From Natronolimnohabitans sp. A-GB9 (lineage in GTDB: Archaea; Halobacteriota; Halobacteria; Halobacteriales; Natrialbaceae), in NCBI RefSeq assembly GCF_030848565.1, contig NZ_JAVDDV010000008.1, forward strand, positions 1-64,000: a stretch of DNA of 64,000 nucleotides, given 5' to 3'. Position 1 is the first letter of the stretch. Every line of letters begins with the position of its first letter. The notes under the pieces were generated by a model. It was not told where the DNA came from and did not search any database. It saw only the letters and a list, made by a program, of their open reading frames with translations. Shown here one piece after another: positions 1-64,000 of this stretch. The position numbers and the translations under genes are program-made.

Positions 1-108
1 TAACATTCTCTATTACATTTATTTCAAGCAACAATAAGGGTCGATCGCGGCTGTGTGTGGTACGCTCCAGAAGATCGATGTCGAAATATCCGTACAGCGC
101 CCGCTGTG

Positions 109-192
109 TCATACGATCTACCGTCGTCAATTACCGCCGATCGCCAGAACGGGTCGGCGATCGGCGGTAACTCGGTACAGCAGTCCGTATCA
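109..192. repeat. Family A palindromic repeat, copy A1
   Basis: Imperfect palindrome of about 84 bp. The outer arms are TCATACGATCT on the left and CAGTCCGTATCA on the right. The inner arms are TTACCGCCGATCGCC (131-145) and GGCGATCGGCGGTAA (156-170). The right end overlaps the stop codon of the minus-strand gene ending at 190. Bases 1-108 show no gene. Confidence 0.8.
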
Positions 193-2160
193 CGGTCCAG
201 GAATCCGCCGCCACGGGAGCCAGAACAGGCTACTCACGACGAGCGCCACGACACCCACGCCGCCGACCAGTGCCGGCACTGGCGGGACAGCCGTGCTGTC
301 GGTGCTCGACTCGGTCGTCCGGTCGGTTACCTCGAGAAACGTCTCCACGTCGGCGACGTCGATCGATGGGAGATCGCGATCCCACTCGCCGGGTTCGTAC
401 ACGGTCGTCTCCGAACCGACCCGTGGATGGTCGCGGATCTCGTCTGCGGTCGGCCCGCCATCGAAAGCTGCCTCGATGGTCACGTAGACGTCCGTCCGGT
501 CGCTCGCCGTCACGGCGTGGATCGCCGTCGTCTCGCCGCTTCTCGTCGCGGCGCTCTCGAGGCTTGTCCCGTCCGCGAGTGCTGCTGCGGATTCGAACGC
601 GACGGTCCCGTCGTCGACGGTCGTATCGATCCGCGTAACCCGGATCTCGTCGTCGATCGCAGCGATCGCCACGTCGATCATGGGGCCGAGATCGCTGGCC
701 CCGAACCGAAGCGCTTGCTCGAGTGCAGCCGTCCCGGCACCACCCGTCTCCGTCTCGTAGTTGTACTGGGTTTCGAGGTCGCCGTCGGCGTACGCTGCCG
801 CAAGCGATGCCCTCGTCTCCGGGACCGGATCCATGCCGCGATCGGCACGCGCCGTCCCGTACCGCTCCCAGTTTTCGGCGCTCGACTCGACGACTGTATC
901 GACGCTCGTCCGCTCCGTATCGGGGTCGTGAACGACCGACGAGTTCCACGACGTCTGCCTGCGGAGTTGTGCTTCCTGCTCGGCCTCAAGTGCGGTTTCG
1001 GCCTCTTCGTATCGACCCGCCCACGAATCGGCGACGCGATCGCTCGAGCGTGCGATCTCGACGAGTCCGAGGCGTAGTGTCCCGGTGTCGTAGAGTTCGA
1101 TATCCCACTCGAGATCGGTCTCGAGGCCACGCTGGGTGGCGTTGACGCGTACCTCCTCGATCGACGTCGTCACGAACCGATCGGCGATCACCCGCGCCTC
1201 GTGCTCGTCGAGATCGGTGTCGTCCCGGAGCTCCCGTGTGAGCGCGTCGGCGAGTCCCTCCCTGACGTCCTCGAAGGTGACAGTGTATGCAAGCTCGAGC
1301 GTCCCCGAACTCCCGTCGTCCTCGAACGCGTAGGACTCGAGGGTCAACGAAGCGTCGCCGCCAAGCGGGATCGCCACCTCGTCGTACTGATTCTCGAGAC
1401 TCGCGCGCGCGTCGGATTCGCTCGCCCAGCGCTCGCGTTCCCACTCGCCGACCGTTCGCGTTTCGGACACCTGGAGGTGAATCGTTCCCTCTGTCTCGGT
1501 GAGGGTGAGTTCTCGCTGTGCGTCGAGCACAGCGGACCCCTCGTTTCCGTCGTTCGAAACCGTCGTTTGCATCGTTCCCTCGGTTTCGATCGTCGTCGCC
1601 GTAGTCTCGAGGGCCCCCTCGGTTTCGACCGTCTCGTATGGCTGCGTGTCGTTCGTGACGGTCGCGTCGACGTCGAGACTCGAGGATTCGGTTTCGGCGG
1701 TTCGAACGTGGTGGAGGTCGGCCGAGAGCGACCGCACGTCGTCCGGATCGTCCACGACGACGGCGCCCGTGCTGGTGACCGACTCGGCCGTCGCCCACGT
1801 CGTCGCGTTCCCGCGTACGTCCCGATCGGAGAGAGTCACCCGCTCGAGGTCGCCAGTATAGAGCGCGTGGACGAGCCCGGTTCCTGCATCGACGCCGAGT
1901 TCGCCCGCTATCGGCACGCCGGTGACGTCGTGATCGTCCTCGTATCGGAACACGGCATCACCGGAGCGGTCGACGTAGACGTCGTCGGCCTCGCCGCCGT
2001 CGTCCAACTGTGTGACCAGCTCGTCGGTCACTGGACCGGTGGTGCCGTCGGTATCGGCGATGGCCGCTACGTCCGCCTGTCCGCCGGCGTATGCCATCCC
2101 CCCGCTGGAGAGCACCAGGAGTACGACGAGCACGACACTTGCGTACCGACGGGCGGTCAT
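190..2160 (-). CDS. Secreted, C-terminally membrane-anchored haloarchaeal protein of unknown function
   Basis: Hypothetical protein of about 656 aa. The N-terminus is a signal peptide (MTARRY, then a hydrophobic stretch ending near AYAGG). A long acidic region rich in Asp, Glu and Thr follows, and the C-terminus has one membrane helix (about 630-650) with a basic tail (WLPWRR), so the bulk should face outside. An ATG 39 bases upstream exists, but the AT-rich AAAGTATTTTTA there looks like the promoter of a short-leader transcript, so I start at MTARRY. It lies 63 bases behind the RND/MMPL gene on the same strand and may be its partner. The TGA stop is the end of repeat A1. I do not recognise the family. 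Confidence 0.8.
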   Translation of the reverse strand: MTARRYASVVLVVLLVLSSGGMAYAGGQADVAAIADTDGTTGPVTDELVTQLDDGGEADDVYVDRSGDAVFRYEDDHDVTGVPIAGELGVDAGTGLVHALYTGDLERVTLSDRDVRGNATTWATAESVTSTGAVVVDDPDDVRSLSADLHHVRTAETESSSLDVDATVTNDTQPYETVETEGALETTATTIETEGTMQTTVSNDGNEGSAVLDAQRELTLTETEGTIHLQVSETRTVGEWERERWASESDARASLENQYDEVAIPLGGDASLTLESYAFEDDGSSGTLELAYTVTFEDVREGLADALTRELRDDTDLDEHEARVIADRFVTTSIEEVRVNATQRGLETDLEWDIELYDTGTLRLGLVEIARSSDRVADSWAGRYEEAETALEAEQEAQLRRQTSWNSSVVHDPDTERTSVDTVVESSAENWERYGTARADRGMDPVPETRASLAAAYADGDLETQYNYETETGGAGTAALEQALRFGASDLGPMIDVAIAAIDDEIRVTRIDTTVDDGTVAFESAAALADGTSLESAATRSGETTAIHAVTASDRTDVYVTIEAAFDGGPTADEIRDHPRVGSETTVYEPGEWDRDLPSIDVADVETFLEVTDRTTESSTDSTAVPPVPALVGGVGVVALVVSSLFWLPWRRIPGP

Positions 2161-2223
2161 ACGCGAGCGTACGTAGCGACGTAAAAATACTTTCCTCATC
2201 TTATATGTCGTCGGAGGGGACGA

Positions 2224-5200
2224 TCACCGTCCCGTCCGGTCGCTCGAGTCAGCAGCGACAGTTACGTCCTCGCTCGCTTCGACGTCAGCGGTCACATCGC
2301 CGTCGTCGGCCGGGTCGTCGTCCGATGTGTCACCCGAGTCGATATCGTTCTCCGCGTGATCCGCCGTAGCGTCGACGGGACCGAACAGACGCGTCCAGAG
2401 GACGAGCAACGCCGGCAGCAAGACGACGCTCGCGACGAACGCGTACGCGATCAACAGTCCAGTGACGGCACCGAACTGCCGGAGAACCGGCACGAGCGCG
2501 ATCAACAGTGTGGCGACGCCGCCGATCGTCGTCGCCGCGCTACCGAGTACGGCGCCGCCGGTTCCACGGACGGTCGTCGTCAGCGCATCGGAGACGGAGT
2601 TTCCACGCTGTAGCTCCAGCCGATAGCGCGAACTGACGTGGATACAGTAGGCGACGCCGAGTCCGATCGTCAGACTCGCCACCGTTCCCGTCAGCGCGTT
2701 CAGCGGAACGTCGAACAGCGCCATCGTTCCGAGTACCCAGGGGACCGTCAGGGCCACGGGGAGGACGGTTACTACGCCGAACGCGGCGCCGGCTCCCGAC
2801 AGCCGGTAGGCCACGGCGAGCACTCCCGCGACGACCACTATCGTAAGCACCAGACTCTCGAGCATCGACGTCGTGACGTCTCGCTCGAGGACGTGTGTGA
2901 CGACCGGATCGCCGGTCGCGATCGCCGACAGGTCCGTCTCGGGCTCGTCCGCCGCGTCGTCAGAATCGATCGCGGCAGCAACCGCCCTCGTTTCGCTCGT
3001 CACGAGTTCGCCGTCGGCGTCGCTGCGAACGTCGACGAGCAGCCTGACGGCCTCGTACTCGCCGTCGTCACCTCTAGCGAGGACGGTGCTGGCTGCGTCG
3101 GGATCGATCTCGAAGAGGCGATCGTACAGGAGCGCGACGTTCCGATCGGGGACACCGTCGTCGTTCCGATCCGCGACCTGGAAACTGGCGTTGAACGACT
3201 CGTTTTCGGCGGCGACCGACTCCATAAGCGTCAGCGGACTCCGGACTGCGTCGTCACCGCCCGCAGCCGTTTCCATCCCGCCAGCCGTCTCCTGGGCCGT
3301 CTCGAGGCGTCGTAGCGTCTCTGGGTCGGTCACGTCGCCGTCGACGAGGACCTGGGCCTGGGGCGTCTCGCGTTGGAACTGACTGTCGATGTACGTGAGA
3401 TCGTGGGTGACCCGGTATTCGCCGGACGCCATCTCGCCGGGGAGGTCGTCCGTCCAGTCGGGTGGCTCCTCGACGAGGAAATCCGCTTCCTCCAGGGTGG
3501 TGTCGACGGTCGTCGCGCCGTACGCGCCCGCACCGGTGAACAGGAGTGCACAGACGAGCACTGCGACCGGCGCGGCCTGGGCCGCTCGCGAGCCAAGCGA
3601 CAGGACGGTACCGAGGCGACGCCCCGTTCCGAACGCCCGCTTGCGGCGGTCTCGTCCGCGTCGCTCGAGGCGCGTCTCGAGTGCGACCTTCGCCGCTGGG
3701 ATAACGGCTCCGAAGACCACGAACGCGGCGAGGATCCCGACCGTGCTAACGAGCCCGAACTCCCGGATCGGTGCCACCGGACTCACGAGATTCGAGAGGA
3801 AGCCGATCGCCGTCGTCACGGTCGCCCACGTGAGCGCGACGCCGACGCCGGCCAGAGCCACGACCATCGCCCCGCGAACGCCACTGCCGTCGTCGTCTCC
3901 CATCGTTGCTCGCTCCCCCGACCCCGAACGGTGCTCGCGATGGCGCATGATCACGTGGACGGCGTAGTCGATCGACAACCCGACCAGCAACACGGGGACG
4001 GCCACGAGCGCCTGATTGATCGCGATCCCCGCCCACCCCATGAATCCTAGCGTCCAGATCACCACCGCCAGAACCCCGACGAGTCCGAGCGCGATATCGA
4101 GCGGATCGCGGTACGCGATCGACAGCGTCACGACGACGAACGCCACCGCGATCGGGCCGACGATCGCCAGGCTATCACCCAGCGATCGGTCGATTTCGTC
4201 TACCAGGAGACCGAATCCGAAGACGGCGTACTCCCGATCCGACGCGGTACCGTATTCGCTCGCCACCGACGCGATCGCTCGCTGCCCCTCGACGTGTTCG
4301 TCGTCGATGGCGTCCAGTCCCGTCTCGTCCTCTCCGGTATCGAGCTCTTGTGTGACGACGAGCAGGTGCGTCTCGACCGGTTCCGACCCCGGCTCGACGT
4401 CGGCCGGCAGGAACTCGACTGCGAGCCCACCGAACGGATCGTCGGAATCACTCTCGAGGAGTCGCTCGAGCGTTTCGTCGTATACCGACTCGTTTACCGT
4501 CTCGAGCGTGTCGATCTGGTCGGTCAGCGGCGGCTGGGACGCCGTCTCGAGTGCCTTCCGCTCGGCGACGAGCTCGTCGTGTGCCGCGTTGAGCTGTTCG
4601 TACTCGCCGCGCAAGACACCGACTGTTCCGTCAGTGTAGGCCGCCGACAGGTCGTCCTCGAGTCGGTCGCGATGGCGCTGGTAGGCGGCCTCGCTGTCGA
4701 ACTCGTCGCGCTCGAGTGTGCTCAGTTCTCGCTGTGTCGATCGGACGGTCTCGACCGCACGTTCGAACCGATCGGTTTCGCTCGAATCGAGATCGGCAGT
4801 GGCGCGCTCGACGATGGCATCGATCTCCCCCTCCAGCTCACTGGAGCGGTTCTGGTACCGTTGCTCGTCGATCTCTCCCGCCTCGTAGGAGTCGTTCAAC
4901 TGATCGTACTCCCGCTGGAGGGCGCGAACTTCCTCGAGTCCCGTCCGTAACTCCGCGGTGGTCTCGTCGAGCCGTTGCTCGCGCTGGCGTAACTCCTCGG
5001 CTCGTTGCTCGAGCGCGTCGACGTCGTCCTGGTGGATGATCGACGTTGCGACCACGTTCGCGAGACCGACCGTCGGCTCCTCGTCGACGAGCGTCGGCGC
5101 AACCCGCTCGTCCTCACGGATCGCCGCCTGAAGCTCCAGGGTCGCGATCAGCGACTCCCGAGAGAGGACGTCGGCGTCGTCCCCGTGGACGGCGATCTGG

Positions 5201-5418
5201 ACGCTCGTCTCGTTGGCCGCGCTTTCGTCCGAAAACCGCTCCGAGGCGCTCGTCAGTGCCTCGTGTTCCGGCGACTCGCTCTCGAACTGCTCGAGTGAGG
5301 AATCGCTCTCGAGATCGGTCAGACCGACGCCGAAAAGCGCCGTGAGCAACAGCCCCACGACGAGAACGAGAGCGGCGTGATCGACGATCCACGCCGCGAC
5401 GTGGTGTGGCCCGCTCAT
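2224..5418 (-). CDS. RND superfamily transporter, MMPL type
   Basis: Membrane exporter of about 1064 aa. It has the RND layout of two repeats: one helix (IVDHAALVLVVG...), a large external domain, then a helix bundle, with the second repeat starting near AAPVAVLVCALLF. The first external domain contains a long charged coiled coil (about residues 130-300, many Glu/Arg/Gln heptads). The intramembrane signature GLSIDYAVHV is present in the first bundle and GLGVAYCIHV in the second. The open frame continues upstream to 5619, but this would run through the divergent ridA promoter, so MSGPHH at 5418 is preferred; a TATA-like TTATATTA lies near 5494. The Ser/Asp-rich cytoplasmic tail is haloarchaeal. 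Substrate unknown; HpnN-like lipid export is one possibility. Confidence 0.88.
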   Translation of the reverse strand: MSGPHHVAAWIVDHAALVLVVGLLLTALFGVGLTDLESDSSLEQFESESPEHEALTSASERFSDESAANETSVQIAVHGDDADVLSRESLIATLELQAAIREDERVAPTLVDEEPTVGLANVVATSIIHQDDVDALEQRAEELRQREQRLDETTAELRTGLEEVRALQREYDQLNDSYEAGEIDEQRYQNRSSELEGEIDAIVERATADLDSSETDRFERAVETVRSTQRELSTLERDEFDSEAAYQRHRDRLEDDLSAAYTDGTVGVLRGEYEQLNAAHDELVAERKALETASQPPLTDQIDTLETVNESVYDETLERLLESDSDDPFGGLAVEFLPADVEPGSEPVETHLLVVTQELDTGEDETGLDAIDDEHVEGQRAIASVASEYGTASDREYAVFGFGLLVDEIDRSLGDSLAIVGPIAVAFVVVTLSIAYRDPLDIALGLVGVLAVVIWTLGFMGWAGIAINQALVAVPVLLVGLSIDYAVHVIMRHREHRSGSGERATMGDDDGSGVRGAMVVALAGVGVALTWATVTTAIGFLSNLVSPVAPIREFGLVSTVGILAAFVVFGAVIPAAKVALETRLERRGRDRRKRAFGTGRRLGTVLSLGSRAAQAAPVAVLVCALLFTGAGAYGATTVDTTLEEADFLVEEPPDWTDDLPGEMASGEYRVTHDLTYIDSQFQRETPQAQVLVDGDVTDPETLRRLETAQETAGGMETAAGGDDAVRSPLTLMESVAAENESFNASFQVADRNDDGVPDRNVALLYDRLFEIDPDAASTVLARGDDGEYEAVRLLVDVRSDADGELVTSETRAVAAAIDSDDAADEPETDLSAIATGDPVVTHVLERDVTTSMLESLVLTIVVVAGVLAVAYRLSGAGAAFGVVTVLPVALTVPWVLGTMALFDVPLNALTGTVASLTIGLGVAYCIHVSSRYRLELQRGNSVSDALTTTVRGTGGAVLGSAATTIGGVATLLIALVPVLRQFGAVTGLLIAYAFVASVVLLPALLVLWTRLFGPVDATADHAENDIDSGDTSDDDPADDGDVTADVEASEDVTVAADSSDRTGR

Positions 5419-5605
5419 CGCCACCCTCCGGCACCGACGGTCTGGCTCACCGGCCCGATCACGGTTTCCCGTGGGGATTATCAGCAATCCGTAATATAAT
5501 TGCCGTGAACAGTGCCGCCACTCGAGGCAGGGTCGGTTCCTGACACGCGGTGAACGTGGATGGAGTTCGCCCGCTTTTAAGCCGTCGCGGACCGAGCCAC
5601 CGACT

Positions 5606-5986
5606 ATGAAACGCGTCACCGAGACCGACGCCGCACCGGCCGCCGTCGGCGCCTATAGCCAGGCGACGACCGACGACTCGCTGTTGTTCACCGCCGGTCA
5701 GATTCCGCTAACCCCCGACGGCGACCTCCTCGAGGACGAACCGATCGCCGTCCAGACCGAGCAAGCGTTGGACAACCTCGTCGCGATCCTCGAGGAAGAA
5801 GACGCCGACGCTACGGACGTCCTCAAAGTCACCGTCTTCCTCGACGACATCGACGACTTCGACGCGATGAACGAGGCCTACGCCGACTACTTCGACGACG
5901 AACCGCCCGCCCGCAGCGCCATCGAGGTCGCCGCCCTCCCCAAAGGCGTCGGCGTCGAACTCGAAGCCATCGCCACGCTCGAGTAG
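5606..5986 (+). CDS. ridA: RidA family reactive intermediate (enamine/imine) deaminase
   Basis: A 126-aa protein of the YjgF/YER057c/UK114 family, the usual length. Family landmarks are GAYSQA near the N-terminus, FTAGQIP, and the C-terminal PPARSAIEVAALPKGVGVE with the Arg that binds the substrate carboxylate in RidA. Members hydrolyse 2-aminoacrylate and related imines released by PLP enzymes, and act as cytosolic trimers. A TTTTAA box about 30 bases upstream fits a short-leader transcript. It is followed after 3 bases by a small membrane protein gene. Confidence 0.93.
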   Translation: MKRVTETDAAPAAVGAYSQATTDDSLLFTAGQIPLTPDGDLLEDEPIAVQTEQALDNLVAILEEEDADATDVLKVTVFLDDIDDFDAMNEAYADYFDDEPPARSAIEVAALPKGVGVELEAIATLE

Positions 5987-5989
5987 CGT

Positions 5990-6259
5990 ATGGCTCCACT
6001 CGGACTCCGCCCGCGCGTCTACTCCGCGGTGCTGTGGGGTATCGTCGGATTTCTAGCCTTCCTGGTGCTCGTCCAGGGCTACGCGCTGGCCGTCGACCCA
6101 CTCGTGTCACTTGCCCAGGGCGCCGCCATCGCAGCCCTCGTCGGCGTCGGAACGACCGCCTGTGCGTACAGACTCGAGCATCGCGTCGCCGAATGGTCGG
6201 CCCGACGTGCGTTGCGTGAAAACGATTCACACGAGACCGACGATAAAAGTAAGAGTTAA
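5990..6259 (+). CDS. Small two-helix membrane protein
   Basis: An 89-aa protein with two predicted membrane helices (about residues 11-33 and 40-61) followed by a charged tail ending in DDKSKS. It starts 3 bases after the ridA stop, so the two are probably cotranscribed. I do not recognise a family. The short spacing and haloarchaeal base composition make it a credible gene. Confidence 0.75.
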   Translation: MAPLGLRPRVYSAVLWGIVGFLAFLVLVQGYALAVDPLVSLAQGAAIAALVGVGTTACAYRLEHRVAEWSARRALRENDSHETDDKSKS

Positions 6260-6286
6260 ACGACGGACGCCATTAGGGTGAAGTGA

Positions 6287-6368
6287 GCCAGGATGGCCGA
6301 ACGGTAAGGCGCACGCCTGGAAAGCGTGTTCCCTTTCGGGATTCTGGGTTCAAATCCCAGTCCTGGCG
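6287..6368 (+). tRNA. tRNA-Ser (anticodon GGA)
   Basis: Complete class II tRNA of 82 nt. Acceptor stem GCCAGGA pairs with TCCTGGC. Anticodon stem CACGC/GCGTG encloses loop CTGGAAA, giving anticodon GGA (serine, UCC). The long variable arm is TCCC/GGGA and the T arm is CTGGG-TTCAAAT-CCCAG. The discriminator is G. No CCA is encoded and no intron is seen. Confidence 0.97.
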
Positions 6369-6551
6369 CTTCTCCCGATTTCAGCCTCATTAGCACCTGA
6401 AACGCCTATTCTAATTCTAAATCCATTTTCAATTACACTACTATATCTGTCTCATGAATCGGGAGTTGCCCGAAGCAGTATCGATCGAGCATCCCACGAA
6501 CCGTTATTATTATTATTATTATTATCTCCATTACTAATAATAACGGACTGT

Positions 6552-7742
6552 GTGTCATCAGACGACTACCATCATCGCACGGTAATCACACGATTAACAG
6601 GACTCAGCGGCGAAGACGAGCGGCTGTTGCTCGAGACGATCGACGAGTGGCGCGACGCGTGTAATCTCGTCGTCGACCTCGCGTGGGGGGTGTGCGAAAC
6701 GAAGTCCGATGTCCAGGACCTCGCATACGAGCAGGTTCGTGACGAAACCGAACTCGGTAGTCAACACGCAGTGCTCGCCTGTCACGGAGCGGGAGATGCC
6801 ATTAGCTCCTGTAACGAGAGACTGCAGAGCGGCAAGAAGGCCAGCAAGCCACAGTTTACCGCACGGTCGATCACGTACGATAAACGGTCGATGACCGTCT
6901 TCCATGATCGCGAACAGGTTTCGCTTACGACGCTCGGTGACTACGCTCGAGTCCGTGCCGATCTCGTGCTTCCGAACGACAGTGATGGGTATCAGTACCA
7001 ATTTCTGGACGACGAAGAGTGGGAGTACACGGAAAGCACGCTTCACTACCGCGGCGGTGACTGGTATCTTCACCTCGGATTTCGAAAACCGAACGCCGAT
7101 AACGACGAGTCAGCGACCACGAACGGAACGGTTCTTGGTGTTGATCTCGGCGTGAATCAGATCGCAGTCACTAGTACGGCTCGGTTTTTCAGCGCGGGTG
7201 CTCTCACCCATGCTCGGCACGAATTCGAGAAGACACGCAATGGGTTACAAAAGACGGGAACGCAGTCTGCACACCGCACGCTTGAGAACCGAGCCGGACG
7301 CGAGCGCCGCCACGCCCGTCACGTGCTTCACGTCGTCGCGAACGGAATCGTCGAAGAAGCACTCGAATACGACTGCGATGGTATTGTGTTCGAGGACCTC
7401 GAGGGGATTCGAACGCGACTTCCCGAGGCGGAGTGGCACTCGCAGTGGGCGTTTCGAACGCTAACGGAGTTCGTCGAATACAAAGCCGAAACCGAGGGAA
7501 TATTCGTGGAAACAGTGGAGCCGCAAAACACGTCGAAACGGTGTGCTGACTGCGGGTTCACACACGATGGGAATCGTGCTGGAAACGAATTCGAGTGCCA
7601 GTCGTGCGGGAAGCGCAATCACGCGGATTACAACGCAGCCAAAAACGTCGCAAAACGCTATCTCCGTCGTGGCCCCCAGTCGTCACGGCGGAGGGGTGTC
7701 AGTCAATACGCCCTGAAGTCAGGACCGAGGACGCCGAGTTAG
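6552..7742 (+). CDS. tnpB: TnpB, RNA-guided nuclease of an IS200/IS605-type element
   Basis: A 396-aa OrfB/TnpB with a GTG start. RuvC-like catalytic residues are D198 (GVDLG), E281 (FEDLEGI) and D359 (HADYNAAKN). The zinc ribbon is C331-x2-C334...C349-x2-C352. TnpB proteins are omega-RNA-guided DNA endonucleases, ancestral to Cas12, that help their element persist. All three acidic residues and the zinc ligands are intact, so the protein is probably active. The basic C-terminus runs toward the right-end hairpin from which the guide RNA would be made. No TnpA (Y1 transposase) is nearby, so movement would need TnpA in trans. Confidence 0.93.
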   Translation: MSSDDYHHRTVITRLTGLSGEDERLLLETIDEWRDACNLVVDLAWGVCETKSDVQDLAYEQVRDETELGSQHAVLACHGAGDAISSCNERLQSGKKASKPQFTARSITYDKRSMTVFHDREQVSLTTLGDYARVRADLVLPNDSDGYQYQFLDDEEWEYTESTLHYRGGDWYLHLGFRKPNADNDESATTNGTVLGVDLGVNQIAVTSTARFFSAGALTHARHEFEKTRNGLQKTGTQSAHRTLENRAGRERRHARHVLHVVANGIVEEALEYDCDGIVFEDLEGIRTRLPEAEWHSQWAFRTLTEFVEYKAETEGIFVETVEPQNTSKRCADCGFTHDGNRAGNEFECQSCGKRNHADYNAAKNVAKRYLRRGPQSSRRRGVSQYALKSGPRTPS

Positions 7743-7813
7743 CGATGCTACTCCCAGTTCGGGATCGAGGTCGAGGTTACTGACAAGCCCTCTCTGAGGG
7801 CAGTTGATATCCC
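7680..7813 (+). ncRNA. Candidate omega RNA (reRNA) overlapping the tnpB 3' end
   Basis: By analogy with known TnpB systems, the guide RNA scaffold covers the end of the tnpB frame and the element's right end. Here the terminal hairpin 7787-7801 (GCCCTC/GAGGGC) is followed by CAGTTGA, after which flanking DNA would serve as guide. The boundaries and existence are inferred from position only. Confidence 0.35.
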
Positions 7814-7919
7814 TGTTCTGGCGTTTTGAAACGGTATTACTACAGCTCAACGACTGGCATCGGAACGTCGGTACTCGATCGAAAAATAATCGGGGTACGG
7901 TACCATGGAGGCGAGACGG

Positions 7920-8036
7920 TTACCGCGTGATTTCGGCCGGCGAGTCGGTCGTAATCCAGCAGTCGGGGTCGTCCGGATCGCGAAGTTCGAGTTCACCGCT
8001 TTGACACACCACCAGTTCGTATGGATCCGTCATCAT
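7920..8036 (-). CDS. Small acidic protein, 38 aa
   Basis: A short ORF beginning MMTDPYELVV and ending DSPAEITR. It has nine Asp and four Glu, two Cys (residues 11 and 26) and one Trp. The composition is typical haloarchaeal coding (acidic, alternating strand-like residues, G/C third positions), unlike the AT-rich IS next to it. Either of two tandem ATG codons (8036, 8033) could start it. It stands alone between the TnpB element and the SRAP gene. It resembles short haloarchaeal conserved proteins I have seen, but I cannot name a family. Confidence 0.6.
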   Translation of the reverse strand: MMTDPYELVVCQSGELELRDPDDPDCWITTDSPAEITR

Positions 8037-8304
8037 GACCCCATCGAGTGCTCCGGCGGGATCGGATATCGTAACAGGGTGCCTACCGTCGGTTTCAGCA
8101 GGAGTATGGACCCCTTACCGGGCCTGAGAGTCGTACTATCGGACCAATCCGGTCCGGCCGATTACCGCCTCGAGTACGTTCGCCGGACGGTGTCGGCCGG
8201 CGGGAGCGGGCGAGACCGGAACGCGTTGTCGGTCACCGCATCCCCCGGACGCGAAGGGAGGCGTCACCGAACGATGCTTTACCAGGGACACCGAGTGGTC
8301 GGGT

Positions 8305-9018
8305 ATGTGCGGTCGCTACACGCTGACGCTCGAGTCCGACGACCTCGAGGAGCGGTTCGGCGCGCGGGTCGCCGATTCGGAACCCGAGTTTACGCCTCGG
8401 TACAACATGGCACCGGGTCAACAGCTCCCGGTGATCACGAACGACGCGCCCGACGAGATCCGTCGTCTCGAGTGGGGGCTGGTGCCGTCGTGGGCCGAGG
8501 ACGACAGCGGCGGGATCATCAACGCGCGTGCGGAGACAGTCGACGAAAAACCGAGTTTTCGGACAGCCTACGAGCGACGCAGATGTCTGGTTCTGGCGGA
8601 TGGCTTCTACGAATGGGTCGAGACCGACGGCGGCAAACAGCCCTACAGGGTCGCCTTCGAAGACGGTCGGCCGTTCGCGATGGCAGGGCTGTGGGAGCGC
8701 TGGGAGCCCGAGGACGAGACGACACAGGCCGGCCTCGACGCGTTCGGCGGCGGTCTCGAGACGACTCCTGAAGACGACGGCCCACTCGAGACGTTTACCA
8801 TCGTGACGACCGAGCCGAACGAACTGATCGAGGACCTCCACCATCGGATGGCGGTCATCCTCGATCCCGACGCCGAACGGGAGTGGTTGACGGCCGACGA
8901 TCCAGCTGCGTTGCTCGACCCCTATCCCGCCGACGAGATGCGCGCCGATCCGGTTTCGCAGGCGGTCAACGATCCATCGACCGACGAGCCGTCGTTGGTC
9001 GAACCGCTCGAGACGTAG
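8305..9018 (+). CDS. SRAP domain protein (HMCES/YedK family)
   Basis: A 237-aa protein of the SOS-response-associated-peptidase family, which shields abasic sites in single-stranded DNA by a thiazolidine DNA-protein crosslink. The catalytic Cys2 is exposed after Met removal (MCGRY). Other active-site positions are N73-R75-E77 (INARAE), E103 (GFYEW) and H179 (HHRMAVIL; most family members have HxRMP, so Pro is replaced by Ala). The start is fixed by Cys2. It stands alone, with about 270 bases upstream in which I see no gene or repeat. Confidence 0.93.
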   Translation: MCGRYTLTLESDDLEERFGARVADSEPEFTPRYNMAPGQQLPVITNDAPDEIRRLEWGLVPSWAEDDSGGIINARAETVDEKPSFRTAYERRRCLVLADGFYEWVETDGGKQPYRVAFEDGRPFAMAGLWERWEPEDETTQAGLDAFGGGLETTPEDDGPLETFTIVTTEPNELIEDLHHRMAVILDPDAEREWLTADDPAALLDPYPADEMRADPVSQAVNDPSTDEPSLVEPLET

Positions 9019-9304
9019 CCGAGACGGAGTCGCTTCGTCTCATCTCGTCGCCGGGAGCGGCATCGACCCGTCCGTCTCGAGTCGTTCGTGACCACGTTCC
9101 CGGGACCGCTATCCAACTATATTTAAATGTGTCGGCGACGGGCCCTTAGTAGCATGGATAGCAGACGATAACATATACCACGATAGATCGGCGAACGGGT
9201 CGCACTACGGCGATTTCGTCGGCTTCTCTCAATCGGTCGTGCTCGGCACGAACTCGGCATACCAAAACACTTATGTAGAATCACAATCAATGAATCAGCT
9301 GACT
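9019..9304 (+). promoter_or_regulatory. Thermosome upstream region with two TATA-type promoters
   Basis: No gene is visible here. A strong AT box, CTATATTTAAATG, lies at 9116-9128. A second, ACCAAAACACTTATGTA, is at 9261-9276 and predicts a start site near 9298, just ahead of the thermosome ATG at 9305. The second box has the A-rich element before TTAT that archaeal BRE/TATA promoters show. What the upstream box transcribes is not clear. Confidence 0.55.
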
Positions 9305-10966
9305 ATGAGCCAGCGAATGCAGCAGGGACAGCCGATGATCGTAATGAGCGAGGACTCCCAGCGCGTCAAGGACAAGGACGCGCAGGACTACAACATCTCC
9401 GCGGCCCGTGCCGTCGCCGAGGCCGTTCGGTCGACACTCGGCCCGAAGGGGATGGACAAGATGCTCGTCGACTCGATGGGATCGGTCACCATCACCAACG
9501 ACGGCGTCACCATCCTTCAGGAGATGGACATCGACAACCCGACGGCCGAGATGATCATCGAGGTCGCCGAGACGCAGGAAGACGAGGCTGGCGACGGCAC
9601 CACGACGGCCGTCGCGATCGCCGGCGAACTCCTCAAGAACGCCGAGGACCTCTTAGAGCAGGACATCCACCCGACGGCGATCATCAAAGGCTTCCACATG
9701 GCCAGCGAGCAGGCCCGTGAGGAGATCGACGACATCGCCCAGGACGTCGACACCGAAGACGAGGAGCTCCTGCGCTCGGTCGCCGAGACATCGATGACCG
9801 GCAAGGGAACCGAGGTCAACAAGGAGTATCTCGCCGAACTGATCGTCGAGGCCGTCAGCCAGGTCACCGTCGAGAACGACGAGGGCGAGAACGTCGTCGA
9901 CCTCGAGTTCCTCAACATCGAGACCCAGACCGGTCGCAGCGCCGGCGAGTCCGACCTCCTCGAGGGCGGCATCGTCGACAAGGACCCGGTCCACGACAAC
10001 ATGCCGAACGCGGCGGAGGACGCCGACATCCTGCTGCTGAACGAGGCCATCGAAGTCGAGGAGACCGACATCGACACCGAGGTCTCGGTCACCGATCCGG
10101 ACCAGCTCCAGCAGTTCCTCGACCGCGAGGAGAAACAGCTCCGCGAGAAGGTCGACCAGATCGCCGACCTCGACGCCGACGTCGTCTTCTGTCAGAAGGG
10201 CATCGACGACCTGGCTCAGCACTACCTCGCCAAGGAAGGCATCCTCGCCGTCCGCCGCGCCAAGAAGTCCGACCTCGAGTTCCTCTCGGAGGTCGTCGGT
10301 GCGGCCGTCGTCTCCGACCTCGACAGCGCCGAGGCAGACGACCTCGGTCACGGTGACGTCACCCGTGACGAGGAAGACGAGCTGTTCTACGTCGAGGGTG
10401 AGGACGCCCACGGCGTCACCCTCCTGCTGCGTGGCTCGACCGACCACGTCGTCGACGAACTCGAGCGCGGCGTCAACGACGCCCTCGACGTCGTCGCCCA
10501 GACCGTCTCCGACGGCCGCGTCCTCGCTGGCGGCGGTGCCATCGAAGTCGAACTCGCCTCGCGGCTGCGTGACTACGCCGACTCCGTCTCCGGTCGCGAG
10601 CAGCTGGCCGTCGAGGCCTTCGCCGACTCGCTCGAGCTCGTCCCGCGTGTCCTCGCCGAGAACGCTGGACTCGACTCCATCGACACGCTCGTCGACCTGC
10701 GTGCGGCTCACGACGACGGCGACGTCGAGGCTGGCCTGAACGTCTTCACCGGCGACGTCGAAGACACCTACGAGGCCGGCGTCGTCGAACCGGCCCACGC
10801 CAAAGAGCAGGCCGTTACCTCCGCTGCCGAGGCCGCGAACCTCGTCCTCAAGATCGACGACATCATCTCCGCCGGCGACCTCTCCACCGACAAAGGTGAA
10901 GAGGAAGAAGGCGGTGCCCCCGGCGGCATGGGCGGCATGGGCGGCGGCATGGGCGGCATGATGTAA
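9305..10966 (+). CDS. ths: Thermosome subunit (group II chaperonin)
   Basis: About 553 aa, an archaeal CCT/thermosome subunit forming double-ring ATP-driven folding chambers. Landmarks are [10 protein letters not shown] (equatorial, ATP site), GDGTTTAV (nucleotide phosphate loop), an apical domain in the middle third, and [10 protein letters not shown] late in the protein. The C-terminus is a Gly-Met repeat ([14 protein letters not shown]) that projects into the chamber. The frame is open to 9239, but the promoter at 9261-9276 puts the start at MSQRMQQ (9305), possibly MNQLT at 9290. Confidence 0.97.
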
Positions 10967-11139
10967 GCGCCGCTCGCAACGACCGAAGCGACCCATACGG
11001 TCGGCCGTACCGTTCTCCCGACCCATTCCTACGGGCGTTCGTCCCGGATGACCACCAGCAGTCCGTCGGAGGACCGTTGAACACGAGTAGCGCTGGACCG
11101 TAGGTCCCACGCACTCTCCGACCGGACGTTATACGTCCG

Positions 11140-11220
11140 TGATACTGCCGGACAGCACTATTCACCGATCGGTCGCGAATTCGCGATCGACGGGTTACTG
11201 ACTGCTGTCCGGCAGTATGA
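11140..11220. repeat. Family B palindromic repeat, copy B1
   Basis: An 81-bp imperfect palindrome with ends TGATACTGCCGGACAGCA and TGCTGTCCGGCAGTATGA. The interior has CACCGATCGGTCG and CGATCGACGGGTTACTGAC. It lies in the 408-base stretch between the thermosome and a small membrane protein; the rest of that stretch shows no gene. Confidence 0.85.
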
Positions 11221-11374
11221 GCAGACGGGAACCGAAGATCCGCATCTGCGAACCGATTTTTGCTCGAGAGAGCGACGATCGTTCGAGAACCGTTCTGTGG
11301 CCCGATTCGATCGCCGGTGACGGCCAGTTTTTGGCAAGCCGGTGATCTTTTGTAATGGCTATCCTACGCCGGCT

Positions 11375-11518
11375 ATGGCGTTTCAAACCACGTTCGGCTG
11401 GTCGCTGATCTCCTCCGGCATCGTCACGCTCGTCTTGAAGGTGTTGCCCGGCGACTCGCTGTGGTGGGGGGTATTGTTGCTGGGACTCGGCCTGACGGTG
11501 TTGTATCTCCGGCACTGA
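11375..11518 (+). CDS. Small membrane protein, 47 aa
   Basis: Starts MAFQTTFGWS and ends TVLYLRH. Two hydrophobic segments (about residues 10-23 and 29-45) flank a short PGDS turn, making a helical hairpin. The ATG follows CGGCT without an obvious Shine-Dalgarno site, as usual in haloarchaea. The stop TGA is followed directly by TACGGTC, resembling a family A repeat end. Function unknown. Length and hydrophobic pattern are the only evidence. Confidence 0.6.
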   Translation: MAFQTTFGWSLISSGIVTLVLKVLPGDSLWWGVLLLGLGLTVLYLRH

Positions 11519-11629
11519 TACGGTCGACGTCGGGAATCGACGAGAAATCGTCTCGAGAACTGATGTATCGGCTACGCTGTGTCAGTGTGCACGTATCTTC
11601 GTGTCGCCGACGACGACTGATATCGACTC

Positions 11630-11707
11630 GTACGGACTGCTGTACCGATGTACCGCTGATCGCCAGACAGGGCGACCGGTGGGAAATGGCTACAGGAGAC
11701 CGTATCA
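11630..11707. repeat. Family A palindromic repeat, copy A2
   Basis: Left end TACGGACTGCTGTACCGATG; right end ACAGGAGACCGTATCA. The inner palindrome is degraded (ACCGCTGATCGCC against GGCGACCGGT). The right end contributes the TGA stop codon of lrp (11705-11707, minus strand). Confidence 0.75.
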
Positions 11708-12166
11708 GGTATCCTCGACCTCGAGTTCGAACTGTTCGTTCTCACTGACGGCGTTGAGGACGACGCTCGTGTTCGAGGCCTTGATGTCGGGGTCGGTTAG
11801 CAACTCCTTGATCTGATCGTTCATCCCGTCGGTGTCTTTGAACTTCCCGATGGCGATGACGTCGTAGTCGCCGGTGACCTCGTAGACGGAGATCATCTGG
11901 CGGTGGTCTTTCAGCGTGTCGGTGATGTCGGGCAAGGCGTTTCCTTCGACCTGCAGCTGGATGACGGCAGTGACGTCGTAGCCGACTGCATCGTAATCGA
12001 CCCGTGGCGTGTAGCCCTCGATGACGCCCTGTTCCTCGAGATCGGAGAGGTGATTCGAGACGGTCGTCACGGAGACGTCGAGTTCCTCGGCGAGGCTTCG
12101 AAGGCTCGCTCGCCCGTCGCCGAGAAGTGCATTTACTAGTTTTGCATCGAGATTTTCGTACGTCAT
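11705..12166 (-). CDS. lrp: Lrp/AsnC family transcriptional regulator
   Basis: About 153 aa with an N-terminal helix-turn-helix ([26 protein letters not shown]) and a C-terminal RAM/ACT ligand-binding domain (about 65-145: VIQLQVEGN..., [15 protein letters not shown]). It is divergent from glnA across 126 bases, an arrangement known in haloarchaea where Lrp controls glutamine synthetase. MTYENL (ATG) is chosen over an upstream TTG; a TTTCTAAAG box predicts an almost leaderless mRNA. The stop overlaps repeat A2. Confidence 0.93.
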
Positions 12167-12292
12167 CACACGCAACCTCTCACTGATGCCTTTAGAAATT
12201 TACGAATATACAGTTCCAAGAGGAGGAGAGAAGATTTGCTTAGAGCAGTAGGGTTTTAGTAGCAGAGTTACTTGGGTACCACGACGAGAAAG

Positions 12293-13648
12293 ATGACAAG
12301 CGGAAACATCACCGAGGCCGAGCAGGCGGTGTTAGACGAGATCGAAGCAAAGGACGTCGACTTCCTCCGCCTACAATTTACTGATATTCTTGGAACTGTA
12401 AAGAACGTTTCCGTCCCCGCCCGCCAGGCCGAGAAAGCGTTTACTGAAGGGATCTACTTCGACGGCTCCTCGATCGAGGGCTTCGTCCGGATCCAGGAAT
12501 CGGACATGCGTCTGGTTCCCGACCCGGAGACGTTTGCGATTCTCCCGTGGCGCCGGAAAGAAGACAGCGCCGCGGCCCGAATGATCTGTGACGTCTACGA
12601 CACGACCACGGGCGAACCCTTCGAGGGCGACCCACGCTACGTGCTCAAGCAGGCGATCGAGCGCGCAAACGACATGGGGTACACGGTCAACGCCGCACCC
12701 GAACCGGAGTTCTTCCTTTTCGAAGAGGACGAGGAGGGTCGCGCTACGACCGAGACGAACGACGCCGGCGGCTACTTCGACCTCGCGCCGAAGGACCTCG
12801 CCTCGGACGTCCGTCGTGACATCATCTACGGACTCGAGGACATGGGCTTCGAGGTCGAGGCCAGCCACCACGAAGTCGCCGAAGGGCAACACGAGATCAA
12901 CTTCGAGTACGACGACGCGCTGACGACGGCCGACAACGTCGCCACCTTCCGGACGGTCGTCCGCGCTATCGCTGCCCAACACGACTACCACGCGACGTTC
13001 ATGCCAAAGCCGATTCCGAAGGTCAACGGCTCGGGGATGCACACCCACATCTCGCTGTTCACCGAGGACGGCGAGAACGCCTTCCACGACGAGAGCGACG
13101 AGTTCGACCTCAGTGACGAAGCTCGTGCCTTCACCGCCGGTGTGCTCGAGCACGCGCCGGCGATCACGGCCGTCGCGAACCCGACGGTCAACAGCTACAA
13201 GCGTCTGGTGCCCGGCTACGAAGCGCCCGTCTACGTCGCCTGGTCCGACCGCAACCGCTCGTCGCTGATCCGCAAGCCCGCGGCCCGCGTCCCCGCTGCT
13301 TCGCGTATCGAACTCCGTTCGCCGGATCCCTCGTGTAACCCCTATCTCGCCATCGCCGTCATGATCCATGCCGGTCTCGACGGTATCGAACGGGACCTCG
13401 AGTGTCCCGACCCGGTCCGCGAGAACATCTACGAGTTCGACGAACAGAAACGCGAGGAGTACGGTATCGACACGCTGCCGTCGAACCTCGGCGATGCCAT
13501 CGAGGCCCTCGAAGACGACGAGGTCGTCTACGACGCGCTCGGCGAACACGTCGCCCCCAAGTTCATCGAAGCAAAGAGCCAGGAGTTCGAGGAGTACCTC
13601 ATCGACGTCTCCCAGTGGGAACTCGACCGCTATCTCGAGACGTTCTGA
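12293..13648 (+). CDS. glnA: Glutamine synthetase, type I
   Basis: 451 aa; ATP-dependent amidation of glutamate, the main ammonium assimilation step. The beta-grasp N-domain has FDGSSIEGF. Catalytic motifs are [27 protein letters not shown] (ammonium and glutamate site) and [15 protein letters not shown] is taken as the start rather than an upstream TTG; a GGGTTTTAGTA box about 25 bases before fits a short leader. It is divergent from lrp. The gene is followed by nested family B repeats that could act as a terminator. Confidence 0.97.
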
Positions 13649-13692
13649 CGACGATTGGCCGTTTCGGCTCGATTCGAACACTGCCCGTTTTC

Positions 13693-13915
13693 TCATACTG
13701 CCGGACAACACGCTGCAGATACCGATCGCATTCGAGACGCCCTCGCGGGGCGACAGGCGTCGAGACGCGATCGAGTGGTGTACTGATACTGCCGGACAGC
13801 ACGATTCACCGATCGGTCGTGTGACTGCGGCCGTCCCAACGGGTGACGGCCGCGAGTTCGCGACCGACGTGTTACTGACTGCTGTCCGGCAGTATGACTG
13901 GTGTCCGGTAGTATC
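13693..13915. repeat. Outer family B repeat interrupted by another copy
   Basis: Outer ends TCATACTGCCGGACAACAC (from 13693) and GGTGTCCGGTAGTATCA (to 13915) are complementary family B termini. Between them sits the complete inner B2 element at 13784-13897. This looks like one element inserted into, or grown around, another. Confidence 0.7.
13784..13897. repeat. Family B palindromic repeat, copy B2
   Basis: A 114-bp palindrome with ends TGATACTGCCGGACAGCACG and GACTGCTGTCCGGCAGTATGA. The interior contains GCGGCCGTCCC/GGGTGACGGCCGC and CGATCGGTCG/CGACCGACG. It closely matches B3 at 43465-43577, including the CACGATTCACCG and GGTGACGGCCGCGA segments. Confidence 0.88.
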
Positions 13916-13994
13916 AGTGATCCGTTATCCCACCAGTATCGACGTCTGACGTCCGCGACTCGAGTTCGTGTCGTAGTCAGTGGCGTCCCAGGCC

Positions 13995-14079
13995 TGATAC
14001 GGCCTGCTGTAACTATGTACCGCCGATCGCCGACCCCGTCCTGGCGATCGGCGGTAATTGACTACAGGAGGCCGTATGA
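13995..14079. repeat. Family A palindromic repeat, copy A3, within a possible degraded family C element
   Basis: TGATACGGCCTGCTGTAAC on the left, ACAGGAGGCCGTATGA on the right, with perfect inner arms TACCGCCGATCGCC / GGCGATCGGCGGTA. Just outside, CAGTGGCGTCCCAGG (13978-13992) and ACGGTACTAG (14090-14099) look like the two ends of a family C element, suggesting A3 inserted into a C copy. Confidence 0.78.
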
Positions 14080-14095
14080 GCCGTTGGCAACGGTA

Positions 14096-15004
14096 CTAGC
14101 TCGAGGTCTCCACTTGGGCGGACACGGTGTCGGTTCGCGTAGCGAACGTCGGCAGACCGACGACGATCACGCCGCCGACGAATCCGACGCCGAACCAGAC
14201 GAGCGTGCTGTCGACGACGAGCAAAGTAAGCGCGACCAGTCCGAGCACGCCGAGTCCCAAGGCGGCGTGAGCGAAGACTCGAGTGGCGACCGGCCACGGC
14301 TCTCGGGACGGCGTCGCGTACTGCCAGACGAGCAAGGCACCGACGCAGCCGCCGAACAGCGCCATAGCGTCGGGTTTGCCGCTAGTCGAAAAAGCGACGA
14401 GAGAGAGGATTGCCCCCATCGTGAACATCGCGGTCGTCGCGACGTGGGCGCCACGACGGCGGGCACGGTCCCGGATCGCCAGCGCGAGCGCGACGTAACA
14501 GACCCCGACGAGGGCGCCGACGACCACGTCGATCGGGTAGTGGACACCCGCACCGATCCGGGCGAACGAAACGAGGACGACCATCGTCCCGGCGGCGGCA
14601 AACCGCGTTCGCCGGGTCCCGACGTCGGACTCGAGCGCCAGCATCGCCCAGACGACCACCGCCGCGATTGCGTGGCCGCTTGGGAAACTTGTCGTGTGGA
14701 CCTCGACGGCCGGTGCGTACAGCAGGGCAGCGGCCGTCGGGAGGGCGTCGGGTGCGATCGCGGGACCGACGTCTGGACGTGGCGTCATGAACAGCCCTTT
14801 GAGAGCAACCATGACAGCGTAACAGCCCAGGACGATCCCCAGCCACGACGCGAAGCGGTGGCGATCACGGAACCAGTAGGCCAGGACGACGACGGGTGCG
14901 ACGAACCAGACGCTCCCGAGATAGGAGAGGAAGGCAAAGAGAAAGGCCATCCATTCGGGGAACGTATCGCGGACGAGTTCGACCTGGGTCGACTCGAACC
15001 ACAT
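14096..15004 (-). CDS. Membrane-bound PAP2 family phosphatase
   Basis: 302 aa with about eight membrane helices. The three-part phosphatase signature is complete: K69...R76-P77 (KGLFMTPRPD), P108-SGH111 (FPSGHA), and R...H...D in SFARIGAGVHYPIDVVVG (about 145-162). PAP2 enzymes dephosphorylate lipid or isoprenoid phosphates at the membrane; the exact substrate (for example polyprenyl diphosphate) is not readable. The TAG stop lies in a CTAG that resembles a family C repeat terminus. Confidence 0.9.
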   Translation of the reverse strand: MWFESTQVELVRDTFPEWMAFLFAFLSYLGSVWFVAPVVVLAYWFRDRHRFASWLGIVLGCYAVMVALKGLFMTPRPDVGPAIAPDALPTAAALLYAPAVEVHTTSFPSGHAIAAVVVWAMLALESDVGTRRTRFAAAGTMVVLVSFARIGAGVHYPIDVVVGALVGVCYVALALAIRDRARRRGAHVATTAMFTMGAILSLVAFSTSGKPDAMALFGGCVGALLVWQYATPSREPWPVATRVFAHAALGLGVLGLVALTLLVVDSTLVWFGVGFVGGVIVVGLPTFATRTDTVSAQVETSS

Positions 15005-15076
15005 TCGTTCCGTCGTATCGGAGACGCGCTGTTATATCTGCTGGTGTAAACTATTTCTGATAGGAACCTTCAGAAC

Positions 15077-15739
15077 TCACTCTGCAGCAGCGTCATCCGG
15101 ACCGAAATCGTGATCGTGGGCCTCGAGTCGGAGCGAGCCGGCGTCGGACTCGAGCGTGTAGTATCGCTCCCAGGCGGGCGCGAGGCTCACCACGTGGGTG
15201 TCGGCGATATCGGCCTCCCGATGGCGGTGATGGTGGCCGACGAGACAGAGCGACGGGGAAAGCGTCTCGAGCAGGTCGGTCACGTGCTCGCAGCCGGGAT
15301 CGTAACCGTAGGAGAGCAACCCAGTCGGCGCTTCGTGGGTGAGGAACACGTCGACGTCCTCGAGGGCGGCCGCCCGTTCGACGTCGTCGCGAGTGAAGTG
15401 GCGTCGCCGTTTGCCTTCGAGATCCTCGCGCGAGCAGTCGTATTTGGTCGGGGCGAAGTTCCCGGAGAGGCCGGCCACGCGGAGGCCGTCGACGGTCGCG
15501 GCGGTACTCGCGAGCAAGTGGGCGTCATCGACCGACGGCGGGGCCTCGCCTGCCCGCAGCGCCTCGATGACGTCGAGGTCCTCGTTGTTACCCGCGACGA
15601 ACCACGTCGGTGCCGGCAGCTCGTAGTGCTGGAGGTCACCGACCTGGAGGACGAGGTCCGGCTCGAGGCGTCGATACAGTTCGAGCAGCGTCTCGCGGTT
15701 GGCCCCGTCGGCCGCGTGTGCGTCGCCGAGGACGAGCAT
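15077..15739 (-). CDS. Metallophosphoesterase (calcineurin-like)
   Basis: 220 aa, about the size of YfcE/MJ0936-type phosphodiesterases. Metal-site motifs are GDAH (residues 5-8, replacing the common D-x-H), VGDLQH, GNNE, THEAPTG and GHHH. Such enzymes hydrolyse phosphodiesters in the cytosol; the natural substrate is unknown. It begins at MLVLGDAH and is divergent from the gamma-carbonic-anhydrase-like gene across about 130 bases that include a GAACGCTTATA box (15836-15846). Confidence 0.88.
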   Translation of the reverse strand: MLVLGDAHAADGANRETLLELYRRLEPDLVLQVGDLQHYELPAPTWFVAGNNEDLDVIEALRAGEAPPSVDDAHLLASTAATVDGLRVAGLSGNFAPTKYDCSREDLEGKRRRHFTRDDVERAAALEDVDVFLTHEAPTGLLSYGYDPGCEHVTDLLETLSPSLCLVGHHHRHREADIADTHVVSLAPAWERYYTLESDAGSLRLEAHDHDFGPDDAAAE

Positions 15740-15871
15740 GGGATGTAAACACCCTCGAGGGGCAAAGCGTCGTCGCCGATCGCCGGCTGCGGTCCCTGAG
15801 CCGTCTGCTCCGATGAGATTCGTGTCAGCGAGAACGAACGCTTATATCCGGCGACGTGGCCCCTATCAGGT

Positions 15872-16390
15872 ATGGTCGACAGTCGAACGTATGCGTTCGA
15901 AGGGACGACACCGACGATCGACGACGACGCCGCGGTGAGTCGGGACGCGACGCTCGTCGGGGACGTCCACGTCGAAGCCGACGCGAGCGTCTGGCCGGGA
16001 GTCGTCTGTCGCGGTGATATCGGGCCGGTACGGATCGGGCGCCAGTCACACGTCGGCGACAACGCGACGATCCACGCCTCCGAACTTGCGGATCGAGTCA
16101 TGATCGGCCACGGCGCCGTCCTCAACGAGGCGACCGTCGAGGAGGAGACGTTGATTGGTTTCAACGCGACGCTGAACACGGATGCGATAGTCGGCACGGG
16201 GAGCGTCGTCGCCGCCGGAACGGTGATCCCCGACGAGTACGAGATTCCACCGGAGTCGTTCGTCCGCGGCGTCCCGGCCGAAGTCACGCCGCTCGAGGAG
16301 ACGACGATCGACGCTGCGGAGATCTTCGAGGAGTTCTCCTCGGGTGAGTACACGAACCTCGCCGGCCGTCACGAGGACCTGTTCGAATAA
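15872..16390 (+). CDS. Gamma carbonic anhydrase-like left-handed beta-helix protein
   Basis: 172 aa of hexapeptide repeats (about residues 15-125) with a helical tail. Family positions include R48-G-D50 and the loop SHVGDNATIH. Of the three zinc His of the gamma class, H68 (TIH) and H80 (IGH) are present, but the third position is Asn85 (GHGAVLNE instead of the usual HG). It may be catalytically weak or bind another ligand. It forms trimers in relatives. Single gene behind its own short-leader promoter. Confidence 0.88.
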   Translation: MVDSRTYAFEGTTPTIDDDAAVSRDATLVGDVHVEADASVWPGVVCRGDIGPVRIGRQSHVGDNATIHASELADRVMIGHGAVLNEATVEEETLIGFNATLNTDAIVGTGSVVAAGTVIPDEYEIPPESFVRGVPAEVTPLEETTIDAAEIFEEFSSGEYTNLAGRHEDLFE

Positions 16391-16400
16391 GCTGGGTGGG

Positions 16401-16471
16401 CTAGTGGCGGTCCACGCCTGAACTGCTGGATGAACGCAGCCGACAGCAGTCGACGCTGGGGACGGTACCAT
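16401..16471. repeat. Family C palindromic repeat, copy C1
   Basis: Starts CTAGTGGCGGTCCACGCCTG and ends GCTGGGGACGGTACCAT; the final CTAG is mutated to CCATAG. The internal pair is CTGCTGGATGAACGCAG against CGACAGCAGTCGACG. It separates the convergent gamma-CA-like and amidohydrolase genes. Confidence 0.78.
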
Positions 16472-16481
16472 AGCGAGTCGA

Positions 16482-17504
16482 TCACTCGAGTACCCCCTCG
16501 AGGTTTCGGTATCGGATATTCGCCCACGCGTCTTCGGAGAGGTCGAACCGCTCGAACAACTCGAACTGCGGGACCTCCTGGCCGGGTGCGAGGTAGTCGG
16601 TACCGAAGAGCAGCTGTTCGTGGTGGTCCTCGAGAAAGCCCTGTGCGTACGCCGGGTCTCGCGTGAGTGCGTTCCACCCCGAACCCGCCGAGAGATCGCC
16701 GTAGACGTTGTCGTACGTCGACAACAGTTCGGGGACCCGTCCACCCGGTTCGACCGGGCCGGTCGGATACGCGCCACGGTCGTCGGGGCCGACGTCTGCG
16801 GAGATGTGGGCCCACCACGCGTGAGCGTGTGCGAGAAAGTCGACCTCGGGATACGAGGCCAGGACGTCCTCGAGTCGGGGGAGTCCAACGTCGTCGAGCA
16901 TCGCCTTGTCGTCCATGTGAAAGAGGATCGGCAGTCCGTCGTCGGCACAGCGCTCGTACAGCCAGTGGAGCCGCGAGTCGTCGACGGGGAGTCCGGGTTT
17001 CAGCTCGCCGAACCCCTGCATTCCCTGCTCGAGGTATCGTTCGAACAGCGCCGTGACGGCCCCGAAATCCGCCTCGTAGACGAGCGTCCGCGGGTCGACT
17101 GTACAGAACGGAATCAGTCGGTCCGGATACGGTTCGACCTGCTCGAGGACCCACCAGCTCGGCGCCTGGACGGGATAGGCCTCCGGTGAGTCGAGGGCGT
17201 GGACGACCGCCCGATCGATGCCGTTGTCGTCCATCCACACCACCAGTTCGGCGGCCTCGAGGGGCTCCCTGTCCATCGTCGCTTCGGGGATGAGATGTGT
17301 ATGGGCGTCCAGCAGCGGCTGCTCGTCGACCGCTACGTTCTGTGTGGCTCGAGCAGTCGCGTTCGACTCACTGGTCGTCCCGCCGACTCCGATCGCACCG
17401 GTGCTGGCGCCAACACCGGCGAGTCCCGCTAGTCCGACACCTGCCTCCCCGAGGATACGCCGGCGCGTCGGTTCGTCCGACGGACGGTCGTCCGCTCGTG
17501 TCAT
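16482..17504 (-). CDS. Amidohydrolase family protein with Tat-type leader
   Basis: About 340 aa. The N-terminus has TRRRILGEAGVGLAGLAGVGA, a short Tat-like or otherwise cleaved leader. The mature part is a metal-dependent TIM barrel: DAHTHL (metal HxH), GELKPG, ILFHMDD, FLAHAH, YGDLSAG and a late FGTDY with the catalytic Asp. This is the 2-pyrone-dicarboxylate lactonase/ACMSD-like branch, so hydrolase or decarboxylase chemistry is likely, substrate unknown. MTRADD is the chosen start. Export of such an enzyme is uncommon but recurrent in haloarchaea. Confidence 0.82.
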   Translation of the reverse strand: MTRADDRPSDEPTRRRILGEAGVGLAGLAGVGASTGAIGVGGTTSESNATARATQNVAVDEQPLLDAHTHLIPEATMDREPLEAAELVVWMDDNGIDRAVVHALDSPEAYPVQAPSWWVLEQVEPYPDRLIPFCTVDPRTLVYEADFGAVTALFERYLEQGMQGFGELKPGLPVDDSRLHWLYERCADDGLPILFHMDDKAMLDDVGLPRLEDVLASYPEVDFLAHAHAWWAHISADVGPDDRGAYPTGPVEPGGRVPELLSTYDNVYGDLSAGSGWNALTRDPAYAQGFLEDHHEQLLFGTDYLAPGQEVPQFELFERFDLSEDAWANIRYRNLEGVLE

Positions 17505-17611
17505 GTAACGACCTCCCACAGAGCTCGTGAAAACGGTGCGGGGGACCGGTAACGTACGCGACGGGGAAAGCGTCTTTTCCTCGATCGCTCACCAAGGAAC
17601 ACGCAACGACG

Positions 17612-18154
17612 ATGGCGACGAACGCGCTGGTCACCGGCCCTCCACGCAGCGGCAAGACGACCGCCCTCGAGCGCACCGTCTCGCGGCTCCGCGAAGACGG
17701 CTACGCCGTCGGCGGGCTCTCGAGTCCCGAACGTCGCGAGGACGGCGAGCGCGTCGGCTTCGAGATCGTCGATATCGCAAGCGGGGAGCGCGCGGTGATG
17801 GCCCACGTCGAGTACGACGGCCCGAGCGTCGGAAAGTACGGCGTCGACGTAGCAGCCGTCGATCGACTCGCTGGGACGGCGCTGCCGACCGCCATCGAAT
17901 CGGCCGACTGTATCGTCGTCGACGAGATCGCTCCGATGCAACTCGAGAGCGAGCGGTTCCGCGAAGAGACGAGGCGCGCACTCGAGTCGCCGACGCCGGT
18001 GCTTTCGGCGATCAAGTCGGACGGGTCGGACGAGTTCATCGGCGCGGTAAAAGAACGGACGGATACGGAACGGTTCGTCGTCGAACCGGAGACCCGCGAC
18101 GCACTCCCCGAAACGCTCGATGCGTGGCTTCGGTCGACGCTCCAACCCCGATAG
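17612..18154 (+). CDS. Nucleoside-triphosphatase THEP1 family
   Basis: 180 aa. The Walker A motif GPPRSGKTT is at residues 9-17 and Walker B is IVVDEIAPMQL. The family (NTPase THEP1, related to DUF265) hydrolyses NTPs broadly and its role in vivo is unresolved. Length and motif spacing are as expected. It is divergent from the amidohydrolase and convergent with the following minus-strand gene. Confidence 0.9.
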   Translation: MATNALVTGPPRSGKTTALERTVSRLREDGYAVGGLSSPERREDGERVGFEIVDIASGERAVMAHVEYDGPSVGKYGVDVAAVDRLAGTALPTAIESADCIVVDEIAPMQLESERFREETRRALESPTPVLSAIKSDGSDEFIGAVKERTDTERFVVEPETRDALPETLDAWLRSTLQPR

Positions 18155-18228
18155 CCCGTCGGCGGGGGCCACGATCAGCGGTATCGTCCGGTAGCCGTCC
18201 GTCGCCAGACGGCGGTTCGAAACGTCAG

Positions 18229-18651
18229 TCAGCCCACCCGTTTGATCTCGACGAGGTGAGGTCCGGCGTCGGTTTCGATCGTGACCGCGTCGACGACCGC
18301 TTCACGCGCCCGTTCCTGCCACGTCTCGACGGCCTCGGCGTGGCGCTTGCGGATCCGCTCGGTCTCCTCGGGCGTCGCCACCTCGAGTTCGTCCTCGAAG
18401 TCCGGATAGTCCGCGACGACGTCTCCCTCGAGGACGTCGCTTGGCGGAACGTGGACGGCGCCGGTTAGTTCGGTGTCGTCGCGGTGGTAAACGTGAATGC
18501 GTGCCCGCATCCGGCCGTGAAACGGCGGCGTTACCCGCAGGACGGCCTCACCCGGGTTCTCCTGGGTGTATGCGTACGCGTTCACGACGTCCTCCGGCGA
18601 GAGCGCGAGCGATCGGATCACTGTCGGGTCGTTCTCTTCCTCCCCAGCCAT
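18229..18651 (-). CDS. Haloarchaeal conserved protein of unknown function
   Basis: About 140 aa when started at MAGEEENDP (18651); upstream codons in the same frame look non-coding and basic. Acidic soluble protein with two parts: an N-terminal half with beta-strand character (VLRVTPPFHGRMRARIHVY) and a helical Glu/Arg-rich C-terminal half. I have seen similar haloarchaeal proteins annotated only as DUFs. Same strand as the cobalamin operon, 159 bases further on and behind an A-like repeat, so probably separate. Confidence 0.75.
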   Translation of the reverse strand: MAGEEENDPTVIRSLALSPEDVVNAYAYTQENPGEAVLRVTPPFHGRMRARIHVYHRDDTELTGAVHVPPSDVLEGDVVADYPDFEDELEVATPEETERIRKRHAEAVETWQERAREAVVDAVTIETDAGPHLVEIKRVG

Positions 18652-18709
18652 CGTCTGCGGTTCGGCTCGAGACGGGTAAAAGGTGTACATCGATCGACTT
18701 TCGGACGGA

Positions 18710-18792
18710 TACACGAACCGCTGTCCGATTACAGACGCGACCGCCGAATGGTCGCGGTCGCGCCGACACTGACGGACAGCAGACCGTGTACA
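18710..18792. repeat. Degenerate family A-like palindrome
   Basis: Left GATACACGAACCGCTGTCCG, right GGACAGCAGACCGTGTAC, with inner arms GCGACCGCCGAA / TGGTCGCGGTCGC. It lies downstream of cbiZ, at the end of the cobalamin operon, where it could terminate transcription. Confidence 0.6.
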
Positions 18793-18810
18793 GTAGTTCG
18801 TATCGGCCAG

Positions 18811-19599
18811 CTACCGTTCCTCGAGCGGCGGGCGGAAGACGTCCGCTCTGACGTCAGTCGAGACGCCATAGACCGCCTCCGTCGCCGATTCGGGCACGGT
18901 CTCTTCCCGGTCGTCGTAGTGGGCACGAAGCGCCGCCCGTACGGCCTCTCGGACGCAGGCCCGCGTCGCCGCGCCCACGTCGGTCCCGCTGCCGGAGAAG
19001 ACGGTCCGTTCGCCGGTCGGATCGTGGCCGGCGACGATCGCGTCCGTCGTCGTCCCCGGAAACCCGCTTTCGGAGAGCAGCGTCGTGGCTTTTGCCTCTG
19101 CGGCGACGGCGACCAGATTTGCCAGCGCGCCGGGCTCGAGCGCCCGCGTCGTTCCGACGATGACGTTGACCGTCCCGTGTCCCGGCGGCGTATCGACGGT
19201 CTCGCGGTCGGGAGCCGTCGGGTCGCCGGATGGCTCCATCGGTAAGGCGGCCGGGTTCGAGATCCCGGCCGTCGCGTAGGCCGTCACGGAACCGTACTGT
19301 GCGCCGCGGGCGTCGACCTGCTCGACGCCGGTAAGCAGCGCTGGGCCCTCGACGTCGCGGTCGTCAGCGACGAACCCGGCGCGCTCGAGGCGTTCGTCGA
19401 CGTACGCGCCGAGGTCGGTCCGGTCCCACCCCTCGGGAACGGAAACGTTGTACGCACAATCGGCGGTCCGACGGCCGCCGTTCCAGCCCGTTGAGAGCCA
19501 CTCGGTTTCCGGCCGCCGGACGCGGAGCACGCCGTCACGCCGGACGGCGTCGTAGGCGACCGCGTCAGTCGTCTCGGCCGCTCGTTCGTCGTCGGTCAT
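18811..19599 (-). CDS. cbiZ: Adenosylcobinamide amidohydrolase
   Basis: 262 aa, CbiZ family. It removes the aminopropanol side chain of adenosylcobinamide (or of foreign cobamides) to give adenosylcobyric acid, allowing salvage through the archaeal route. Family features are YNVSVPEGW, LLTGVEQVDA, GISNPAALP, GTVNVIVGT and the conserved TTTDAIVAG. Last gene of the minus-strand cobalamin operon; its ATG overlaps the cobD stop in ATGA, so translation is coupled. The product feeds CbiB and CobY encoded upstream. Confidence 0.93.
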   Translation of the reverse strand: MTDDERAAETTDAVAYDAVRRDGVLRVRRPETEWLSTGWNGGRRTADCAYNVSVPEGWDRTDLGAYVDERLERAGFVADDRDVEGPALLTGVEQVDARGAQYGSVTAYATAGISNPAALPMEPSGDPTAPDRETVDTPPGHGTVNVIVGTTRALEPGALANLVAVAAEAKATTLLSESGFPGTTTDAIVAGHDPTGERTVFSGSGTDVGAATRACVREAVRAALRAHYDDREETVPESATEAVYGVSTDVRADVFRPPLEER

Positions 19600-20675
19600 T
19601 CTCGAGTAGCGGTACCGTGGCCGTCAGTTTCGGCGTCGCTTCCGTCGTTCTCGGACACGCCGAGCGCCGCGAGCAGTCGGTCGTTCGCCACGCGGTCCTT
19701 GACGGCGACGCGGATGTGTGAATCGAGCCCGCGGAACGTCGTCGCGTCCCGGATCGCAACACCATCGGCGCGAGCCGTCGCAACGACGTCGTCGACGGAT
19801 CGGTCGCCGACGTCACACAGCAGATACGGAGCATCCGACGGGGCGACGTCGAAGCGTTCGTCGAGACGGTCACGCAGTCGCTCGCGTTCGCGGGCGACGC
19901 GATCGCGCGTTTCGCGGACGAACGCGTCCTGACGCAGGCAGTACGCGCCGACCCGCGCGGCCGGCGTGCCGAGCGACCACGCCCGGCGGGCCGTCTCGAG
20001 GGCGTCCCGTCGGTCGCCGGTCGCGACGGCGAACCCGGCGCGTAGCCCCGGCAGACCGAACAGTTTGGTCAGCGACCGGGCGACGATCACGTTCGCGGCC
20101 TCGAGGCGTGTGGCCGACGGCAAGTCGGTGAAGCCGAGAAACGCCTCGTCGACCAGCAGCGTCGTGTCGGCGTCCGCACAGCGATCCGCGAAGGCCGCCA
20201 GTTCGTCGGGGTCGGCCGCCTCGCCCGTCGGATTGTTCGGCGTACAGACGACCGCGAGCGCACAGGACTCGAGGTCGTCGTCGTCCGCTGTAAGTATCTC
20301 GTCGTGAGAGACGAATCGCGGCGATGCTCCCTGTAACTCCACTTCGCGGGCGTACTCGCCGAAACTCGGGACGGGAACCAACGCCTCGTCGCCGGACTCG
20401 AGCGTGATCTCCATCGCCAGCCGAATCGCGGCCAACCCGCCAGGGGTCGGGATCACTCGATCGGGATCGCAGCCGACGAACTCGCCCGCTGCGGCCCGGA
20501 ATTCGGGATACTCGTCGTCGGGATACCGGCGGGCGGCCTCGAGTGCATCCTCGTACACCGCGTCGACGCCGTCGGGTACGGACGGGGTGGTGTTGGCCGA
20601 GAAGTCGAGGACGTCCCGGTCGGTCTCGCCGCCGTGGGGGACCCGTTTGCCGGCACGTACCGCATCAGGGTTCAC
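19596..20675 (-). CDS. cobD: Threonine-phosphate decarboxylase CobD (PLP enzyme)
   Basis: About 359 aa, fold-type I aminotransferase family. It makes (R)-1-amino-2-propanol phosphate for the cobalamin linker. Motifs are PTPGGLAAI, VVCTPNNPTG and VDEAFLGF (Asp for the PLP ring); the PLP lysine is in ARSLTKLFGLPGLR. The frame is open to 20771, but that part is Arg-rich shadow of the upstream gene; the GTG at 20675 gives an 11-base overlap with cobT. HisC is the closest alternative, but the context supports CobD. Confidence 0.88.
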   Translation of the reverse strand: MNPDAVRAGKRVPHGGETDRDVLDFSANTTPSVPDGVDAVYEDALEAARRYPDDEYPEFRAAAGEFVGCDPDRVIPTPGGLAAIRLAMEITLESGDEALVPVPSFGEYAREVELQGASPRFVSHDEILTADDDDLESCALAVVCTPNNPTGEAADPDELAAFADRCADADTTLLVDEAFLGFTDLPSATRLEAANVIVARSLTKLFGLPGLRAGFAVATGDRRDALETARRAWSLGTPAARVGAYCLRQDAFVRETRDRVARERERLRDRLDERFDVAPSDAPYLLCDVGDRSVDDVVATARADGVAIRDATTFRGLDSHIRVAVKDRVANDRLLAALGVSENDGSDAETDGHGTATRE

Positions 20676-21732
20676 GGTCCCCCTCCGGCGCAGTGGCCGT
20701 GTTCGACTCCGAAGGCGGCGTCGCCGCTTCGGTGTCGGCTCCGGTTTCGGCGTCAATTCCGAGTCGGTCACACACCGCTTCGAACCGATCGACGACGTCG
20801 GTCATCCGGTCGTCGGGAACCACGGAGAGCGCACCGCCCATCCCGACGCCCTCTTTCGCCTCACCGGCACAGTAGCGCTCCGCGGCGACGTGGTCGCGTT
20901 CGTCGAAGCCGGGATCCGTCACCGTGAGATCGCAGTTCAACCGGTAGCACACCTCGCCGAGTTGCTCGCCCTGTTCGTCGGCGACGAACGACGTGGTCGC
21001 GATCGACAGTGGATCGTCCACGTCGGCGTGGCGGAGCACGGCCGCGACGGCAACCATCTGGGTGCCGCCCGCGAGGGTGACGTCGATTCCGGCCTCGAGC
21101 GCGCCGGCAGCGATCCCGGAGACGGTCGCCTGGACGGGGTCGCCGACGGCACGGATCGCCTCGAGCGGACGATCCGTACAGCCGCCGGGCTCGAGGTCGC
21201 TCGCGGCGAGGGCCTCGTCGACGACCCGTCGCTTGCGCTCGATCGGATTTTGCGGGAGCGACGAGGAGACGCCGGCCGGCTCGCCGAGCGCGGTCAGCAC
21301 GCCGAGTGCCGTCGTCGTACCGCCGGGGATCGTCTCGCCGATCAGTACCTCGTCGTCCGGCAGACTCGCGCCGAAGGCGTGAGCGCGGTCGAAGACCGCC
21401 TCGGCCTCCGGGACGGCGACAGGTTCGCGCACGTCGGCACCCGGCTCGACGCCGAGGTCGACGGTCGGCGCGCCGGTAGGCTGTGCGAGGCCGGCGTCGA
21501 CGACCGAGAGGCCGAAGCCGATCTCCTCGCGGGCGGCCCGTGTCACCGCAGCCGGTGTCGGACAGCCGGTTGGACTCACCGGCGTGACGGGTGCGATCGT
21601 CGGCTCGCCGTATTCGAGAATCTCGACGTCGGCCGAGGGCGTGTGTTCCATCAGCGCCGGGGCTGCGCCGGCAGCGCTGATGCCGTCTATCAGCGCCGTC
21701 TCCGTCGTTCCGGCGGGAAGAATCACGTGCAT
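20665..21732 (-). CDS. cobT: Archaeal CobT-like nicotinate-nucleotide:dimethylbenzimidazole phosphoribosyltransferase (TIGR00303 type)
   Basis: 355 aa starting at MHVILP; the longer frame upstream is the shadow of cobY. Landmarks are GETIPGGTTTALG, SSLPQNP, GDPVQATVSGIA and LAGGTQMVAVA, matching the archaeal TIGR00303 family assigned to lower-ligand activation. It would produce alpha-ribazole phosphate for CobS. It starts 2 bases after cobY. Activity on DMB is inferred from family and operon rather than shown. Confidence 0.88.
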   Translation of the reverse strand: MHVILPAGTTETALIDGISAAGAAPALMEHTPSADVEILEYGEPTIAPVTPVSPTGCPTPAAVTRAAREEIGFGLSVVDAGLAQPTGAPTVDLGVEPGADVREPVAVPEAEAVFDRAHAFGASLPDDEVLIGETIPGGTTTALGVLTALGEPAGVSSSLPQNPIERKRRVVDEALAASDLEPGGCTDRPLEAIRAVGDPVQATVSGIAAGALEAGIDVTLAGGTQMVAVAAVLRHADVDDPLSIATTSFVADEQGEQLGEVCYRLNCDLTVTDPGFDERDHVAAERYCAGEAKEGVGMGGALSVVPDDRMTDVVDRFEAVCDRLGIDAETGADTEAATPPSESNTATAPEGDREP

Positions 21733-21734
21733 AG

Positions 21735-22370
21735 CTATCGACTCTCCCCGGAGCGTTCGGTCGCATCCGGCGTCGATCGTTGCAGTTCGGTCGCTGCAAC
21801 ACGGGCGTCTTCGCGTCGGTTCACGTTGATCGCGAGTCGTGGATCGTAGCTCAGGTGTGTCATGGATTCGGATTCGTCGGCGTCGCCGACCACGTTGACC
21901 CCGGTCGGCGCGAGATGAGTGTCGGGCTCGAGCGTCGCGTCGACGCTCACACCCAGCCGGCGTTTGAGCGCGACTGGGACACAGACGGTTCGTGAGGCGT
22001 CGCGGTCGCCGTGGGCTGCGAGAATTCGGTCGACAGCAGGCCCCTCGAGCAGCGGTAGATCCGCGGCGACGGTCAGCACCGGCGTCTCGATTGCAGGTCG
22101 TTCGAGTATCCCGAGAAGGTCGGCCACGTAGCCCTCGCCGGCGGTCTCGATCGTCCGCACGCGCGATCGGTCCGCGGCGATCGACTCGAGGTGAGCCCGC
22201 GTCTCGGGGGCGTTCGGCGAGACCGCGGCGTAGATCGTCGCGACGCGGCTGTCGGTCAGTCCCGCGAGCACGCGGTCGACCATCGGGACGCCGTCGATCG
22301 GATGGAGCGGCTTCTCGTGTGGACTCTCGAGGCGAGTGCCCAGGCCGCCACACATCACAACAGCGTCCAC
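21735..22370 (-). CDS. cobY: GTP:adenosylcobinamide-phosphate guanylyltransferase CobY
   Basis: 211 aa, archaeal non-orthologous replacement of CobU. The NTP-transferase signature MCGGLGTRL is at the N-terminus and VAADLPLL carries the metal-binding Asp. It makes adenosylcobinamide-GDP for CobS. The GTG start at 22370 overlaps the cobS 3' end by 16 bases, and translation is probably coupled. The C-terminal 60 residues are acidic and variable. Confidence 0.9.
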   Translation of the reverse strand: MDAVVMCGGLGTRLESPHEKPLHPIDGVPMVDRVLAGLTDSRVATIYAAVSPNAPETRAHLESIAADRSRVRTIETAGEGYVADLLGILERPAIETPVLTVAADLPLLEGPAVDRILAAHGDRDASRTVCVPVALKRRLGVSVDATLEPDTHLAPTGVNVVGDADESESMTHLSYDPRLAINVNRREDARVAATELQRSTPDATERSGESR

Positions 22371-23113
22371 GCGATCACCCCCGCGTGGACGCCGGCGATG
22401 CGTCCGATTTCGTTTGCCGCGCCGAAGACGTCGCCGTTGAGACCGCCGAGCGCGCGGTCGGCCCAGTACCAGGGGAGGCCGATTCCGGCGACGGCGCCGG
22501 TGACGGCGATCGCAGCCGGGTGAGGCCAGATCAACGCCGCAACCGCGAGGACGATCCCGGCCGGGACGACGAACGCGCCAGGCGTCGCGGCCTCGGTGAA
22601 CTGCCGTCCCATCCCCTCGTGGGATGCCCGGCCGAAACAGGCCATGGCGGCCATCCCGAGTTTCGTTCCGACCTCGGCCGCGATCGCGACCGAAACGGCC
22701 GTGACAGCCGGCAGTCCGGCGAGTGCGAGTCCAGCCAGTGCAAGCCCCGCGACGGTGACGGCGACGGCGAGGACCGCGCCGACGCCAGTCGTCGTGTCCT
22801 TCAACACCTCACGGCGGCGCTCGGCATCGCCGTGGACGACGAGAGCGTCACCCAGGTCCGCGACGCCGTCTAGGTGGTGGATCCCCATCACGGCATAGAC
22901 CGCGAGCAGGTAGCCGAAGCCGACGGTCGGCGCCGGTAGCGTCCCGGCAGCCAACAGCGGAATCGAAGCGATCGCGCCCGCGAGGAGGCCGACTAGCGGA
23001 AACGTCGCCGGCCGCGAGCGAAACGCCGCCCAGTCGCCGTCGCGGTAGCCGACGGGCAATCGCGTCAGGAATCCGACCGCGCCGCGGACGGCGGCGAGCC
23101 AGCGGGAGGTCAC
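22355..23113 (-). CDS. cobS: Adenosylcobinamide-GDP ribazoletransferase (cobalamin synthase)
   Basis: 252 aa, integral membrane. It joins adenosylcobinamide-GDP to alpha-ribazole(-P), the last assembly step. Signature residues are GFLTRLPV near the N-terminus, HHLDGVADLGDAL (metal-binding Asp cluster) and GALLA-type helices later (ALAGLALAGLPAV). It starts at a GTG that overlaps the cbiB stop by 4 bases; the open frame upstream is cbiB shadow. Confidence 0.93.
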   Translation of the reverse strand: MTSRWLAAVRGAVGFLTRLPVGYRDGDWAAFRSRPATFPLVGLLAGAIASIPLLAAGTLPAPTVGFGYLLAVYAVMGIHHLDGVADLGDALVVHGDAERRREVLKDTTTGVGAVLAVAVTVAGLALAGLALAGLPAVTAVSVAIAAEVGTKLGMAAMACFGRASHEGMGRQFTEAATPGAFVVPAGIVLAVAALIWPHPAAIAVTGAVAGIGLPWYWADRALGGLNGDVFGAANEIGRIAGVHAGVIAWTLL

Positions 23114-24105
23114 GGGCTCACCCCCGCAACGATCCACGTCGCGTCCTCGAATGCCGGTCCGTACGCGCCGCTGACGGCAGCCAGTGCGACCGCGACGACG
23201 ACCGTGACGACGGCAGCCAGGCCGACGACAGGGATCGCGCGTTCGCCGTCCTCGAGCGTCGGCAGGTCGGCCTCGGGGTTCAAGTCGTAGACGTCGACCT
23301 TCACGAGGCGGATCGAGAGCACGCAAGCGAGCGTCGCCATCGGCCACCCGGAGTTGGGTGATGGTGGATCGCGTGCCCACTCGCGAGCACGGGCGAGCGC
23401 GAGCGGATCGGCGCCGGCGACGGCGATTGCGACCGCCGCGATCCTGGCCGGAAGCCACATCACGAGATCGTCGAGTCGCGCGCTTGCAGTGCCGTGGGGT
23501 TTCGAGGGGTATCCCAGCATCGAATCCAGCGTGTTGACGCCTTTGACCCACGCCGCAGCGGCCGCAGCCAGCGGCAGTGAAAGCGGCGCGAGCACGGCGA
23601 AGGGCAACAGCGTCGCGACGAGGCCGTCCGCGAGGTTCTCGCCGGCGCTCTCGACGGCCGCACTGCGGAGCTCCGCCGGCGAGAGGGCTGTGGTGTCGCG
23701 ACCGACGAGACCGCGGACCCGCTCGCGGGCCGTCTCGAGGTCGTCGGGACCGTCCGGTTCGTCGATCCCCGTCGCGGCGACGACCCCGTCCGTGAGCTCG
23801 AGCAGCGAGCGCAGACTGATCGTCAGAAAGAGGACCAGACCGGCGACGACGGCGCCGATGGCAGTCGAGAGTTCGATCGCCAGGATGACGACGACAGCTG
23901 CCGCCACCGCCGGCAGAAGCGGCGCGACCAGCGCGATCCCGACGCCGGCCAGTCGCTGTCCGCGTTCGCTTTCGGCCCACTCTCGATCGAGCGCGCCGAC
24001 GAGACGACCGAACCACGCGACCGGGTGGAAAGCGTTCGGCGGCTCGCCGATCAGCAGATCGAGACCGAAGGCCAGGCCGAGCAGTGCGATCGTCGTCAGT
24101 ACCAC
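23110..24105 (-). CDS. cbiB: Adenosylcobinamide-phosphate synthase CbiB
   Basis: 331 aa with five or so membrane helices. It attaches aminopropanol phosphate to adenosylcobyric acid. Conserved motifs are DLLIGEPPNAFHPVAWFG (N-terminus), RDTTALSPAELRSAAVES-type ENLADG, WVKGVNTLDSMLGYP and GWPMATLA. GTG start. It sits between a 29-aa sORF (10-base overlap) and cobS (4-base overlap). Confidence 0.94.
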   Translation of the reverse strand: MVLTTIALLGLAFGLDLLIGEPPNAFHPVAWFGRLVGALDREWAESERGQRLAGVGIALVAPLLPAVAAAVVVILAIELSTAIGAVVAGLVLFLTISLRSLLELTDGVVAATGIDEPDGPDDLETARERVRGLVGRDTTALSPAELRSAAVESAGENLADGLVATLLPFAVLAPLSLPLAAAAAAWVKGVNTLDSMLGYPSKPHGTASARLDDLVMWLPARIAAVAIAVAGADPLALARAREWARDPPSPNSGWPMATLACVLSIRLVKVDVYDLNPEADLPTLEDGERAIPVVGLAAVVTVVVAVALAAVSGAYGPAFEDATWIVAGVSP

Positions 24106-24185
24106 GGTTGGTCCCCCATGACCGCCACGAGATTCGTCTCGGTCGCTGGCCCGGGCACCCGTTCGATGGCCGCGTCCGCGGTCAT
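24096..24185 (-). CDS. Possible 29-aa peptide in the cobalamin operon
   Basis: ORF starting MTADAAIERV and ending VMGDQPWY. Its ATG overlaps the HAD stop codon in ATGA and its TGA lies 10 bases inside cbiB, exactly the overlap style of the rest of the operon. It fills the only gap in the gene chain. The peptide has no hydrophobic segment. It may be a real small protein or a coupling ORF that carries ribosomes from the HAD gene to cbiB; no homolog is known to me. Confidence 0.4.
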   Translation of the reverse strand: MTADAAIERVPGPATETNLVAVMGDQPWY

Positions 24186-24814
24186 CTCTCCGCCATCACG
24201 TCCGCCAGACGCTCCGGAACCCCCTCGAGCGGGCAGTCCTCGAGCAAGACGGCGGTTCCGCCGACGCCCTCGACGCCGCCGTCAGTGGCCGGATCGTCAC
24301 CGACGTGGATCAGGTCGGCGGGGTCGGTCTCGAGTCGCTTGGCGGTGAGGTCGAAGATTTCGGCGGCGGGCTTGCGCCAGCCACAGCCGACGCTCGTGAC
24401 GACGGCGTCGAAGTCGTCACGGTCGAACGCCGACCGAACGAGCGTGCGACCGACCAGTTCGGGCACGCTGCAGTTCGAACAGATCGCGATCGGTCCGCGT
24501 TCGCGTGCGGCCGCGACCGCCTCGACGGCGCCCGGTCTGGTCTCGACTGTCGGATCGAAAGCCGCGACGACCGCCCGCCGAGCGGCGTTGTGCTCGACGT
24601 CGACGCCGCGGCTCGCGAGCGCACGCGAGACGTGTGCCGGAAGCGGTACCTCGGCGCCGTCGGGGGCGTCGACGTGGACCTCGGTGTAGGCGTCGGCCCA
24701 GTCTGTGGGGACGTCGACGTCCCGCTTTTCGAGTTCCACAGCAACGGCTGCGGCCGGATCGGACGGTCTATCGGCGGTCACGAGCGTCCCGAAGAGATCG
24801 AACGATACTCCCAC
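24182..24814 (-). CDS. HAD superfamily hydrolase, first gene of the cobalamin operon
   Basis: About 210 aa from a GTG start (MGVSFDLFGTLV). HAD motif I is FDLFGTLV (the second Asp of DxD is replaced by Phe-Gly, as in the haloacid dehalogenase/phosphonatase branch), motif II is ICSNCSVP, the motif III Lys is in GWRKPAAEIF, and motif IV is HVGDDPATD. A cytosolic phosphatase is likely. A CATTAAAGATA box at about 24831-24841 (minus strand) predicts a leaderless mRNA from this GTG. Heading a cobalamin operon that shows no CobC or CobZ in the window, it is a candidate alpha-ribazole-phosphate or aminopropanol-linked phosphatase; that is inference. Confidence 0.82.
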   Translation of the reverse strand: MGVSFDLFGTLVTADRPSDPAAAVAVELEKRDVDVPTDWADAYTEVHVDAPDGAEVPLPAHVSRALASRGVDVEHNAARRAVVAAFDPTVETRPGAVEAVAAARERGPIAICSNCSVPELVGRTLVRSAFDRDDFDAVVTSVGCGWRKPAAEIFDLTAKRLETDPADLIHVGDDPATDGGVEGVGGTAVLLEDCPLEGVPERLADVMAER

Positions 24815-24868
24815 GGACGTGTGACTAGCACAAGCTATCTTTAATGAATCGACATCGATGGCCGACGC

Positions 24869-24944
24869 TGATACGGACTGCTGTCCCGCCGATCGCCACA
24901 CGAGGTCGGCAAGCGGCGAGACGTGACGACAGCAGACCGTACGA
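24869..24944. repeat. Family A palindromic repeat, copy A4
   Basis: Left TGATACGGACTGCTGTCCC, right GACAGCAGACCGTACGAC. The inner part retains CCGCCGATCGCC but its partner is degraded (GGCAAGCGGCG). It lies between the HAD promoter and the end of the aIF2-beta gene. Confidence 0.78.
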
Positions 24945-25007
24945 CGACAGTCGTCGATTCGACGTTCGAGAGAACAAGCGTCCCGATTCGATACGGACGT
25001 CGCTACG

Positions 25008-25619
25008 CTACTCGAGTCGCGCGAACGCGAGGTTGCCGGAGATGTTCTTGATGTAGATGTCGACGACGTCGCCTTCCTCGGCACCGGGGACGAAGATCGT
25101 GTACTCGCCTTTCTCGGCGACACCGTCGCCTTTGCGGCCGGTGCCGGTGATCTCGACGGTGTAGGTCTCGCCTTCCTCGACGGCTTCTTGCTGTTGTTGT
25201 TGCTGGCTCGCCGTCGAGCGTTTGGTCACGGGCCGGAACGCACCACAGGCGTCACAGCGCAACATCGGGGTCCGGTCCTCTCGGACGAGGCGGGTGTCCG
25301 GCAGGCCACACTCCGAACAGAGGACGTACTCGTCGACGTAGGCGTCGATGGCCGCGTCGAGGTCCTTCTGGGAGAACGTCCCGTTGTATCGGGCACGGCC
25401 CTCCTCGAGCTTGCCGCTGGTTCCCAGTTCTCGCTGGATGAATCGGTGGAGGTGTTCGTCCTCGCGCGAGAGGACGTCGGCGATCTCGCCGAGGTTCGTA
25501 AACCGCGTAAACGCGCCGTCCTTCTGGGGCTCGGCGTCGGGAATCTGCAGTCGCTGTTCGTCGCCGCCGATATCCGGGACGTCCTCCATCGCCCGGTCGA
25601 GATTCGCTTCGTAATCCAT
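25008..25619 (-). CDS. Translation initiation factor aIF2 subunit beta with C-terminal TRAM domain
   Basis: 203 aa. The N-terminal alpha/beta domain (YNGTFSQKDLDAAID) is followed by a C4 zinc ribbon (CSECG...CDACG, about residues 103-128). The last 60 residues (about 143-203) form a TRAM domain (YTVEITGTGRKGDGVA...GNLAFARLE), the usual haloarchaeal fusion. It binds aIF2-gamma in the ternary complex with initiator tRNA. The start MDYEANL is preferred; upstream frame is Arg/Ser-rich shadow. Confidence 0.95.
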   Translation of the reverse strand: MDYEANLDRAMEDVPDIGGDEQRLQIPDAEPQKDGAFTRFTNLGEIADVLSREDEHLHRFIQRELGTSGKLEEGRARYNGTFSQKDLDAAIDAYVDEYVLCSECGLPDTRLVREDRTPMLRCDACGAFRPVTKRSTASQQQQQQEAVEEGETYTVEITGTGRKGDGVAEKGEYTIFVPGAEEGDVVDIYIKNISGNLAFARLE

Positions 25620-25728
25620 ACACGAAAACAGGGATCCAGGACGTAAATCCGTTCTGCTATCACGATCGGGGGGCGGCGTCGAGGTCCGTCGCGGGCCGTC
25701 TACCGCCGGGAACGGCGGCTCGAGATGC

Positions 25729-25923
25729 CTATAGGGTGTCGCTTCCGCTCTCGTCGAGTGATCCTTCGTTCGGACTGCCAGCTTCGCCGGTGATCGGATA
25801 CTCGACGTCGCCGAGATGGCGCTCGACGTCGTCGAGAATCGACTCGGTCGTCTCGGCCCGCTCTGCCTTCCGTCGTTCGGCACGGTCCTGTACGCGGTCG
25901 CGATTCGGGCCGTCGTCGCTCAT
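25729..25923 (-). CDS. Short acidic haloarchaeal protein, possibly a truncated family member
   Basis: 64 aa from MSDDGPNRDR. Highly charged helix (DRVQDRAERRKAERAETTESILDDVERHLGDVEYP) that resembles the N-terminus of haloarchaeal DUF5789-type small proteins. After EYPITGE the sequence becomes Gly/Ser/Asp-rich and stops, whereas relatives I recall continue for another 40-50 residues, so the tail may have been lost by frameshift. It sits upstream of aIF2-beta on the same strand, 109 bases away. Confidence 0.6.
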   Translation of the reverse strand: MSDDGPNRDRVQDRAERRKAERAETTESILDDVERHLGDVEYPITGEAGSPNEGSLDESGSDTL

Positions 25924-26147
25924 GGGCGGTGATATCGTCGGCCGGATGAAAAGCGACCGGCCGGCGCTCGCCGTGTCCGGACGTCTCGCACTCGAGTACA
26001 CATACGAACCGTGTCGTCCGACAGTATTCGTACCCGTCCCGGCGACCGCCGTCACGACTCCATCGTTGTTACAGTAGTCACAACAGCACTGTTGTCACGC
26101 GCGTCGTCGGCGTGCGTATTTGTACGACGCCTCGAAGCCTCCCTCAA

Positions 26148-26354
26148 ATGGGCGACGGCGAGGAACGCGACGAGACCGACGCGAAACGACGAACGGTCGC
26201 CGTCTGTGACGAGTGTGGATCGCTGTATGCGGCCCTCGAGATCGACGAGGGCGATTTCCGGCCGATCGGTCGACGCGACGGCTGTGAGTGTGGAAGCACG
26301 GCGTTTTCGCCCGTCGACGGCGTCGGTTCGGAGCTCGCGTTCGAGGACGACTGA
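26148..26354 (+). CDS. Small zinc-ribbon-like protein
   Basis: 68 aa from MGDGEERDE. A CxxC (VCDECGSLY) and a second Cys pair CECGS (C-x-C) about 28 residues later suggest one zinc site. Acidic tail ends AFEDD. The stop codon TGA is the first triplet of repeat A5. It precedes the large sensor kinase by 150 bases on the same strand; whether they are linked is unknown. Confidence 0.72.
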   Translation: MGDGEERDETDAKRRTVAVCDECGSLYAALEIDEGDFRPIGRRDGCECGSTAFSPVDGVGSELAFEDD

Positions 26355-26434
26355 GACGGACTGCTGTTCCGATCTCGCGCCGATTGCCAGGCTGGGTCGG
26401 CGATCGGCTGGACGTGACGACAGCAGACCGTATG
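26352..26434. repeat. Family A palindromic repeat, copy A5
   Basis: Left TGAGACGGACTGCTGTTCCG (the usual TGATAC changed to TGAGAC), right GACAGCAGACCGTATGA, inner GATTGCCAGGC/GGGTCGGCGATCGGC. Its left end is the stop codon of the small zinc-ribbon gene. Confidence 0.8.
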
Positions 26435-26507
26435 ACGCTATCGATCACAACGCCACCGCAGATCGGGTGCGCGGAACTTTTCAGAGCCGGCGCTTACTAG
26501 CGAGTAT

Positions 26508-29500
26508 ATGAGCGAACGGGCGGGAGCCACCGACGGGAGCTTCTGGGCCGACTCCGACGAAGGCAGGGCTCTCGAGCGGTATCAGACGCTCGTGAACGCG
26601 ATCGACGATGGTCTGTATCAGCTCGACGCCGACGGCCGGTTCGTCGCGGTCAACGACGGACTGCTCGAGGCAACGGGCTACTCTCGAGAGCAGGTCATCG
26701 GCGACCACGCCTCCGTGCTCTTCGAAGCGAGCGACGTCAAACGTATCGAGCGTGAGATCGAAGCCCGTCGCTCGAGCGATCACGACGACGCCTTCGAACT
26801 CGTCGTCAACCTCCAAACGGCGACGGACGAGCGACTCCCTGTCGAACTCCGCGGGACGTTACTGGTCGACGATGGGGAGTTCCAGGGTACTGTCGGCGTC
26901 ACGCGCGACGTTTCGGACGACGGACAGGACAACCGCGACGACGACCGACTGGCATTGGAGTCACCCGAACCGGTCACGACCGTCCTCGACGAAGCCGATG
27001 TGGGCGTCTTCGTTCTGGACGACGCGTTCGACATCGCCTGGGTCGACGAGACCGCCGCGGAGTACTTCGGAATCGACCGTGACGACGTCGTTGGACGTGA
27101 CAAGCGGGCGGTGATCGAGGAGACGATCCGAAATCGCGTCGCCGAGGGCGAGCGCTTCGCCGAAACGGTGCTCGCGGCCTACGACGATAACACGTACGTC
27201 GAACAGTTCGAGTGTCGAGTTACGCCCGACGATGGTCGGACCGAACGGTGGCTCGAACACCGGAGCAAACCCATCGAGTCGGGACGGTACGCCGGTGGCC
27301 GGGTCGAGCTCTACTACGATATTACCGAACAGCGCCGACGCACGACGCAGCTGCGACGACTGAACGAGGCCGTCGGCGAGTGGCTCGAGGAATCCTCACG
27401 CGAGGCGGTCGCCGAACGGGCCTCGGACCACCTCCGAACCGTTCTGAACATGGAGATCAACGGGATCTTCTTCCACGAGCCGGCGAGCGACGAACTCCGG
27501 CCGGTGAGCTGGAGCGAGCGAGCCGAGGCCCTCTTCGACGAGCTGCCGACGTTTGCGGCCGGCGAGGGCGTCGCCTGGCGGGTCTTCGAAACCGGCGAGC
27601 CCGCGGTCTACGACGACGTCTCCACCGCACCGGACGTCTACAACGCAGAGACGCCAGCCAGAAACGAGATCGTCCTCCCGATCGGCGAGTACGGCGTCGT
27701 CATCGTCGGCTCCGAACGACAGGACGAGTTCGACGACACCGATCTGATGCTCGCGGAGGTCGCCGCCTCGAGTCTGGAGGCGACTATCGACCGCATCCAC
27801 CACGAGCGACGGCTCGCGCGCGAACGCGATCTCACTGACCGAATCCTCGATGCGACGCCCGTCGGGACGTTCGTGTTAGACGTCGATGGTAACGTCGTAC
27901 GGATGAACGACCGAGCGAGAGACCTGCTCGAGATCGAGGACCCCGAAACGTACGCGCCGTCGGACAGGCCGACATACGACGCGAGCGGGAACCGGCTCTC
28001 CGTCGACGACCATCCGTTCGCGACGGCACTCGAGAGCGGGGAGCGGGTGTTCGATCGAGTGGTACAGGTCGAACTGCCGTCGGGGGAACGACGGTGGCTA
28101 TCGGTCAACGCCGTTCCGATCACCGACGAGGACGGCGCCGTCGAGCGGGTCGTCACGACCGGCGAAGACGTGACCGAACTCAAAGAACGCGAACGAAAAC
28201 TCGAGAGCGAACTGCAGGAGGTGTTCGGCCGGATCTCCGACGCCGTGTACGCCCTCGACGACGGGTATCGGTTCACCTACCTCAACGAGCGGGCGGCGTC
28301 GCTGTTCGCCGTCGACGAGGCCGAGCTCCGAGGGCAACGTCTCGGAGAGGCGTTCCAGGAGACCGACGAGATCGAACGGGTACGGGAAACCATCGACGCG
28401 GCGATGGAACGACAGGAACCGACACAGCTGGAACACTATTCGGAATTACTCGAGTGCTGGATCGAAGCGACGATCTATCCCTCCGAGAGCGGTGTCTCGG
28501 TGTACTTCCGTGATGTCACCGAGCGCAAGGAGATCGAACAAGCACTCCACGAGCGCACGGAGACGTTCAGGCAGGTCGCCGAGAACCTAGACCAGGTCCT
28601 CTGGATGAGCGATACCGACAAAGACGAGATGGTCTACGTCAACGCCGGCTACGAGGAAATCTGGGGCCGAAGCCGCGAGTCGCTGTACGAGGACCCGACG
28701 TCGTTCCTCGAGGCGATCCACCCCGAAGACCGCGAGCGCGTCGCGACGGCGCTTCCCGACCAGCGACGCGGCGAATACGACGAAAAGTACCGTATCGTCC
28801 GTCCGGACGGGTCGGTTCGCTGGGTCCACGATCGGGCCGTCCCGATCCGTGACGACGACGGGGAGATCTACCGGATCGTCGGCATCGCCGACGACGTCAC
28901 CGACCGACGCGAGGCCGAACGAGAGCTACAGGAGGCCAAATCCCAACTCGAGGCCGCGATTGCGGCCGGTGCCGTCGGCACCTGGGAGTGGCACGTTCCC
29001 GACGACCGGTTCATCGCCGGCGAGACGTTCGCCGAGACGTTCGGCGTCGAGCCGGACGCGGCCCGGGAGGGCGTTTCGCTCGAACAGTTCGTTACCTCGG
29101 TCCACGAAGACGACCGCGAGCGCGTCGCGGCGGAGATCGACGACGCACTGGAGCGCTGTGGCGAGTACGAAGAGGAGTATCGGGTCCGCGATGCTGACGG
29201 CAATCTTCGGTGGGTCCTCGCTCGCGGTACCGTCGACTGCGACGAGACCGGAACGCCGATCACCTTCCCCGGAACGGTCGTCGACATCACGGACCGAAAA
29301 CGGGCCGAACGGCAACTGCAACAGACGACGGAGGAACTCGAGACGCTGTTTGACGTCTTACCCGTCGGCGTCGTCGTCGCGAACGAGGACGGATCGATTC
29401 GTCGAGCGAACGACGTCGCCAGGGAAATTTGGGGCGGTGACGTCTTCGACGCCGATTCAGTCGCCGACTACGAGCAGTACACCGCACGATGGGCCGACAC

Positions 29501-30401
29501 CGGCGAGCCGGTCGCCCCCGAGGAGTGGACGATGGCAGCAGTACTCGACGGCGAGGCCGTTACCGACCCAAACGTCTACGAGATCGAGACGTTCGACGGC
29601 AGGCAGCGAATCATCATGGAACACGGAATGCCGGTCCGCGACGAGAACGGAAGCGTCCGTCGCGCGGTCGTAACGCTGACTGACATCACCGAACGCCGGG
29701 AGTACCGACGCAAACTCGAGGAGTCGAACGAACGCTTAGAGCAGTTCGCCTACGCGGCCTCCCACGACCTCCAGGAGCCGTTGCGGATGGTCTCGAGCTA
29801 CCTCCAACTGCTCGAGAAACGGTACGACGACGCACTCGACGAGGACGGCGAGGAGTTCCTCGCGTACGCCGTCGACGGCGCCGAGCGGATGCGCGAGATG
29901 ATCGACGGCCTGCTCGCCTACTCCAGGATCGAAACCCGTGGCGATCCACTCGAGCCGATCGACCTCGAGACGCTCGTCGACGGCGTCCTCGCGGATCTCC
30001 AGGTCAAAATCGAGGAGACCGACGCCGAGATTACGGTCGACGACCTCCCGTGTGTCTCAGGCGACGCCAGCCAGTTGCGTCAGGTGTTCCAGAACCTGCT
30101 CGACAACGCACTCGAGTACAGCGGCGACGACCCGCCACGGGTTCGGGTCGACGCTGAACGTGACGGCGACGAGTGGATCGTCTCGGTCAGCGATCAGGGG
30201 GTCGGGATCGACCCCGACGATCAGGAGCGTATCTTCGAAGTGTTCAATCGACTGTACAGCCACGACGAGCGCGAAGGAACCGGGATCGGGCTGGCGCTGT
30301 GTGAACGGATCGTCGAACGCCACGGCGGCGAGATCCGCGTCGATTCGACCCCAGGAGAGGGATCGACGTTCTCGGTAACGCTACCAGCTGTCGAGGAGTG
30401 A
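26508..30401 (+). CDS. Multi-PAS/GAF soluble sensor histidine kinase
   Basis: 1297 aa, no membrane helix, so it senses cytoplasmic signals. Approximate order: PAS (20-145), PAS (150-275), GAF (290-430), PAS (440-560), PAS (570-680), PAS with PAC (685-800), PAS with PAC (810-930), PAS (935-1060), HisKA with phospho-acceptor His1086 (YAASHDLQEPLRMV), and an HATPase domain with N box (NLLDNALEY), G1 (DQGVGID) and G2 (GTGIGLALC). No receiver domain is attached and no response regulator lies nearby, so the partner is elsewhere. The HisKA type is that of many haloarchaeal PAS kinases. Signal unknown; haem or flavin cannot be read from sequence. Confidence 0.93.
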   Translation: MSERAGATDGSFWADSDEGRALERYQTLVNAIDDGLYQLDADGRFVAVNDGLLEATGYSREQVIGDHASVLFEASDVKRIEREIEARRSSDHDDAFELVVNLQTATDERLPVELRGTLLVDDGEFQGTVGVTRDVSDDGQDNRDDDRLALESPEPVTTVLDEADVGVFVLDDAFDIAWVDETAAEYFGIDRDDVVGRDKRAVIEETIRNRVAEGERFAETVLAAYDDNTYVEQFECRVTPDDGRTERWLEHRSKPIESGRYAGGRVELYYDITEQRRRTTQLRRLNEAVGEWLEESSREAVAERASDHLRTVLNMEINGIFFHEPASDELRPVSWSERAEALFDELPTFAAGEGVAWRVFETGEPAVYDDVSTAPDVYNAETPARNEIVLPIGEYGVVIVGSERQDEFDDTDLMLAEVAASSLEATIDRIHHERRLARERDLTDRILDATPVGTFVLDVDGNVVRMNDRARDLLEIEDPETYAPSDRPTYDASGNRLSVDDHPFATALESGERVFDRVVQVELPSGERRWLSVNAVPITDEDGAVERVVTTGEDVTELKERERKLESELQEVFGRISDAVYALDDGYRFTYLNERAASLFAVDEAELRGQRLGEAFQETDEIERVRETIDAAMERQEPTQLEHYSELLECWIEATIYPSESGVSVYFRDVTERKEIEQALHERTETFRQVAENLDQVLWMSDTDKDEMVYVNAGYEEIWGRSRESLYEDPTSFLEAIHPEDRERVATALPDQRRGEYDEKYRIVRPDGSVRWVHDRAVPIRDDDGEIYRIVGIADDVTDRREAERELQEAKSQLEAAIAAGAVGTWEWHVPDDRFIAGETFAETFGVEPDAAREGVSLEQFVTSVHEDDRERVAAEIDDALERCGEYEEEYRVRDADGNLRWVLARGTVDCDETGTPITFPGTVVDITDRKRAERQLQQTTEELETLFDVLPVGVVVANEDGSIRRANDVAREIWGGDVFDADSVADYEQYTARWADTGEPVAPEEWTMAAVLDGEAVTDPNVYEIETFDGRQRIIMEHGMPVRDENGSVRRAVVTLTDITERREYRRKLEESNERLEQFAYAASHDLQEPLRMVSSYLQLLEKRYDDALDEDGEEFLAYAVDGAERMREMIDGLLAYSRIETRGDPLEPIDLETLVDGVLADLQVKIEETDAEITVDDLPCVSGDASQLRQVFQNLLDNALEYSGDDPPRVRVDAERDGDEWIVSVSDQGVGIDPDDQERIFEVFNRLYSHDEREGTGIGLALCERIVERHGGEIRVDSTPGEGSTFSVTLPAVEE

Positions 30402-30407
30402 CCGGTT

Positions 30408-30495
30408 CTAGTGGCGTCCCCAGCCTGCAGTGATGGGTACAACCGATAGCGGTCGGCTGTGTGTACGCATCACTCGACGCTGGGGACGGTACTAG
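30408..30495. repeat. Family C palindromic repeat, copy C2 (identical to C5)
   Basis: 88 bp from CTAG to CTAG. Ends CTAGTGGCGTCCCCAGC and GCTGGGGACGGTACTAG pair with few mismatches, and CAGTGATGGGTAC / GTACGCATCACT forms the inner stem. It is identical base for base to 60625-60712. Confidence 0.92.
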
Positions 30496-30742
30496 TTCGA
30501 CAGCGTGACTCGAGGCGTATGCACTCGAGCGACGGCGTAAGACAGCCGTCGGTACGGAGACGAGACAGACGATCTATTCCGAGAGAAACGCAAGACTGCA
30601 GTCCGCTCTTCCCACTTCGAACGCCGTAAGACGATCGCCTCGCTTCGCTCGGCGCTGTGACTTCCGAGCCCTCGTTCGCTCTGCTCACGGGGACGGGGAA
30701 CAAGTCGATCTACAGTCGACTACGAATTAGCTCGAAGAGAAG
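30496..30742. other. Intergenic stretch between sensor kinase and tRNA-Tyr
   Basis: No ORF with coding character. It contains two GTAAGAC half-sites (30537-30543 and 30626-30632), the same motif that clusters upstream of cdrS, a CTCGCTTCGCTCGG low-complexity patch (30639-30652) and, at 30693-30721, a partial copy of tRNA-Tyr. Confidence 0.6.
30693..30721 (-). repeat. Partial tRNA-Tyr duplicate
   Basis: 29 bases match tRNA-Tyr positions 30762-30790 with one mismatch, covering the anticodon arm, variable loop and the start of the T stem. It is in the same orientation, 69 bases downstream of the real gene. It could be a remnant attachment site of an integrated element or a local duplication. 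Not a functional tRNA. Confidence 0.75.
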
Positions 30743-30816
30743 TCCGCCCTCCCCGATTTGAACGGGGGACAAGTCGATCTACAGTCGACTGCTCTACCAG
30801 TCTGAGCTAAGGGCGG
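30743..30816 (-). tRNA. tRNA-Tyr (anticodon GTA)
   Basis: 74 nt on the minus strand. Acceptor CCGCCCT pairs with AGGGCGG, discriminator A. Anticodon stem GTCGA/TCGAC holds loop CTGTAGA (anticodon GTA). The T arm is CCCCG-TTCAAAT-CGGGG. The C1:G72 first pair is the archaeal tRNA-Tyr identity feature. No intron, no encoded CCA. Confidence 0.96.
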
Positions 30817-30935
30817 TCGCATCTCAACATAGCCGGCCTGGATAATATAAGGGTTATCATTCGCAGTCAGATTCTTGGATAGCTGACAGTGAAGATTAAT
30901 ATATCTGGACTATCAATTCCTCCACTATAGCGGCG

Positions 30936-31652
30936 ATGAGCAAGATCACGTTCCGCGCCGACGACGACCTCGTCGAGCAACTCGAGGCCCTCGAGATCTC
31001 GAAAAGCGAGGCGATGCGTGAGGCGCTGCGGTCGTATCTCGGCGCCGACAGCGAGCCTCGAGAGCGGAGCGTGGAGCGTGAGCGGACGGACACGACTCGA
31101 TCGGGTGCCATCGACGACCTGATCCGCGACCGCGTCGACGAGCTGCTCGAACGACGACTTCGTGACCTCGATCTCGAGTCCCGACGGGAGCCCCGGCCGC
31201 GTAATACGGACGAGGTGACGGTTACGGTCTCGCTCGAGGGAGACCAAACTCGGGACCGCCGGCGCGTCGACGATCGCACGCGGGACCGCGAACCACGATC
31301 GGATCGACACGAGCGTCGCAAACGCGACAACTCTCGCGGGCACACCGGGAACGACGGAAGCGAGTCACACCGGCGAGACCGTCGGCAGTCGGACCACGAC
31401 GAGCGTAAGACAGCCCGAACCGAGACGACGGCGGACGAGACAGGGCCGTCCGACGACGGACGGACCCAGTGTGGCCAGTGTGGTGAGTCGGTGTCTGACG
31501 ATCACGTCTATTGCCCGAACTGCGGCGGGAAGGTCTCTCGACGGCTGTTCTGTGAGTGTGGCGACGAGGTTCGCTCGGACTGGTCGTTCTGTCCCGGCTG
31601 TGGGCGTCGGACACCTTCGGCGGACGTCCTCGGTTCCGATCGTCCTACATAA
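30936..31652 (+). CDS. cdrL: CdrL, ribbon-helix-helix and zinc-ribbon regulator of cell division
   Basis: 238 aa. The N-terminal 45 residues form a ribbon-helix-helix DNA-binding unit (MSKITFRADDDLVEQLEAL...SEAMREALRSYL). A long charged linker follows, and the C-terminus carries zinc-ribbon motifs (CGQCG...CPNCG and CECG...CPGCG). This architecture, directly upstream of cdrS-ftsZ2, is that of CdrL, described in haloarchaea as a regulator of that operon. TATA TTAATATA (30897-30904) predicts a short leader. It also contains one internal GTAAGAC (31405-31411), possibly fortuitous. Confidence 0.9.
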   Translation: MSKITFRADDDLVEQLEALEISKSEAMREALRSYLGADSEPRERSVERERTDTTRSGAIDDLIRDRVDELLERRLRDLDLESRREPRPRNTDEVTVTVSLEGDQTRDRRRVDDRTRDREPRSDRHERRKRDNSRGHTGNDGSESHRRDRRQSDHDERKTARTETTADETGPSDDGRTQCGQCGESVSDDHVYCPNCGGKVSRRLFCECGDEVRSDWSFCPGCGRRTPSADVLGSDRPT

Positions 31653-31660
31653 CGACTAGT

Positions 31661-31832
31661 GTAAGACACAGAAAGTCGTGTCCGACGAAAGCTTTATTGT
31701 GAATGCAAGTCTTCCACTTATTCGCGTAAGACGGTCGTCTTACAGCGGACGGCGAATACCGAAAAACGCCCGATGTCGGGCGGTTCCGGTGTAAGACACG
31801 TCGCGTCTGACAGGGGCGCGCCACCGTCTTAC
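31661..31832. promoter_or_regulatory. Candidate operator cluster for cdrS-ftsZ2 (GTAAGAC sites)
   Basis: In the 198 bases between cdrL and cdrS the heptamer GTAAGAC or its complement appears at 31661-31667, 31726-31732, 31737-31743, 31791-31797 and 31826-31832, plus GTCTGAC at 31805-31811. Sites 31726-31743 form a perfect palindrome, GTAAGACGGTCGTCTTAC, with 8-base arms. Such paired half-sites suit dimeric ribbon-helix-helix proteins, so CdrL and/or CdrS binding is likely. The protein-site link is inference. Confidence 0.7.
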
Positions 31833-31850
31833 CCAACGGGGAATACAACC

Positions 31851-32036
31851 ATGGAGCGTGTGACACTGCGAATCCCGAAACAGCAGATCGAGGAGGTCGA
31901 ACAGCTCGTCGACTCCGGCGAGTTCCCGAACCGGAGCGAAGCCATCCGGTCGGCCGTTCGAGAGATGATCAACGAGCAGCAACAGAACGACGGACCAAAC
32001 GAGCAGTCCGGTAAACGAACCTGGGCCAAGGTGTAA
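31851..32036 (+). CDS. cdrS: CdrS, short ribbon-helix-helix cell-division regulator
   Basis: 61 aa, essentially one ribbon-helix-helix: strand MERVTLRIP, helix [15 protein letters not shown], helix [15 protein letters not shown], then a polar Gln/Asn-rich tail. CdrS controls ftsZ2 and other division genes in Halobacterium and Haloferax. ftsZ2 begins 2 bases after its stop, so the two are cotranscribed. The ATG at 31851 lies 18 bases after the last GTCTTAC site. An in-frame extension upstream would read through the operators and is rejected. Confidence 0.95.
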
Positions 32037-32038
32037 CG

Positions 32039-33262
32039 ATGCAGGATATCGTACAAGACGCCCTCGAGAACGCCGAACAGGAAGCCCGGGAGATGGACGC
32101 CGACATGGACGGCGACGAGTTCGGCGATCCGCGGATCGTCATCGTCGGCTGTGGCGGTGCGGGTAACAACACGATCAACCGCCTGTACAACATCGGCGTC
32201 GACGGCGCAGACACGATCGCCATCAACACGGACAAACAGCACCTCAAGATGATCGAGGCCGACACGAAGATCCTGGTCGGCAAGTCGCTGACCAACGGTC
32301 TCGGTGCTGGCGGCGATCCTTCGATGGGCGAACGCGCAACCGAGATGGCCCAGAGTACGATCAAGGAGGTCCTCGGTGAGGCGGACCTCGTGTTCGTGAC
32401 CGCAGGCATGGGTGGCGGGACCGGTACCGGTGCCGCCCCCGTCGTCTCGAAGATCGCCAAAGAACAGGGCGCGATCGTCGTTGGCATGGTCTCGACGCCC
32501 TTTAACGTCGAGCGCGCACGTACCGTCAAGGCCGAGGAAGGGCTCGAGAAACTGCGCGAGCAGGCCGACTCGATCATCGTCCTCGACAACAACCGGCTGC
32601 TCGACTACGTCCCGAACCTCCCGATCGGCAAGGCGTTCTCGGTGATGGACCAGATCATCGCCGAGACCGTCAAGGGAATCTCGGAGACGATTACCCAGCC
32701 CTCGCTGATCAACCTGGACTACGCCGACATGTCGACGATCATGAATCAGGGCGGCGTCGCCGTGATGCTGGTCGGCGAGACCCAGGACAAGAACAAAACC
32801 GACGAGGTCGTCAAGGACGCGATGAACCATCCGCTCCTGGACGTCGACTACCGCGGCGCCTCCGGCGGGCTGGTCCACATCACCGGCGGTCCCGACCTGA
32901 CGCTGAAAGAGGCAGAGGGAATCGCGGACAACATCACGGAGCGTCTCGAGGCCTCCGCGAACGTCATCTGGGGCGCGCGCATTCAGGAGAATTACAAGGG
33001 CAAGGTCCGAGTCATGGCGATCATGACCGGAGTACAGAGCGCACAGGTGCTCGGTCCCACCACCCAAAAGCAGGCCGACAAATCCCGTGCGAGTATCGAG
33101 GACGTTACCGACGCCGACTTCGATGCGAGTAACAACGTCGAGGACGTCGGCTCGTCCTCGAGTTCGTCTAGCTCTCACGGCACCGGTTCCGGCTACGGAG
33201 CCCACAGCGACGGCGGCCGCGAAGAGGTCGAAAAGCACAACGGCGTCGACGTGATCCGGTAA
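32039..33262 (+). CDS. ftsZ2: Cell division GTPase FtsZ2
   Basis: 407 aa, tubulin/FtsZ superfamily. Nucleotide-binding glycines are in VGCGGAGNN (near 40) and the tubulin signature [12 protein letters not shown] (near 125). The T7 loop NLDYADM supplies the catalytic Asp. The FtsZ2 type carries an acidic N-terminal extension ([26 protein letters not shown]) and a long Ser/Gly/His-rich tail after residue 350. FtsZ2 acts with FtsZ1 in haloarchaeal constriction. Expression is coupled to cdrS. Confidence 0.96.
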
Positions 33263-33273
33263 GCAGTTACAAT

Positions 33274-33321
33274 ACACCACCGCCGACGTCGGCATCTGAC
33301 ACACCACCGCCGACGTCGGCA
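33274..33321. repeat. Short tandem repeat with hairpin after ftsZ2
   Basis: A 21-bp unit containing the palindrome GCCGACGTCGGC occurs exactly twice (33274-33294, 33301-33321), with a degraded third trace further on (ACACACCACCTTCGTCGGC, near 33342). The CA/CCA-rich sequence continues to about 33405. The hairpins could terminate the cdrS-ftsZ2 transcript. Confidence 0.65.
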
Positions 33322-33493
33322 CCGACGATAGCAGTCCACGACACACCACCTTCGTCGGCTGGCACGCACCACCACATGACACACCACACCACCCGCGTGC
33401 CGTCGGCGACACGAGCCACCGTGCTCGTTTTTCGACGACTCGAGATCGACAGTACCAACAGTCGGCTCCAGGACGTCCACCCAACAGAGACGC

Positions 33494-34270
33494 ATGCACG
33501 CACTCGTTTTCGCCGCTGGTCGCGGCAGTCGTTTACGGCCGCATACGGACACGACGCCGAAGCCACTTCTCGAGGTTGGGGGCGAACCGCTGCTCGAGCG
33601 AACGCTTCGGACGGTCGTCGACGCCGATATCGAGACCATCGTACTCGTCGTCGGCTACCGAGCCGATCGAATTCGGGAGGCGATCGGGACCACGTTCGAC
33701 GGCGTCCCGGTCAGGTACGCGGTACAGGAAGACCGGCTGGGCCTCGCCCACGCCGTCCGGACGGCGTTCGAGGACGGCTACGGCGTGACCGAGCCGTCCG
33801 CAGTTGCTACCGACGGCGCCGTCCCCGACGACGTCCTTACCGTCAACGGTGACAACGCCTTCGGCCCCGCCTGCGACCTCTCGAGGCTGGTCGACCGCCA
33901 TCGCGAGTCCGGTGTCGACGGGACCGTCTTACTCGACCGCGTTACGAGAAACGAGGCCGAGGCGACGGCCCGCTGTACCCTCGCCGACGACGGGACCATC
34001 CGCGCCCTCGAGTCGACGACCGACGCTGTATCGGGCTCCATCGTTGCCGGTGTCCAGACACACGACGCCCCCGCGTTGTACGATGCGTGTCGGACGGTCG
34101 ACCGTGGGGCCACCGGCGAGTACGAACTGACCGACGCCCTCGAATCGATGCTCGCGGACGGACGTCGGTACGTCGGCGTCGAACTCGACGGCTGGCATCT
34201 GAACGTCAACACGCCCGCGGATCTCGAGCGGGCGCGCAGCTATTTCGAGAACCGGAGCGACCGTCGCTAA
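33494..34270 (+). CDS. Sugar-1-phosphate nucleotidyltransferase family protein
   Basis: 258 aa with the NTP-transferase signature FAAGRGSRLRPHTDTTPKPLL at the N-terminus (one mismatch type common in the GlmU/RmlA group), GD-type metal residue in VNGDNAF, and GEYELTDALE in the C-terminal half. It activates a sugar phosphate with an NTP, as for surface glycans, but the sugar is not readable. No left-handed helix acetyltransferase domain is attached. It lies 231 bases downstream of ftsZ2, probably a separate unit. Confidence 0.88.
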   Translation: MHALVFAAGRGSRLRPHTDTTPKPLLEVGGEPLLERTLRTVVDADIETIVLVVGYRADRIREAIGTTFDGVPVRYAVQEDRLGLAHAVRTAFEDGYGVTEPSAVATDGAVPDDVLTVNGDNAFGPACDLSRLVDRHRESGVDGTVLLDRVTRNEAEATARCTLADDGTIRALESTTDAVSGSIVAGVQTHDAPALYDACRTVDRGATGEYELTDALESMLADGRRYVGVELDGWHLNVNTPADLERARSYFENRSDRR

Positions 34271-34284
34271 TATTCTCGCCGGCC

Positions 34285-34369
34285 TGACACGGTCTCCTGT
34301 CGTCACTGACTGCCGATCGCCGACCTCGTCCTGGCGATCGGCGGTACATCGGTACAGCAGATCGTATGA
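34285..34369. repeat. Family A palindromic repeat, copy A6
   Basis: Left TGACACGGTCTCCTGTCG, right GTACAGCAGATCGTATGA. Inner arms GCCGATCGCC / GGCGATCGGC flank the loop GACCTCGTCCT. Same inner palindrome as A1 and A3. Confidence 0.82.
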
Positions 34370-34483
34370 AAGAAAGTGAGGTTTTCTCTCGCGCACTCGC
34401 GACTGTCGGTCGCAAAGAGTGGGACGGCCACTACATGTAGCAGACAAAAACGAACGAGTTACAACTGCAACCGCGAGCCGGCT

Positions 34484-34516
34484 CCTGTCGGACAGCAGTC
34501 ATACTGTTGGACAGTA
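34484..34516. repeat. Family B remnant
   Basis: TGTCGGACAGCAGTCATACTGTTGGACAG contains a right-end arm (CTGTCGGACAGCAGTCA) joined to a left-end arm (TCATACTGTTGGACAG), as if two half elements abut. It lies just downstream of ncsA. Confidence 0.5.
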
Positions 34517-34522
34517 GCGTGA

Positions 34523-35482
34523 TCAAGCGAGCGACTCGAGCAGCGAGCACTTCCGACAGATCTCTCGCGTGGTCGTCGAGCCACACTCCTTGCACTCCTG
34601 TAAGTCGGCACCGCCTTCGTCGCTGAACTCCTCAGCGGCGATGCCCGCGAGCTCTTCGTACCCCGAGAGGATCGAGTGACGGGTTCCGGGATGGTTCTCC
34701 TCGAGCTCGTACAGCAACTGCTGAATTTCGCCGCGGTAGGCCTCGCTGGCGTGGGGACACTCGGTGATGTGGGCCGGGAGGTCGTTGATGTGGGCGTAGA
34801 GGGCGATTTCCTTCTCGGGAACGTCTCGCAACGGCTTCGCGCGCGGGACGAACTCCTCCTGGTCCTCGCGCTCCGAGAGGGGGCCGAGACTGGCGTCGAA
34901 GTGTTTCGCGATCTGGGAGACGTCGCCCTCGAGGAAGTTCATCAGCGCGGTCTGGGCCTCGTCGTCTAAGTTGTGGCCCGTCAGCAGAAGATCGGCCTCG
35001 AGTTCCTCGGCGTACTTCTCGAGCAGGTCCCGCCGGAAGACCCCACAGTAGGCACAGGCGGCCATGTTCTCGGGATCGTCCTCGACGACGTCGTCCATTC
35101 GAATCCCGAACTCGTCTTCGTAGCTGACGAGTTCGTGGCGGATGTCGAGGTCGGACGCGAGGTCGACGCAGGCCTCGACCGACTTGTCGCGATAGCCCTC
35201 GATCCCTTCGTGGATCGTCAGTCCGACGAGTTCGATACGTGGGTCCTCGGCGAAGGTGTCGTGGAGGATCTTCGTGAGGACGACGCTGTCTTTGCCACCC
35301 GAGAGGCCGATCACCCACGTTTCGGGATCCTCTGGTGTCGCGTCCTGTGGAACCAGGTCGTCCCGTCGGACCCGGCGGCGAACCCGCTTTTCGACCGACT
35401 CGCGGAAGTGATCCGCACAGAGATGAGAGCCGGAGTAGGCGGCGTGCATGACCGCCTCTTCGTCACACCGGTTGCAGTCCAT
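34523..35482 (-). CDS. ncsA: NcsA/Ctu1-type tRNA 2-thiouridine synthetase (PP-loop ATPase)
   Basis: 319 aa. N-terminal zinc motif CNRC...H-x-C-x2-H, PP-loop SGGKDSV for adenylating tRNA U34, CAYCG catalytic Cys region, GHNLDDEAQT, and a C-terminal zinc ribbon (CKECG...CRKC). With the ubiquitin-like SAMP2 as sulfur donor, such enzymes thiolate wobble uridine of tRNA-Lys, Glu and Gln. Start MDCNRC places the zinc finger at the N-terminus; the longer frame is unlikely. It lies near cdrS-ftsZ2, an association I recall in other haloarchaea. Confidence 0.94.
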   Translation of the reverse strand: MDCNRCDEEAVMHAAYSGSHLCADHFRESVEKRVRRRVRRDDLVPQDATPEDPETWVIGLSGGKDSVVLTKILHDTFAEDPRIELVGLTIHEGIEGYRDKSVEACVDLASDLDIRHELVSYEDEFGIRMDDVVEDDPENMAACAYCGVFRRDLLEKYAEELEADLLLTGHNLDDEAQTALMNFLEGDVSQIAKHFDASLGPLSEREDQEEFVPRAKPLRDVPEKEIALYAHINDLPAHITECPHASEAYRGEIQQLLYELEENHPGTRHSILSGYEELAGIAAEEFSDEGGADLQECKECGSTTTREICRKCSLLESLA

Positions 35483-35576
35483 CGGCGGCACGTAGCCGGC
35501 CGAGGCGTATGTCCGTTTCGTCTCCCGAACCGCGAGTCGTCTCTCGACGCGTGCTCTCGTCCGATCCGTGTCCGTA

Positions 35577-36311
35577 TCAGGCCGGGACCGTCGCTTCCTC
35601 GTCGGATTCGTCCGCTTCGACGGCGTCGGCACCGTCCTCGAGGGCGGAAAGCAGGGTGTCGACGTAGCGCTCGCGGCCCGCCGCGGAGAACAGTTCGTGC
35701 CCACCGTCGTACAGCACCACGTGTTCGGCGGGGACGCGTTGGCCGATCGCCTGCATACTGGCGATGGGGTCGCGCAGCGAGCAGAAGACGACCGCGTCGT
35801 GGTCGATCGTTAGCAGGTTCTCCTGTGCGTGGCGGGTCTCCCGGATAAACGCCGGCGAGACCCAGTCAGGCGTCGTCGCGATCTGGTGGTCGGTTGCCCG
35901 CTCGCCCAGCGCCTCGCGGTCGATCTCTCGGACCGGCACGCAGGGGAACGTCGTCGGGAGCTTCGAGACGGCCTCGAGCAGGGGATCGACGAAGGCCTCG
36001 CCGTAGCCCCACCACGGACTCAGGTAGACGTGGTTGTCCGCGCCATCGAGGGCCTGGCCAACCAGTGCGCCCGCGCTGTGGCCCAGCAGCTGGTACTCGT
36101 CGAGTTCGACGACGTACTCGGCGATCGGCTCGAGCCAGTCGGCTTTGAAGTCGTCGATGTTCGTGGGGAGTTCGAACGCGTGGACCCGGTAGTCGGCTTC
36201 GGTCAGCGTACCGATGAGCCAACTGACGTTCTCGTGGGTCCAGCGGTTCCCCCAGCCCATGACGAAGACGAGTTCCTCCTCGCCGTCCTCGTTGAAGACG
36301 CGGTGTCTCAT
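35577..36311 (-). CDS. Alpha/beta hydrolase
   Basis: 244 aa alpha/beta-fold hydrolase. The nucleophile elbow is GHSAG (Ser near residue 79), a catalytic Asp is probably in SLRDP and the His is in DGGHELF. The oxyanion region is MGWGNRWTH. Substrate unknown; related haloarchaeal proteins are called lipase or esterase only by fold. Acidic C-terminal tail. The TGA stop is followed by TACGGACAC, resembling a family A end. Confidence 0.85.
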   Translation of the reverse strand: MRHRVFNEDGEEELVFVMGWGNRWTHENVSWLIGTLTEADYRVHAFELPTNIDDFKADWLEPIAEYVVELDEYQLLGHSAGALVGQALDGADNHVYLSPWWGYGEAFVDPLLEAVSKLPTTFPCVPVREIDREALGERATDHQIATTPDWVSPAFIRETRHAQENLLTIDHDAVVFCSLRDPIASMQAIGQRVPAEHVVLYDGGHELFSAAGRERYVDTLLSALEDGADAVEADESDEEATVPA

Positions 36312-36437
36312 AGGAGTCCGTTCTCCGGGAGTCGATAAAAAAGGTGCTCTCTTGACACGTGATCGGAACCGGTCGACGGCAGTCTAAGCGGAAGCTCGAA
36401 GAAACCGTTTTGCGACTCGAGCCCCCACGTCCGCGTC

Positions 36438-37103
36438 ATGAGTGGATTTGACCGCCACGACGCGGTCGACCGCCTCGAGGAACTCGTCGACACGGTCGAG
36501 AACGAGCGGATGCCCGTTCCCGTCCGGGAGATCTGGGCCTTCGGCGACGTCGCGCTCGGACTCGATCCCGTCGAGCGACTGGACGTCTACCTCACGAAGG
36601 ACATCCTGATGCGTGATGACAGCGACGACAGGTCGACAGACGCCGAGGCGATCGCCGCGGAGTACGACGTCGAGGGGATCGGCAAGTCCGTCCGGGCCGA
36701 CTGGGCCGCCGACTACGCCGAGTATCTCCGGACGAACGCCAACGGCCACGCCGCCCCCGAGAAGTGTCTCGCCGCCCAGCTGCTCGGCGACGACGAACCG
36801 ATCCACCTCGAGGTCTGTAACGCCTCTTTCGAGGACAACGTCACCCAGCGCCTGCGCGGCGCACAACTGCGCGAGGACTACACGCAGTTGCTCGACCCTC
36901 GCGGCGTCTGTCTGTGGGCCGACGGCACCAGAAGCGACGAGGCGTTCCGGAAGCTTCGGGAGAGCGAACTGGCCCTGCCGACGCTGTCGAGCGCCCTCGA
37001 GATGCTCGGGATGGACGAGACCGACGCCGAAACTGCAGCACGGGAACTTCACGCCTGGCGTGAGAAACAGGAGGGCGTGACAGTTCGCGGGGACGTCGTC
37101 TAG
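36438..37103 (+). CDS. Haloarchaeal conserved protein of unknown function
   Basis: 221 aa, soluble, acidic. N-terminal part (REIWAFGDVALGLDPVERLDVYLTKD) has the look of a nucleotidyltransferase-like fold seen in conserved haloarchaeal DUFs (I recall DUF7095, not certain). The rest is helical with a conserved-looking NASFEDNVTQRLRGAQLREDY segment. It is convergent with the GNAT gene, only 4 bases apart, and divergent from the hydrolase. No function can be given. Confidence 0.85.
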   Translation: MSGFDRHDAVDRLEELVDTVENERMPVPVREIWAFGDVALGLDPVERLDVYLTKDILMRDDSDDRSTDAEAIAAEYDVEGIGKSVRADWAADYAEYLRTNANGHAAPEKCLAAQLLGDDEPIHLEVCNASFEDNVTQRLRGAQLREDYTQLLDPRGVCLWADGTRSDEAFRKLRESELALPTLSSALEMLGMDETDAETAARELHAWREKQEGVTVRGDVV

Positions 37104-37107
37104 TGTA

Positions 37108-37839
37108 TTAGAGCATGACGCCCATCATCTGCTCGGCGACGTACTGATCGTCGATCTTGTAGTGGGCCTTGCGGATCGCCTCGGTCTCCCAACGGTGGTC
37201 CTCGAGGAAACGAACGGCGTCCTGGTTCGTCGCTGGGAGGCTCTGATAGACCTTTTCGAAGCCGTTCTCGCTCGCCCACTTGAGCCCGCGTTGCATGAGA
37301 TGACTCCCGATACTGTGACCGCGATACGCCTCGAGGACGCCCATCGTGAGCTCGGCAGTGTGGGATAGTTTCTCGTAGTTCGGCGAGTGTAAGTGGGCCC
37401 AACCGATGACTTCGTCGTCGACGGTCGCGACGAAGAAGATCCGTGACTCGAGGTCGTTGTGCCGGAAGACGACCTCTTCGTGGTCGAGCAAGTCGACGAC
37501 GGTCTCCGCGACGAGATAGTCGTTTTCCTCGGCCACCTCTCGCATCACGCTGACGATCCCCTTGAGATCGCGCTGTTTTGCCGGCCGAATCGTATACGTC
37601 AGGTCGTCGACAGTATACTCGTGTTCGGTGCCGACGTCGATCGCGATTCGCAACAGCCCGCCCTCTTCCTCGAGATAGCCGTCGCTCCGTAAGTCCGCAA
37701 TCGTCTCCCGCAGCCTGTTTGGCTCGATCGAAAGGGTCGACTCGAGTTCCTCGGCCGCGACCGCGCCGTTTCGTTCGACGTACTCGTAGATCGCTTCTCC
37801 ATCCGCCGTCTCGAATTGTGGCTGTTCGATGGCTTGCAT
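37108..37839 (-). CDS. GNAT acetyltransferase with N-terminal winged-helix-like domain
   Basis: About 243 aa. Residues 1-70 look like a small helix-turn-helix (AIYEYVERNGAVAAEELESTLSIEPNRLRETIADLRSDGYL). The remaining part is a GNAT domain: YTIRPAKQRDLKGIVSVM, IGWAHLH, and the acetyl-CoA loop VLEAYRGHSIGSHLM. The combination suggests either a regulator with an acetyltransferase effector or an enzyme with a nucleic-acid- or protein-binding arm. ATG at 37839 chosen over the GTG before it. The 240 bases upstream hold no gene. Confidence 0.85.
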   Translation of the reverse strand: MQAIEQPQFETADGEAIYEYVERNGAVAAEELESTLSIEPNRLRETIADLRSDGYLEEEGGLLRIAIDVGTEHEYTVDDLTYTIRPAKQRDLKGIVSVMREVAEENDYLVAETVVDLLDHEEVVFRHNDLESRIFFVATVDDEVIGWAHLHSPNYEKLSHTAELTMGVLEAYRGHSIGSHLMQRGLKWASENGFEKVYQSLPATNQDAVRFLEDHRWETEAIRKAHYKIDDQYVAEQMMGVML

Positions 37840-38082
37840 CACGGTGATGGTTCACCGGGAACGTATTTAGTGGTTGCTAGCTGTTAACACTACACACAAT
37901 ACGACGACAGAACAGATGATAGGACGCGGATCGTTACGGGAGATCGTATCCGTCCGATCGCGTGGCTCCGCGGGCTGGCAGCCGTGATGGACTCGGCGAT
38001 GGACGTCGGCTCGAGAGATCCACCGGGGAGCCGCGCGACGAGACGGCCAGTGCGTACCGAAGTGGGTGGAAACCCGGCGCTG

Positions 38083-38877
38083 CTAGCTGATATCCCGGCG
38101 TGTGAACCAGAGCTGACTCGCGACGACGAGTACGAGTGTCATCCCGATCAAGACGGCTGCGCCGATGAGGTCGTACGTGCTCTCGAGGAGAATCTCGTTC
38201 GGATCGAAATAGCGTGTCGGAGAGATCACACCGACCGCTTCGTAGTCAGTGCCCTCGAGTAGCGACTCGAGCATGAACAGGCCGAACGTGATTCCGAGGG
38301 CGATCCGTTGGGCGATGCCGGTCCGATCGACGACGACGGAGGCGACCAGCCCGATCCCCGCACAGACGAACAGGTAGGGGATCGAGAGCGCGTGGACGGC
38401 CACGAGGTCGGTCGCCGAGATGGGTTCGCCGACCAGTTCCGCCGAGACGTAGACGACGATCGGCGTGACGACGTTGACGACGACGATCGGGACGGCAAGC
38501 GAGGCGTACTTCTCCGCGACGGTTCGGGCCCGCGAGATCGGCAGCGACAGCAGGATGTCCATCCGGCCGCGCTCGACGTCGTCGGCGATCACGCCGCCTC
38601 CGAGGTACGCGACGTAGAGGCCAAGCAGGATCACCCAGCCGAAGACGTAGAGTTCGAACGCGAGAAACCCCTCGAGGGTGGCCATCGTCTGTACGTCGAA
38701 CAGCCGGATGACTTCCTCGGGATACGCCTGCAGGAGTTGCTCGTCGACGTCGTCGAACGACTCGCTGAAGGAGGGATAGATCCAGATGACGAGGGCCGCA
38801 AGCAGCGACATCGCAATCGAGAGATAGACACTCCCGCGGACACGATTCCGACTCTCGTACTGGAAAATCTCAAGCAT
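38083..38877 (-). CDS. ABC-2 type transporter permease
   Basis: About 264 aa with six membrane helices (for example SVYLSIAMSLLAALVIWIY and VILLGLYVAYLGGGVIA). The cytoplasmic segment DDVERGRMDILLSLPISRARTVAEKY is typical of ABC-2 permeases. It overlaps the ATPase gene by 8 bases and is translated after it. MLEIFQYES is preferred to an upstream GTG. Substrate unknown (drug, lipid or peptide export are all possible). Confidence 0.9.
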   Translation of the reverse strand: MLEIFQYESRNRVRGSVYLSIAMSLLAALVIWIYPSFSESFDDVDEQLLQAYPEEVIRLFDVQTMATLEGFLAFELYVFGWVILLGLYVAYLGGGVIADDVERGRMDILLSLPISRARTVAEKYASLAVPIVVVNVVTPIVVYVSAELVGEPISATDLVAVHALSIPYLFVCAGIGLVASVVVDRTGIAQRIALGITFGLFMLESLLEGTDYEAVGVISPTRYFDPNEILLESTYDLIGAAVLIGMTLVLVVASQLWFTRRDIS

Positions 38878-39832
38878 CCTTCTCACTCCCGTAAAACCGC
38901 AGGAAAACCGACTCGAGGGGCGCCTCCTCGATCGTGAGATCGATCAGTTCGTACTCCTCGAGGACCGCGAGCAGATCGTCGACGGTCCCGGTGAATGTGA
39001 ACGTATACTCACGGTACGCGCTGCCAGGGGCGTCGCCGTCCGCCCTGGCGCCCTCGGCAGTCGCCACGACAGTGCCGTCGGCACCGCCGACCTCGAGGTC
39101 GTGGACGCCCTCGAGGTTCCGTTCGAAGATCGAGGACGGGACGGGCTCGGCCGCGACGACGCGGACGACTTTCCCGCTGCGGTCGAGCAGTGCGTCGATC
39201 GGCTCGACGGTGACGAGTTTCCCCGACCGGATGATCCCGACGCGATCACAGAGGCGCCGCACTTCGCCGAGGATGTGCGAGGAGAAAAAAAGCGTCAGCC
39301 CGCGATCGCGCTCGCTCCTGACGAACTCGGCGAACCGCTGTTTCATCAACGGATCGAGTCCACCGGTGGGTTCGTCTAAGATCACCAGTTCCGGATCGTG
39401 CATGAACGTCGTCACGAGCCCGAGTTTCCGGACGTTCCCGTGGGAGTACTCTCGGACCGTCCGGTCCAACGGTGGATCGAACAGCTCGAGCAGTTCGTCG
39501 CTTCGCTCGTCGCCTTTGATGGCGGCGTGTAACTCGAGGATCTCTCGACCGGTCGCCGACTCGTCGAACTGTGGATCGTCTGGGAGATAGCCGATCCGTC
39601 GTTTGGCCTCGATGAGTTCTCGCTCGTCGGTGATATCTTGGCCCAACACGCGCCCACCGCCGGCCGTCGGCGAAATGAATCCAAGCAGCATGCGGATCGT
39701 CGTCGTCTTCCCGGCTCCGTTCGGGCCGAGATACCCGAAAATCTCGCCGCGCTCGACGGTAAACGACACGTCGTCGTTGGCCAGCACGTCCCCGTAATCC
39801 TTCGTCAACCCCTCGAGTTCGATCGCTGCCAT
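38870..39832 (-). CDS. ABC transporter ATP-binding protein
   Basis: 320 aa. Walker A GPNGAGKTTT, the signature YSHGNVRKLGLV (LSGGQ replaced by YSHGN, common in the CcmA/NatA-type exporters), Walker B LVILDEPTGGLDP and the switch His (FFSSHIL). A C-terminal extension after residue 225 is a regulatory tail seen in ABC-2 exporters. Start MAAIELEG. It forms one transcript with the permease; repeat A7 lies upstream. Confidence 0.93.
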   Translation of the reverse strand: MAAIELEGLTKDYGDVLANDDVSFTVERGEIFGYLGPNGAGKTTTIRMLLGFISPTAGGGRVLGQDITDERELIEAKRRIGYLPDDPQFDESATGREILELHAAIKGDERSDELLELFDPPLDRTVREYSHGNVRKLGLVTTFMHDPELVILDEPTGGLDPLMKQRFAEFVRSERDRGLTLFFSSHILGEVRRLCDRVGIIRSGKLVTVEPIDALLDRSGKVVRVVAAEPVPSSIFERNLEGVHDLEVGGADGTVVATAEGARADGDAPGSAYREYTFTFTGTVDDLLAVLEEYELIDLTIEEAPLESVFLRFYGSEKDA

Positions 39833-39948
39833 GACACGGCGTTTGACGGCCGCTCGTATGTAACCAATCGACAATTCTCGTCGAAACCGAGTCTTTCGGT
39901 CGCCGATATCGCTTTCGAGTCATCCCGCGAGCGCGAAGGCAACGGCTA

Positions 39949-40031
39949 TATACGGATTGCTGTACCGATGTCCCGGCGCGACCGCCCTCGGGTCGCGGGT
40001 GCGACGGCGATGACGGACAGGAAACCGTATA
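39949..40031. repeat. Family A palindromic repeat, copy A7
   Basis: Left TATACGGATTGCTGTACCGATG, right GACGGACAGGAAACCGTATA. The inner hairpin differs from the other copies (GCGACCGCC / GGGTCGCGGG), so the stem, not the sequence, is conserved. Confidence 0.7.
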
Positions 40032-40056
40032 CTGGTCGCGGTCACTTAACCCGGAT

Positions 40057-40263
40057 ATGAACGTCTCGTCGGTCGTCGACTGGCTTCGCTCGCCTCGTGC
40101 CGCGTTGCTCGCCAACGTCGCTCTCGTCATGACGGGCTCGGTCCTCGCCTTGCTGGCCATCGTCGACGTCATCACCGGGCTGCTCATCGTCACGATCGGA
40201 TTCGGCGGGATCGTCGTCTCGTTGCTCGGTCAGCGGACCGACCGCGACGACTCCGACGAGTGA
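40057..40263 (+). CDS. Small membrane protein, 68 aa
   Basis: Two hydrophobic helices (about 18-36 and 40-58) followed by a charged tail DRDDSDE. It begins MNVSSVVDWLRSPRA and follows ACTTAACCC, a weak promoter. It is convergent with the methyltransferase gene, 10 bases apart. Function unknown. Confidence 0.72.
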   Translation: MNVSSVVDWLRSPRAALLANVALVMTGSVLALLAIVDVITGLLIVTIGFGGIVVSLLGQRTDRDDSDE

Positions 40264-40273
40264 TCCGTCAACC

Positions 40274-41083
40274 TCAGACGCGCCCGACAGTAACGAAAAA
40301 CGGAACGGACTCCTCGCGGCGGTACTCCCGGGCCTCCATCTGTTCGATCACGTCCCGACCCATCTCTCGCCAGGCACTCCGGAGGTCGTCGTACTCCGCC
40401 TCGGTCAGCGTTCCCGAGAGCATGGTCTCGCGGTCGTCGGCCAGCCCTGCACCGGTCGCCTTGCGGCGGGCTGCGAGCAGCGCCGTCTCGCTGTAGGGCG
40501 GTTCGACCGTCCGGACGTGGTCGTACTGACGGGTCTCGAGGACGTCGAGGCCAGCCGTACCGAACGCCTCGCGAGCGTCGGCGCCGAGTGCGACGTCCGT
40601 CGGGATGCCCTCGAGATAGGCCTCGCGGGCCCGTCGCTCGAGACGCCCCTCGCTGTCGACGCTCGAGTCGATCTCGACGGCGGCGTTGTTCGGTTCGACG
40701 GCCGCGACGAGGTCGCTCGAGACGCGAGCGAACTCCGCGACGGCGGCCGCGGGATCGGGGAGATTGATCAACAGCGCCTGGCAGACGACGAGATCGAAGC
40801 TGTCGTCGGGAAACGGTAGCTGGAGGGCGTCACCGGCGACGACCGGCACGGGATCGGCGTGGCTCCCCGCGATCGCGAGTAAGTCCGTGTCGGCGTCACA
40901 GCCGACGACCGTCGCGTCGTCACCGGCTTCCTCCCGGAGGACGCGGCTCAACTCGCCGGTGCCACAGCCGACGTCGAGAATCCGGTCGTGGGACTGGAGG
41001 TCGAGTGGCTCGAGGGCGTCGCGGGAATCGTCCCACATCCCCTCGCGGGTCCGACGCAGGTAGTCCTCGGAGAACTCGCGCAC
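40274..41083 (-). CDS. Class I SAM-dependent methyltransferase
   Basis: 269 aa from a GTG start (MREFSEDYLRRT). Rossmann methyltransferase motifs: LDVGCGTGELS (motif I), VGCDAD (acidic end of strand 2), VVAGDALQLPFPDDSFDLVVCQALLINL (motifs II-III). The substrate is not indicated. The C-terminal 100 residues, with many Arg/Glu, vary in the family. Confidence 0.88.
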   Translation of the reverse strand: MREFSEDYLRRTREGMWDDSRDALEPLDLQSHDRILDVGCGTGELSRVLREEAGDDATVVGCDADTDLLAIAGSHADPVPVVAGDALQLPFPDDSFDLVVCQALLINLPDPAAAVAEFARVSSDLVAAVEPNNAAVEIDSSVDSEGRLERRAREAYLEGIPTDVALGADAREAFGTAGLDVLETRQYDHVRTVEPPYSETALLAARRKATGAGLADDRETMLSGTLTEAEYDDLRSAWREMGRDVIEQMEAREYRREESVPFFVTVGRV

Positions 41084-41167
41084 GGCCCGACGTTGGGCCG
41101 ATTCGAGTAAAAACGAGTCGGTTTCCGACGGCGCTGGCCGACAGCGGTCCGAATCAGTTTCCGGTCG

Positions 41168-41536
41168 TCACCCGAGTAGGTCACGACCGGCGGCGACGAA
41201 CAGGACGAGACCGATCAGAATCATCGATCCCTGTGCGACGGCGGCGACGGTCGAGTCGACGGCGCCACCGGTGAGCAACGCGATCACGTCCGGAATGCCG
41301 CGGGCGGATCCGAGAACGCCGAGCAGGGAGAGGACGCCGATACCGAGGATGGCGAGTTTTTCTCGTCGGGTTTGTCGGGCTGCGACGCCGAGACCGGCGA
41401 TGACGACGCCGAAGATGGCCGGAATGAGCGCCGTGATACTGGCGAACTCTGAGAGAACGTACGCACCGATGCCGATAACGACGAGGGCGGCACCGAGCGC
41501 AATACCGAGCGCGGGAGTCGGTCGAGCGGTAGCCAT
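41168..41536 (-). CDS. Four-helix membrane protein of unknown function
   Basis: 122 aa with four membrane segments (about 11-30, 34-52, 60-78 and 98-118) separated by short loops, one basic (RQTRREK). It looks like the small haloarchaeal integral membrane proteins found as singletons. No motif suggests function. The 222 bases behind its start, toward nfo, show no gene I can support. Confidence 0.78.
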   Translation of the reverse strand: MATARPTPALGIALGAALVVIGIGAYVLSEFASITALIPAIFGVVIAGLGVAARQTRREKLAILGIGVLSLLGVLGSARGIPDVIALLTGGAVDSTVAAVAQGSMILIGLVLFVAAGRDLLG

Positions 41537-41758
41537 ACTCGTCAGTCACGAGCCCGATGGAATAGGAGTTTCTAGTTCGGTTGACCGTCCGGATCAGTAA
41601 GAGCGCCTCGAGTTAGACAACCATTCACACTCCAAGCGCCGTGGCAGCCTCGCGGAGTTCGCCCGTCAACACGAGGCCAAGGGTTGCCGGTTGCCGTGTA
41701 CGACAGCAACAGTACAACGAGAGAGTGGTACAGCTCCTCGTTTATCGACGCGAGACCG

Positions 41759-42625
41759 CTACTCCCGCAGTTCCGTCACCTTCTGGATGTTCCAGGCAAA
41801 GCCGCGCCCGTCCTCGGTCGGCGTCTCGAGGGCAAAGGGCAGGTCCCGCAGGTCGGGATGATTGACGATCGCCTTCATGCCTTCCTCGCCGATGTAGCCC
41901 TCGCCGATGTGGGCGTGTTCGTCCTTGTTGGTGCCGACGTCGTGTTTCGAGTCGTTCAGGTGGATGTACTCGAGGTACTCGAGGCCGACGACGTCGTCGA
42001 ACCGCCCGACGGTTTCGTCGACTGCCTCGGGGGTCGTCAGGTCGTTGCCGGCGACCAGCGTGTGGGCGGTGTCGATACAGATCCCGATGTCGGTCTCGGT
42101 TCGGTCGATGATGCCAGCGAGGTGGTCGAACTTGCCGCCGAGTTTGGTACCGCTGCCCGCGTCGGACTCGATGAGAATCTGGACGCCGTTGGGAACCTCG
42201 AGCTCGTCGATGACGCTCGCGGCGTTGTCGAGTCCGCCCTCGACGCCGGCCCCAGTGTGGGCACCGAGGTGGACGTTGACGTAGGGGATACCGAGCTTGT
42301 CGGCGGCGTCGAGTTCCGCCTGCATGCTCTCTTTGGACTTGCGGCGCAGGTCCGCTTTCGGCGTACAGAGGTTGACCAGGTACGAGGAGTGGATCACCCA
42401 CGGCCCCTCGAGGTTCTCGTCGGACTCCTCGCGAAAGCCCGCGGCGGCCTCGTCGCTGATCTCGGGTTGGGCCCAGACCTGTGGTGACGTGGTAAAGATC
42501 TGGCCGCAGTTGCCGCCGAAGGCGAGCTGGCGGTGGACCGCGTTGCGAATGTCGTCGTACGGAGGCGTTTCGTCGTCGGAGGAGACGCGCGAGCCGGAGA
42601 TGGATACGTGTGCGCCGACCTTCAT
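41759..42625 (-). CDS. nfo: Endonuclease IV (AP endonuclease)
   Basis: 288 aa TIM-barrel AP endonuclease of base-excision repair. Metal-ligand motifs are GAHVSISG at the N-terminus, [58 protein letters not shown] and ALETPTED near the end. Together they supply the three-zinc site. Residues and length agree with Nfo. It is divergent from the isomerase-like gene, 101 bases apart. Confidence 0.95.
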
Positions 42626-42726
42626 GGACGCCTGTCAGTACCGGTCGGTGATAGGGATACTGATTTCGGGAGTCGACGAGTCGATCGCGTCGCGACCTTT
42701 TTCATCGCGATGTCCGTGGTCGGCGT

Positions 42727-43467
42727 ATGGTCAACACGGCGGTCCAGTTGTACTCGCTGCGCGGTATCGACGCGTCGCTCCCCGACGTTCTCGATCTGGT
42801 AGGCGAGACCCCAGTCGACGGCGTCGAGTTCGCCACTCGCATCCGCGCCGACGACACCGACCTCGAGGCGGTCGCCGACGCACTCGAGCGGAACGATCTC
42901 GTTCCCGTCGCGGCCCACGTCGAGTTGCCGGCGCTGAAAGACGATTTCGACGAGGTGACGAGCCGCTACGCGCGACTCGGCTGCGAGACGCTCGTCGTCC
43001 CGTGGCTCGAGCCCGACCGATTCGAATCGAAGGCAACGGTAGCGGACGCGGCCGCTCGACTCGAGACCGTCGCGGCCGACCTCGCCGCGGACGGGTTCGA
43101 GCTTCAGTACCACAACCACGACCAGGAGTTCGTCTCCCTCGGCGACGGGACCGGGCTGGACGAACTGCTCGCGCGGACGGCCGACGTCGGCCTCGAGGTC
43201 GACCTCGGTTGGGCTCGAGCGGCCGGGGCTGATCCTGTCGCAGTCGTCGACGCGTACGCCGACCGCATCAGCCACGCTCACGTCGCCGACGTCGACGTCG
43301 AGACGGGGACCTGCGTCGAACTCGGCGACGGGGATCTCGATCTCGAGCGCGCACTCGAGGCGACACGGCGGGCCGACGTCGAGTGGGTCGTGTACGAACA
43401 CGACGACCCGGCTGACCCCCGCGAATCGCTCGTTCGCGGGACCGAACGACTCGATGCACTCTGCTGA
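42727..43467 (+). CDS. Sugar phosphate isomerase/epimerase family protein (AP endonuclease 2 fold)
   Basis: 246 aa TIM barrel. Candidate metal ligands are in VPVAAHVELP, LQYHNHDQEF, GLEVDLGWA and HAHVADVD; WVVYEHDDP near the end supplies a Glu. Such proteins isomerise or epimerise sugars or inositols; this sequence does not allow a substrate call. The stop codon TGA is the first triplet of repeat B3. Confidence 0.88.
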   Translation: MVNTAVQLYSLRGIDASLPDVLDLVGETPVDGVEFATRIRADDTDLEAVADALERNDLVPVAAHVELPALKDDFDEVTSRYARLGCETLVVPWLEPDRFESKATVADAAARLETVAADLAADGFELQYHNHDQEFVSLGDGTGLDELLARTADVGLEVDLGWARAAGADPVAVVDAYADRISHAHVADVDVETGTCVELGDGDLDLERALEATRRADVEWVVYEHDDPADPRESLVRGTERLDALC

Positions 43468-43577
43468 TACTGTCGGAGAGCACGATTCACCGGTCGGTCG
43501 CACGACTGGGCCGTTGCCGACGGTGACGGCCGCGAATCCGCGACCGACGGGTCACTGACTGCTGTCTGACAGTATGA
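43465..43577. repeat. Family B palindromic repeat, copy B3
   Basis: 113 bp, left TGATACTGTCGGAGAGCACG, right GACTGCTGTCTGACAGTATGA; interior nearly the same as B2. Its left end is the stop codon of the isomerase-like gene. The arms have drifted but compensate partly (GTCGGA against TCTGAC). Confidence 0.88.
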
Positions 43578-43673
43578 AACGGTCCACCAGCCGACGCCAC
43601 CGTGGTACGTTTACTCATAACAGTGCGGTGGTGGAAGGAAACCCGTTTACTTCCCCCACGCCTGGGACGGACA

Positions 43674-44873
43674 ATGAGTACGAGTTACCGGATCGGACTC
43701 GTCGGCAAACCCTCGGTCGGCAAGTCCTCTTTTTTCAACGCGGCGACGATGAACGACGTTCCCGAAGGGGCCTACCCGTTTACGACGATCGACCCCAGCG
43801 TGGGCGAAGCCTACGTCCGTGTCGACTGTGCGGCTCCCGAATTCGACGAGGAGTGTACGCCAAACGTCGGCTACTGCGATCACGGCACGCGGTTCGTCCC
43901 GACGAAACTCGTCGACGTCGCCGGGCTAATTCCCGGCGCCCACGAGGGTGCAGGGCTTGGCAACCAGTTCCTGACCGACCTGAACGAAACCGACGTGCTC
44001 GTCCATGTCGTCGACTTTTCGGGGACGACGGACCTCGAGGGCGAAGCCACCGAGGATCACGATCCCCGTGAAGACATCGCGTTCCTAGAGGAGGAACTCG
44101 ACCAGTGGTATCTCGACGTCTTAGAGAAGGGAATCGAGCGCTACGAGTCGGGCTATACGACCGAAGACGACGCCATCGAGGAGGAACTCGCCGAGCAGAT
44201 GAGCGCCTTCAAGACCAACGAAGACGAGATCAAGCGTCTAATTCGGCGGGTCGACGTCGGCTTCGATCCCGACGAGTGGGACGAGGCGGACAAACTCGAA
44301 CTCGCCCGTGAGATCCGCAAAGAGACCAAGCCGATGGTGATCGCGGCCAACAAGATGGACACCCCCGAGGCCCAGGCCAACTACGAGGAGATCACGTCGG
44401 ATCCCGACTACGAGCACCTGACGATCGTCCCCTGTAGCGCCCACGCCGAGAAGGCCCTGAAATCGGCTGACAAGGCCGGCGTCGTCGACTACCAGCCCGG
44501 CGACGCTGACTTCGAGATCGTCGGCGACGTCTCCGGCGAGCAGGAGGAGGGCTTAGAGCAGATCCGGGACTTCCTCGACGAGTACGGCGCGACGGGCGTC
44601 CAGGCGGCCCTCGAGACCGCGCTGTTCGACGTGCTGGGCGTGACGCCGGTGTTCCCCGGCGGCGCGAACGGCCTGGGTAACGAACGCGGCGAGGTGTTGC
44701 CCGACTGCTATCTGATCCCGCCGGGGTCGACCGCCGAGGACTTCGCGTACAGTCTCCACTCCGACATCGGCGACGGCTTCCTCCACGCGATCGACTGTCG
44801 GACGAACCGCCAGCTCGGAGCCGACTACGAAGTCGAACCGCGAGACGTGATCGAGATTATCACGACGAACTGA
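43674..44873 (+). CDS. YchF/Obg-family GTP(ATP)ase with TGS domain
   Basis: 399 aa. G1 GKPSVGKSSFF, G3 DVAGLIPGAHEGAGLG, G4 NKMD and a C-terminal TGS-like domain (AEDFAYSLHSDIGDGFLHAIDCRTNRQL...EPRDVIEII). The archaeal branch of YchF/Rbg proteins binds ribosomes. A CGTTTACTT box about 30 bases upstream of the ATG at 43674 fits a short leader. The stop is followed by TACCGTAGCC, weakly like a repeat end. Confidence 0.92.
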   Translation: MSTSYRIGLVGKPSVGKSSFFNAATMNDVPEGAYPFTTIDPSVGEAYVRVDCAAPEFDEECTPNVGYCDHGTRFVPTKLVDVAGLIPGAHEGAGLGNQFLTDLNETDVLVHVVDFSGTTDLEGEATEDHDPREDIAFLEEELDQWYLDVLEKGIERYESGYTTEDDAIEEELAEQMSAFKTNEDEIKRLIRRVDVGFDPDEWDEADKLELAREIRKETKPMVIAANKMDTPEAQANYEEITSDPDYEHLTIVPCSAHAEKALKSADKAGVVDYQPGDADFEIVGDVSGEQEEGLEQIRDFLDEYGATGVQAALETALFDVLGVTPVFPGGANGLGNERGEVLPDCYLIPPGSTAEDFAYSLHSDIGDGFLHAIDCRTNRQLGADYEVEPRDVIEIITTN

Positions 44874-44988
44874 TACCGTAGCCGACTCTCGACGCAACCG
44901 GCTGCGTGCTGACTTACCGGAAAATCGGTGCCGCAATCGTATCGGGAGCCGATCCCACTCGAGTGCGAACTTGATCGTCGGAAACCGA

Positions 44989-45076
44989 CTAGTGGCGGTC
45001 CACGCCTGCACTGCTGGGTCGAATCCTGCGGTGTCGTCCGATTCGACCCAGCAGTCGACGGGTGGAACGGTACTAG
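44989..45076. repeat. Family C palindromic repeat, copy C3
   Basis: 88 bp from CTAG to CTAG. Ends CTAGTGGCGGTCCACGCCTG and CGGGTGGAACGGTACTAG; long inner stem CTGCTGGGTCGAATC / GATTCGACCCAGCAG. The right CTAG contains the TAG stop of the minus-strand gene 45073-45306. Copy C4 is its near match in the other orientation. Confidence 0.92.
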
Positions 45077-45306
45077 CTCGGCGGCTGCCGTTCGCGGACG
45101 TGTCCGAGCGCCTCGAGGAACATGGCACAGACGAACAGGGTCGGGATCCCGGCGAACAGTAACTCGGGAACGCCGACGTCGATCGCCCCTGCCGTTTCGA
45201 TCGGCAACTCGGTGGGAACCGGGATCGTGAGCGTCTGCCCGTCCGCCAGCCAGACACCCGGGAGCAGGAGCGCGAGCATGATTACCGATCCGAGCGGCCG
45301 TTTCAT
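45073..45306 (-). CDS. Small membrane protein coupled to the 7TM/ATP-grasp gene
   Basis: 77 aa. Signal-like or membrane segment at residues 6-20 (GSVIMLALLLPGVWLA), then an external loop rich in Pro and Thr (TLTIPVPTELPIETAG) and a second helix (about 46-65). Its ATG overlaps the upstream stop codon in ATGA, so translation is coupled with the ATP-grasp fusion. Stop codon TAG lies in repeat C3. It may be a small subunit of the membrane complex. Confidence 0.78.
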   Translation of the reverse strand: MKRPLGSVIMLALLLPGVWLADGQTLTIPVPTELPIETAGAIDVGVPELLFAGIPTLFVCAMFLEALGHVRERQPPS

Positions 45307-47270
45307 CGGTCGCTCACCCCCGTCGTGGCGCTGCCAGCATCGTCGGCACTGCGTCCGTCGCTTTCGTCGGTTCGAGCCTCGCTGACGCCGTCCTCACGCA
45401 TGGCGAGTTCGACGTCGTCTCGAGATCGTTCCCACTCGGGTGTCTCCCACTGTTCGGCGAGTTCGGTCGCGTCCTCGTCCCAGCCGGCGGCGTCCCACTG
45501 TCTGGCGAGTTCGATCTTCTCGGCCGGCGGCTTCAGATCGAACGAGTCGGGAAGCGACTCGATGAACGTCGTTCGCTCGAGCAGTCCGTCGAACGTCGAG
45601 TTCTGGATCCCGAGACCGGGGCGGGCGTTGATCTCGAGAACCATCGGGCCCTCGTCCTCGTCGACGACGATGTCGACACCGGTGTAACCGAGTCGGGAGA
45701 CTTCGGCGGCCTTGACCGCCGTCGACAGGATCTCGGCCCAGCCGGGGATCGCAAACGCCTCGAGGTCGACGCCGGTGTCGGGATGTTCGTCGAACCACTT
45801 GTTCGTACTCTGGTAGCCGCCCTGTGCCTGTCCGTTGGCGACGTCGAGGCCGACGCCGACCGCGCCCATGTGGAGGTTCGCCGCCCCGTCGGACTCCTCG
45901 GTCGGGAGCCGCGTCATCGCCATGATCGGGAACCCTTTGAAGACGATCACCCGAATGTCGGGGACACCCTGACCGGCGATCGAGAGCAGGTGGTCGTCGG
46001 GGTGGATGAGCCCCTCGATCACCGCGACGCCCTCGAGGCCCATCGGGTCGTACTGTCCTTCGACGATCGAGCGGACGTGTCCGAGCAGTTCGTCGGGCGT
46101 TTTGTCACCCGTCGACGTCTCGAACGTTCCGTCCTCGTTTCGTCCGGTGACGACGACGATCCCCTCACCGCCGTAGCCGCTGTCGGGTTTGATGACGAAC
46201 TCGTCGCGACCGTCGATGATCGACTGTGCCGTCTCAAGTTCGTCCAGCGAGCCGACGAGCGCGTACGTCTCCGGCGTCGAGACGCCGGTGCCGTGGAACG
46301 TTCGCTTCATCGACGCCTTGTCGATCTCCGGATACAGGTGTGGCGGGTTGTACTCCTTGATTAAGCGATTTCGACGCTGCATCGACATGACGGTCGTCGG
46401 CTCGACGCGGGAGACGTCACGACCGACCAACTGGTTGAGACGGGCCCACGCGTTGTGGAGTCCCGCACGGATCGTGCTTCCAGCGGCGCTGAGCCGTGAG
46501 CCGCGGTAGACGTTCGAAAACCGGAGATACTCTTTGACCCGCATGTTCGACCGGGTACCGAAGTAGACGTTCGCCGCGAGCACGAGTGCCCACGTCTCCG
46601 GCGTCTCCATGAACCAGGTGATGAGCGCTTCGTTACCGATGATCGCCGCTGCGATGACGATGGCGACGACCGTCCACGAGAACCGGATCGCGGGTGCACG
46701 CCAGTCGCGCTCGGAGAGTTCACGAGCGAACCGGTCTGCGTACCACGCGGTGACGATCGCCGGGAAGAACACCTGCAGCGCGTCGACCTGTGCCGGCAGG
46801 ACCCCGGTGTCGCTCATGACGTGAAACGACGTGATCCCGATCGAGACGACCATGACGAGCGCACCGATCCGATGGGCGGTCCCGAGGCGGAACGGTTCGA
46901 TCACGAGATACGTCGCGAGCGCGATCAAGAAGACGTTGGTGAACAACACGAGACCCCAGAAAATGCCGCTTTCGACCAGAATAAACGAGATGATGATCGG
47001 ACCGAACATCCCGTACGTGACGAGTCCGACCTTGCTTCGCAGGACCGCGACGACCAGCCCGGCAATGAGCAGTTCGAAGAAGACCCGATAGGGCTCGAGT
47101 GGCTGTTGAGCGAAATCGAGCCGATACCTAAACTCGACGCCGAGGACGGCAACGACCGCGAGTAGCCCCACGAGAGGGGCATACTTCGCGAATACGGACG
47201 CGAGTACGGACTGGATCCGTCCGAACCGCTCCGTAGCCGACCCGACGGCTCCGTTTTGGAGAGACATCAT
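45303..47270 (-). CDS. Fusion of a 7TM domain and an ATP-grasp ligase (RimK-related)
   Basis: 655 aa. Residues about 28-250 contain seven or eight membrane helices. After a basic linker the cytoplasmic part (about 300-575) is an ATP-grasp fold: FVIKPDSGYGGEGIVVV (glycine loop), PDIRVIVF, GYTGVDIVVD and MVLEINARPGLGIQN (metal-binding Glu/Asn). The tail is acidic. In bacteria a similar ligase (annotated alpha-L-glutamate ligase-like) and a 7TM protein fused to an inactive transglutaminase are separate neighbours; the haloarchaeal fusion suggests one membrane ligase system. It may attach amino acids or peptides to an unknown acceptor. Substrate not known. Confidence 0.85.
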   Translation of the reverse strand: MMSLQNGAVGSATERFGRIQSVLASVFAKYAPLVGLLAVVAVLGVEFRYRLDFAQQPLEPYRVFFELLIAGLVVAVLRSKVGLVTYGMFGPIIISFILVESGIFWGLVLFTNVFLIALATYLVIEPFRLGTAHRIGALVMVVSIGITSFHVMSDTGVLPAQVDALQVFFPAIVTAWYADRFARELSERDWRAPAIRFSWTVVAIVIAAAIIGNEALITWFMETPETWALVLAANVYFGTRSNMRVKEYLRFSNVYRGSRLSAAGSTIRAGLHNAWARLNQLVGRDVSRVEPTTVMSMQRRNRLIKEYNPPHLYPEIDKASMKRTFHGTGVSTPETYALVGSLDELETAQSIIDGRDEFVIKPDSGYGGEGIVVVTGRNEDGTFETSTGDKTPDELLGHVRSIVEGQYDPMGLEGVAVIEGLIHPDDHLLSIAGQGVPDIRVIVFKGFPIMAMTRLPTEESDGAANLHMGAVGVGLDVANGQAQGGYQSTNKWFDEHPDTGVDLEAFAIPGWAEILSTAVKAAEVSRLGYTGVDIVVDEDEGPMVLEINARPGLGIQNSTFDGLLERTTFIESLPDSFDLKPPAEKIELARQWDAAGWDEDATELAEQWETPEWERSRDDVELAMREDGVSEARTDESDGRSADDAGSATTGVSDR

Positions 47271-47423
47271 CGGTTAGTCGACCGACCGGTTCATTGCTAT
47301 CGACGGGATAAGGCGACACGTAACGGCCAGCACAACGAATCGGCAACCGTTGTCGCGCGTGCAAGTAGCGATCGAACGGGAGGATAAACGATTTCGAGAG
47401 TCGTAATTATATTTCGGTTGACG

Positions 47424-47648
47424 TCATCTATTCCAGACCAGGTGCGTGGCGACCGTGTCGAGTCGATCGGCGACCCGCGAAAGCCAGCCGTCCGGAGAGA
47501 GCCGCTTCAGTTCGGTTTCGTCGACCTCGATACTGTCCTCGCCGTAGGGATCCCGCGTTGCTCGTTCGTCGGCGTCTCGATCGCCGTTTGCAGTGTCGAC
47601 CACAACGGACAGCGAACAACGACCACAGGCTTCACGGTCTTTCGCCAT
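47424..47648 (-). CDS. Short protein with a single CxxC, unknown function
   Basis: 74 aa from MAKDREACGRCSL. One CxxC at residues 8-11, a central acidic stretch (DSIEVDETELKRLSPDG) and a C-terminal WLSRVADRLDTVATHLVWNR helix. It lies upstream of the 7TM/ATP-grasp gene on the same strand, 153 bases away. The lone Cys pair suggests zinc binding as a dimer or a redox pair; this is a guess. Confidence 0.65.
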   Translation of the reverse strand: MAKDREACGRCSLSVVVDTANGDRDADERATRDPYGEDSIEVDETELKRLSPDGWLSRVADRLDTVATHLVWNR

Positions 47649-47855
47649 AGTGGGTGGTAGGAACTCGCACATCATAGTGCTATCGCGGATCGGCCCTCGA
47701 GCGGCGCTGCGATCTGTTCAGCCGACGCCGGTGCCGACTACAGTGCCGACGGACTTTTGAGCACGTCGTGCCATCCCTACGCATGAACGAGTCCGCCGCC
47801 GAGTTGCGACCGCTCGGCCGGGACGTCCCGAGCAACGGACGAGACGGTGACCACC

Positions 47856-48494
47856 ATGAGTGAGCGCACGCGTGATCCCGACGATGGTGAGACGCCGACC
47901 GATTCGCTCGAGTCGACGGACAACGAACTCGAGAACATTCCCGACTGGGACGACGAGTACGTCGATCGAGTGAGCGACCGACTGTTGCACAACTACGACC
48001 TCGAGAAGGACGTCGCCGTCGATGGTGAGCAGTTTACGCTGTACGGCGAGATGGAACTGGTAAGCAAGAAACACTTCCTTCATCCTGCGTTGTCGATTGC
48101 CGAACACGAGTCGACCGAACACCTGTTCGTCCGTCGTGTCGACCGCGTCGACGACCGAACGCTCGATCGGGTCGTCGATCTCGGGCACCGACTGTCGAGC
48201 GACTGGATCGACGCCGACGAAGAACACTTCTCGACGGAGTTTACGTTCGTCCTGATCGCACCCTCGATTCCCGACGACGTCTGCGAGCGCGTCGAAGCGT
48301 TCGATGGGCGACGGCTGCTGAAGTGGGGGTATCACGGCCACTACGAGATTAACCTGGTCGTCGTCTCGCCCGACGACGAGCACCTGGTCGCAAGCGAGAA
48401 CGCCGACGTCGCGACCGCGTTCCGGCTCTGGGAGCCGATCGAACACGAGGAGCCCGGACTGCTCGGATTGATCTCGCGCCGACTACAGCTGTAA
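47856..48494 (+). CDS. Haloarchaeal conserved protein of unknown function
   Basis: About 212 aa from MSERTRDPDD (or MTT 9 bases before, GTG). An acidic leader of about 40 residues is followed by an alpha/beta domain with alternating strands (EQFTLYGEMELVSKKHFL, EEHFSTEFTFVLIAPSIP, GHYEINLVVVSPDD). It has no membrane helix and ends with LISRRLQL. I do not recognise the family; the composition is typical haloarchaeal. Confidence 0.78.
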   Translation: MSERTRDPDDGETPTDSLESTDNELENIPDWDDEYVDRVSDRLLHNYDLEKDVAVDGEQFTLYGEMELVSKKHFLHPALSIAEHESTEHLFVRRVDRVDDRTLDRVVDLGHRLSSDWIDADEEHFSTEFTFVLIAPSIPDDVCERVEAFDGRRLLKWGYHGHYEINLVVVSPDDEHLVASENADVATAFRLWEPIEHEEPGLLGLISRRLQL

Positions 48495-48652
48495 CGATAG
48501 CGGCTCCGTTTCGCGTGGTTTTCTCGAGTCGTCGGTCGTCCTCGATACGATCTGCTTTACTCAGCCGGCCCAGCCGCGACCCGACTACGGTTGTGCCGGA
48601 AAATCGTTACAACAGTCGTAGAGCCGCGAAAACGTGAAATCGGAGATCGCGA

Positions 48653-50527
48653 TCAGTCGTCGTCGGTACTCACGTCGGCTGCGACGCCGTCGTCGGTCTC
48701 ACGAGCCGACGACATGTTGTCGTACCCGATCTTGAACAGCGACAGCGCGAGATAGAGGAGCACCCCGATGATCACGAGCTGTGCGACCGCCGAGACCTGC
48801 CCGATCAGCCCTGTCTCGGCTTCGGCGGTGATACCGAGTAGTCGACCGGCCAGGATCTGATAGAGCCCGACCCAACTGAGACCGATGACCGTGATGAATC
48901 CCATCAGTGCCATCGGACCGCCGGTGGAGATCAGCTGCTTGGATGGACTCCAGTTGGCCAGCCAGATAGTGCCGGTCAGCAGCGCCAGCGACGCCAGCAA
49001 CTGGTTGGCGCCGCCAAACAGCGTCCAGAGGTCCTCCCAGCGGCCACTACCCAGTAGCGCGAAGGCGACGATCGCGATGACCGTCGTGTTGACGTAACGG
49101 TTTGCCGCGTACGACTCGACTTGCGTCTCCGGCGTGCCGACGATCTCCTCTAGCATGTACCGACCGAGTCGAACCGCCGTGTCCATACTCGTTAGCAGGA
49201 AGCTCGCGAGCACGAGCGCCATAAAGGGCGCGGCGTACTCGAACGGAATACCGAGGGCGGTGAGGATCGCACCACCGCCAGTCGCGAAGTTCGGCAGCGC
49301 CAGCCCGATCCCGCCATCAGCGGCCGGAATCGCGACGATCGCCACCGCACAGAGTGCGACCGCAGCGAGCAGGCCCTCGGCGAGCATGCCGCCGTAGCCG
49401 ATCAGTTTGGCGTCGGTCTCCTTGTCGAGCTGTTTCGCGGTCGTTCCCGAGGAGACCAGCGAGTGGAAGCCGCTGATGGTCCCACAGGCGATAGTCAGGA
49501 ACAGCAGCGGGAACAGCGGCATCAGCGGGATGAGCCCCTCTACGGCGAGGGGGCCGTTCTGGCCGAGGAAACCGTACCACGCGCCGGTCACGATGTCGAG
49601 ATTCAGCTGGGCACCGGTGTCGGGATGGACCGCGTCGGCACCCGTTCCCGTGATGAACGTCCCGACGATGACCGCGAGCAGCGACCCGCCGACCCCCGCA
49701 TAGAGGAGGAACGACGAGAGGTAGTCACGCGGCTGCAACAGCATCCACACCGGCAGGACGCTCGCGGCCGCACCGTAGACGAGCATCGCCAGCACCCACG
49801 CGCCGATGTTGGGGCTCTCGAGCAGTGTCGGGACGAACGCGGGCGTCGAATCGAACAGGACGGTCGTTCCCGCGGGGTAGTCGCCGGGGACGATCGCCAG
49901 CGGGTACTGGATGCCGACCCAGACCGAGCCGAAGACACCGGCGACGAAGACGACCGTACCGACCGAGAACGGCAGGCCGAGCTGGTAGAGCCAGACCCCG
50001 AAGATGAACGCGAGCGTGATGTAGATGAGACTCGCGGTCGCTGCCTGGGGATACGCGTCCAGTACGACCCCGATGACCAGTGCGAACACCGCGACGACGA
50101 GGATCGTCAGCAGGAACGCGAACCACAATAGCATGTTCTTCCCGCGTTCACCGACGTATTCGCCGATGATGTACCCGATCGACTTCCCCTCGTGTCGGAG
50201 GCTGCTCGACAGCGAGATGAAGTCGTGGACGGCACCCAAAAGCGGGTTTCCGATCGCCACCCACAGCACAGCCGGTAGCCACCCCCAGATCAATGCAGCC
50301 GTGATCGGACCGACGACGGGTGCGCCGCCTGCGATACTCGAATAGTGATGCCCCAGTAACACCGGCTTCTTCGCCGGCACGTACTCCTGACCGTCTTGGT
50401 ACTTGTGTGCTGGCGTCTCCCGACTGTTGTCGAGGTCGACGAACTGCGCGAGGTACCGCCCGTACGCGACGTACGCGGTGGTAAACGCGACCAGCACCAG
50501 TGCCACGATCCATATCACACCTGCCAT
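48653..50527 (-). CDS. cstA: CstA family carbon starvation / pyruvate-peptide transporter
   Basis: 624 aa with about 16 membrane helices. CstA signatures are AYGRYLAQFVDLD, VPAKKPVLLGHHYSSIAG, GPITAALIWGWLPAVLW and GAVHDFISLSSSLRHEGKSIG, all near the N-terminus. E. coli CstA and BtsT import peptides or pyruvate in a proton-coupled way. The C-terminal part has TIACGTISGFHSLVSSGTT. A strong TATA (TTATATTTATA, about 50565-50575 minus strand) precedes the ATG. Acidic cytosolic tail. Confidence 0.95.
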   Translation of the reverse strand: MAGVIWIVALVLVAFTTAYVAYGRYLAQFVDLDNSRETPAHKYQDGQEYVPAKKPVLLGHHYSSIAGGAPVVGPITAALIWGWLPAVLWVAIGNPLLGAVHDFISLSSSLRHEGKSIGYIIGEYVGERGKNMLLWFAFLLTILVVAVFALVIGVVLDAYPQAATASLIYITLAFIFGVWLYQLGLPFSVGTVVFVAGVFGSVWVGIQYPLAIVPGDYPAGTTVLFDSTPAFVPTLLESPNIGAWVLAMLVYGAAASVLPVWMLLQPRDYLSSFLLYAGVGGSLLAVIVGTFITGTGADAVHPDTGAQLNLDIVTGAWYGFLGQNGPLAVEGLIPLMPLFPLLFLTIACGTISGFHSLVSSGTTAKQLDKETDAKLIGYGGMLAEGLLAAVALCAVAIVAIPAADGGIGLALPNFATGGGAILTALGIPFEYAAPFMALVLASFLLTSMDTAVRLGRYMLEEIVGTPETQVESYAANRYVNTTVIAIVAFALLGSGRWEDLWTLFGGANQLLASLALLTGTIWLANWSPSKQLISTGGPMALMGFITVIGLSWVGLYQILAGRLLGITAEAETGLIGQVSAVAQLVIIGVLLYLALSLFKIGYDNMSSARETDDGVAADVSTDDD

Positions 50528-50823
50528 GGTATTCTCTCTCTAGCCAGGGGTGGGACGGCAACACTATAAATATAATTCATTGTGATTCGTACTAGGTTCG
50601 ATCATTTACACGAATAGCGTCGGAAACGAACGCTCGTGTAATATTTCTCTGCTTATCAACCCTCAAATTATAGTGTCAGTCGTATCGATACGGAGGAGTC
50701 CCGTCTTCGTCGACTCGCCCGCGGTCGGGCAGACCGCTGTACCAGCGTCCGCGTAGATCTACGACCCGCTCGTCGGACGGATTGCTGGTATCAGTCGTGC
50801 TGGGAGGCGGTACAGTGTCCGTA

Positions 50824-51780
50824 TCAGCTGCTGACTGCGATCTCGAGGTCGTCGGCGACGTCCTCGAGGAGATTCCCGCGGACTTCCTCGACGCGGGTTT
50901 CGATCGTCGCCACGACGGGTGGTTCGAGCTCCCGTTCGATCCGCTCGAGTCGGTCCCGTTCGGTCCCGACGCGGTCGCGCAGATAGCGTGCGCCCCGTCC
51001 CTCCTCGTGGGGTTCCGGCTCCGGCGTCAGTCGGTTGACGACGAGCCCGCAAACGGGCAGGTTGGCCTCAGTGAGGGTCTCGAGCGACCGCGCCGTCTCC
51101 TGGATCGAGAGGTCGTCGGGGTTTAAGACGAGATAGAAGGCGGCGTTCCCGCGGAGCATCTTCCCGGCGAACTCGAACCGCTCCTTGCGCTCCTGGAGAC
51201 GTGCGAGGATCGGATCACCCTCCATCACGCGACGGGGCTCCCGGTCACCGATCGCGGCCTTTTCATAGAGATCGATACTTCGCTTGCGTTTGTCCATCAG
51301 TCGATCGATCCAGCGCTCGAGGAGGTCCGGCAGCGCGAGCAGCCGCAGCGTCGACCCGGTCGGCGAGGTATCGAAGACGACGCGGTCGTAGTCGTCGGCG
51401 GTGGCCATCACGTCGACGAACCGGTCGAACAGTGCGGCTTCGTAGGCGCCGGGGGTCTGGTGGGCCATCTCGAGTTGCAACTCGACCTCGTTGACCATCG
51501 TCGCCGAGAGCTGTGCGTCGAGCTGTCTGCGTAGCTCCTGGAAGTGGTCCTGGACCTCCCGTTCCGGATCGATCTCCATCACCGAGAGCCCGTCGTATCT
51601 CTCGACGGGTCGGGGCTCGTCGCCGAACTCCTCGTCGAAGACGTCGGCCGTGCTGTGGGCCGGGTCCGTCGAGACGAGCAGCGTCTCGAGGTCGGCGTCG
51701 ATACACTCGAGTGCGTAGGCGCTCGAGACGGTGGTCTTGCCGACGCCGCCTTTGCCGCCGAAGAAGGTAAACCGAGACAT
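50824..51780 (-). CDS. ArsA/Get3-family ATPase
   Basis: 318 aa with deviant Walker A GGKGGVGKTT, switch I DPAHSTADVF and switch II VVFDTSPTG. One ATPase domain, so it resembles Get3/TRC40-like ArsA more than tandem bacterial ArsA. Archaeal members may target tail-anchored proteins or, with arsenicals, act as pump ATPases; no ars genes are nearby. The four-base gap after the 98-aa gene 51785-52081 marks an operon. The stop TGA is followed by TACGGACAC. Confidence 0.88.
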   Translation of the reverse strand: MSRFTFFGGKGGVGKTTVSSAYALECIDADLETLLVSTDPAHSTADVFDEEFGDEPRPVERYDGLSVMEIDPEREVQDHFQELRRQLDAQLSATMVNEVELQLEMAHQTPGAYEAALFDRFVDVMATADDYDRVVFDTSPTGSTLRLLALPDLLERWIDRLMDKRKRSIDLYEKAAIGDREPRRVMEGDPILARLQERKERFEFAGKMLRGNAAFYLVLNPDDLSIQETARSLETLTEANLPVCGLVVNRLTPEPEPHEEGRGARYLRDRVGTERDRLERIERELEPPVVATIETRVEEVRGNLLEDVADDLEIAVSS

Positions 51781-51784
51781 CGAC

Positions 51785-52081
51785 TCAGAAGTGGTACTGG
51801 TGGCCCTTGCGTTCGACGACCGACTGGCGGTCCCACAGCCGTCGCTCCCAGTCTTCGTACTCGTCCTCGAGGTACGGCAGCAGTTCGGCCGTATAATAGG
51901 AGACGGGACTGGGAATCCCGAACGCGTCGGGGAAACACGCGAGCATGAACGCGTCCTCTAGATCCTCGGCTTCCGCCTCGATCTTCTCGTAGGCCGGATG
52001 GGAGATCATGCCGTGGTAGAGCCCACGGAGCCACTCCTCGAGTGTGGCTCGAAAGGCGGCGATTCGGTCGGCGAGTGTCAT
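51785..52081 (-). CDS. Conserved 98-aa protein in operon with the ArsA-family ATPase
   Basis: 98 aa, mainly helical and soluble, rich in aromatic residues (EEWLRGLYHGMISHPAYEKIE, PSPVSYYTAELLPYLEDEYEDWERRLW). It is transcribed first, 4 bases before the ATPase, implying a functional link. I know no function. The Tyr/Trp-rich helical bundle suggests protein binding, perhaps of the ATPase or its client. Confidence 0.8.
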   Translation of the reverse strand: MTLADRIAAFRATLEEWLRGLYHGMISHPAYEKIEAEAEDLEDAFMLACFPDAFGIPSPVSYYTAELLPYLEDEYEDWERRLWDRQSVVERKGHQYHF

Positions 52082-52391
52082 CGTCGGTCATGCTCGGGCC
52101 CGGGGACAAAAAGCTGTCGTGGACGGCCCGACGGAACCCGGGAGTCGACGCTGTCAGACACGTGTCTGCCGAACAGTTACACGTCTCGGCGGTGAACAAC
52201 GACCTGCACCCGGATTCCTGTGGGGCGACGCTTGCCCCGAACACCGCACTCGGAAGTAGCGACTCGGCGTTTACCTGTCGTGAAAACGGGAGCGGTGGTG
52301 TGTCTTCTGCGACGGCTCCCGTGAGAGACCGTCACGACTGGAGCGTAATAATGGCATCGACCCCGAACGTGTCGGTCGGTAGAGGTGATTG
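52082..52391. other. Intergenic region without a supported gene
   Basis: Divergent spacer between the ArsA operon and the COG0523 gene. ORFs here are Arg-rich shadows. It contains a GC palindrome CCCGGG (52091-52096, 52136-52141 region) but no clear family A, B or C element before 52392. Confidence 0.5.
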
Positions 52392-52484
52392 CGAGACGAT
52401 GGTTCCTGAGACGGCCCTCGTTCGTCAGCCCCGGCAGGGCCGCGACCCGGCTGGGCTGGGACATCGGTACAGCAGACCGTATGA
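52392..52484. repeat. Degenerate family A repeat, copy A8
   Basis: The right end is canonical (ATCGGTACAGCAGACCGTATGA); the left half is diverged (GAGACGATGGTTCCTGAG) and the centre reads CCCCGGCAGGGC / GGCTGGGCTGGG. It ends just before the COG0523 gene, which is why the ATG inside it (52481) is not used as the start. Confidence 0.6.
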
Positions 52485-52507
52485 GTCTCGAGACCCAACG
52501 CCGTCGT

Positions 52508-53755
52508 ATGTATGCCGACTCGGACGCGATTCCCGTCACCGTCCTCTCGGGGAGTCTTGGAGCCGGAAAGACGACGTTGGTAAACCACCTCCTGGGAAAC
52601 GCCGGCGAGCGAGATCTCGCCGTTCTCGTCAACGACATGGGATCGGTCAACGTCGACGCCGAACTCGTCGCCGAGGGCTCCGATCTAGATGTCGAAGGCG
52701 GCGTCGCAGAGCTCTCGAACGGCTGTATCTGCTGTGAACTCCAGGACGACCTCGAGACCGCAGTCGTTCGCCTGGCCCGCAATCGGGACTTCGACCACCT
52801 GCTCGTCGAAGCGTCGGGCATCTCCGAACCCGAACCGGTCGCTCGGCTGTTCACGACGTCCTCGCGCGTGGCCGCGAGCTACGAACTCGACGCGCTCGTG
52901 ACCGTCCTCGATACGCGGCGTTTTCTCGACGCTTTCGCCGGAACGGACGTCCCCGAACGACGGGGGACGGACGACGAGACCAGACCGCTCTCTGATCTCC
53001 TGATCGAGCAACTCGAGGTCGCGAATCTCGTACTTCTCAACAAGGCCGACCTGTGTGAGCCCGCGGAACTCGAGGAGGCCGAGGCGCTCGTCCGTGCGCT
53101 CCGACCCGACGCCGAGACGATCCGAACGGAGTTCAGCGCGGTCGATCCCGACCGGATCCTCGGTGTCGACCTGTTCGATGCCGGCCGACTGGGTGAAGCG
53201 GCCGGCTGGCAGCGCGCGCTCGAGGAAGACGGTACGAACGGCGACGACGCCCACGTCCACGACCACGACGACCACGATCACCGTCACCCCGACGAGGTGT
53301 ACGGCGTCGACTCCATCGTCGTCCGCCATCGACGTCCCGTCCATCCCGAGCGGTTCGCCGCGTTCCTGCGGGAGCTCCCCGACGGCGTCGTCCGCTCGAA
53401 AGGCGTCGCCTGGGTCGCCGGTCGCGACCTGAAGATCGATATCGCCCAGGCCGGCCCCTCCGTTCGGGCAAGCGCCAGCGGGCCGTGGATCGCTGCCCTC
53501 CCCGAGGTCCGTCGGGACCTCTATCGTTCGAACCGCCCCGACCTCGAGTGGCACGACGAACACGGCGACCGGCGGACCGAACTCGTCTTCATCGGCACCG
53601 ATCTCGAGGCACCACGGCTCCGGTCGGCGCTCGAGGACTGTCTGGTCACCGACGACGAGTGGGAACGGGAAGACGACCTCGAGAACCCGTTTCCCAGTGG
53701 GGACGACGAAGCTGTCGTGCTTCGTGAACCGTCGTCGAAGCGTTCGCCGGACTAA
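52508..53755 (+). CDS. COG0523 (CobW/YjiA-type) GTPase, putative metallochaperone
   Basis: About 415 aa from MYADSD. Walker A SGSLGAGKTT, Walker B/DMGSVNVD, the metal-binding CICC motif (GCICCEL), guanine motif NKADL, and a His/Asp cluster (HVHDHDDHDHRHPDE) followed by the CobW C-terminal domain. Such GTPases deliver or withhold zinc, cobalt or other metals. Cobalamin genes are in the window but 28 kb away, so cobalt is only one option. The upstream ATG at 52481 lies in repeat A8 and is disfavoured. Confidence 0.9.
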   Translation: MYADSDAIPVTVLSGSLGAGKTTLVNHLLGNAGERDLAVLVNDMGSVNVDAELVAEGSDLDVEGGVAELSNGCICCELQDDLETAVVRLARNRDFDHLLVEASGISEPEPVARLFTTSSRVAASYELDALVTVLDTRRFLDAFAGTDVPERRGTDDETRPLSDLLIEQLEVANLVLLNKADLCEPAELEEAEALVRALRPDAETIRTEFSAVDPDRILGVDLFDAGRLGEAAGWQRALEEDGTNGDDAHVHDHDDHDHRHPDEVYGVDSIVVRHRRPVHPERFAAFLRELPDGVVRSKGVAWVAGRDLKIDIAQAGPSVRASASGPWIAALPEVRRDLYRSNRPDLEWHDEHGDRRTELVFIGTDLEAPRLRSALEDCLVTDDEWEREDDLENPFPSGDDEAVVLREPSSKRSPD

Positions 53756-53771
53756 AGCGGCGACTGCTCGA

Positions 53772-53788
53772 TGGGTCCGGCAGTATCA
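53772..53788. repeat. Family B terminus at the end of the SRPBCC gene
   Basis: GGGTCCGGCAGTATCA matches a family B right end. Its TCA is the complement of the TGA stop of the minus-strand gene ending at 53786. No matching second arm is found nearby; a half element. Confidence 0.6.
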
Positions 53789-54217
53789 AAACGCGTCCTC
53801 GAGGGCATCGAGCAGCCGATTCAGTTCACCGTTCCGTTTCCAGGCGGCGATCCGGTCGCCGAAGGGCAACGGCGCGGCCAGCGAGACTGACGAACGGAGC
53901 CGCACCCGCGTTCCGTCGGGGGCATCCTCGAGTTCGATCCACGTCTCCATCGCCTCGAACGGACCCTGTTCGCCCTCTTGTGTGTAGTAGATCGCCCCGT
54001 CGCGGTCCTCGAATCGCAGCGGAAGCGCCATTCCGGGACCGCTGGCGACGACGACGACCGCGTCGCCACGGTCGTCGACCTCCGCGACGTCGAAGCTCCC
54101 CTCGGCCCGGACGATCGTCGGTGGATCGAGCCACTCCGAGAGCTCCGCCGGCGTCGCGTCGACGACCCGATCGACCGTCACCTCGCGCATACCGTCCACG
54201 TTCGCGGGCGTCGACAT
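53786..54217 (-). CDS. SRPBCC (START/Bet v1-like) family protein
   Basis: 143 aa with the SRPBCC pattern: REVTVDRVVDATPAELSEWL, strands with FEDRDGAIYYTQEGEQGPFEAMETWIELE, and a long C-terminal helix (DRIAAWKRNGELNRLLDALEDAF). These ligand-binding folds include polyketide cyclase-like and coenzyme Q-binding proteins, with ligand unknown here. Start at MST or the second Met, MREV, nine codons on. The stop overlaps a family B end. Confidence 0.82.
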   Translation of the reverse strand: MSTPANVDGMREVTVDRVVDATPAELSEWLDPPTIVRAEGSFDVAEVDDRGDAVVVVASGPGMALPLRFEDRDGAIYYTQEGEQGPFEAMETWIELEDAPDGTRVRLRSSVSLAAPLPFGDRIAAWKRNGELNRLLDALEDAF

Positions 54218-54278
54218 AAATGGCGGTGTCGCGGTCGAGCAGGGAAATCGCTAAGTGAGCCACGTCCCCTGTTCCGTC

Positions 54279-54503
54279 ATGGCTAATCCCGACGACGGCC
54301 AAGGCGGCTTACAGGAGGGCCTCGAGTCCTCGAAAGGGGACCCGCGGGTGCTGATCGTCATGAACGCGGTGTTGTCGGCGCTGTTCGCCGCGATGCTCGT
54401 CTGGGGGCTGTCGCTCGTCGGTACCATCGAGTACAGTCTCACGACCGTCGCGATCGCGGCCGTCGCCGTGTTCGTTCTCACGCACGTGATGACGCGGCCG
54501 TAA
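54279..54503 (+). CDS. Small membrane protein, 74 aa
   Basis: From MANPDDGQGG; soluble N-terminal 25 residues, then two helices (about 27-44 and 52-69: VLSALFAAMLVWGLSLVG and LTTVAIAAVAVFVLTHVM). A haloarchaeal hypothetical. It precedes the spermidine-synthase-like gene by 83 bases that include a half family A repeat. Confidence 0.75.
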   Translation: MANPDDGQGGLQEGLESSKGDPRVLIVMNAVLSALFAAMLVWGLSLVGTIEYSLTTVAIAAVAVFVLTHVMTRP

Positions 54504-54516
54504 ACGTCCTCCCGGC

Positions 54517-54532
54517 TGATACGGACTGCTGT
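54517..54532. repeat. Half family A repeat
   Basis: TGATACGGACTGCTGT, the canonical left arm, without a right arm before the next gene start. Confidence 0.55.
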
Positions 54533-54586
54533 AACGATCCGGACGAGGCGACAAGTACTCACGGCCGGCTCCCATCAGATCAGCTA

Positions 54587-56176
54587 ATGGACGTGCGGAC
54601 CGCGTTGTCCTATCGCCCCACGAAGCCCGAGCTCGCGGTTTTCGTCTCCGGGATCGTCAGCATGGGCCTCGAGATTCTGGCCGTCCGACTCATCGCGCCG
54701 CAGTTCGGGAGCCACATCTACACCGTCGGTGGGATCCTCACGGTCTGTCTCGCCGCGTTGAGTCTTGGCTACTGGCAGGGCGGCAAACAGGCCAGTACGG
54801 CGACGAACCGGGAGATGTCGTGGCTAATGCTCGCGACGGCCGTCTACATCGCCGTCGTGATCTACGCGAGTGACCTGTTGCTCACCTACACGTCGACGCT
54901 CGCCCTGTCGCCACGCTATGCCGCCTTGCCGGCCGCGATCGTGCTCTTTGGACCGCCGACGTATTTGCTCGGCTTCATCAGTCCGTACGCTGCTGAACTC
55001 TCCCAGAAGACGGGAATCGGCGAGGCGTCGGGCCACGTCTACGCGCTGGGGACGATCGGGAGTATCCTCGGCTCGGCCCTAACTACGTTCGCACTCATCC
55101 CCGCACTGAGCGTCGACGCCATCGGCGTGCTCTTCGGACTGTCGCTCGTCGGTGCCGCGATCGTGCTCAACGCCCCTTCACTCCCGCGGAAGCCAACTCT
55201 CGCGAGCATCGCGGTCGTCGTCGTCCTCGTCGCTGCGACCGGCGCCGGCCCGGTCGCGCTCGACCACCGCGGCGACGTCGTCTACCAGACCCAGACGGCC
55301 CACCAGGAACTCGAGATCGTCGACGACGGCGACGTCCGCACGATGTACCTGGATGGCGCCCGCCACAGCGCGGTCGACCTCGAGGACCCCGACCGACACG
55401 TCTTCGAGTATACGAAGTACTTCCACCTGCCGATGCTCATGGCCGACGATCCCGATGACGTCGACAACGTATTGTTCGTCGGCGGTGGCGGCTACACCGG
55501 CCCACAGGACTTCGAGGAACGCTACGATGTCGACGTCGACGTCGTCGAGATCGATCCCGAAGTCACCGCCGCTGCCGAGAACTACTTCGGCCTAGAGCAC
55601 GGCGAGAACCTGACCTCCCACGTAGACGACGGCCGCCAGTTCCTCCAGAACACCGACGAGACCTACGACGTGATCGTCCTCGACGCCTACAAACAGGACC
55701 AGGTCCCCTTCCATCTGACCACAATCGAGTTTATGGACCTCGTCAGCGACCGGCTCGCCGACGACGGCATCCTCCACGCGAACGTCATCGCCGCACCCAG
55801 CGGCTCCGCTGCCGAGTTCTACCACGCCCAACACGAGACGATGGCGGAAGCGTTCCCCGACACGTACAGCTTCCGGACCTCCGACTCGAGTGCGATCCAG
55901 AACATCCAGGTCGTGGCGACGAACGAGCCAACCGACTTCACGACCGACGAGTTGGCCGACCGAAACGACGAGCGCGACCTCGGTGTCGACCTCGCCGATG
56001 CCATCGACAACCACATGGACGAGCCCGAGACCGACGCGCCCGTCCTCCGTGACGACCGCGGCGAGGTCGACAGCCTGCTCGATCCGATGCTCGGCCAGCG
56101 ATACGTCATCGAGGAGACCGACGGGGACTCGACCTCGAGCGAGCCGACCGCTGCGGCCGTGAGACCGGTGACGTAA
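54587..56176 (+). CDS. Membrane-fused spermidine synthase-like protein
   Basis: 529 aa. The N-terminal about 215 residues form seven or so helices (starting ELAVFVSGIVSMGLEILAVRLIAP, the typical leading motif of these fusions). From about 230 the C-terminal Rossmann methyltransferase-like domain has VLFVGGGGYTGPQDFEERYDVDVDVVEIDPEV and DVIVLDAYKQDQVPFHLTT, the SpeE-like pattern. Aminopropyl transfer is plausible but unproven; some such membrane fusions have other roles. Long acidic tail. Confidence 0.88.
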   Translation: MDVRTALSYRPTKPELAVFVSGIVSMGLEILAVRLIAPQFGSHIYTVGGILTVCLAALSLGYWQGGKQASTATNREMSWLMLATAVYIAVVIYASDLLLTYTSTLALSPRYAALPAAIVLFGPPTYLLGFISPYAAELSQKTGIGEASGHVYALGTIGSILGSALTTFALIPALSVDAIGVLFGLSLVGAAIVLNAPSLPRKPTLASIAVVVVLVAATGAGPVALDHRGDVVYQTQTAHQELEIVDDGDVRTMYLDGARHSAVDLEDPDRHVFEYTKYFHLPMLMADDPDDVDNVLFVGGGGYTGPQDFEERYDVDVDVVEIDPEVTAAAENYFGLEHGENLTSHVDDGRQFLQNTDETYDVIVLDAYKQDQVPFHLTTIEFMDLVSDRLADDGILHANVIAAPSGSAAEFYHAQHETMAEAFPDTYSFRTSDSSAIQNIQVVATNEPTDFTTDELADRNDERDLGVDLADAIDNHMDEPETDAPVLRDDRGEVDSLLDPMLGQRYVIEETDGDSTSSEPTAAAVRPVT

Positions 56177-56251
56177 GCGCCGACGACGTCACCGGTGACG
56201 GGCGGTGAGATACGATCGAGCGGTCACCGACTACCGATCGGCGGCTGCCTG

Positions 56252-56698
56252 TCACGTCTCTCTGACCGTGAGTACAGGAACCTCGCTCTTGCGGACCACT
56301 TTCTCGGTGACGCTCCCGAGGACGAGACGATCCGCACCCGACCGACCGTGGGTTCCCATCACGACCGCGTCGATATCCGCCTCGTCGACGTAACTGAGGA
56401 TCTGTGCGTGTGGGCTCCCGTGTTCGATCGCCTCGACGACCTCGAGGTCGTACTCCGCGGCCCGTTCGGCGACGTCGGCGGTCGCTTCCTCGCCTTCCGA
56501 TCGCTGTTCGTCGACGACGTCCTCCCACTCCGCGGACGCCGGTTTCGGGCCGGCCGAGAACCTGCCGAGAGGGATCGGTTCGACGACGTACAGCGCGTGT
56601 AACTCGGCGTCTTGCTGCCGTGCGAGTTCGATCCCTTCCTCGATCGCGGCCGCTGCCGGCTCGCTCCCGTCAGTCGGCACGAGAATACGGTCGTACAT
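56252..56698 (-). CDS. Universal stress protein UspA family
   Basis: 148 aa. ATP-binding Usp pattern: VPTDGSEPA at the N-terminus and VVMGTHGRSGADRLVLGSVTEKVVR near the C-terminus (G-x2-G-x9-GS). Cytosolic dimers that bind ATP and respond to stress. MYDRIL at 56698 chosen; the upstream open frame is shadow. Next to another Usp gene on the same strand. Confidence 0.93.
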   Translation of the reverse strand: MYDRILVPTDGSEPAAAAIEEGIELARQQDAELHALYVVEPIPLGRFSAGPKPASAEWEDVVDEQRSEGEEATADVAERAAEYDLEVVEAIEHGSPHAQILSYVDEADIDAVVMGTHGRSGADRLVLGSVTEKVVRKSEVPVLTVRET

Positions 56699-56772
56699 TT
56701 CGTCGCGTACATCGACGCGCCGACGAATGTAGGTTTCGGCAATTCCAACGGTTGGACTGCCGAATCGCGTTC

Positions 56773-57198
56773 TCAGTCCGTCCCGCCGCCCGTGACGACG
56801 ACCGGCCGATCGGTGTTCAGGATCACCGACTGGGTGACGCTGCCGAACACTGCTTTCCCGACCGGGGAGCGTTTCCGTCCGCCGAGAACGATCGAGTCGA
56901 CGTCGTACTCCTCGGCCTCCTGTACGATGTCGCTTTCCTCGGCGTCGCCGCTTCCCTCGAGGACGGTGACGTCGACGCCGTTGTCCTCGAGGTGGTCCAT
57001 CGCCCGGCGAACGGAGCCGATCCGCGATGCCGATTTGAACTGTTCGAAGTCCTTTGGCAACTCCTCGTCGTCCTCGGTGAAAATAAAGAGGAGATACGCT
57101 TCGACGGAGTCGGCCGCGTTCGGCAGCGACGAGACGTACCTGGCCTGTGTGACTGCTCGCTCCTCGTTCGTATCGACGGGTACCAGTACACGATACAT
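56773..57198 (-). CDS. Universal stress protein UspA family, diverged
   Basis: 141 aa from MYRVLVPVDTNEERA. The C-terminal Usp motif is changed to VLGGRKRSPVGKAVFGSVTQSVI, still with the G-x9-GS core and therefore possibly ATP-binding. It differs from the neighbour in its acidic DDEELPKDFEQFK insertion. Transcribed toward the first Usp with a gap of 74 bases; the pair may share regulation. A TATA-like ATATAACACAC lies upstream of the ATG. Confidence 0.9.
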   Translation of the reverse strand: MYRVLVPVDTNEERAVTQARYVSSLPNAADSVEAYLLFIFTEDDEELPKDFEQFKSASRIGSVRRAMDHLEDNGVDVTVLEGSGDAEESDIVQEAEEYDVDSIVLGGRKRSPVGKAVFGSVTQSVILNTDRPVVVTGGGTD

Positions 57199-57281
57199 AG
57201 TAACAATATAACACACCTCAGTGATAAAACCGACTCCAATTGTCATGTCGACGGTTCGAGTCGGGTGGACCGACGGCCTCG

Positions 57282-58922
57282 TCACTCGCGAAGCGAGCGG
57301 CGCTGGATCTTCCCGGTCGACGTCGTCGGGAGTTCGTCGACGAACGCGATGTGTTTCGGGTACTCGTACTCGGCCAGCCGATCACGGACGAGCTCGCGGA
57401 TCTCCGTCCGCAGTCGGTCGGAATCGTAGTCGTCGGTCGCGGGCTGGACGTACGCTTTGATCGCCTCGCCACGGGTCTCGTCGGGGACGCCGACGACGCC
57501 GGCCTGTTCGGCCTCGGGATGGTGGAGGATCGCCTCCTCGACCTCCATCGGACCGACGCGGTAGCCGCTCGTGAGGATCACGTCGTCGGCTCGAGAGACG
57601 AACCACAGGTAGCCGTCGTCGTCGCGATAAACGAGGTCGTCGGTGAGGAACCAGCCGTCGTCCGTCCGCTTCTCGGCCGTTTTCTCGGGTCGTTTCCAGT
57701 ACTCGTCGAAGAAGACCCGCCGGTCACCGGGCTTGACGGCGAGTTCACCGACCTCGCCGGTCGGGAGTTCCGTCCGCGTCTCGGGGTCGAGCACCCGGAC
57801 CTCGTATCCAGGAAACGGTTTCCCCATACTCCCCGGCTGCGTCTCGAACCAGTTCGCGGAGTTGCCGACGACGAGATTCAGCTCCGTCTGGCCGTAGAAC
57901 TCGTTGATCGCGACGTCCGCGAAGGTCTCTTCGACCCAGTCGACGACCTCCGAGGTCAGCGGCTCGCCCGCCGAGGCAAGCGTCTCGAGGGAAAGGTCGT
58001 ACGCTTGCTCGGGGTCGTCGACAGCCATCAGCAGCCGGAGCGCGGTCGGGGGCATGAACGCCGTCGTCACGTCGTGGCGTTCCATGAGGGCATACGCGTC
58101 CTCGGGGTCGAACCCGTCGCGTGGCCAGCCGACGACCGTACAGCCGTGGTGCCACGCGGCGAACAGCGTTCCGCCGAGGGCGGCGCCCCAGGCCCAGTCG
58201 GCCGGCGTCCACAGCGTCGCCGCCCCCGGCTCGAGTCCGTGATCGAAGTAGTTGTACGCCGCAGCGGCCCGGCCGAGCCACAGCGCGTGGCTGTGGCGGA
58301 CACCCTTCGGTGGTCCCGTCGAGCCGCTCGTGTACATGATCGCCGTCGGCGTCTCGGGTGTTGCGTCGTAGACGTCGATCCCCGGCTCGGCGGCGGCGAG
58401 CAGTTCGTCGAAGGCGTCGGCGTCACCCGTCACGGTGTCGGCGTCGCCGAGTTCGATGACGATCTCGAGGGACGGACAGTCGTCGCGGATCTCCTCGATC
58501 GCCTCCCGGACGCTGGGGTCGACGACGACCGCCGTTGCATCGCTGTCCTCAAGTCGGTACTGGAGGGCGTCGCGGCCGAAGAGAACGGTCAGGGGAACGG
58601 AGACGGCGCCGAGTTTCCAGTTCGCCAGGTGGGTGATCGGGTTCTGGGGTTTCTGTGGCACGACGACGCCGACGCGGTCACCCGCCTCGACGCCGCGGTC
58701 GGCCAGTGCGGCCGCGAGTCGATCGGAGCGCTCGTCGAGGTCGTCGAAGGAGTAGGTCTCGAGACCGCTATCGGGATCCTCGTATCGCAGCGCCGTTCGA
58801 CTCGTATCGTCGTGTTTTCGCAGGAAGTCGACCGCGGGGTTGAATTCGTCGGGAAGCTCCCACGAGAACTCCTCGTGGGCTCGTTCGTGCGTTTCGAACG
58901 TCGGCATCACCGTCCATGACAT
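57282..58922 (-). CDS. AMP-forming acyl-CoA synthetase
   Basis: 546 aa, adenylate-forming enzyme. Core motif YTSGSTGPPKGV, aromatic/acid motif GEPLTSEVV...NEFYGQTE, GWFLTDDLVYRD hinge and C-terminal catalytic Lys in TTSTGKIQRRSL. The fatty-acid or medium/branched acyl-CoA group is likely (MbcS/ACSM-like), converting a carboxylate, ATP and CoA to acyl-CoA. MSWTVMP chosen; MPTFET is an alternative. Single gene. Confidence 0.93.
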   Translation of the reverse strand: MSWTVMPTFETHERAHEEFSWELPDEFNPAVDFLRKHDDTSRTALRYEDPDSGLETYSFDDLDERSDRLAAALADRGVEAGDRVGVVVPQKPQNPITHLANWKLGAVSVPLTVLFGRDALQYRLEDSDATAVVVDPSVREAIEEIRDDCPSLEIVIELGDADTVTGDADAFDELLAAAEPGIDVYDATPETPTAIMYTSGSTGPPKGVRHSHALWLGRAAAAYNYFDHGLEPGAATLWTPADWAWGAALGGTLFAAWHHGCTVVGWPRDGFDPEDAYALMERHDVTTAFMPPTALRLLMAVDDPEQAYDLSLETLASAGEPLTSEVVDWVEETFADVAINEFYGQTELNLVVGNSANWFETQPGSMGKPFPGYEVRVLDPETRTELPTGEVGELAVKPGDRRVFFDEYWKRPEKTAEKRTDDGWFLTDDLVYRDDDGYLWFVSRADDVILTSGYRVGPMEVEEAILHHPEAEQAGVVGVPDETRGEAIKAYVQPATDDYDSDRLRTEIRELVRDRLAEYEYPKHIAFVDELPTTSTGKIQRRSLRE

Positions 58923-59119
58923 ACGCGCGTGTACTGGTGCTAACATATAGCGTTTTTCGACACCACTATCGATTCGATCAACGGCAAGAAACACTCGAGA
59001 AACGACGCGAAACGGCCGTAGACAACGACGTTCCCCTTTTCGAACATCATCGACAGCCATAAAGCCACGATTGAAACAGGTGAAGGGCTATCCGACGACC
59101 GCCGCCACGCTCGAGTAAC

Positions 59120-59614
59120 ATGCAACTCGAGCAAGCGAGTCCGGAGACTAGTTGGTCCGGAACCGTTCCAAGCGCCGTCGATCTGCGGGTCGTCGGAGTG
59201 GTCGTGGTAACGGGCGGACTGGCAGCATCGTTGAACGTCCCGTACGGTGGCATGGTGATGGCGATCGCGGCGTTCGTTGCACTCGTTGGTGGCGGTATCG
59301 TCGCTCACCTGCTCGGCGAACGGAAACTGCGTCGGATCACGGACGGCCTCGTCGAGCGGTGGGTCGAGGCCGGGGGTCACGTCGAGGAGGTTACCCGGTC
59401 GTCCGACGGAATGCGGACGGAGTGGATCGTCCACACGCCGGACGGCGAGATTACTATCGGCGGTCTCGCGTTGGTCCCGATCGCTCGACTGACCGTCGAA
59501 TGGCAGGGCGTCGGTGATACGATGGACGCAAGCGAAGCGGAAACGCACCTCGACGCGCTCGCCGACAGCCTCTACGAGGAGATCTTCGAGATCGGTTCGG
59601 CGACGAAACGCTGA
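59120..59614 (+). CDS. Membrane-anchored protein of unknown function
   Basis: 164 aa. Two hydrophobic segments near the N-terminus (about 23-40 and 45-65) and a soluble C-terminal domain of about 95 residues with strands (TEWIVHTPDGEITIGGLAL, ARLTVEWQGVGDTM). No family recognised. It is a single gene with a GAAACAGG box upstream, and about 175 bases of featureless DNA follow. Confidence 0.75.
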   Translation: MQLEQASPETSWSGTVPSAVDLRVVGVVVVTGGLAASLNVPYGGMVMAIAAFVALVGGGIVAHLLGERKLRRITDGLVERWVEAGGHVEEVTRSSDGMRTEWIVHTPDGEITIGGLALVPIARLTVEWQGVGDTMDASEAETHLDALADSLYEEIFEIGSATKR

Positions 59615-59789
59615 CGGCTCCCCGTCGGCGACGGTGGACCCCGCTACAGCACTGTTCGCCGACCGACAACGCGAATGCAGCCGTCTCGAGTCGTCAAGTG
59701 GCTGCGACGGACCAACGTGACAACAGAACCTGCGTCTACGGAAAACCTTATTATGTGGCATGATAACCTGAACCATGGGTAGATAGCAC

Positions 59790-59912
59790 ATGAAACGATA
59801 CGACAAACGCTTCGAATGTCAAAGTTGTGCAACGAAAGTGCATCCTGTCTCCTACCGTTCGAACTGTCCGGACTGTGGCGGATCGCTACGGTCCACGACG
59901 AACCGATATTGA
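59790..59912 (+). CDS. Small zinc-ribbon protein (rubrerythrin-like), 40 aa
   Basis: MKRYDKRFECQSCATKV ... NCPDCGGSLRSTTNRY. Two CxxC pairs (residues 10-13 and 27-30) with the spacing of one zinc ribbon, like the small rubrerythrin-like domain proteins of haloarchaea. A GAAAACCTTATTATG box (59741-59755) lies about 35 bases before the ATG. The coding call rests on the metal-binding pattern and promoter. Confidence 0.68.
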   Translation: MKRYDKRFECQSCATKVHPVSYRSNCPDCGGSLRSTTNRY

Positions 59913-60079
59913 TGGCGGCGCTTTCGGGACCGACACTACAATCGTTTCTATCTCCGGTTTTTGTTGGGCATTCAGAGACCATTCGGCCACTATTATGACC
60001 AGGTTCCTACTGTACTAGGATCTAGAGGACGTATGTCCACAGCGATTATGTAGTGTGGCGAGTTACCACACTCCAATCG

Positions 60080-60529
60080 ATGCTCGAAATACCGATCGAA
60101 CACGTCCTGACGTCTGCCTCCCGAACGCTCCGGCCGGAGACACCGATCAGCGAGGCCGCACAGCAGCTTCGCGATCCCGAGGTGTCGGCACTGGTCGTCC
60201 TCGAGGACAAGTCCGTCGTCGGCATCGTCACCGAATCGGACGTCGTCGCGTACGTGGCCGAAACCGTAGCGCCCCACCCGGTCGCCACGATCATGTCGTC
60301 GCCAGTGGCTACGATCGGTCCGGATGAATCGATCGCGACGGCGGCCAGGCGAATGGGAGACGAGGGGGTGAAACAGCTACCGGTCGTGGACGGAGAGACC
60401 TATCGCGGACTCGTCTCGGCCGAGGCGCTCGCCCCCTACCTCTCGCGGCGACGACTCGAGATCGACTGGCAGGACGACCCGATGCGAATCGACGCCGACG
60501 ACGGGGGTGTCGTCTCCACTGGCGACTAG
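60080..60529 (+). CDS. CBS domain pair protein
   Basis: 149 aa with two CBS motifs (about 5-60 and 65-125): PISEAAQQLRDPEVSALVVLED...GIVTESDVV and SPVATIGPDESIATAARRMGDEGVKQLPVVD...GLVSAEALA. CBS pairs bind adenine nucleotides and regulate partner enzymes or channels; no partner is fused. MLEIPIEH preferred over an upstream in-frame codon. Its TAG stop is inside the CTAG that opens repeat C4. Confidence 0.9.
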   Translation: MLEIPIEHVLTSASRTLRPETPISEAAQQLRDPEVSALVVLEDKSVVGIVTESDVVAYVAETVAPHPVATIMSSPVATIGPDESIATAARRMGDEGVKQLPVVDGETYRGLVSAEALAPYLSRRRLEIDWQDDPMRIDADDGGVVSTGD

Positions 60530-60628
60530 TGGCATCGGACACAGTACCGTTCCACCCGTCGACTGCTGGGTCGAATCGGACGACACCGCAGGATTCGACC
60601 CATCAGTTCAGGCGTGGACCGCCACTAG
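60526..60628. repeat. Family C palindromic repeat, copy C4, inverted relative to C3
   Basis: 103 bp from CTAG to CTAG. The reverse complement matches C3 (44989-45076) over its first 86 bases with two mismatches; the remaining 17 bases (CTAGTGGCATCGGACAC) resemble a second copy's start. It shares its right CTAG with C5 in a direct tandem junction. Confidence 0.88.
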
Positions 60629-60712
60629 TGGCGTCCCCAGCCTGCAGTGATGGGTACAACCGATAGCGGTCGGCTGTGTGTACGCATCACTCGACGCTGG
60701 GGACGGTACTAG
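60625..60712. repeat. Family C palindromic repeat, copy C5 (identical to C2)
   Basis: 88 bp identical to 30408-30495. The right CTAG holds the TAG stop (60709-60711) of the minus-strand gene ending there; the left CTAG is shared with C4. Confidence 0.93.
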
Positions 60713-60957
60713 AATCGCTGCAGTCGGACTTCGTCGTCGGTGATCTCGTCGATGTGATCCTCGTCGAGGTGGTACCGCTCCATCCCGTCGGCGACGTCGC
60801 GGTCGCGGTGGAGCCGCGACGTGATCGACTCACTCATCTCCGCGCCGGGTTCGACGTACGCGACCCCCGTGCCGACTTCGTCGATGACGCCGATCTCCTT
60901 CCCGTTCGTGTTGACGACCCGCTTCCCTTCGTCGTCGATGGTGAGGTTGGCGCACAT
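60709..60957 (-). CDS. Small acidic protein with PRC-barrel-like character
   Basis: 82 aa from MCANLTIDDEGK. The stretch GKRVVNTNGKEIGVIDEVGTGVAYVEP resembles the PRC-barrel pattern of short beta strands (often found in haloarchaeal small proteins), and the tail is helical and acidic. Function unknown. Stop codon within repeat C5. It is convergent with the CBS gene, the two separated only by repeats C4 and C5. Confidence 0.78.
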   Translation of the reverse strand: MCANLTIDDEGKRVVNTNGKEIGVIDEVGTGVAYVEPGAEMSESITSRLHRDRDVADGMERYHLDEDHIDEITDDEVRLQRF

Positions 60958-61134
60958 AGCTACCCGTTGGCCGGGCGGCAGGGTATACGTCGGCCCTCCA
61001 TGTGCCTATCCCCGCCGGACCGGTGTCGTCTCCGGGGCAACTCTCGAGTCCGAACCGATTCGTTCGGGCGCGCTCCGGGAGACGCTGGGGGGGTCTAGGT
61101 AGTTTCTTGTTCGCGCCGTCCGTCTAGTGTGAAC

Positions 61135-61413
61135 ATGTCCCAAACGATCCGTATCAATCGAAACGATCTCACTGCGAAGGAGATCGTAGCCGAACTCAAC
61201 GCCGGCAACCGGGTAATCATCGAACTCGAGATCCTCGGCAGGACGTTACAGATGGCGCTTCGCAGGCGGGACGAGACGTACTACTGCGATACACCGATGA
61301 AACTGCTCACCTTCGAGACCGAAACGGAGATGCGGGAGTGTCTCGAGCGGTACCGACTCGCGAAGTCGGAGGCCGACGCCGAAACCGATATTTCGGCCTC
61401 CGCCGCGGAGTAG
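61135..61413 (+). CDS. Haloarchaeal conserved small protein
   Basis: About 92 aa from MSQTIRINRNDL. A KEIVAELNAGNRVIIELEILGRTLQMALRRRDETYYCDTP core with strands, then a helix (TEMRECLERYRLAKSE) and an acidic tail. It looks like conserved haloarchaeal DUF proteins; no known role. It lies upstream of the HTH regulator on the same strand, 137 bases away. Confidence 0.75.
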   Translation: MSQTIRINRNDLTAKEIVAELNAGNRVIIELEILGRTLQMALRRRDETYYCDTPMKLLTFETETEMRECLERYRLAKSEADAETDISASAAE

Positions 61414-61550
61414 TACGGATCGCCGTCGGCCGATGGCGGCACGCCCCCGAACACGGCTGGGGGTGGCCAGACGAGACAGAAGACCGTGTACGGATCGACC
61501 CAGAGCCGGCCAACTGTTATCCCGGTACTCGTCGGAGACACGAGACGAGA

Positions 61551-61922
61551 ATGACCGACACTGACCGGAACATGGAAGCGCTCATGCTTTCGGACGATCC
61601 CGAGTTCGAACGGGTCATGGAGTGCGTTTTCGGGATTCAACCTCACGAGGCGCGAACGTACTTCCAGTTACTCGAAGTTCCAGGGAGTACGGTCGCCGAA
61701 CTCGCCGCCGATCTCGAGCGCGACCGGAGCAACGTAAACCGGTCGCTGTCGACGCTCTGTGACACCGAGCTAGTCTACCGCGAACGACGGCTTCTCGAGG
61801 GCGGGGGATACGTCTATCAGTATTTCGCGGTTCCGTTGCCGGAGGCACAGGAACTGATGCACGAAGCCGTCGACGAGTGGGCCGAGACGGTCCACGGACG
61901 CATCAACGAGTTCAGTCCGTGA
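61551..61922 (+). CDS. Winged-helix transcriptional regulator (TrmB/MarR-like)
   Basis: 123 aa from MTDTDRNMEA. The DNA-binding unit is LLEVPGSTVAELAADLERDRSNVNRSLSTLCDTELVYRERRLLEGGGYVYQYFAVP (about 47-100), a winged helix with the wing ending in YQYF. No effector domain follows. It precedes two lipoprotein genes on the same strand and may regulate them; the sequence does not show this directly. Confidence 0.85.
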   Translation: MTDTDRNMEALMLSDDPEFERVMECVFGIQPHEARTYFQLLEVPGSTVAELAADLERDRSNVNRSLSTLCDTELVYRERRLLEGGGYVYQYFAVPLPEAQELMHEAVDEWAETVHGRINEFSP

Positions 61923-62025
61923 GACGGATAGCGGTCCGTTTCTTTATATAAACTGTCGCAGGACGTGCGTTACCGATACACAACCGCCACAGCGACATCG
62001 TCGATCCCGCCATCTGTTCACGCGT

Positions 62026-62640
62026 ATGCCAACCGAACGATCCCGACCGATCAATCGACGTCACATGATACAGACGCTGGGCGCTGGCGGTGCGATCGTC
62101 CTTGCCGGCTGTCTCGGCGGCGACGAGGACGACGCGGCCGAGAACGGAAACGGTGACGACGAGACGAACGAACTCGCGAGTCTCGAGCCCACTCCTGAGG
62201 GCGAGGCGCTCTCGGCGGACGATATCGAAACGCTCGTCGAACGCTTCGACGATCAGCCGATGAGCGAAGAGCAACACGAAGTCGACGGCGACGAACGGTC
62301 GTATACGCCGCGACACGTCTGGAAGTGGGTCACCGAGGACACGCTGCTGTTCTTGCACTTCGACGCGCCGAACGTCGAGGAAGCCGAGAACCTGATCTAC
62401 TTCGGGATCGGCGTCAGCGGACAGTTCACGGCAGACGATATCCCTGCGGGACAAGATGAGGAGTTCACCCACTTCCACAAACACGAAGCGGAGAGCTGGG
62501 AGGCCGGCCACGGCGGCCAGGACCCCGACCAGTACGGTCACTGGCTCGTCCACCACGCCACTCGAGACCACGAGATGGACTGGGGCGCGGTCGAGGTCGG
62601 TATCGACCGCGAGTTCATGCCGACGCCGCCCGAGGAGTAA
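62026..62640 (+). CDS. His-rich Tat lipoprotein of unknown function
   Basis: 204 aa. The Tat signal has NRRHM, a hydrophobic core and lipobox LAGC (Cys 29 region), followed by an acidic linker. The mature domain (about 75-200) carries unusual histidines: DEEFTHFHKHEAESWEAGH, QYGHWLVHHATRDHEMDW. Two aromatic strands (HVWKWVTEDTLLFLHFDAP) precede them. Metal or haem binding on the outer face of the membrane is plausible. The halocyanin-type gene begins 6 bases after its stop, so they are cotranscribed. Confidence 0.82.
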   Translation: MPTERSRPINRRHMIQTLGAGGAIVLAGCLGGDEDDAAENGNGDDETNELASLEPTPEGEALSADDIETLVERFDDQPMSEEQHEVDGDERSYTPRHVWKWVTEDTLLFLHFDAPNVEEAENLIYFGIGVSGQFTADDIPAGQDEEFTHFHKHEAESWEAGHGGQDPDQYGHWLVHHATRDHEMDWGAVEVGIDREFMPTPPEE

Positions 62641-62646
62641 TCCCCG

Positions 62647-63075
62647 ATGAGGAATCGAGGACCGAACCGAAGGCAAATACTCGCCGGCGTCGCTACCGGC
62701 AGCGTCGCCTCACTGACTGCGTTCGCGGGCTGTCTCGGGGAGGACGGCGACGGCGCGGGCGACGATGAAACCGTCGTCGAGATCGAGACGCGCGAGGGCA
62801 ACGCGGACGCGGACGAACCGAACTTCGTCTTCGATCCGGCGTTCGTCCGTGTCGACGCGGGTACCACGATCGAGTGGGTCAATACGGACGGCGTCTTCCA
62901 CACCGTTACGTCGACCGACGAGGTCGACGACCGCAGCGGCGGTGGCGACGTGTTCGATGCGACGCTTGCGAGTGCGGGTGCCACCTTCGAATGGGACGCC
63001 GACGACCCCGGTACGCAGCCCTACTACTGCTCGCCTCACGCCGGGTTCATGTACGGTGTCGTCGAGATCGAGTGA
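62647..63075 (+). CDS. Halocyanin-type blue copper lipoprotein
   Basis: 142 aa. Tat signal NRRQIL with lipobox FAGC (Cys 29 region), acidic linker, and a cupredoxin domain (about 45-142) with type-1 copper ligands: His in VFHTVTST, Cys-x2-His in YYCSPH and Met in HAGFM. It carries electrons on the outside of the membrane as plastocyanin does. Operon with the His-rich lipoprotein 62026-62640. Confidence 0.93.
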   Translation: MRNRGPNRRQILAGVATGSVASLTAFAGCLGEDGDGAGDDETVVEIETREGNADADEPNFVFDPAFVRVDAGTTIEWVNTDGVFHTVTSTDEVDDRSGGGDVFDATLASAGATFEWDADDPGTQPYYCSPHAGFMYGVVEIE

Positions 63076-63160
63076 CCGACGGCGATGCCGTCCCCGCCCG
63101 ACGCTATCGATCCCGCAGCGTGTAGAAAGGCACTTCCGCGACCACCCCTTCCGACCGGCT

Positions 63161-63673
63161 GTGAGCGCCGACGCCACGCGACGTGTCGAAGTCTACCCCG
63201 ACCGCGAGGTCGTCGTCGAGTTCGACCCCGAACTTACCTTCGAGTGCGTCGAGGACTGTACCTGGTGTTGTCACCACGGTGTACTCCTCTACGACAGGGA
63301 TCTCCTCGAGCTCGCACAACGGGCGAACCTCGCCGAGACGACGACCGACTTCCGCGGCGAGAAGTTCGTCACCCGCGAGGAGAAAGCCCGGGACGACCAC
63401 GTCGCCGACGACGGCTGTGCCTGTGCGTTCCTGCGAGAGGACGGCCTCTGTTCGCTCCACCTCGAGGAAGATTGGAAGCCCACCCGCTGTTCGGTCTTCC
63501 CGCTTGGTGTCTGGCTCGAGGACGGTGATCTCCACGTCGACATCCGCGAGTCAGCCCACGACCACTGCGACGGACTACACGTCAGCGAACGGAGGGTCAT
63601 CGACAATCTCGAGGCCTTTCTCCCCGAACTGCTGTGGGAACTCGAGAATCCGGACTCGGATCGAGAGCTGTGA
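63161..63673 (+). CDS. YkgJ/Fli B-type cysteine cluster protein
   Basis: About 170 aa if begun at the GTG at 63161 (MSADATRRVEVYPD). The Cys cluster of the family is CVEDCTWCCHHGVLL near the N-terminus, then GCACAFLREDGLCSLH and KPTRCSVFPL, which together are the zinc or Fe-S binding pattern (C-x3-C-x2-CC...C-x-C...C...C). Role in vivo unknown. The frame is open upstream; an earlier start in the RVERHFRDHPFRP region cannot be excluded. Confidence 0.82.
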   Translation: MSADATRRVEVYPDREVVVEFDPELTFECVEDCTWCCHHGVLLYDRDLLELAQRANLAETTTDFRGEKFVTREEKARDDHVADDGCACAFLREDGLCSLHLEEDWKPTRCSVFPLGVWLEDGDLHVDIRESAHDHCDGLHVSERRVIDNLEAFLPELLWELENPDSDREL

Positions 63674-63801
63674 TCCCATCACCGAACGACGATGACGGCC
63701 GTCGAACGGATCACGTATCGCCGTCGTCGCCCGTTCAAAATAGCGGTGTTTGGTACCACGGATCTCCAATCCTTTAAATGTCCTCCCCCCGTAGTAAGCT
63801 T
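63674..63801 (+). promoter_or_regulatory. Promoter of the aIF1A gene
   Basis: CCTTTAAATG at 63772-63781 is a TATA box centred about 26 bases before the GTG at 63802, predicting a leaderless mRNA. The rest of the interval shows no gene. Confidence 0.6.
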
Positions 63802-64000
63802 GTGACAGAAGACTCCGGGCGACGGAACCTCCGTATGCCCAACAGCGACGAAGTATTCGCCGTCGTAACCGAACACCTCGGTGGCAACCACGTCCAGCTC
63901 CGTTGTGAGGACGGCGAGGAACGTCTCGGCCGCATTCCCGGCCGGATGAAATACCGAACCTGGATCGAGCAAGACGACATCGTCGTCGCCGAACCCTGGG
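63802..64000 (+). CDS. Translation initiation factor aIF1A (partial, runs off the window)
   Basis: The first 66 codons are in the window, starting GTG ([22 protein letters not shown]). The S1/OB-fold core [19 protein letters not shown] and [17 protein letters not shown] are typical of the aIF1A/eIF1A family, which binds the ribosomal A site during initiation. The gene is cut at 64000; the C-terminus is not seen. Promoter and leaderless start as in many haloarchaeal translation genes. Confidence 0.92.

Follow-up and report, generated by a model that had tools for sequence, protein, structure and literature searches.

A conserved GTAAGAC heptamer cluster upstream of cdrS-ftsZ2 as a candidate CdrL operator in haloarchaea

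The region between cdrL and cdrS in Natronolimnohabitans sp. A-GB9 holds a cluster of GTAAGAC heptamers that very probably serves CdrL as its operator for control of the division operon cdrS-ftsZ2. From comparison of sequences, GTAAGAC is best read as the operator word of CdrL, and the lone GTCTGAC in the same cluster is best read as a CdrS half-site. A preliminary description of this DNA had offered the motif as a specific code for CdrL or CdrS; our results support such a code, with GTAAGAC fitting CdrL and GTCNGAC, here GTCTGAC, fitting CdrS. The timing of division in archaea is largely unknown. Separating the likely CdrL word from that of CdrS would make both networks predictable in any haloarchaeal genome, and single-heptamer swaps can test them.

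The heptamer cluster and its conservation in haloarchaea

The genes and sites of the locus are listed in Table 1. From this point on, the window means the whole stretch of 64,000 nucleotides that was analysed. Both neighbouring genes encode ribbon-helix-helix (RHH) regulators, as had been proposed, with CdrL and CdrS each scoring above the Pfam RHH_1 cut-off, and cdrS is co-transcribed with ftsZ2 in relatives (PMC7439475, PMC8406309).

Table 1. Genes and putative regulatory sites around the cdrL-cdrS gap (window coordinates)
Feature	Position	Strand	Remarks
Site corresponding in position to the CdrS-type pair found 5' of the cdrL TATA box in other haloarchaea	30870..30887	+	Degenerate here, right half AGCTGAC
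cdrL	30936..31652	+	Pfam RHH_1 and DZR, both above cut-off; SKITFRADD ribbon-helix-helix and double zinc ribbon; putative GTAAGAC reader
cdrL-cdrS gap	31653-31850		198 bases; houses all six heptamers
GTAAGAC heptamer 1	31661..31667	+	5' of BRE/TATA
Putative BRE (CGAAA) and TATA element (TTTATT), cdrS-ftsZ2 promoter	31686..31698	+	Conserved in 80 loci
Candidate core operator, GTAAGACGGTCGTCTTAC	31726..31743		Two inverted heptamers, N4 between; GTAAGAC at 31726 (+) and at 31737 (-)
GTAAGAC heptamer, predicted 5' leader	31791..31797	+	
GTCTGAC, CdrS-type heptamer	31805..31811	+	Natrialbaceae-specific
GTAAGAC heptamer, predicted 5' leader	31826..31832	-	18 bases 5' of cdrS start
cdrS	31851..32036	+	61-residue ribbon-helix-helix regulator, ERVTLRIP; NCBIfam NF058555 (CdrS) above cut-off; Pfam RHH_1
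ftsZ2	32039..33262	+	Pfam Tubulin and FtsZ_C

The five GTAAGAC and one GTCTGAC that had been described within 198 bases all lie where they had been placed. The core had been called a perfect 18-base palindrome, which its asymmetric centre rules out; it reads GTAAGACG-GT-CGTCTTAC, an 8+2+8 inverted repeat with 8-base arms in which 16 of the 18 bases are symmetric. By chance, 198 bases should contain 0.015 copies of GTAAGAC, and the probability of at least five copies is about 6e-12, computed for a word chosen post hoc; because the word is conserved in relatives, that choice is no longer a worry. Elsewhere in the window there are five further copies, as many as chance would give (4.8 per window), of which those at 30537, 30626 and 31405 were rejected as sites, being at chance level. 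The first two (30537-30543 and 30626-30632) form a doublet 89 bp apart between a PAS histidine kinase gene and a tRNA-Tyr gene (30742-30816), probably by chance; the sequence near 30600 is similar to a tRNA fragment. The leader also contains a short hairpin, CGCCCGATGTCGGGCGG (31766-31784), found in the window and near relatives and absent in other families, and near it a TC-GGCGGTT stretch of moderate, unexplained conservation.

To follow the motif in relatives, 80 named haloarchaeal loci were gathered by a CdrS scan, and further genomes brought the set to 114. Absence from relatives, which the preliminary description held would refute the motif, was not encountered: all haloarchaeal cdrS promoters examined contain GTAAGAC. 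All 114 loci carry at least two copies 5' of cdrS and 72 carry five exact copies, with a mean of 4.5 per promoter versus 0.02 in shuffles. In the 80 loci the offsets are nearly fixed, with one heptamer 5' of the TATA box, a pair just 3' of it and two in the leader; the position class of heptamer 1 recurs in other families, there mostly in inverted orientation. The core spacer is N4 in 69 of 98 loci and N5 in 17, with a range of N2 to N6. We found no earlier report of the GTAAGAC motif in the set of open-access papers searched.

Genome-wide pattern searches place the core pair in the A-GB9 genome once only, at the cdrS promoter. Similar searches return GTAAGAC-N4/5-GTCTTAC in 368 of 391 haloarchaeal genomes, as a single copy in 366 of the 368, while a reversed-pattern control is absent in all but one of the 391. 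Of the 23 genomes without an exact pair, 20 yielded the cdrS locus, and a variant persists in all of them: GTATGAC substitutions, a spacing of 2, 3 or 6, GTGAGAC or, in Haloquadratum-type genomes, direct repeats of 10 bp. The other three, G083 (an 85% complete assembly), G303 and G391, gave no genuine match to cdrS. One of the two genomes with more than one copy, G310, has its second exact pair at C1:32069-32086 (L308), with no gene start found within 260 bases. In the A-GB9 genome itself, an everted pair, GTCTTACACGAGTAAGAC, occurs at G000:C40:4436-4453 (L310) just 5' of a MazE/AbrB-like antitoxin gene; it may be chance or the site of another regulator.

The assignment to CdrL draws on published occupancy. 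By CdrL ChIP-seq in Halobacterium salinarum, the only reproducible genomic site is upstream of cdrS-ftsZ2 (PMC7439475), the same promoter, regulator gene and single genomic target as here. That study names no DNA motif (the word "motif" is used 0 times); added here are a candidate binding word, the geometry in which it occurs and its conservation across the class. GTAAGAC fits CdrL because the site is unique in the genome, matches cdrL in phyletic range and lies in the promoter that bears the CdrL peak. The occupied region that contains it is known from another species (PMC7439475) at promoter-level resolution, and we infer contact with the heptamers themselves. The word is present with cdrL, which lies directly 5' of cdrS in 104/104 haloarchaeal loci examined, and not elsewhere (114/114 loci versus 1/60 outside the class); this match represents a single evolutionary contrast, one event, and the loci are not independent. 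Other observations count against a CdrL operator. The spacer range of N2 to N6 is looser than a rigid tetramer permits, and one core half-site is changed to GTGAGAC in G146, a genome taken as H. salinarum, the organism of the CdrL ChIP, by one protein (bacteriorhodopsin, 100% identity). Autoregulation of cdrL through the same word was rejected, as GTAAGAC occurs in only 2/81 cdrL upstream regions.

The CdrS code and relatives outside the class

CdrS ChIP-seq in Haloferax volcanii yielded 18 sites and a symmetric motif, with the cdrS promoter not listed (PMC8406309 Table 1); the tenth base of that motif lies at -50 of ftsZ1 (PMC8406309). Of these published targets in relatives of Haloferax, ftsZ1 has a conserved GTCRGAC-N4-GTCTGAC some 50 bp upstream of where its TATA box predicts the start, in agreement with the -50 required by that study, and hisB has GTCAGAC-N4-GTCTGAC. 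The A-GB9 genome likewise carries a CdrS-type pair just 5' of ftsZ1 (L211). GTCNGAC-N4-GTCNGAC thus fits the place of the published motif at ftsZ1, the comparison being with its text description. It does not account for all published CdrS sites, since dacZ has one good half-site only. Other CdrS-type pairs (L208-L220, L305, L309) lie near hisB, near a DUF6432/DUF7093 divergent pair and upstream of an H. salinarum GTPase gene, all likely CdrS targets. CdrS therefore appears to read GTCNGAC, a sister code, at ftsZ1, hisB and often cdrL, which would leave GTAAGAC for CdrL. In contrast to the single target here, the H. volcanii CdrS regulon has many targets, excludes its own promoter and differs in the middle bases of the word. 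The core of the window, GTAAGAC-N4-GTCTTAC, is not of the CdrS type; only the isolated GTCTGAC at 31805 is.

This isolated heptamer belongs to a wider pattern. A CdrS-type pair matching at least 10/12 bases lies shortly 5' of the TATA box of cdrL in 52/103 loci (0.5 expected). Among Natrialbaceae, GTCWGAC occurs in the cdrS leader of 46/49 loci and the cdrL-promoter pair in only 10, whereas in the other families GTCWGAC is seen in 0/54 cdrS leaders and the pair in 41/54 loci. This contrast between families marks the GTCTGAC at 31805 as genuine and lineage-specific; it is perhaps a CdrS input moved from cdrL to cdrS. The right half of the cdrL-promoter pair is an intact GTCTGAC in the nearest relative, Natronolimnohabitans innermongolicus (L002).

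A different arrangement is found outside the class Halobacteria. CdrS was located in 393 genomes of the phylum, and 60 loci were taken outside the class, all 60 with an FtsZ-type motif downstream. Their cdrS promoters contain GTCWGAC in 58/60 cases and GTAAGAC in 1/60. GTCWGAC averages about two copies per promoter, as opposed to 0.013 in shuffles, and the distance from one related heptamer to another is an exact multiple of 11 bp in 149 of 153 cases. Exact GTCWGAC-N4-GTCWGAC pairs occur twice genome-wide across 20 of these genomes, both times at cdrS. No CdrL with RHH and DZR was found in 21 outside-class genomes, a search in which three haloarchaeal controls match at full length, and no RHH-zinc-ribbon neighbour was seen at the first 20 outside-class cdrS loci.

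Control of the division operon thus seems to have passed from CdrS to CdrL. We consider it probable that the handover took place at the haloarchaeal origin, the arrival of cdrL recoding the operator of a CdrS-autoregulated ancestor and freeing CdrS as a wider regulator; this reading uses one evolutionary contrast in which the many loci are not independent. Ancestrally, CdrS would have regulated cdrS-ftsZ2 through an 11-bp lattice of GTCWGAC heptamers. Once cdrL arose next door, the entire operator would have been recoded to GTAAGAC, with CdrS free to acquire a wider regulon (ftsZ1, hisB, cdrL). The DNA-reading strand is K-I-T-F-R in CdrL and R-V-T-L-R in CdrS, and its positions 3, 5 and 7 are invariant (K3/T5/R7 and R3/T5/R7, respectively); Haloarchaeobius CdrL has V instead of F at position 6. 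The specificity change may perhaps stem from the first strand residue, Arg in CdrS and Lys in CdrL. In most haloarchaea other than Natrialbaceae, the CdrS site at the cdrL promoter would close a regulatory loop. If this is correct, it is a clear natural example of one regulator taking over a division operon from another with the same fold; both codes are still legible, the old one in the outside-class relatives and the new one in haloarchaea.

The outside-class arrays, being of CdrS type and at the cdrS promoter, also lend something to the alternative that CdrS itself binds the haloarchaeal heptamers, alone or in a mixed complex with CdrL. This RHH protein is encoded next door, and the window retains one GTCTGAC. 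Although GTCNGAC differs from GTAAGAC at one or two positions only, the former is what CdrS targets bear, and across the phylum GTAAGAC follows cdrL, not cdrS. In Halobacterium, ftsZ2 falls (1.3- to 2.2-fold) when cdrS is lost, so CdrS may also act at this promoter; its own promoter is nevertheless missing from the Haloferax ChIP-seq list (PMC8406309), even though every Haloferax locus retrieved has an intact pair. Autoregulation by CdrS through GTAAGAC is accordingly unlikely.

Mode of action at the cdrS-ftsZ2 promoter

With CdrL as the reader, we infer that each GTAAGAC is a docking unit for one CdrL RHH dimer; the spacer tolerance of 2 to 6 suggests such independent units. Two inverted heptamers at an 11-bp interval would form the core at the predicted start of transcription (near 31720-31725), and single heptamers flank it in the leader and 5' of the TATA box. 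Counted from the first T of the TATA element, the core begins 33 bp downstream here and 29-33 bp downstream in 92/93 scored loci. This placement suggests repression, and we regard repression or throttling of cdrS-ftsZ2 by CdrL as fairly likely. Occupancy of the core would most likely hinder initiation or promoter escape and early elongation, and the outer heptamers could add occupancy or aid contacts between dimers.

The heptamers could instead act in the mRNA leader, where GUAAGAC and GUCUUAC would pair into hairpins controlling translation or processing. All four leader heptamers can pair, with an RNAalifold consensus of -16.8 kcal/mol, and post-transcriptional control of ftsZ2 has been reported (PMC8303175). 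The covariation term is only -0.23, however, and the arms are nearly invariant; for want of covariation support this explanation was rejected, and it is very unlikely on other grounds also. Pairing mostly ends at the heptamer edge, one heptamer, located 5' of the TATA box, changes orientation from family to family, the Haloquadratum 10-bp direct repeats cannot pair together, and relatives outside the class have GTCWGAC arrays in the same place. Least probable of all is another DNA-binding protein reading GTAAGAC, which would need a single genomic target and the phyletic range of cdrL, with the CdrL ChIP-seq peak at exactly the cdrS promoter.

Related regulators and viral sequences

In Arc and omega-type operators, one dimer binds each short subsite, direct or inverted, with subsites about one helical turn apart in Arc and one heptad apart in omega. 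The cdrS promoter has the features of such an RHH operator: CdrL and CdrS carry the domain (Pfam RHH_1), and the 11-bp core pair repeats a short subsite about one turn apart, as do the Haloquadratum direct repeats and the 11-bp lattice in relatives. The Arc and omega systems differ in being of phage and plasmid origin, with sequences unrelated to the heptamers here. Among solved structures, NikR is the closest to CdrS and also the top, though insignificant, match for CdrL. The half-site of the Escherichia coli NikR operator, GTATGA-N16-TCATAC (PMC7055735), shares the GTNNGA word type, and some cdrS promoters naturally carry the variant GTATGAC. NikR is, however, a nickel-dependent tetramer with half-sites two turns apart, and CdrL has zinc ribbons in place of the nickel domain. 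aCcr1 of Sulfolobales is an RHH repressor of archaeal cell-cycle genes (cited in PMC12284271). The RHH domain of CdrL matches the NCBIfam aCcr1 model, though below the family cut-off; CdrL also differs in having zinc ribbons, and aCcr1 acts in archaea with ESCRT-type division.

Viruses of Sulfolobales reportedly mimic aCcr1. The GTAAGAC pair is contained in 56 viral contigs, which by a rough estimate is about chance for 14 fixed bases, given the size of the collection. Hijacking of the operator by viruses was rejected, as the two most suggestive contigs (by G+C or local heptamer count) lack nearby cdr genes, and no viral CdrL was found. One viral contig (L375, IMGVR_UViG_3300046060_000019; 47 kb, G+C 0.62 in the fetched part) encodes at 1501-1665 a CdrS relative of 53% identity that retains the R-V-T-L-R strand and, by analogy, may mimic the division regulator of the host.
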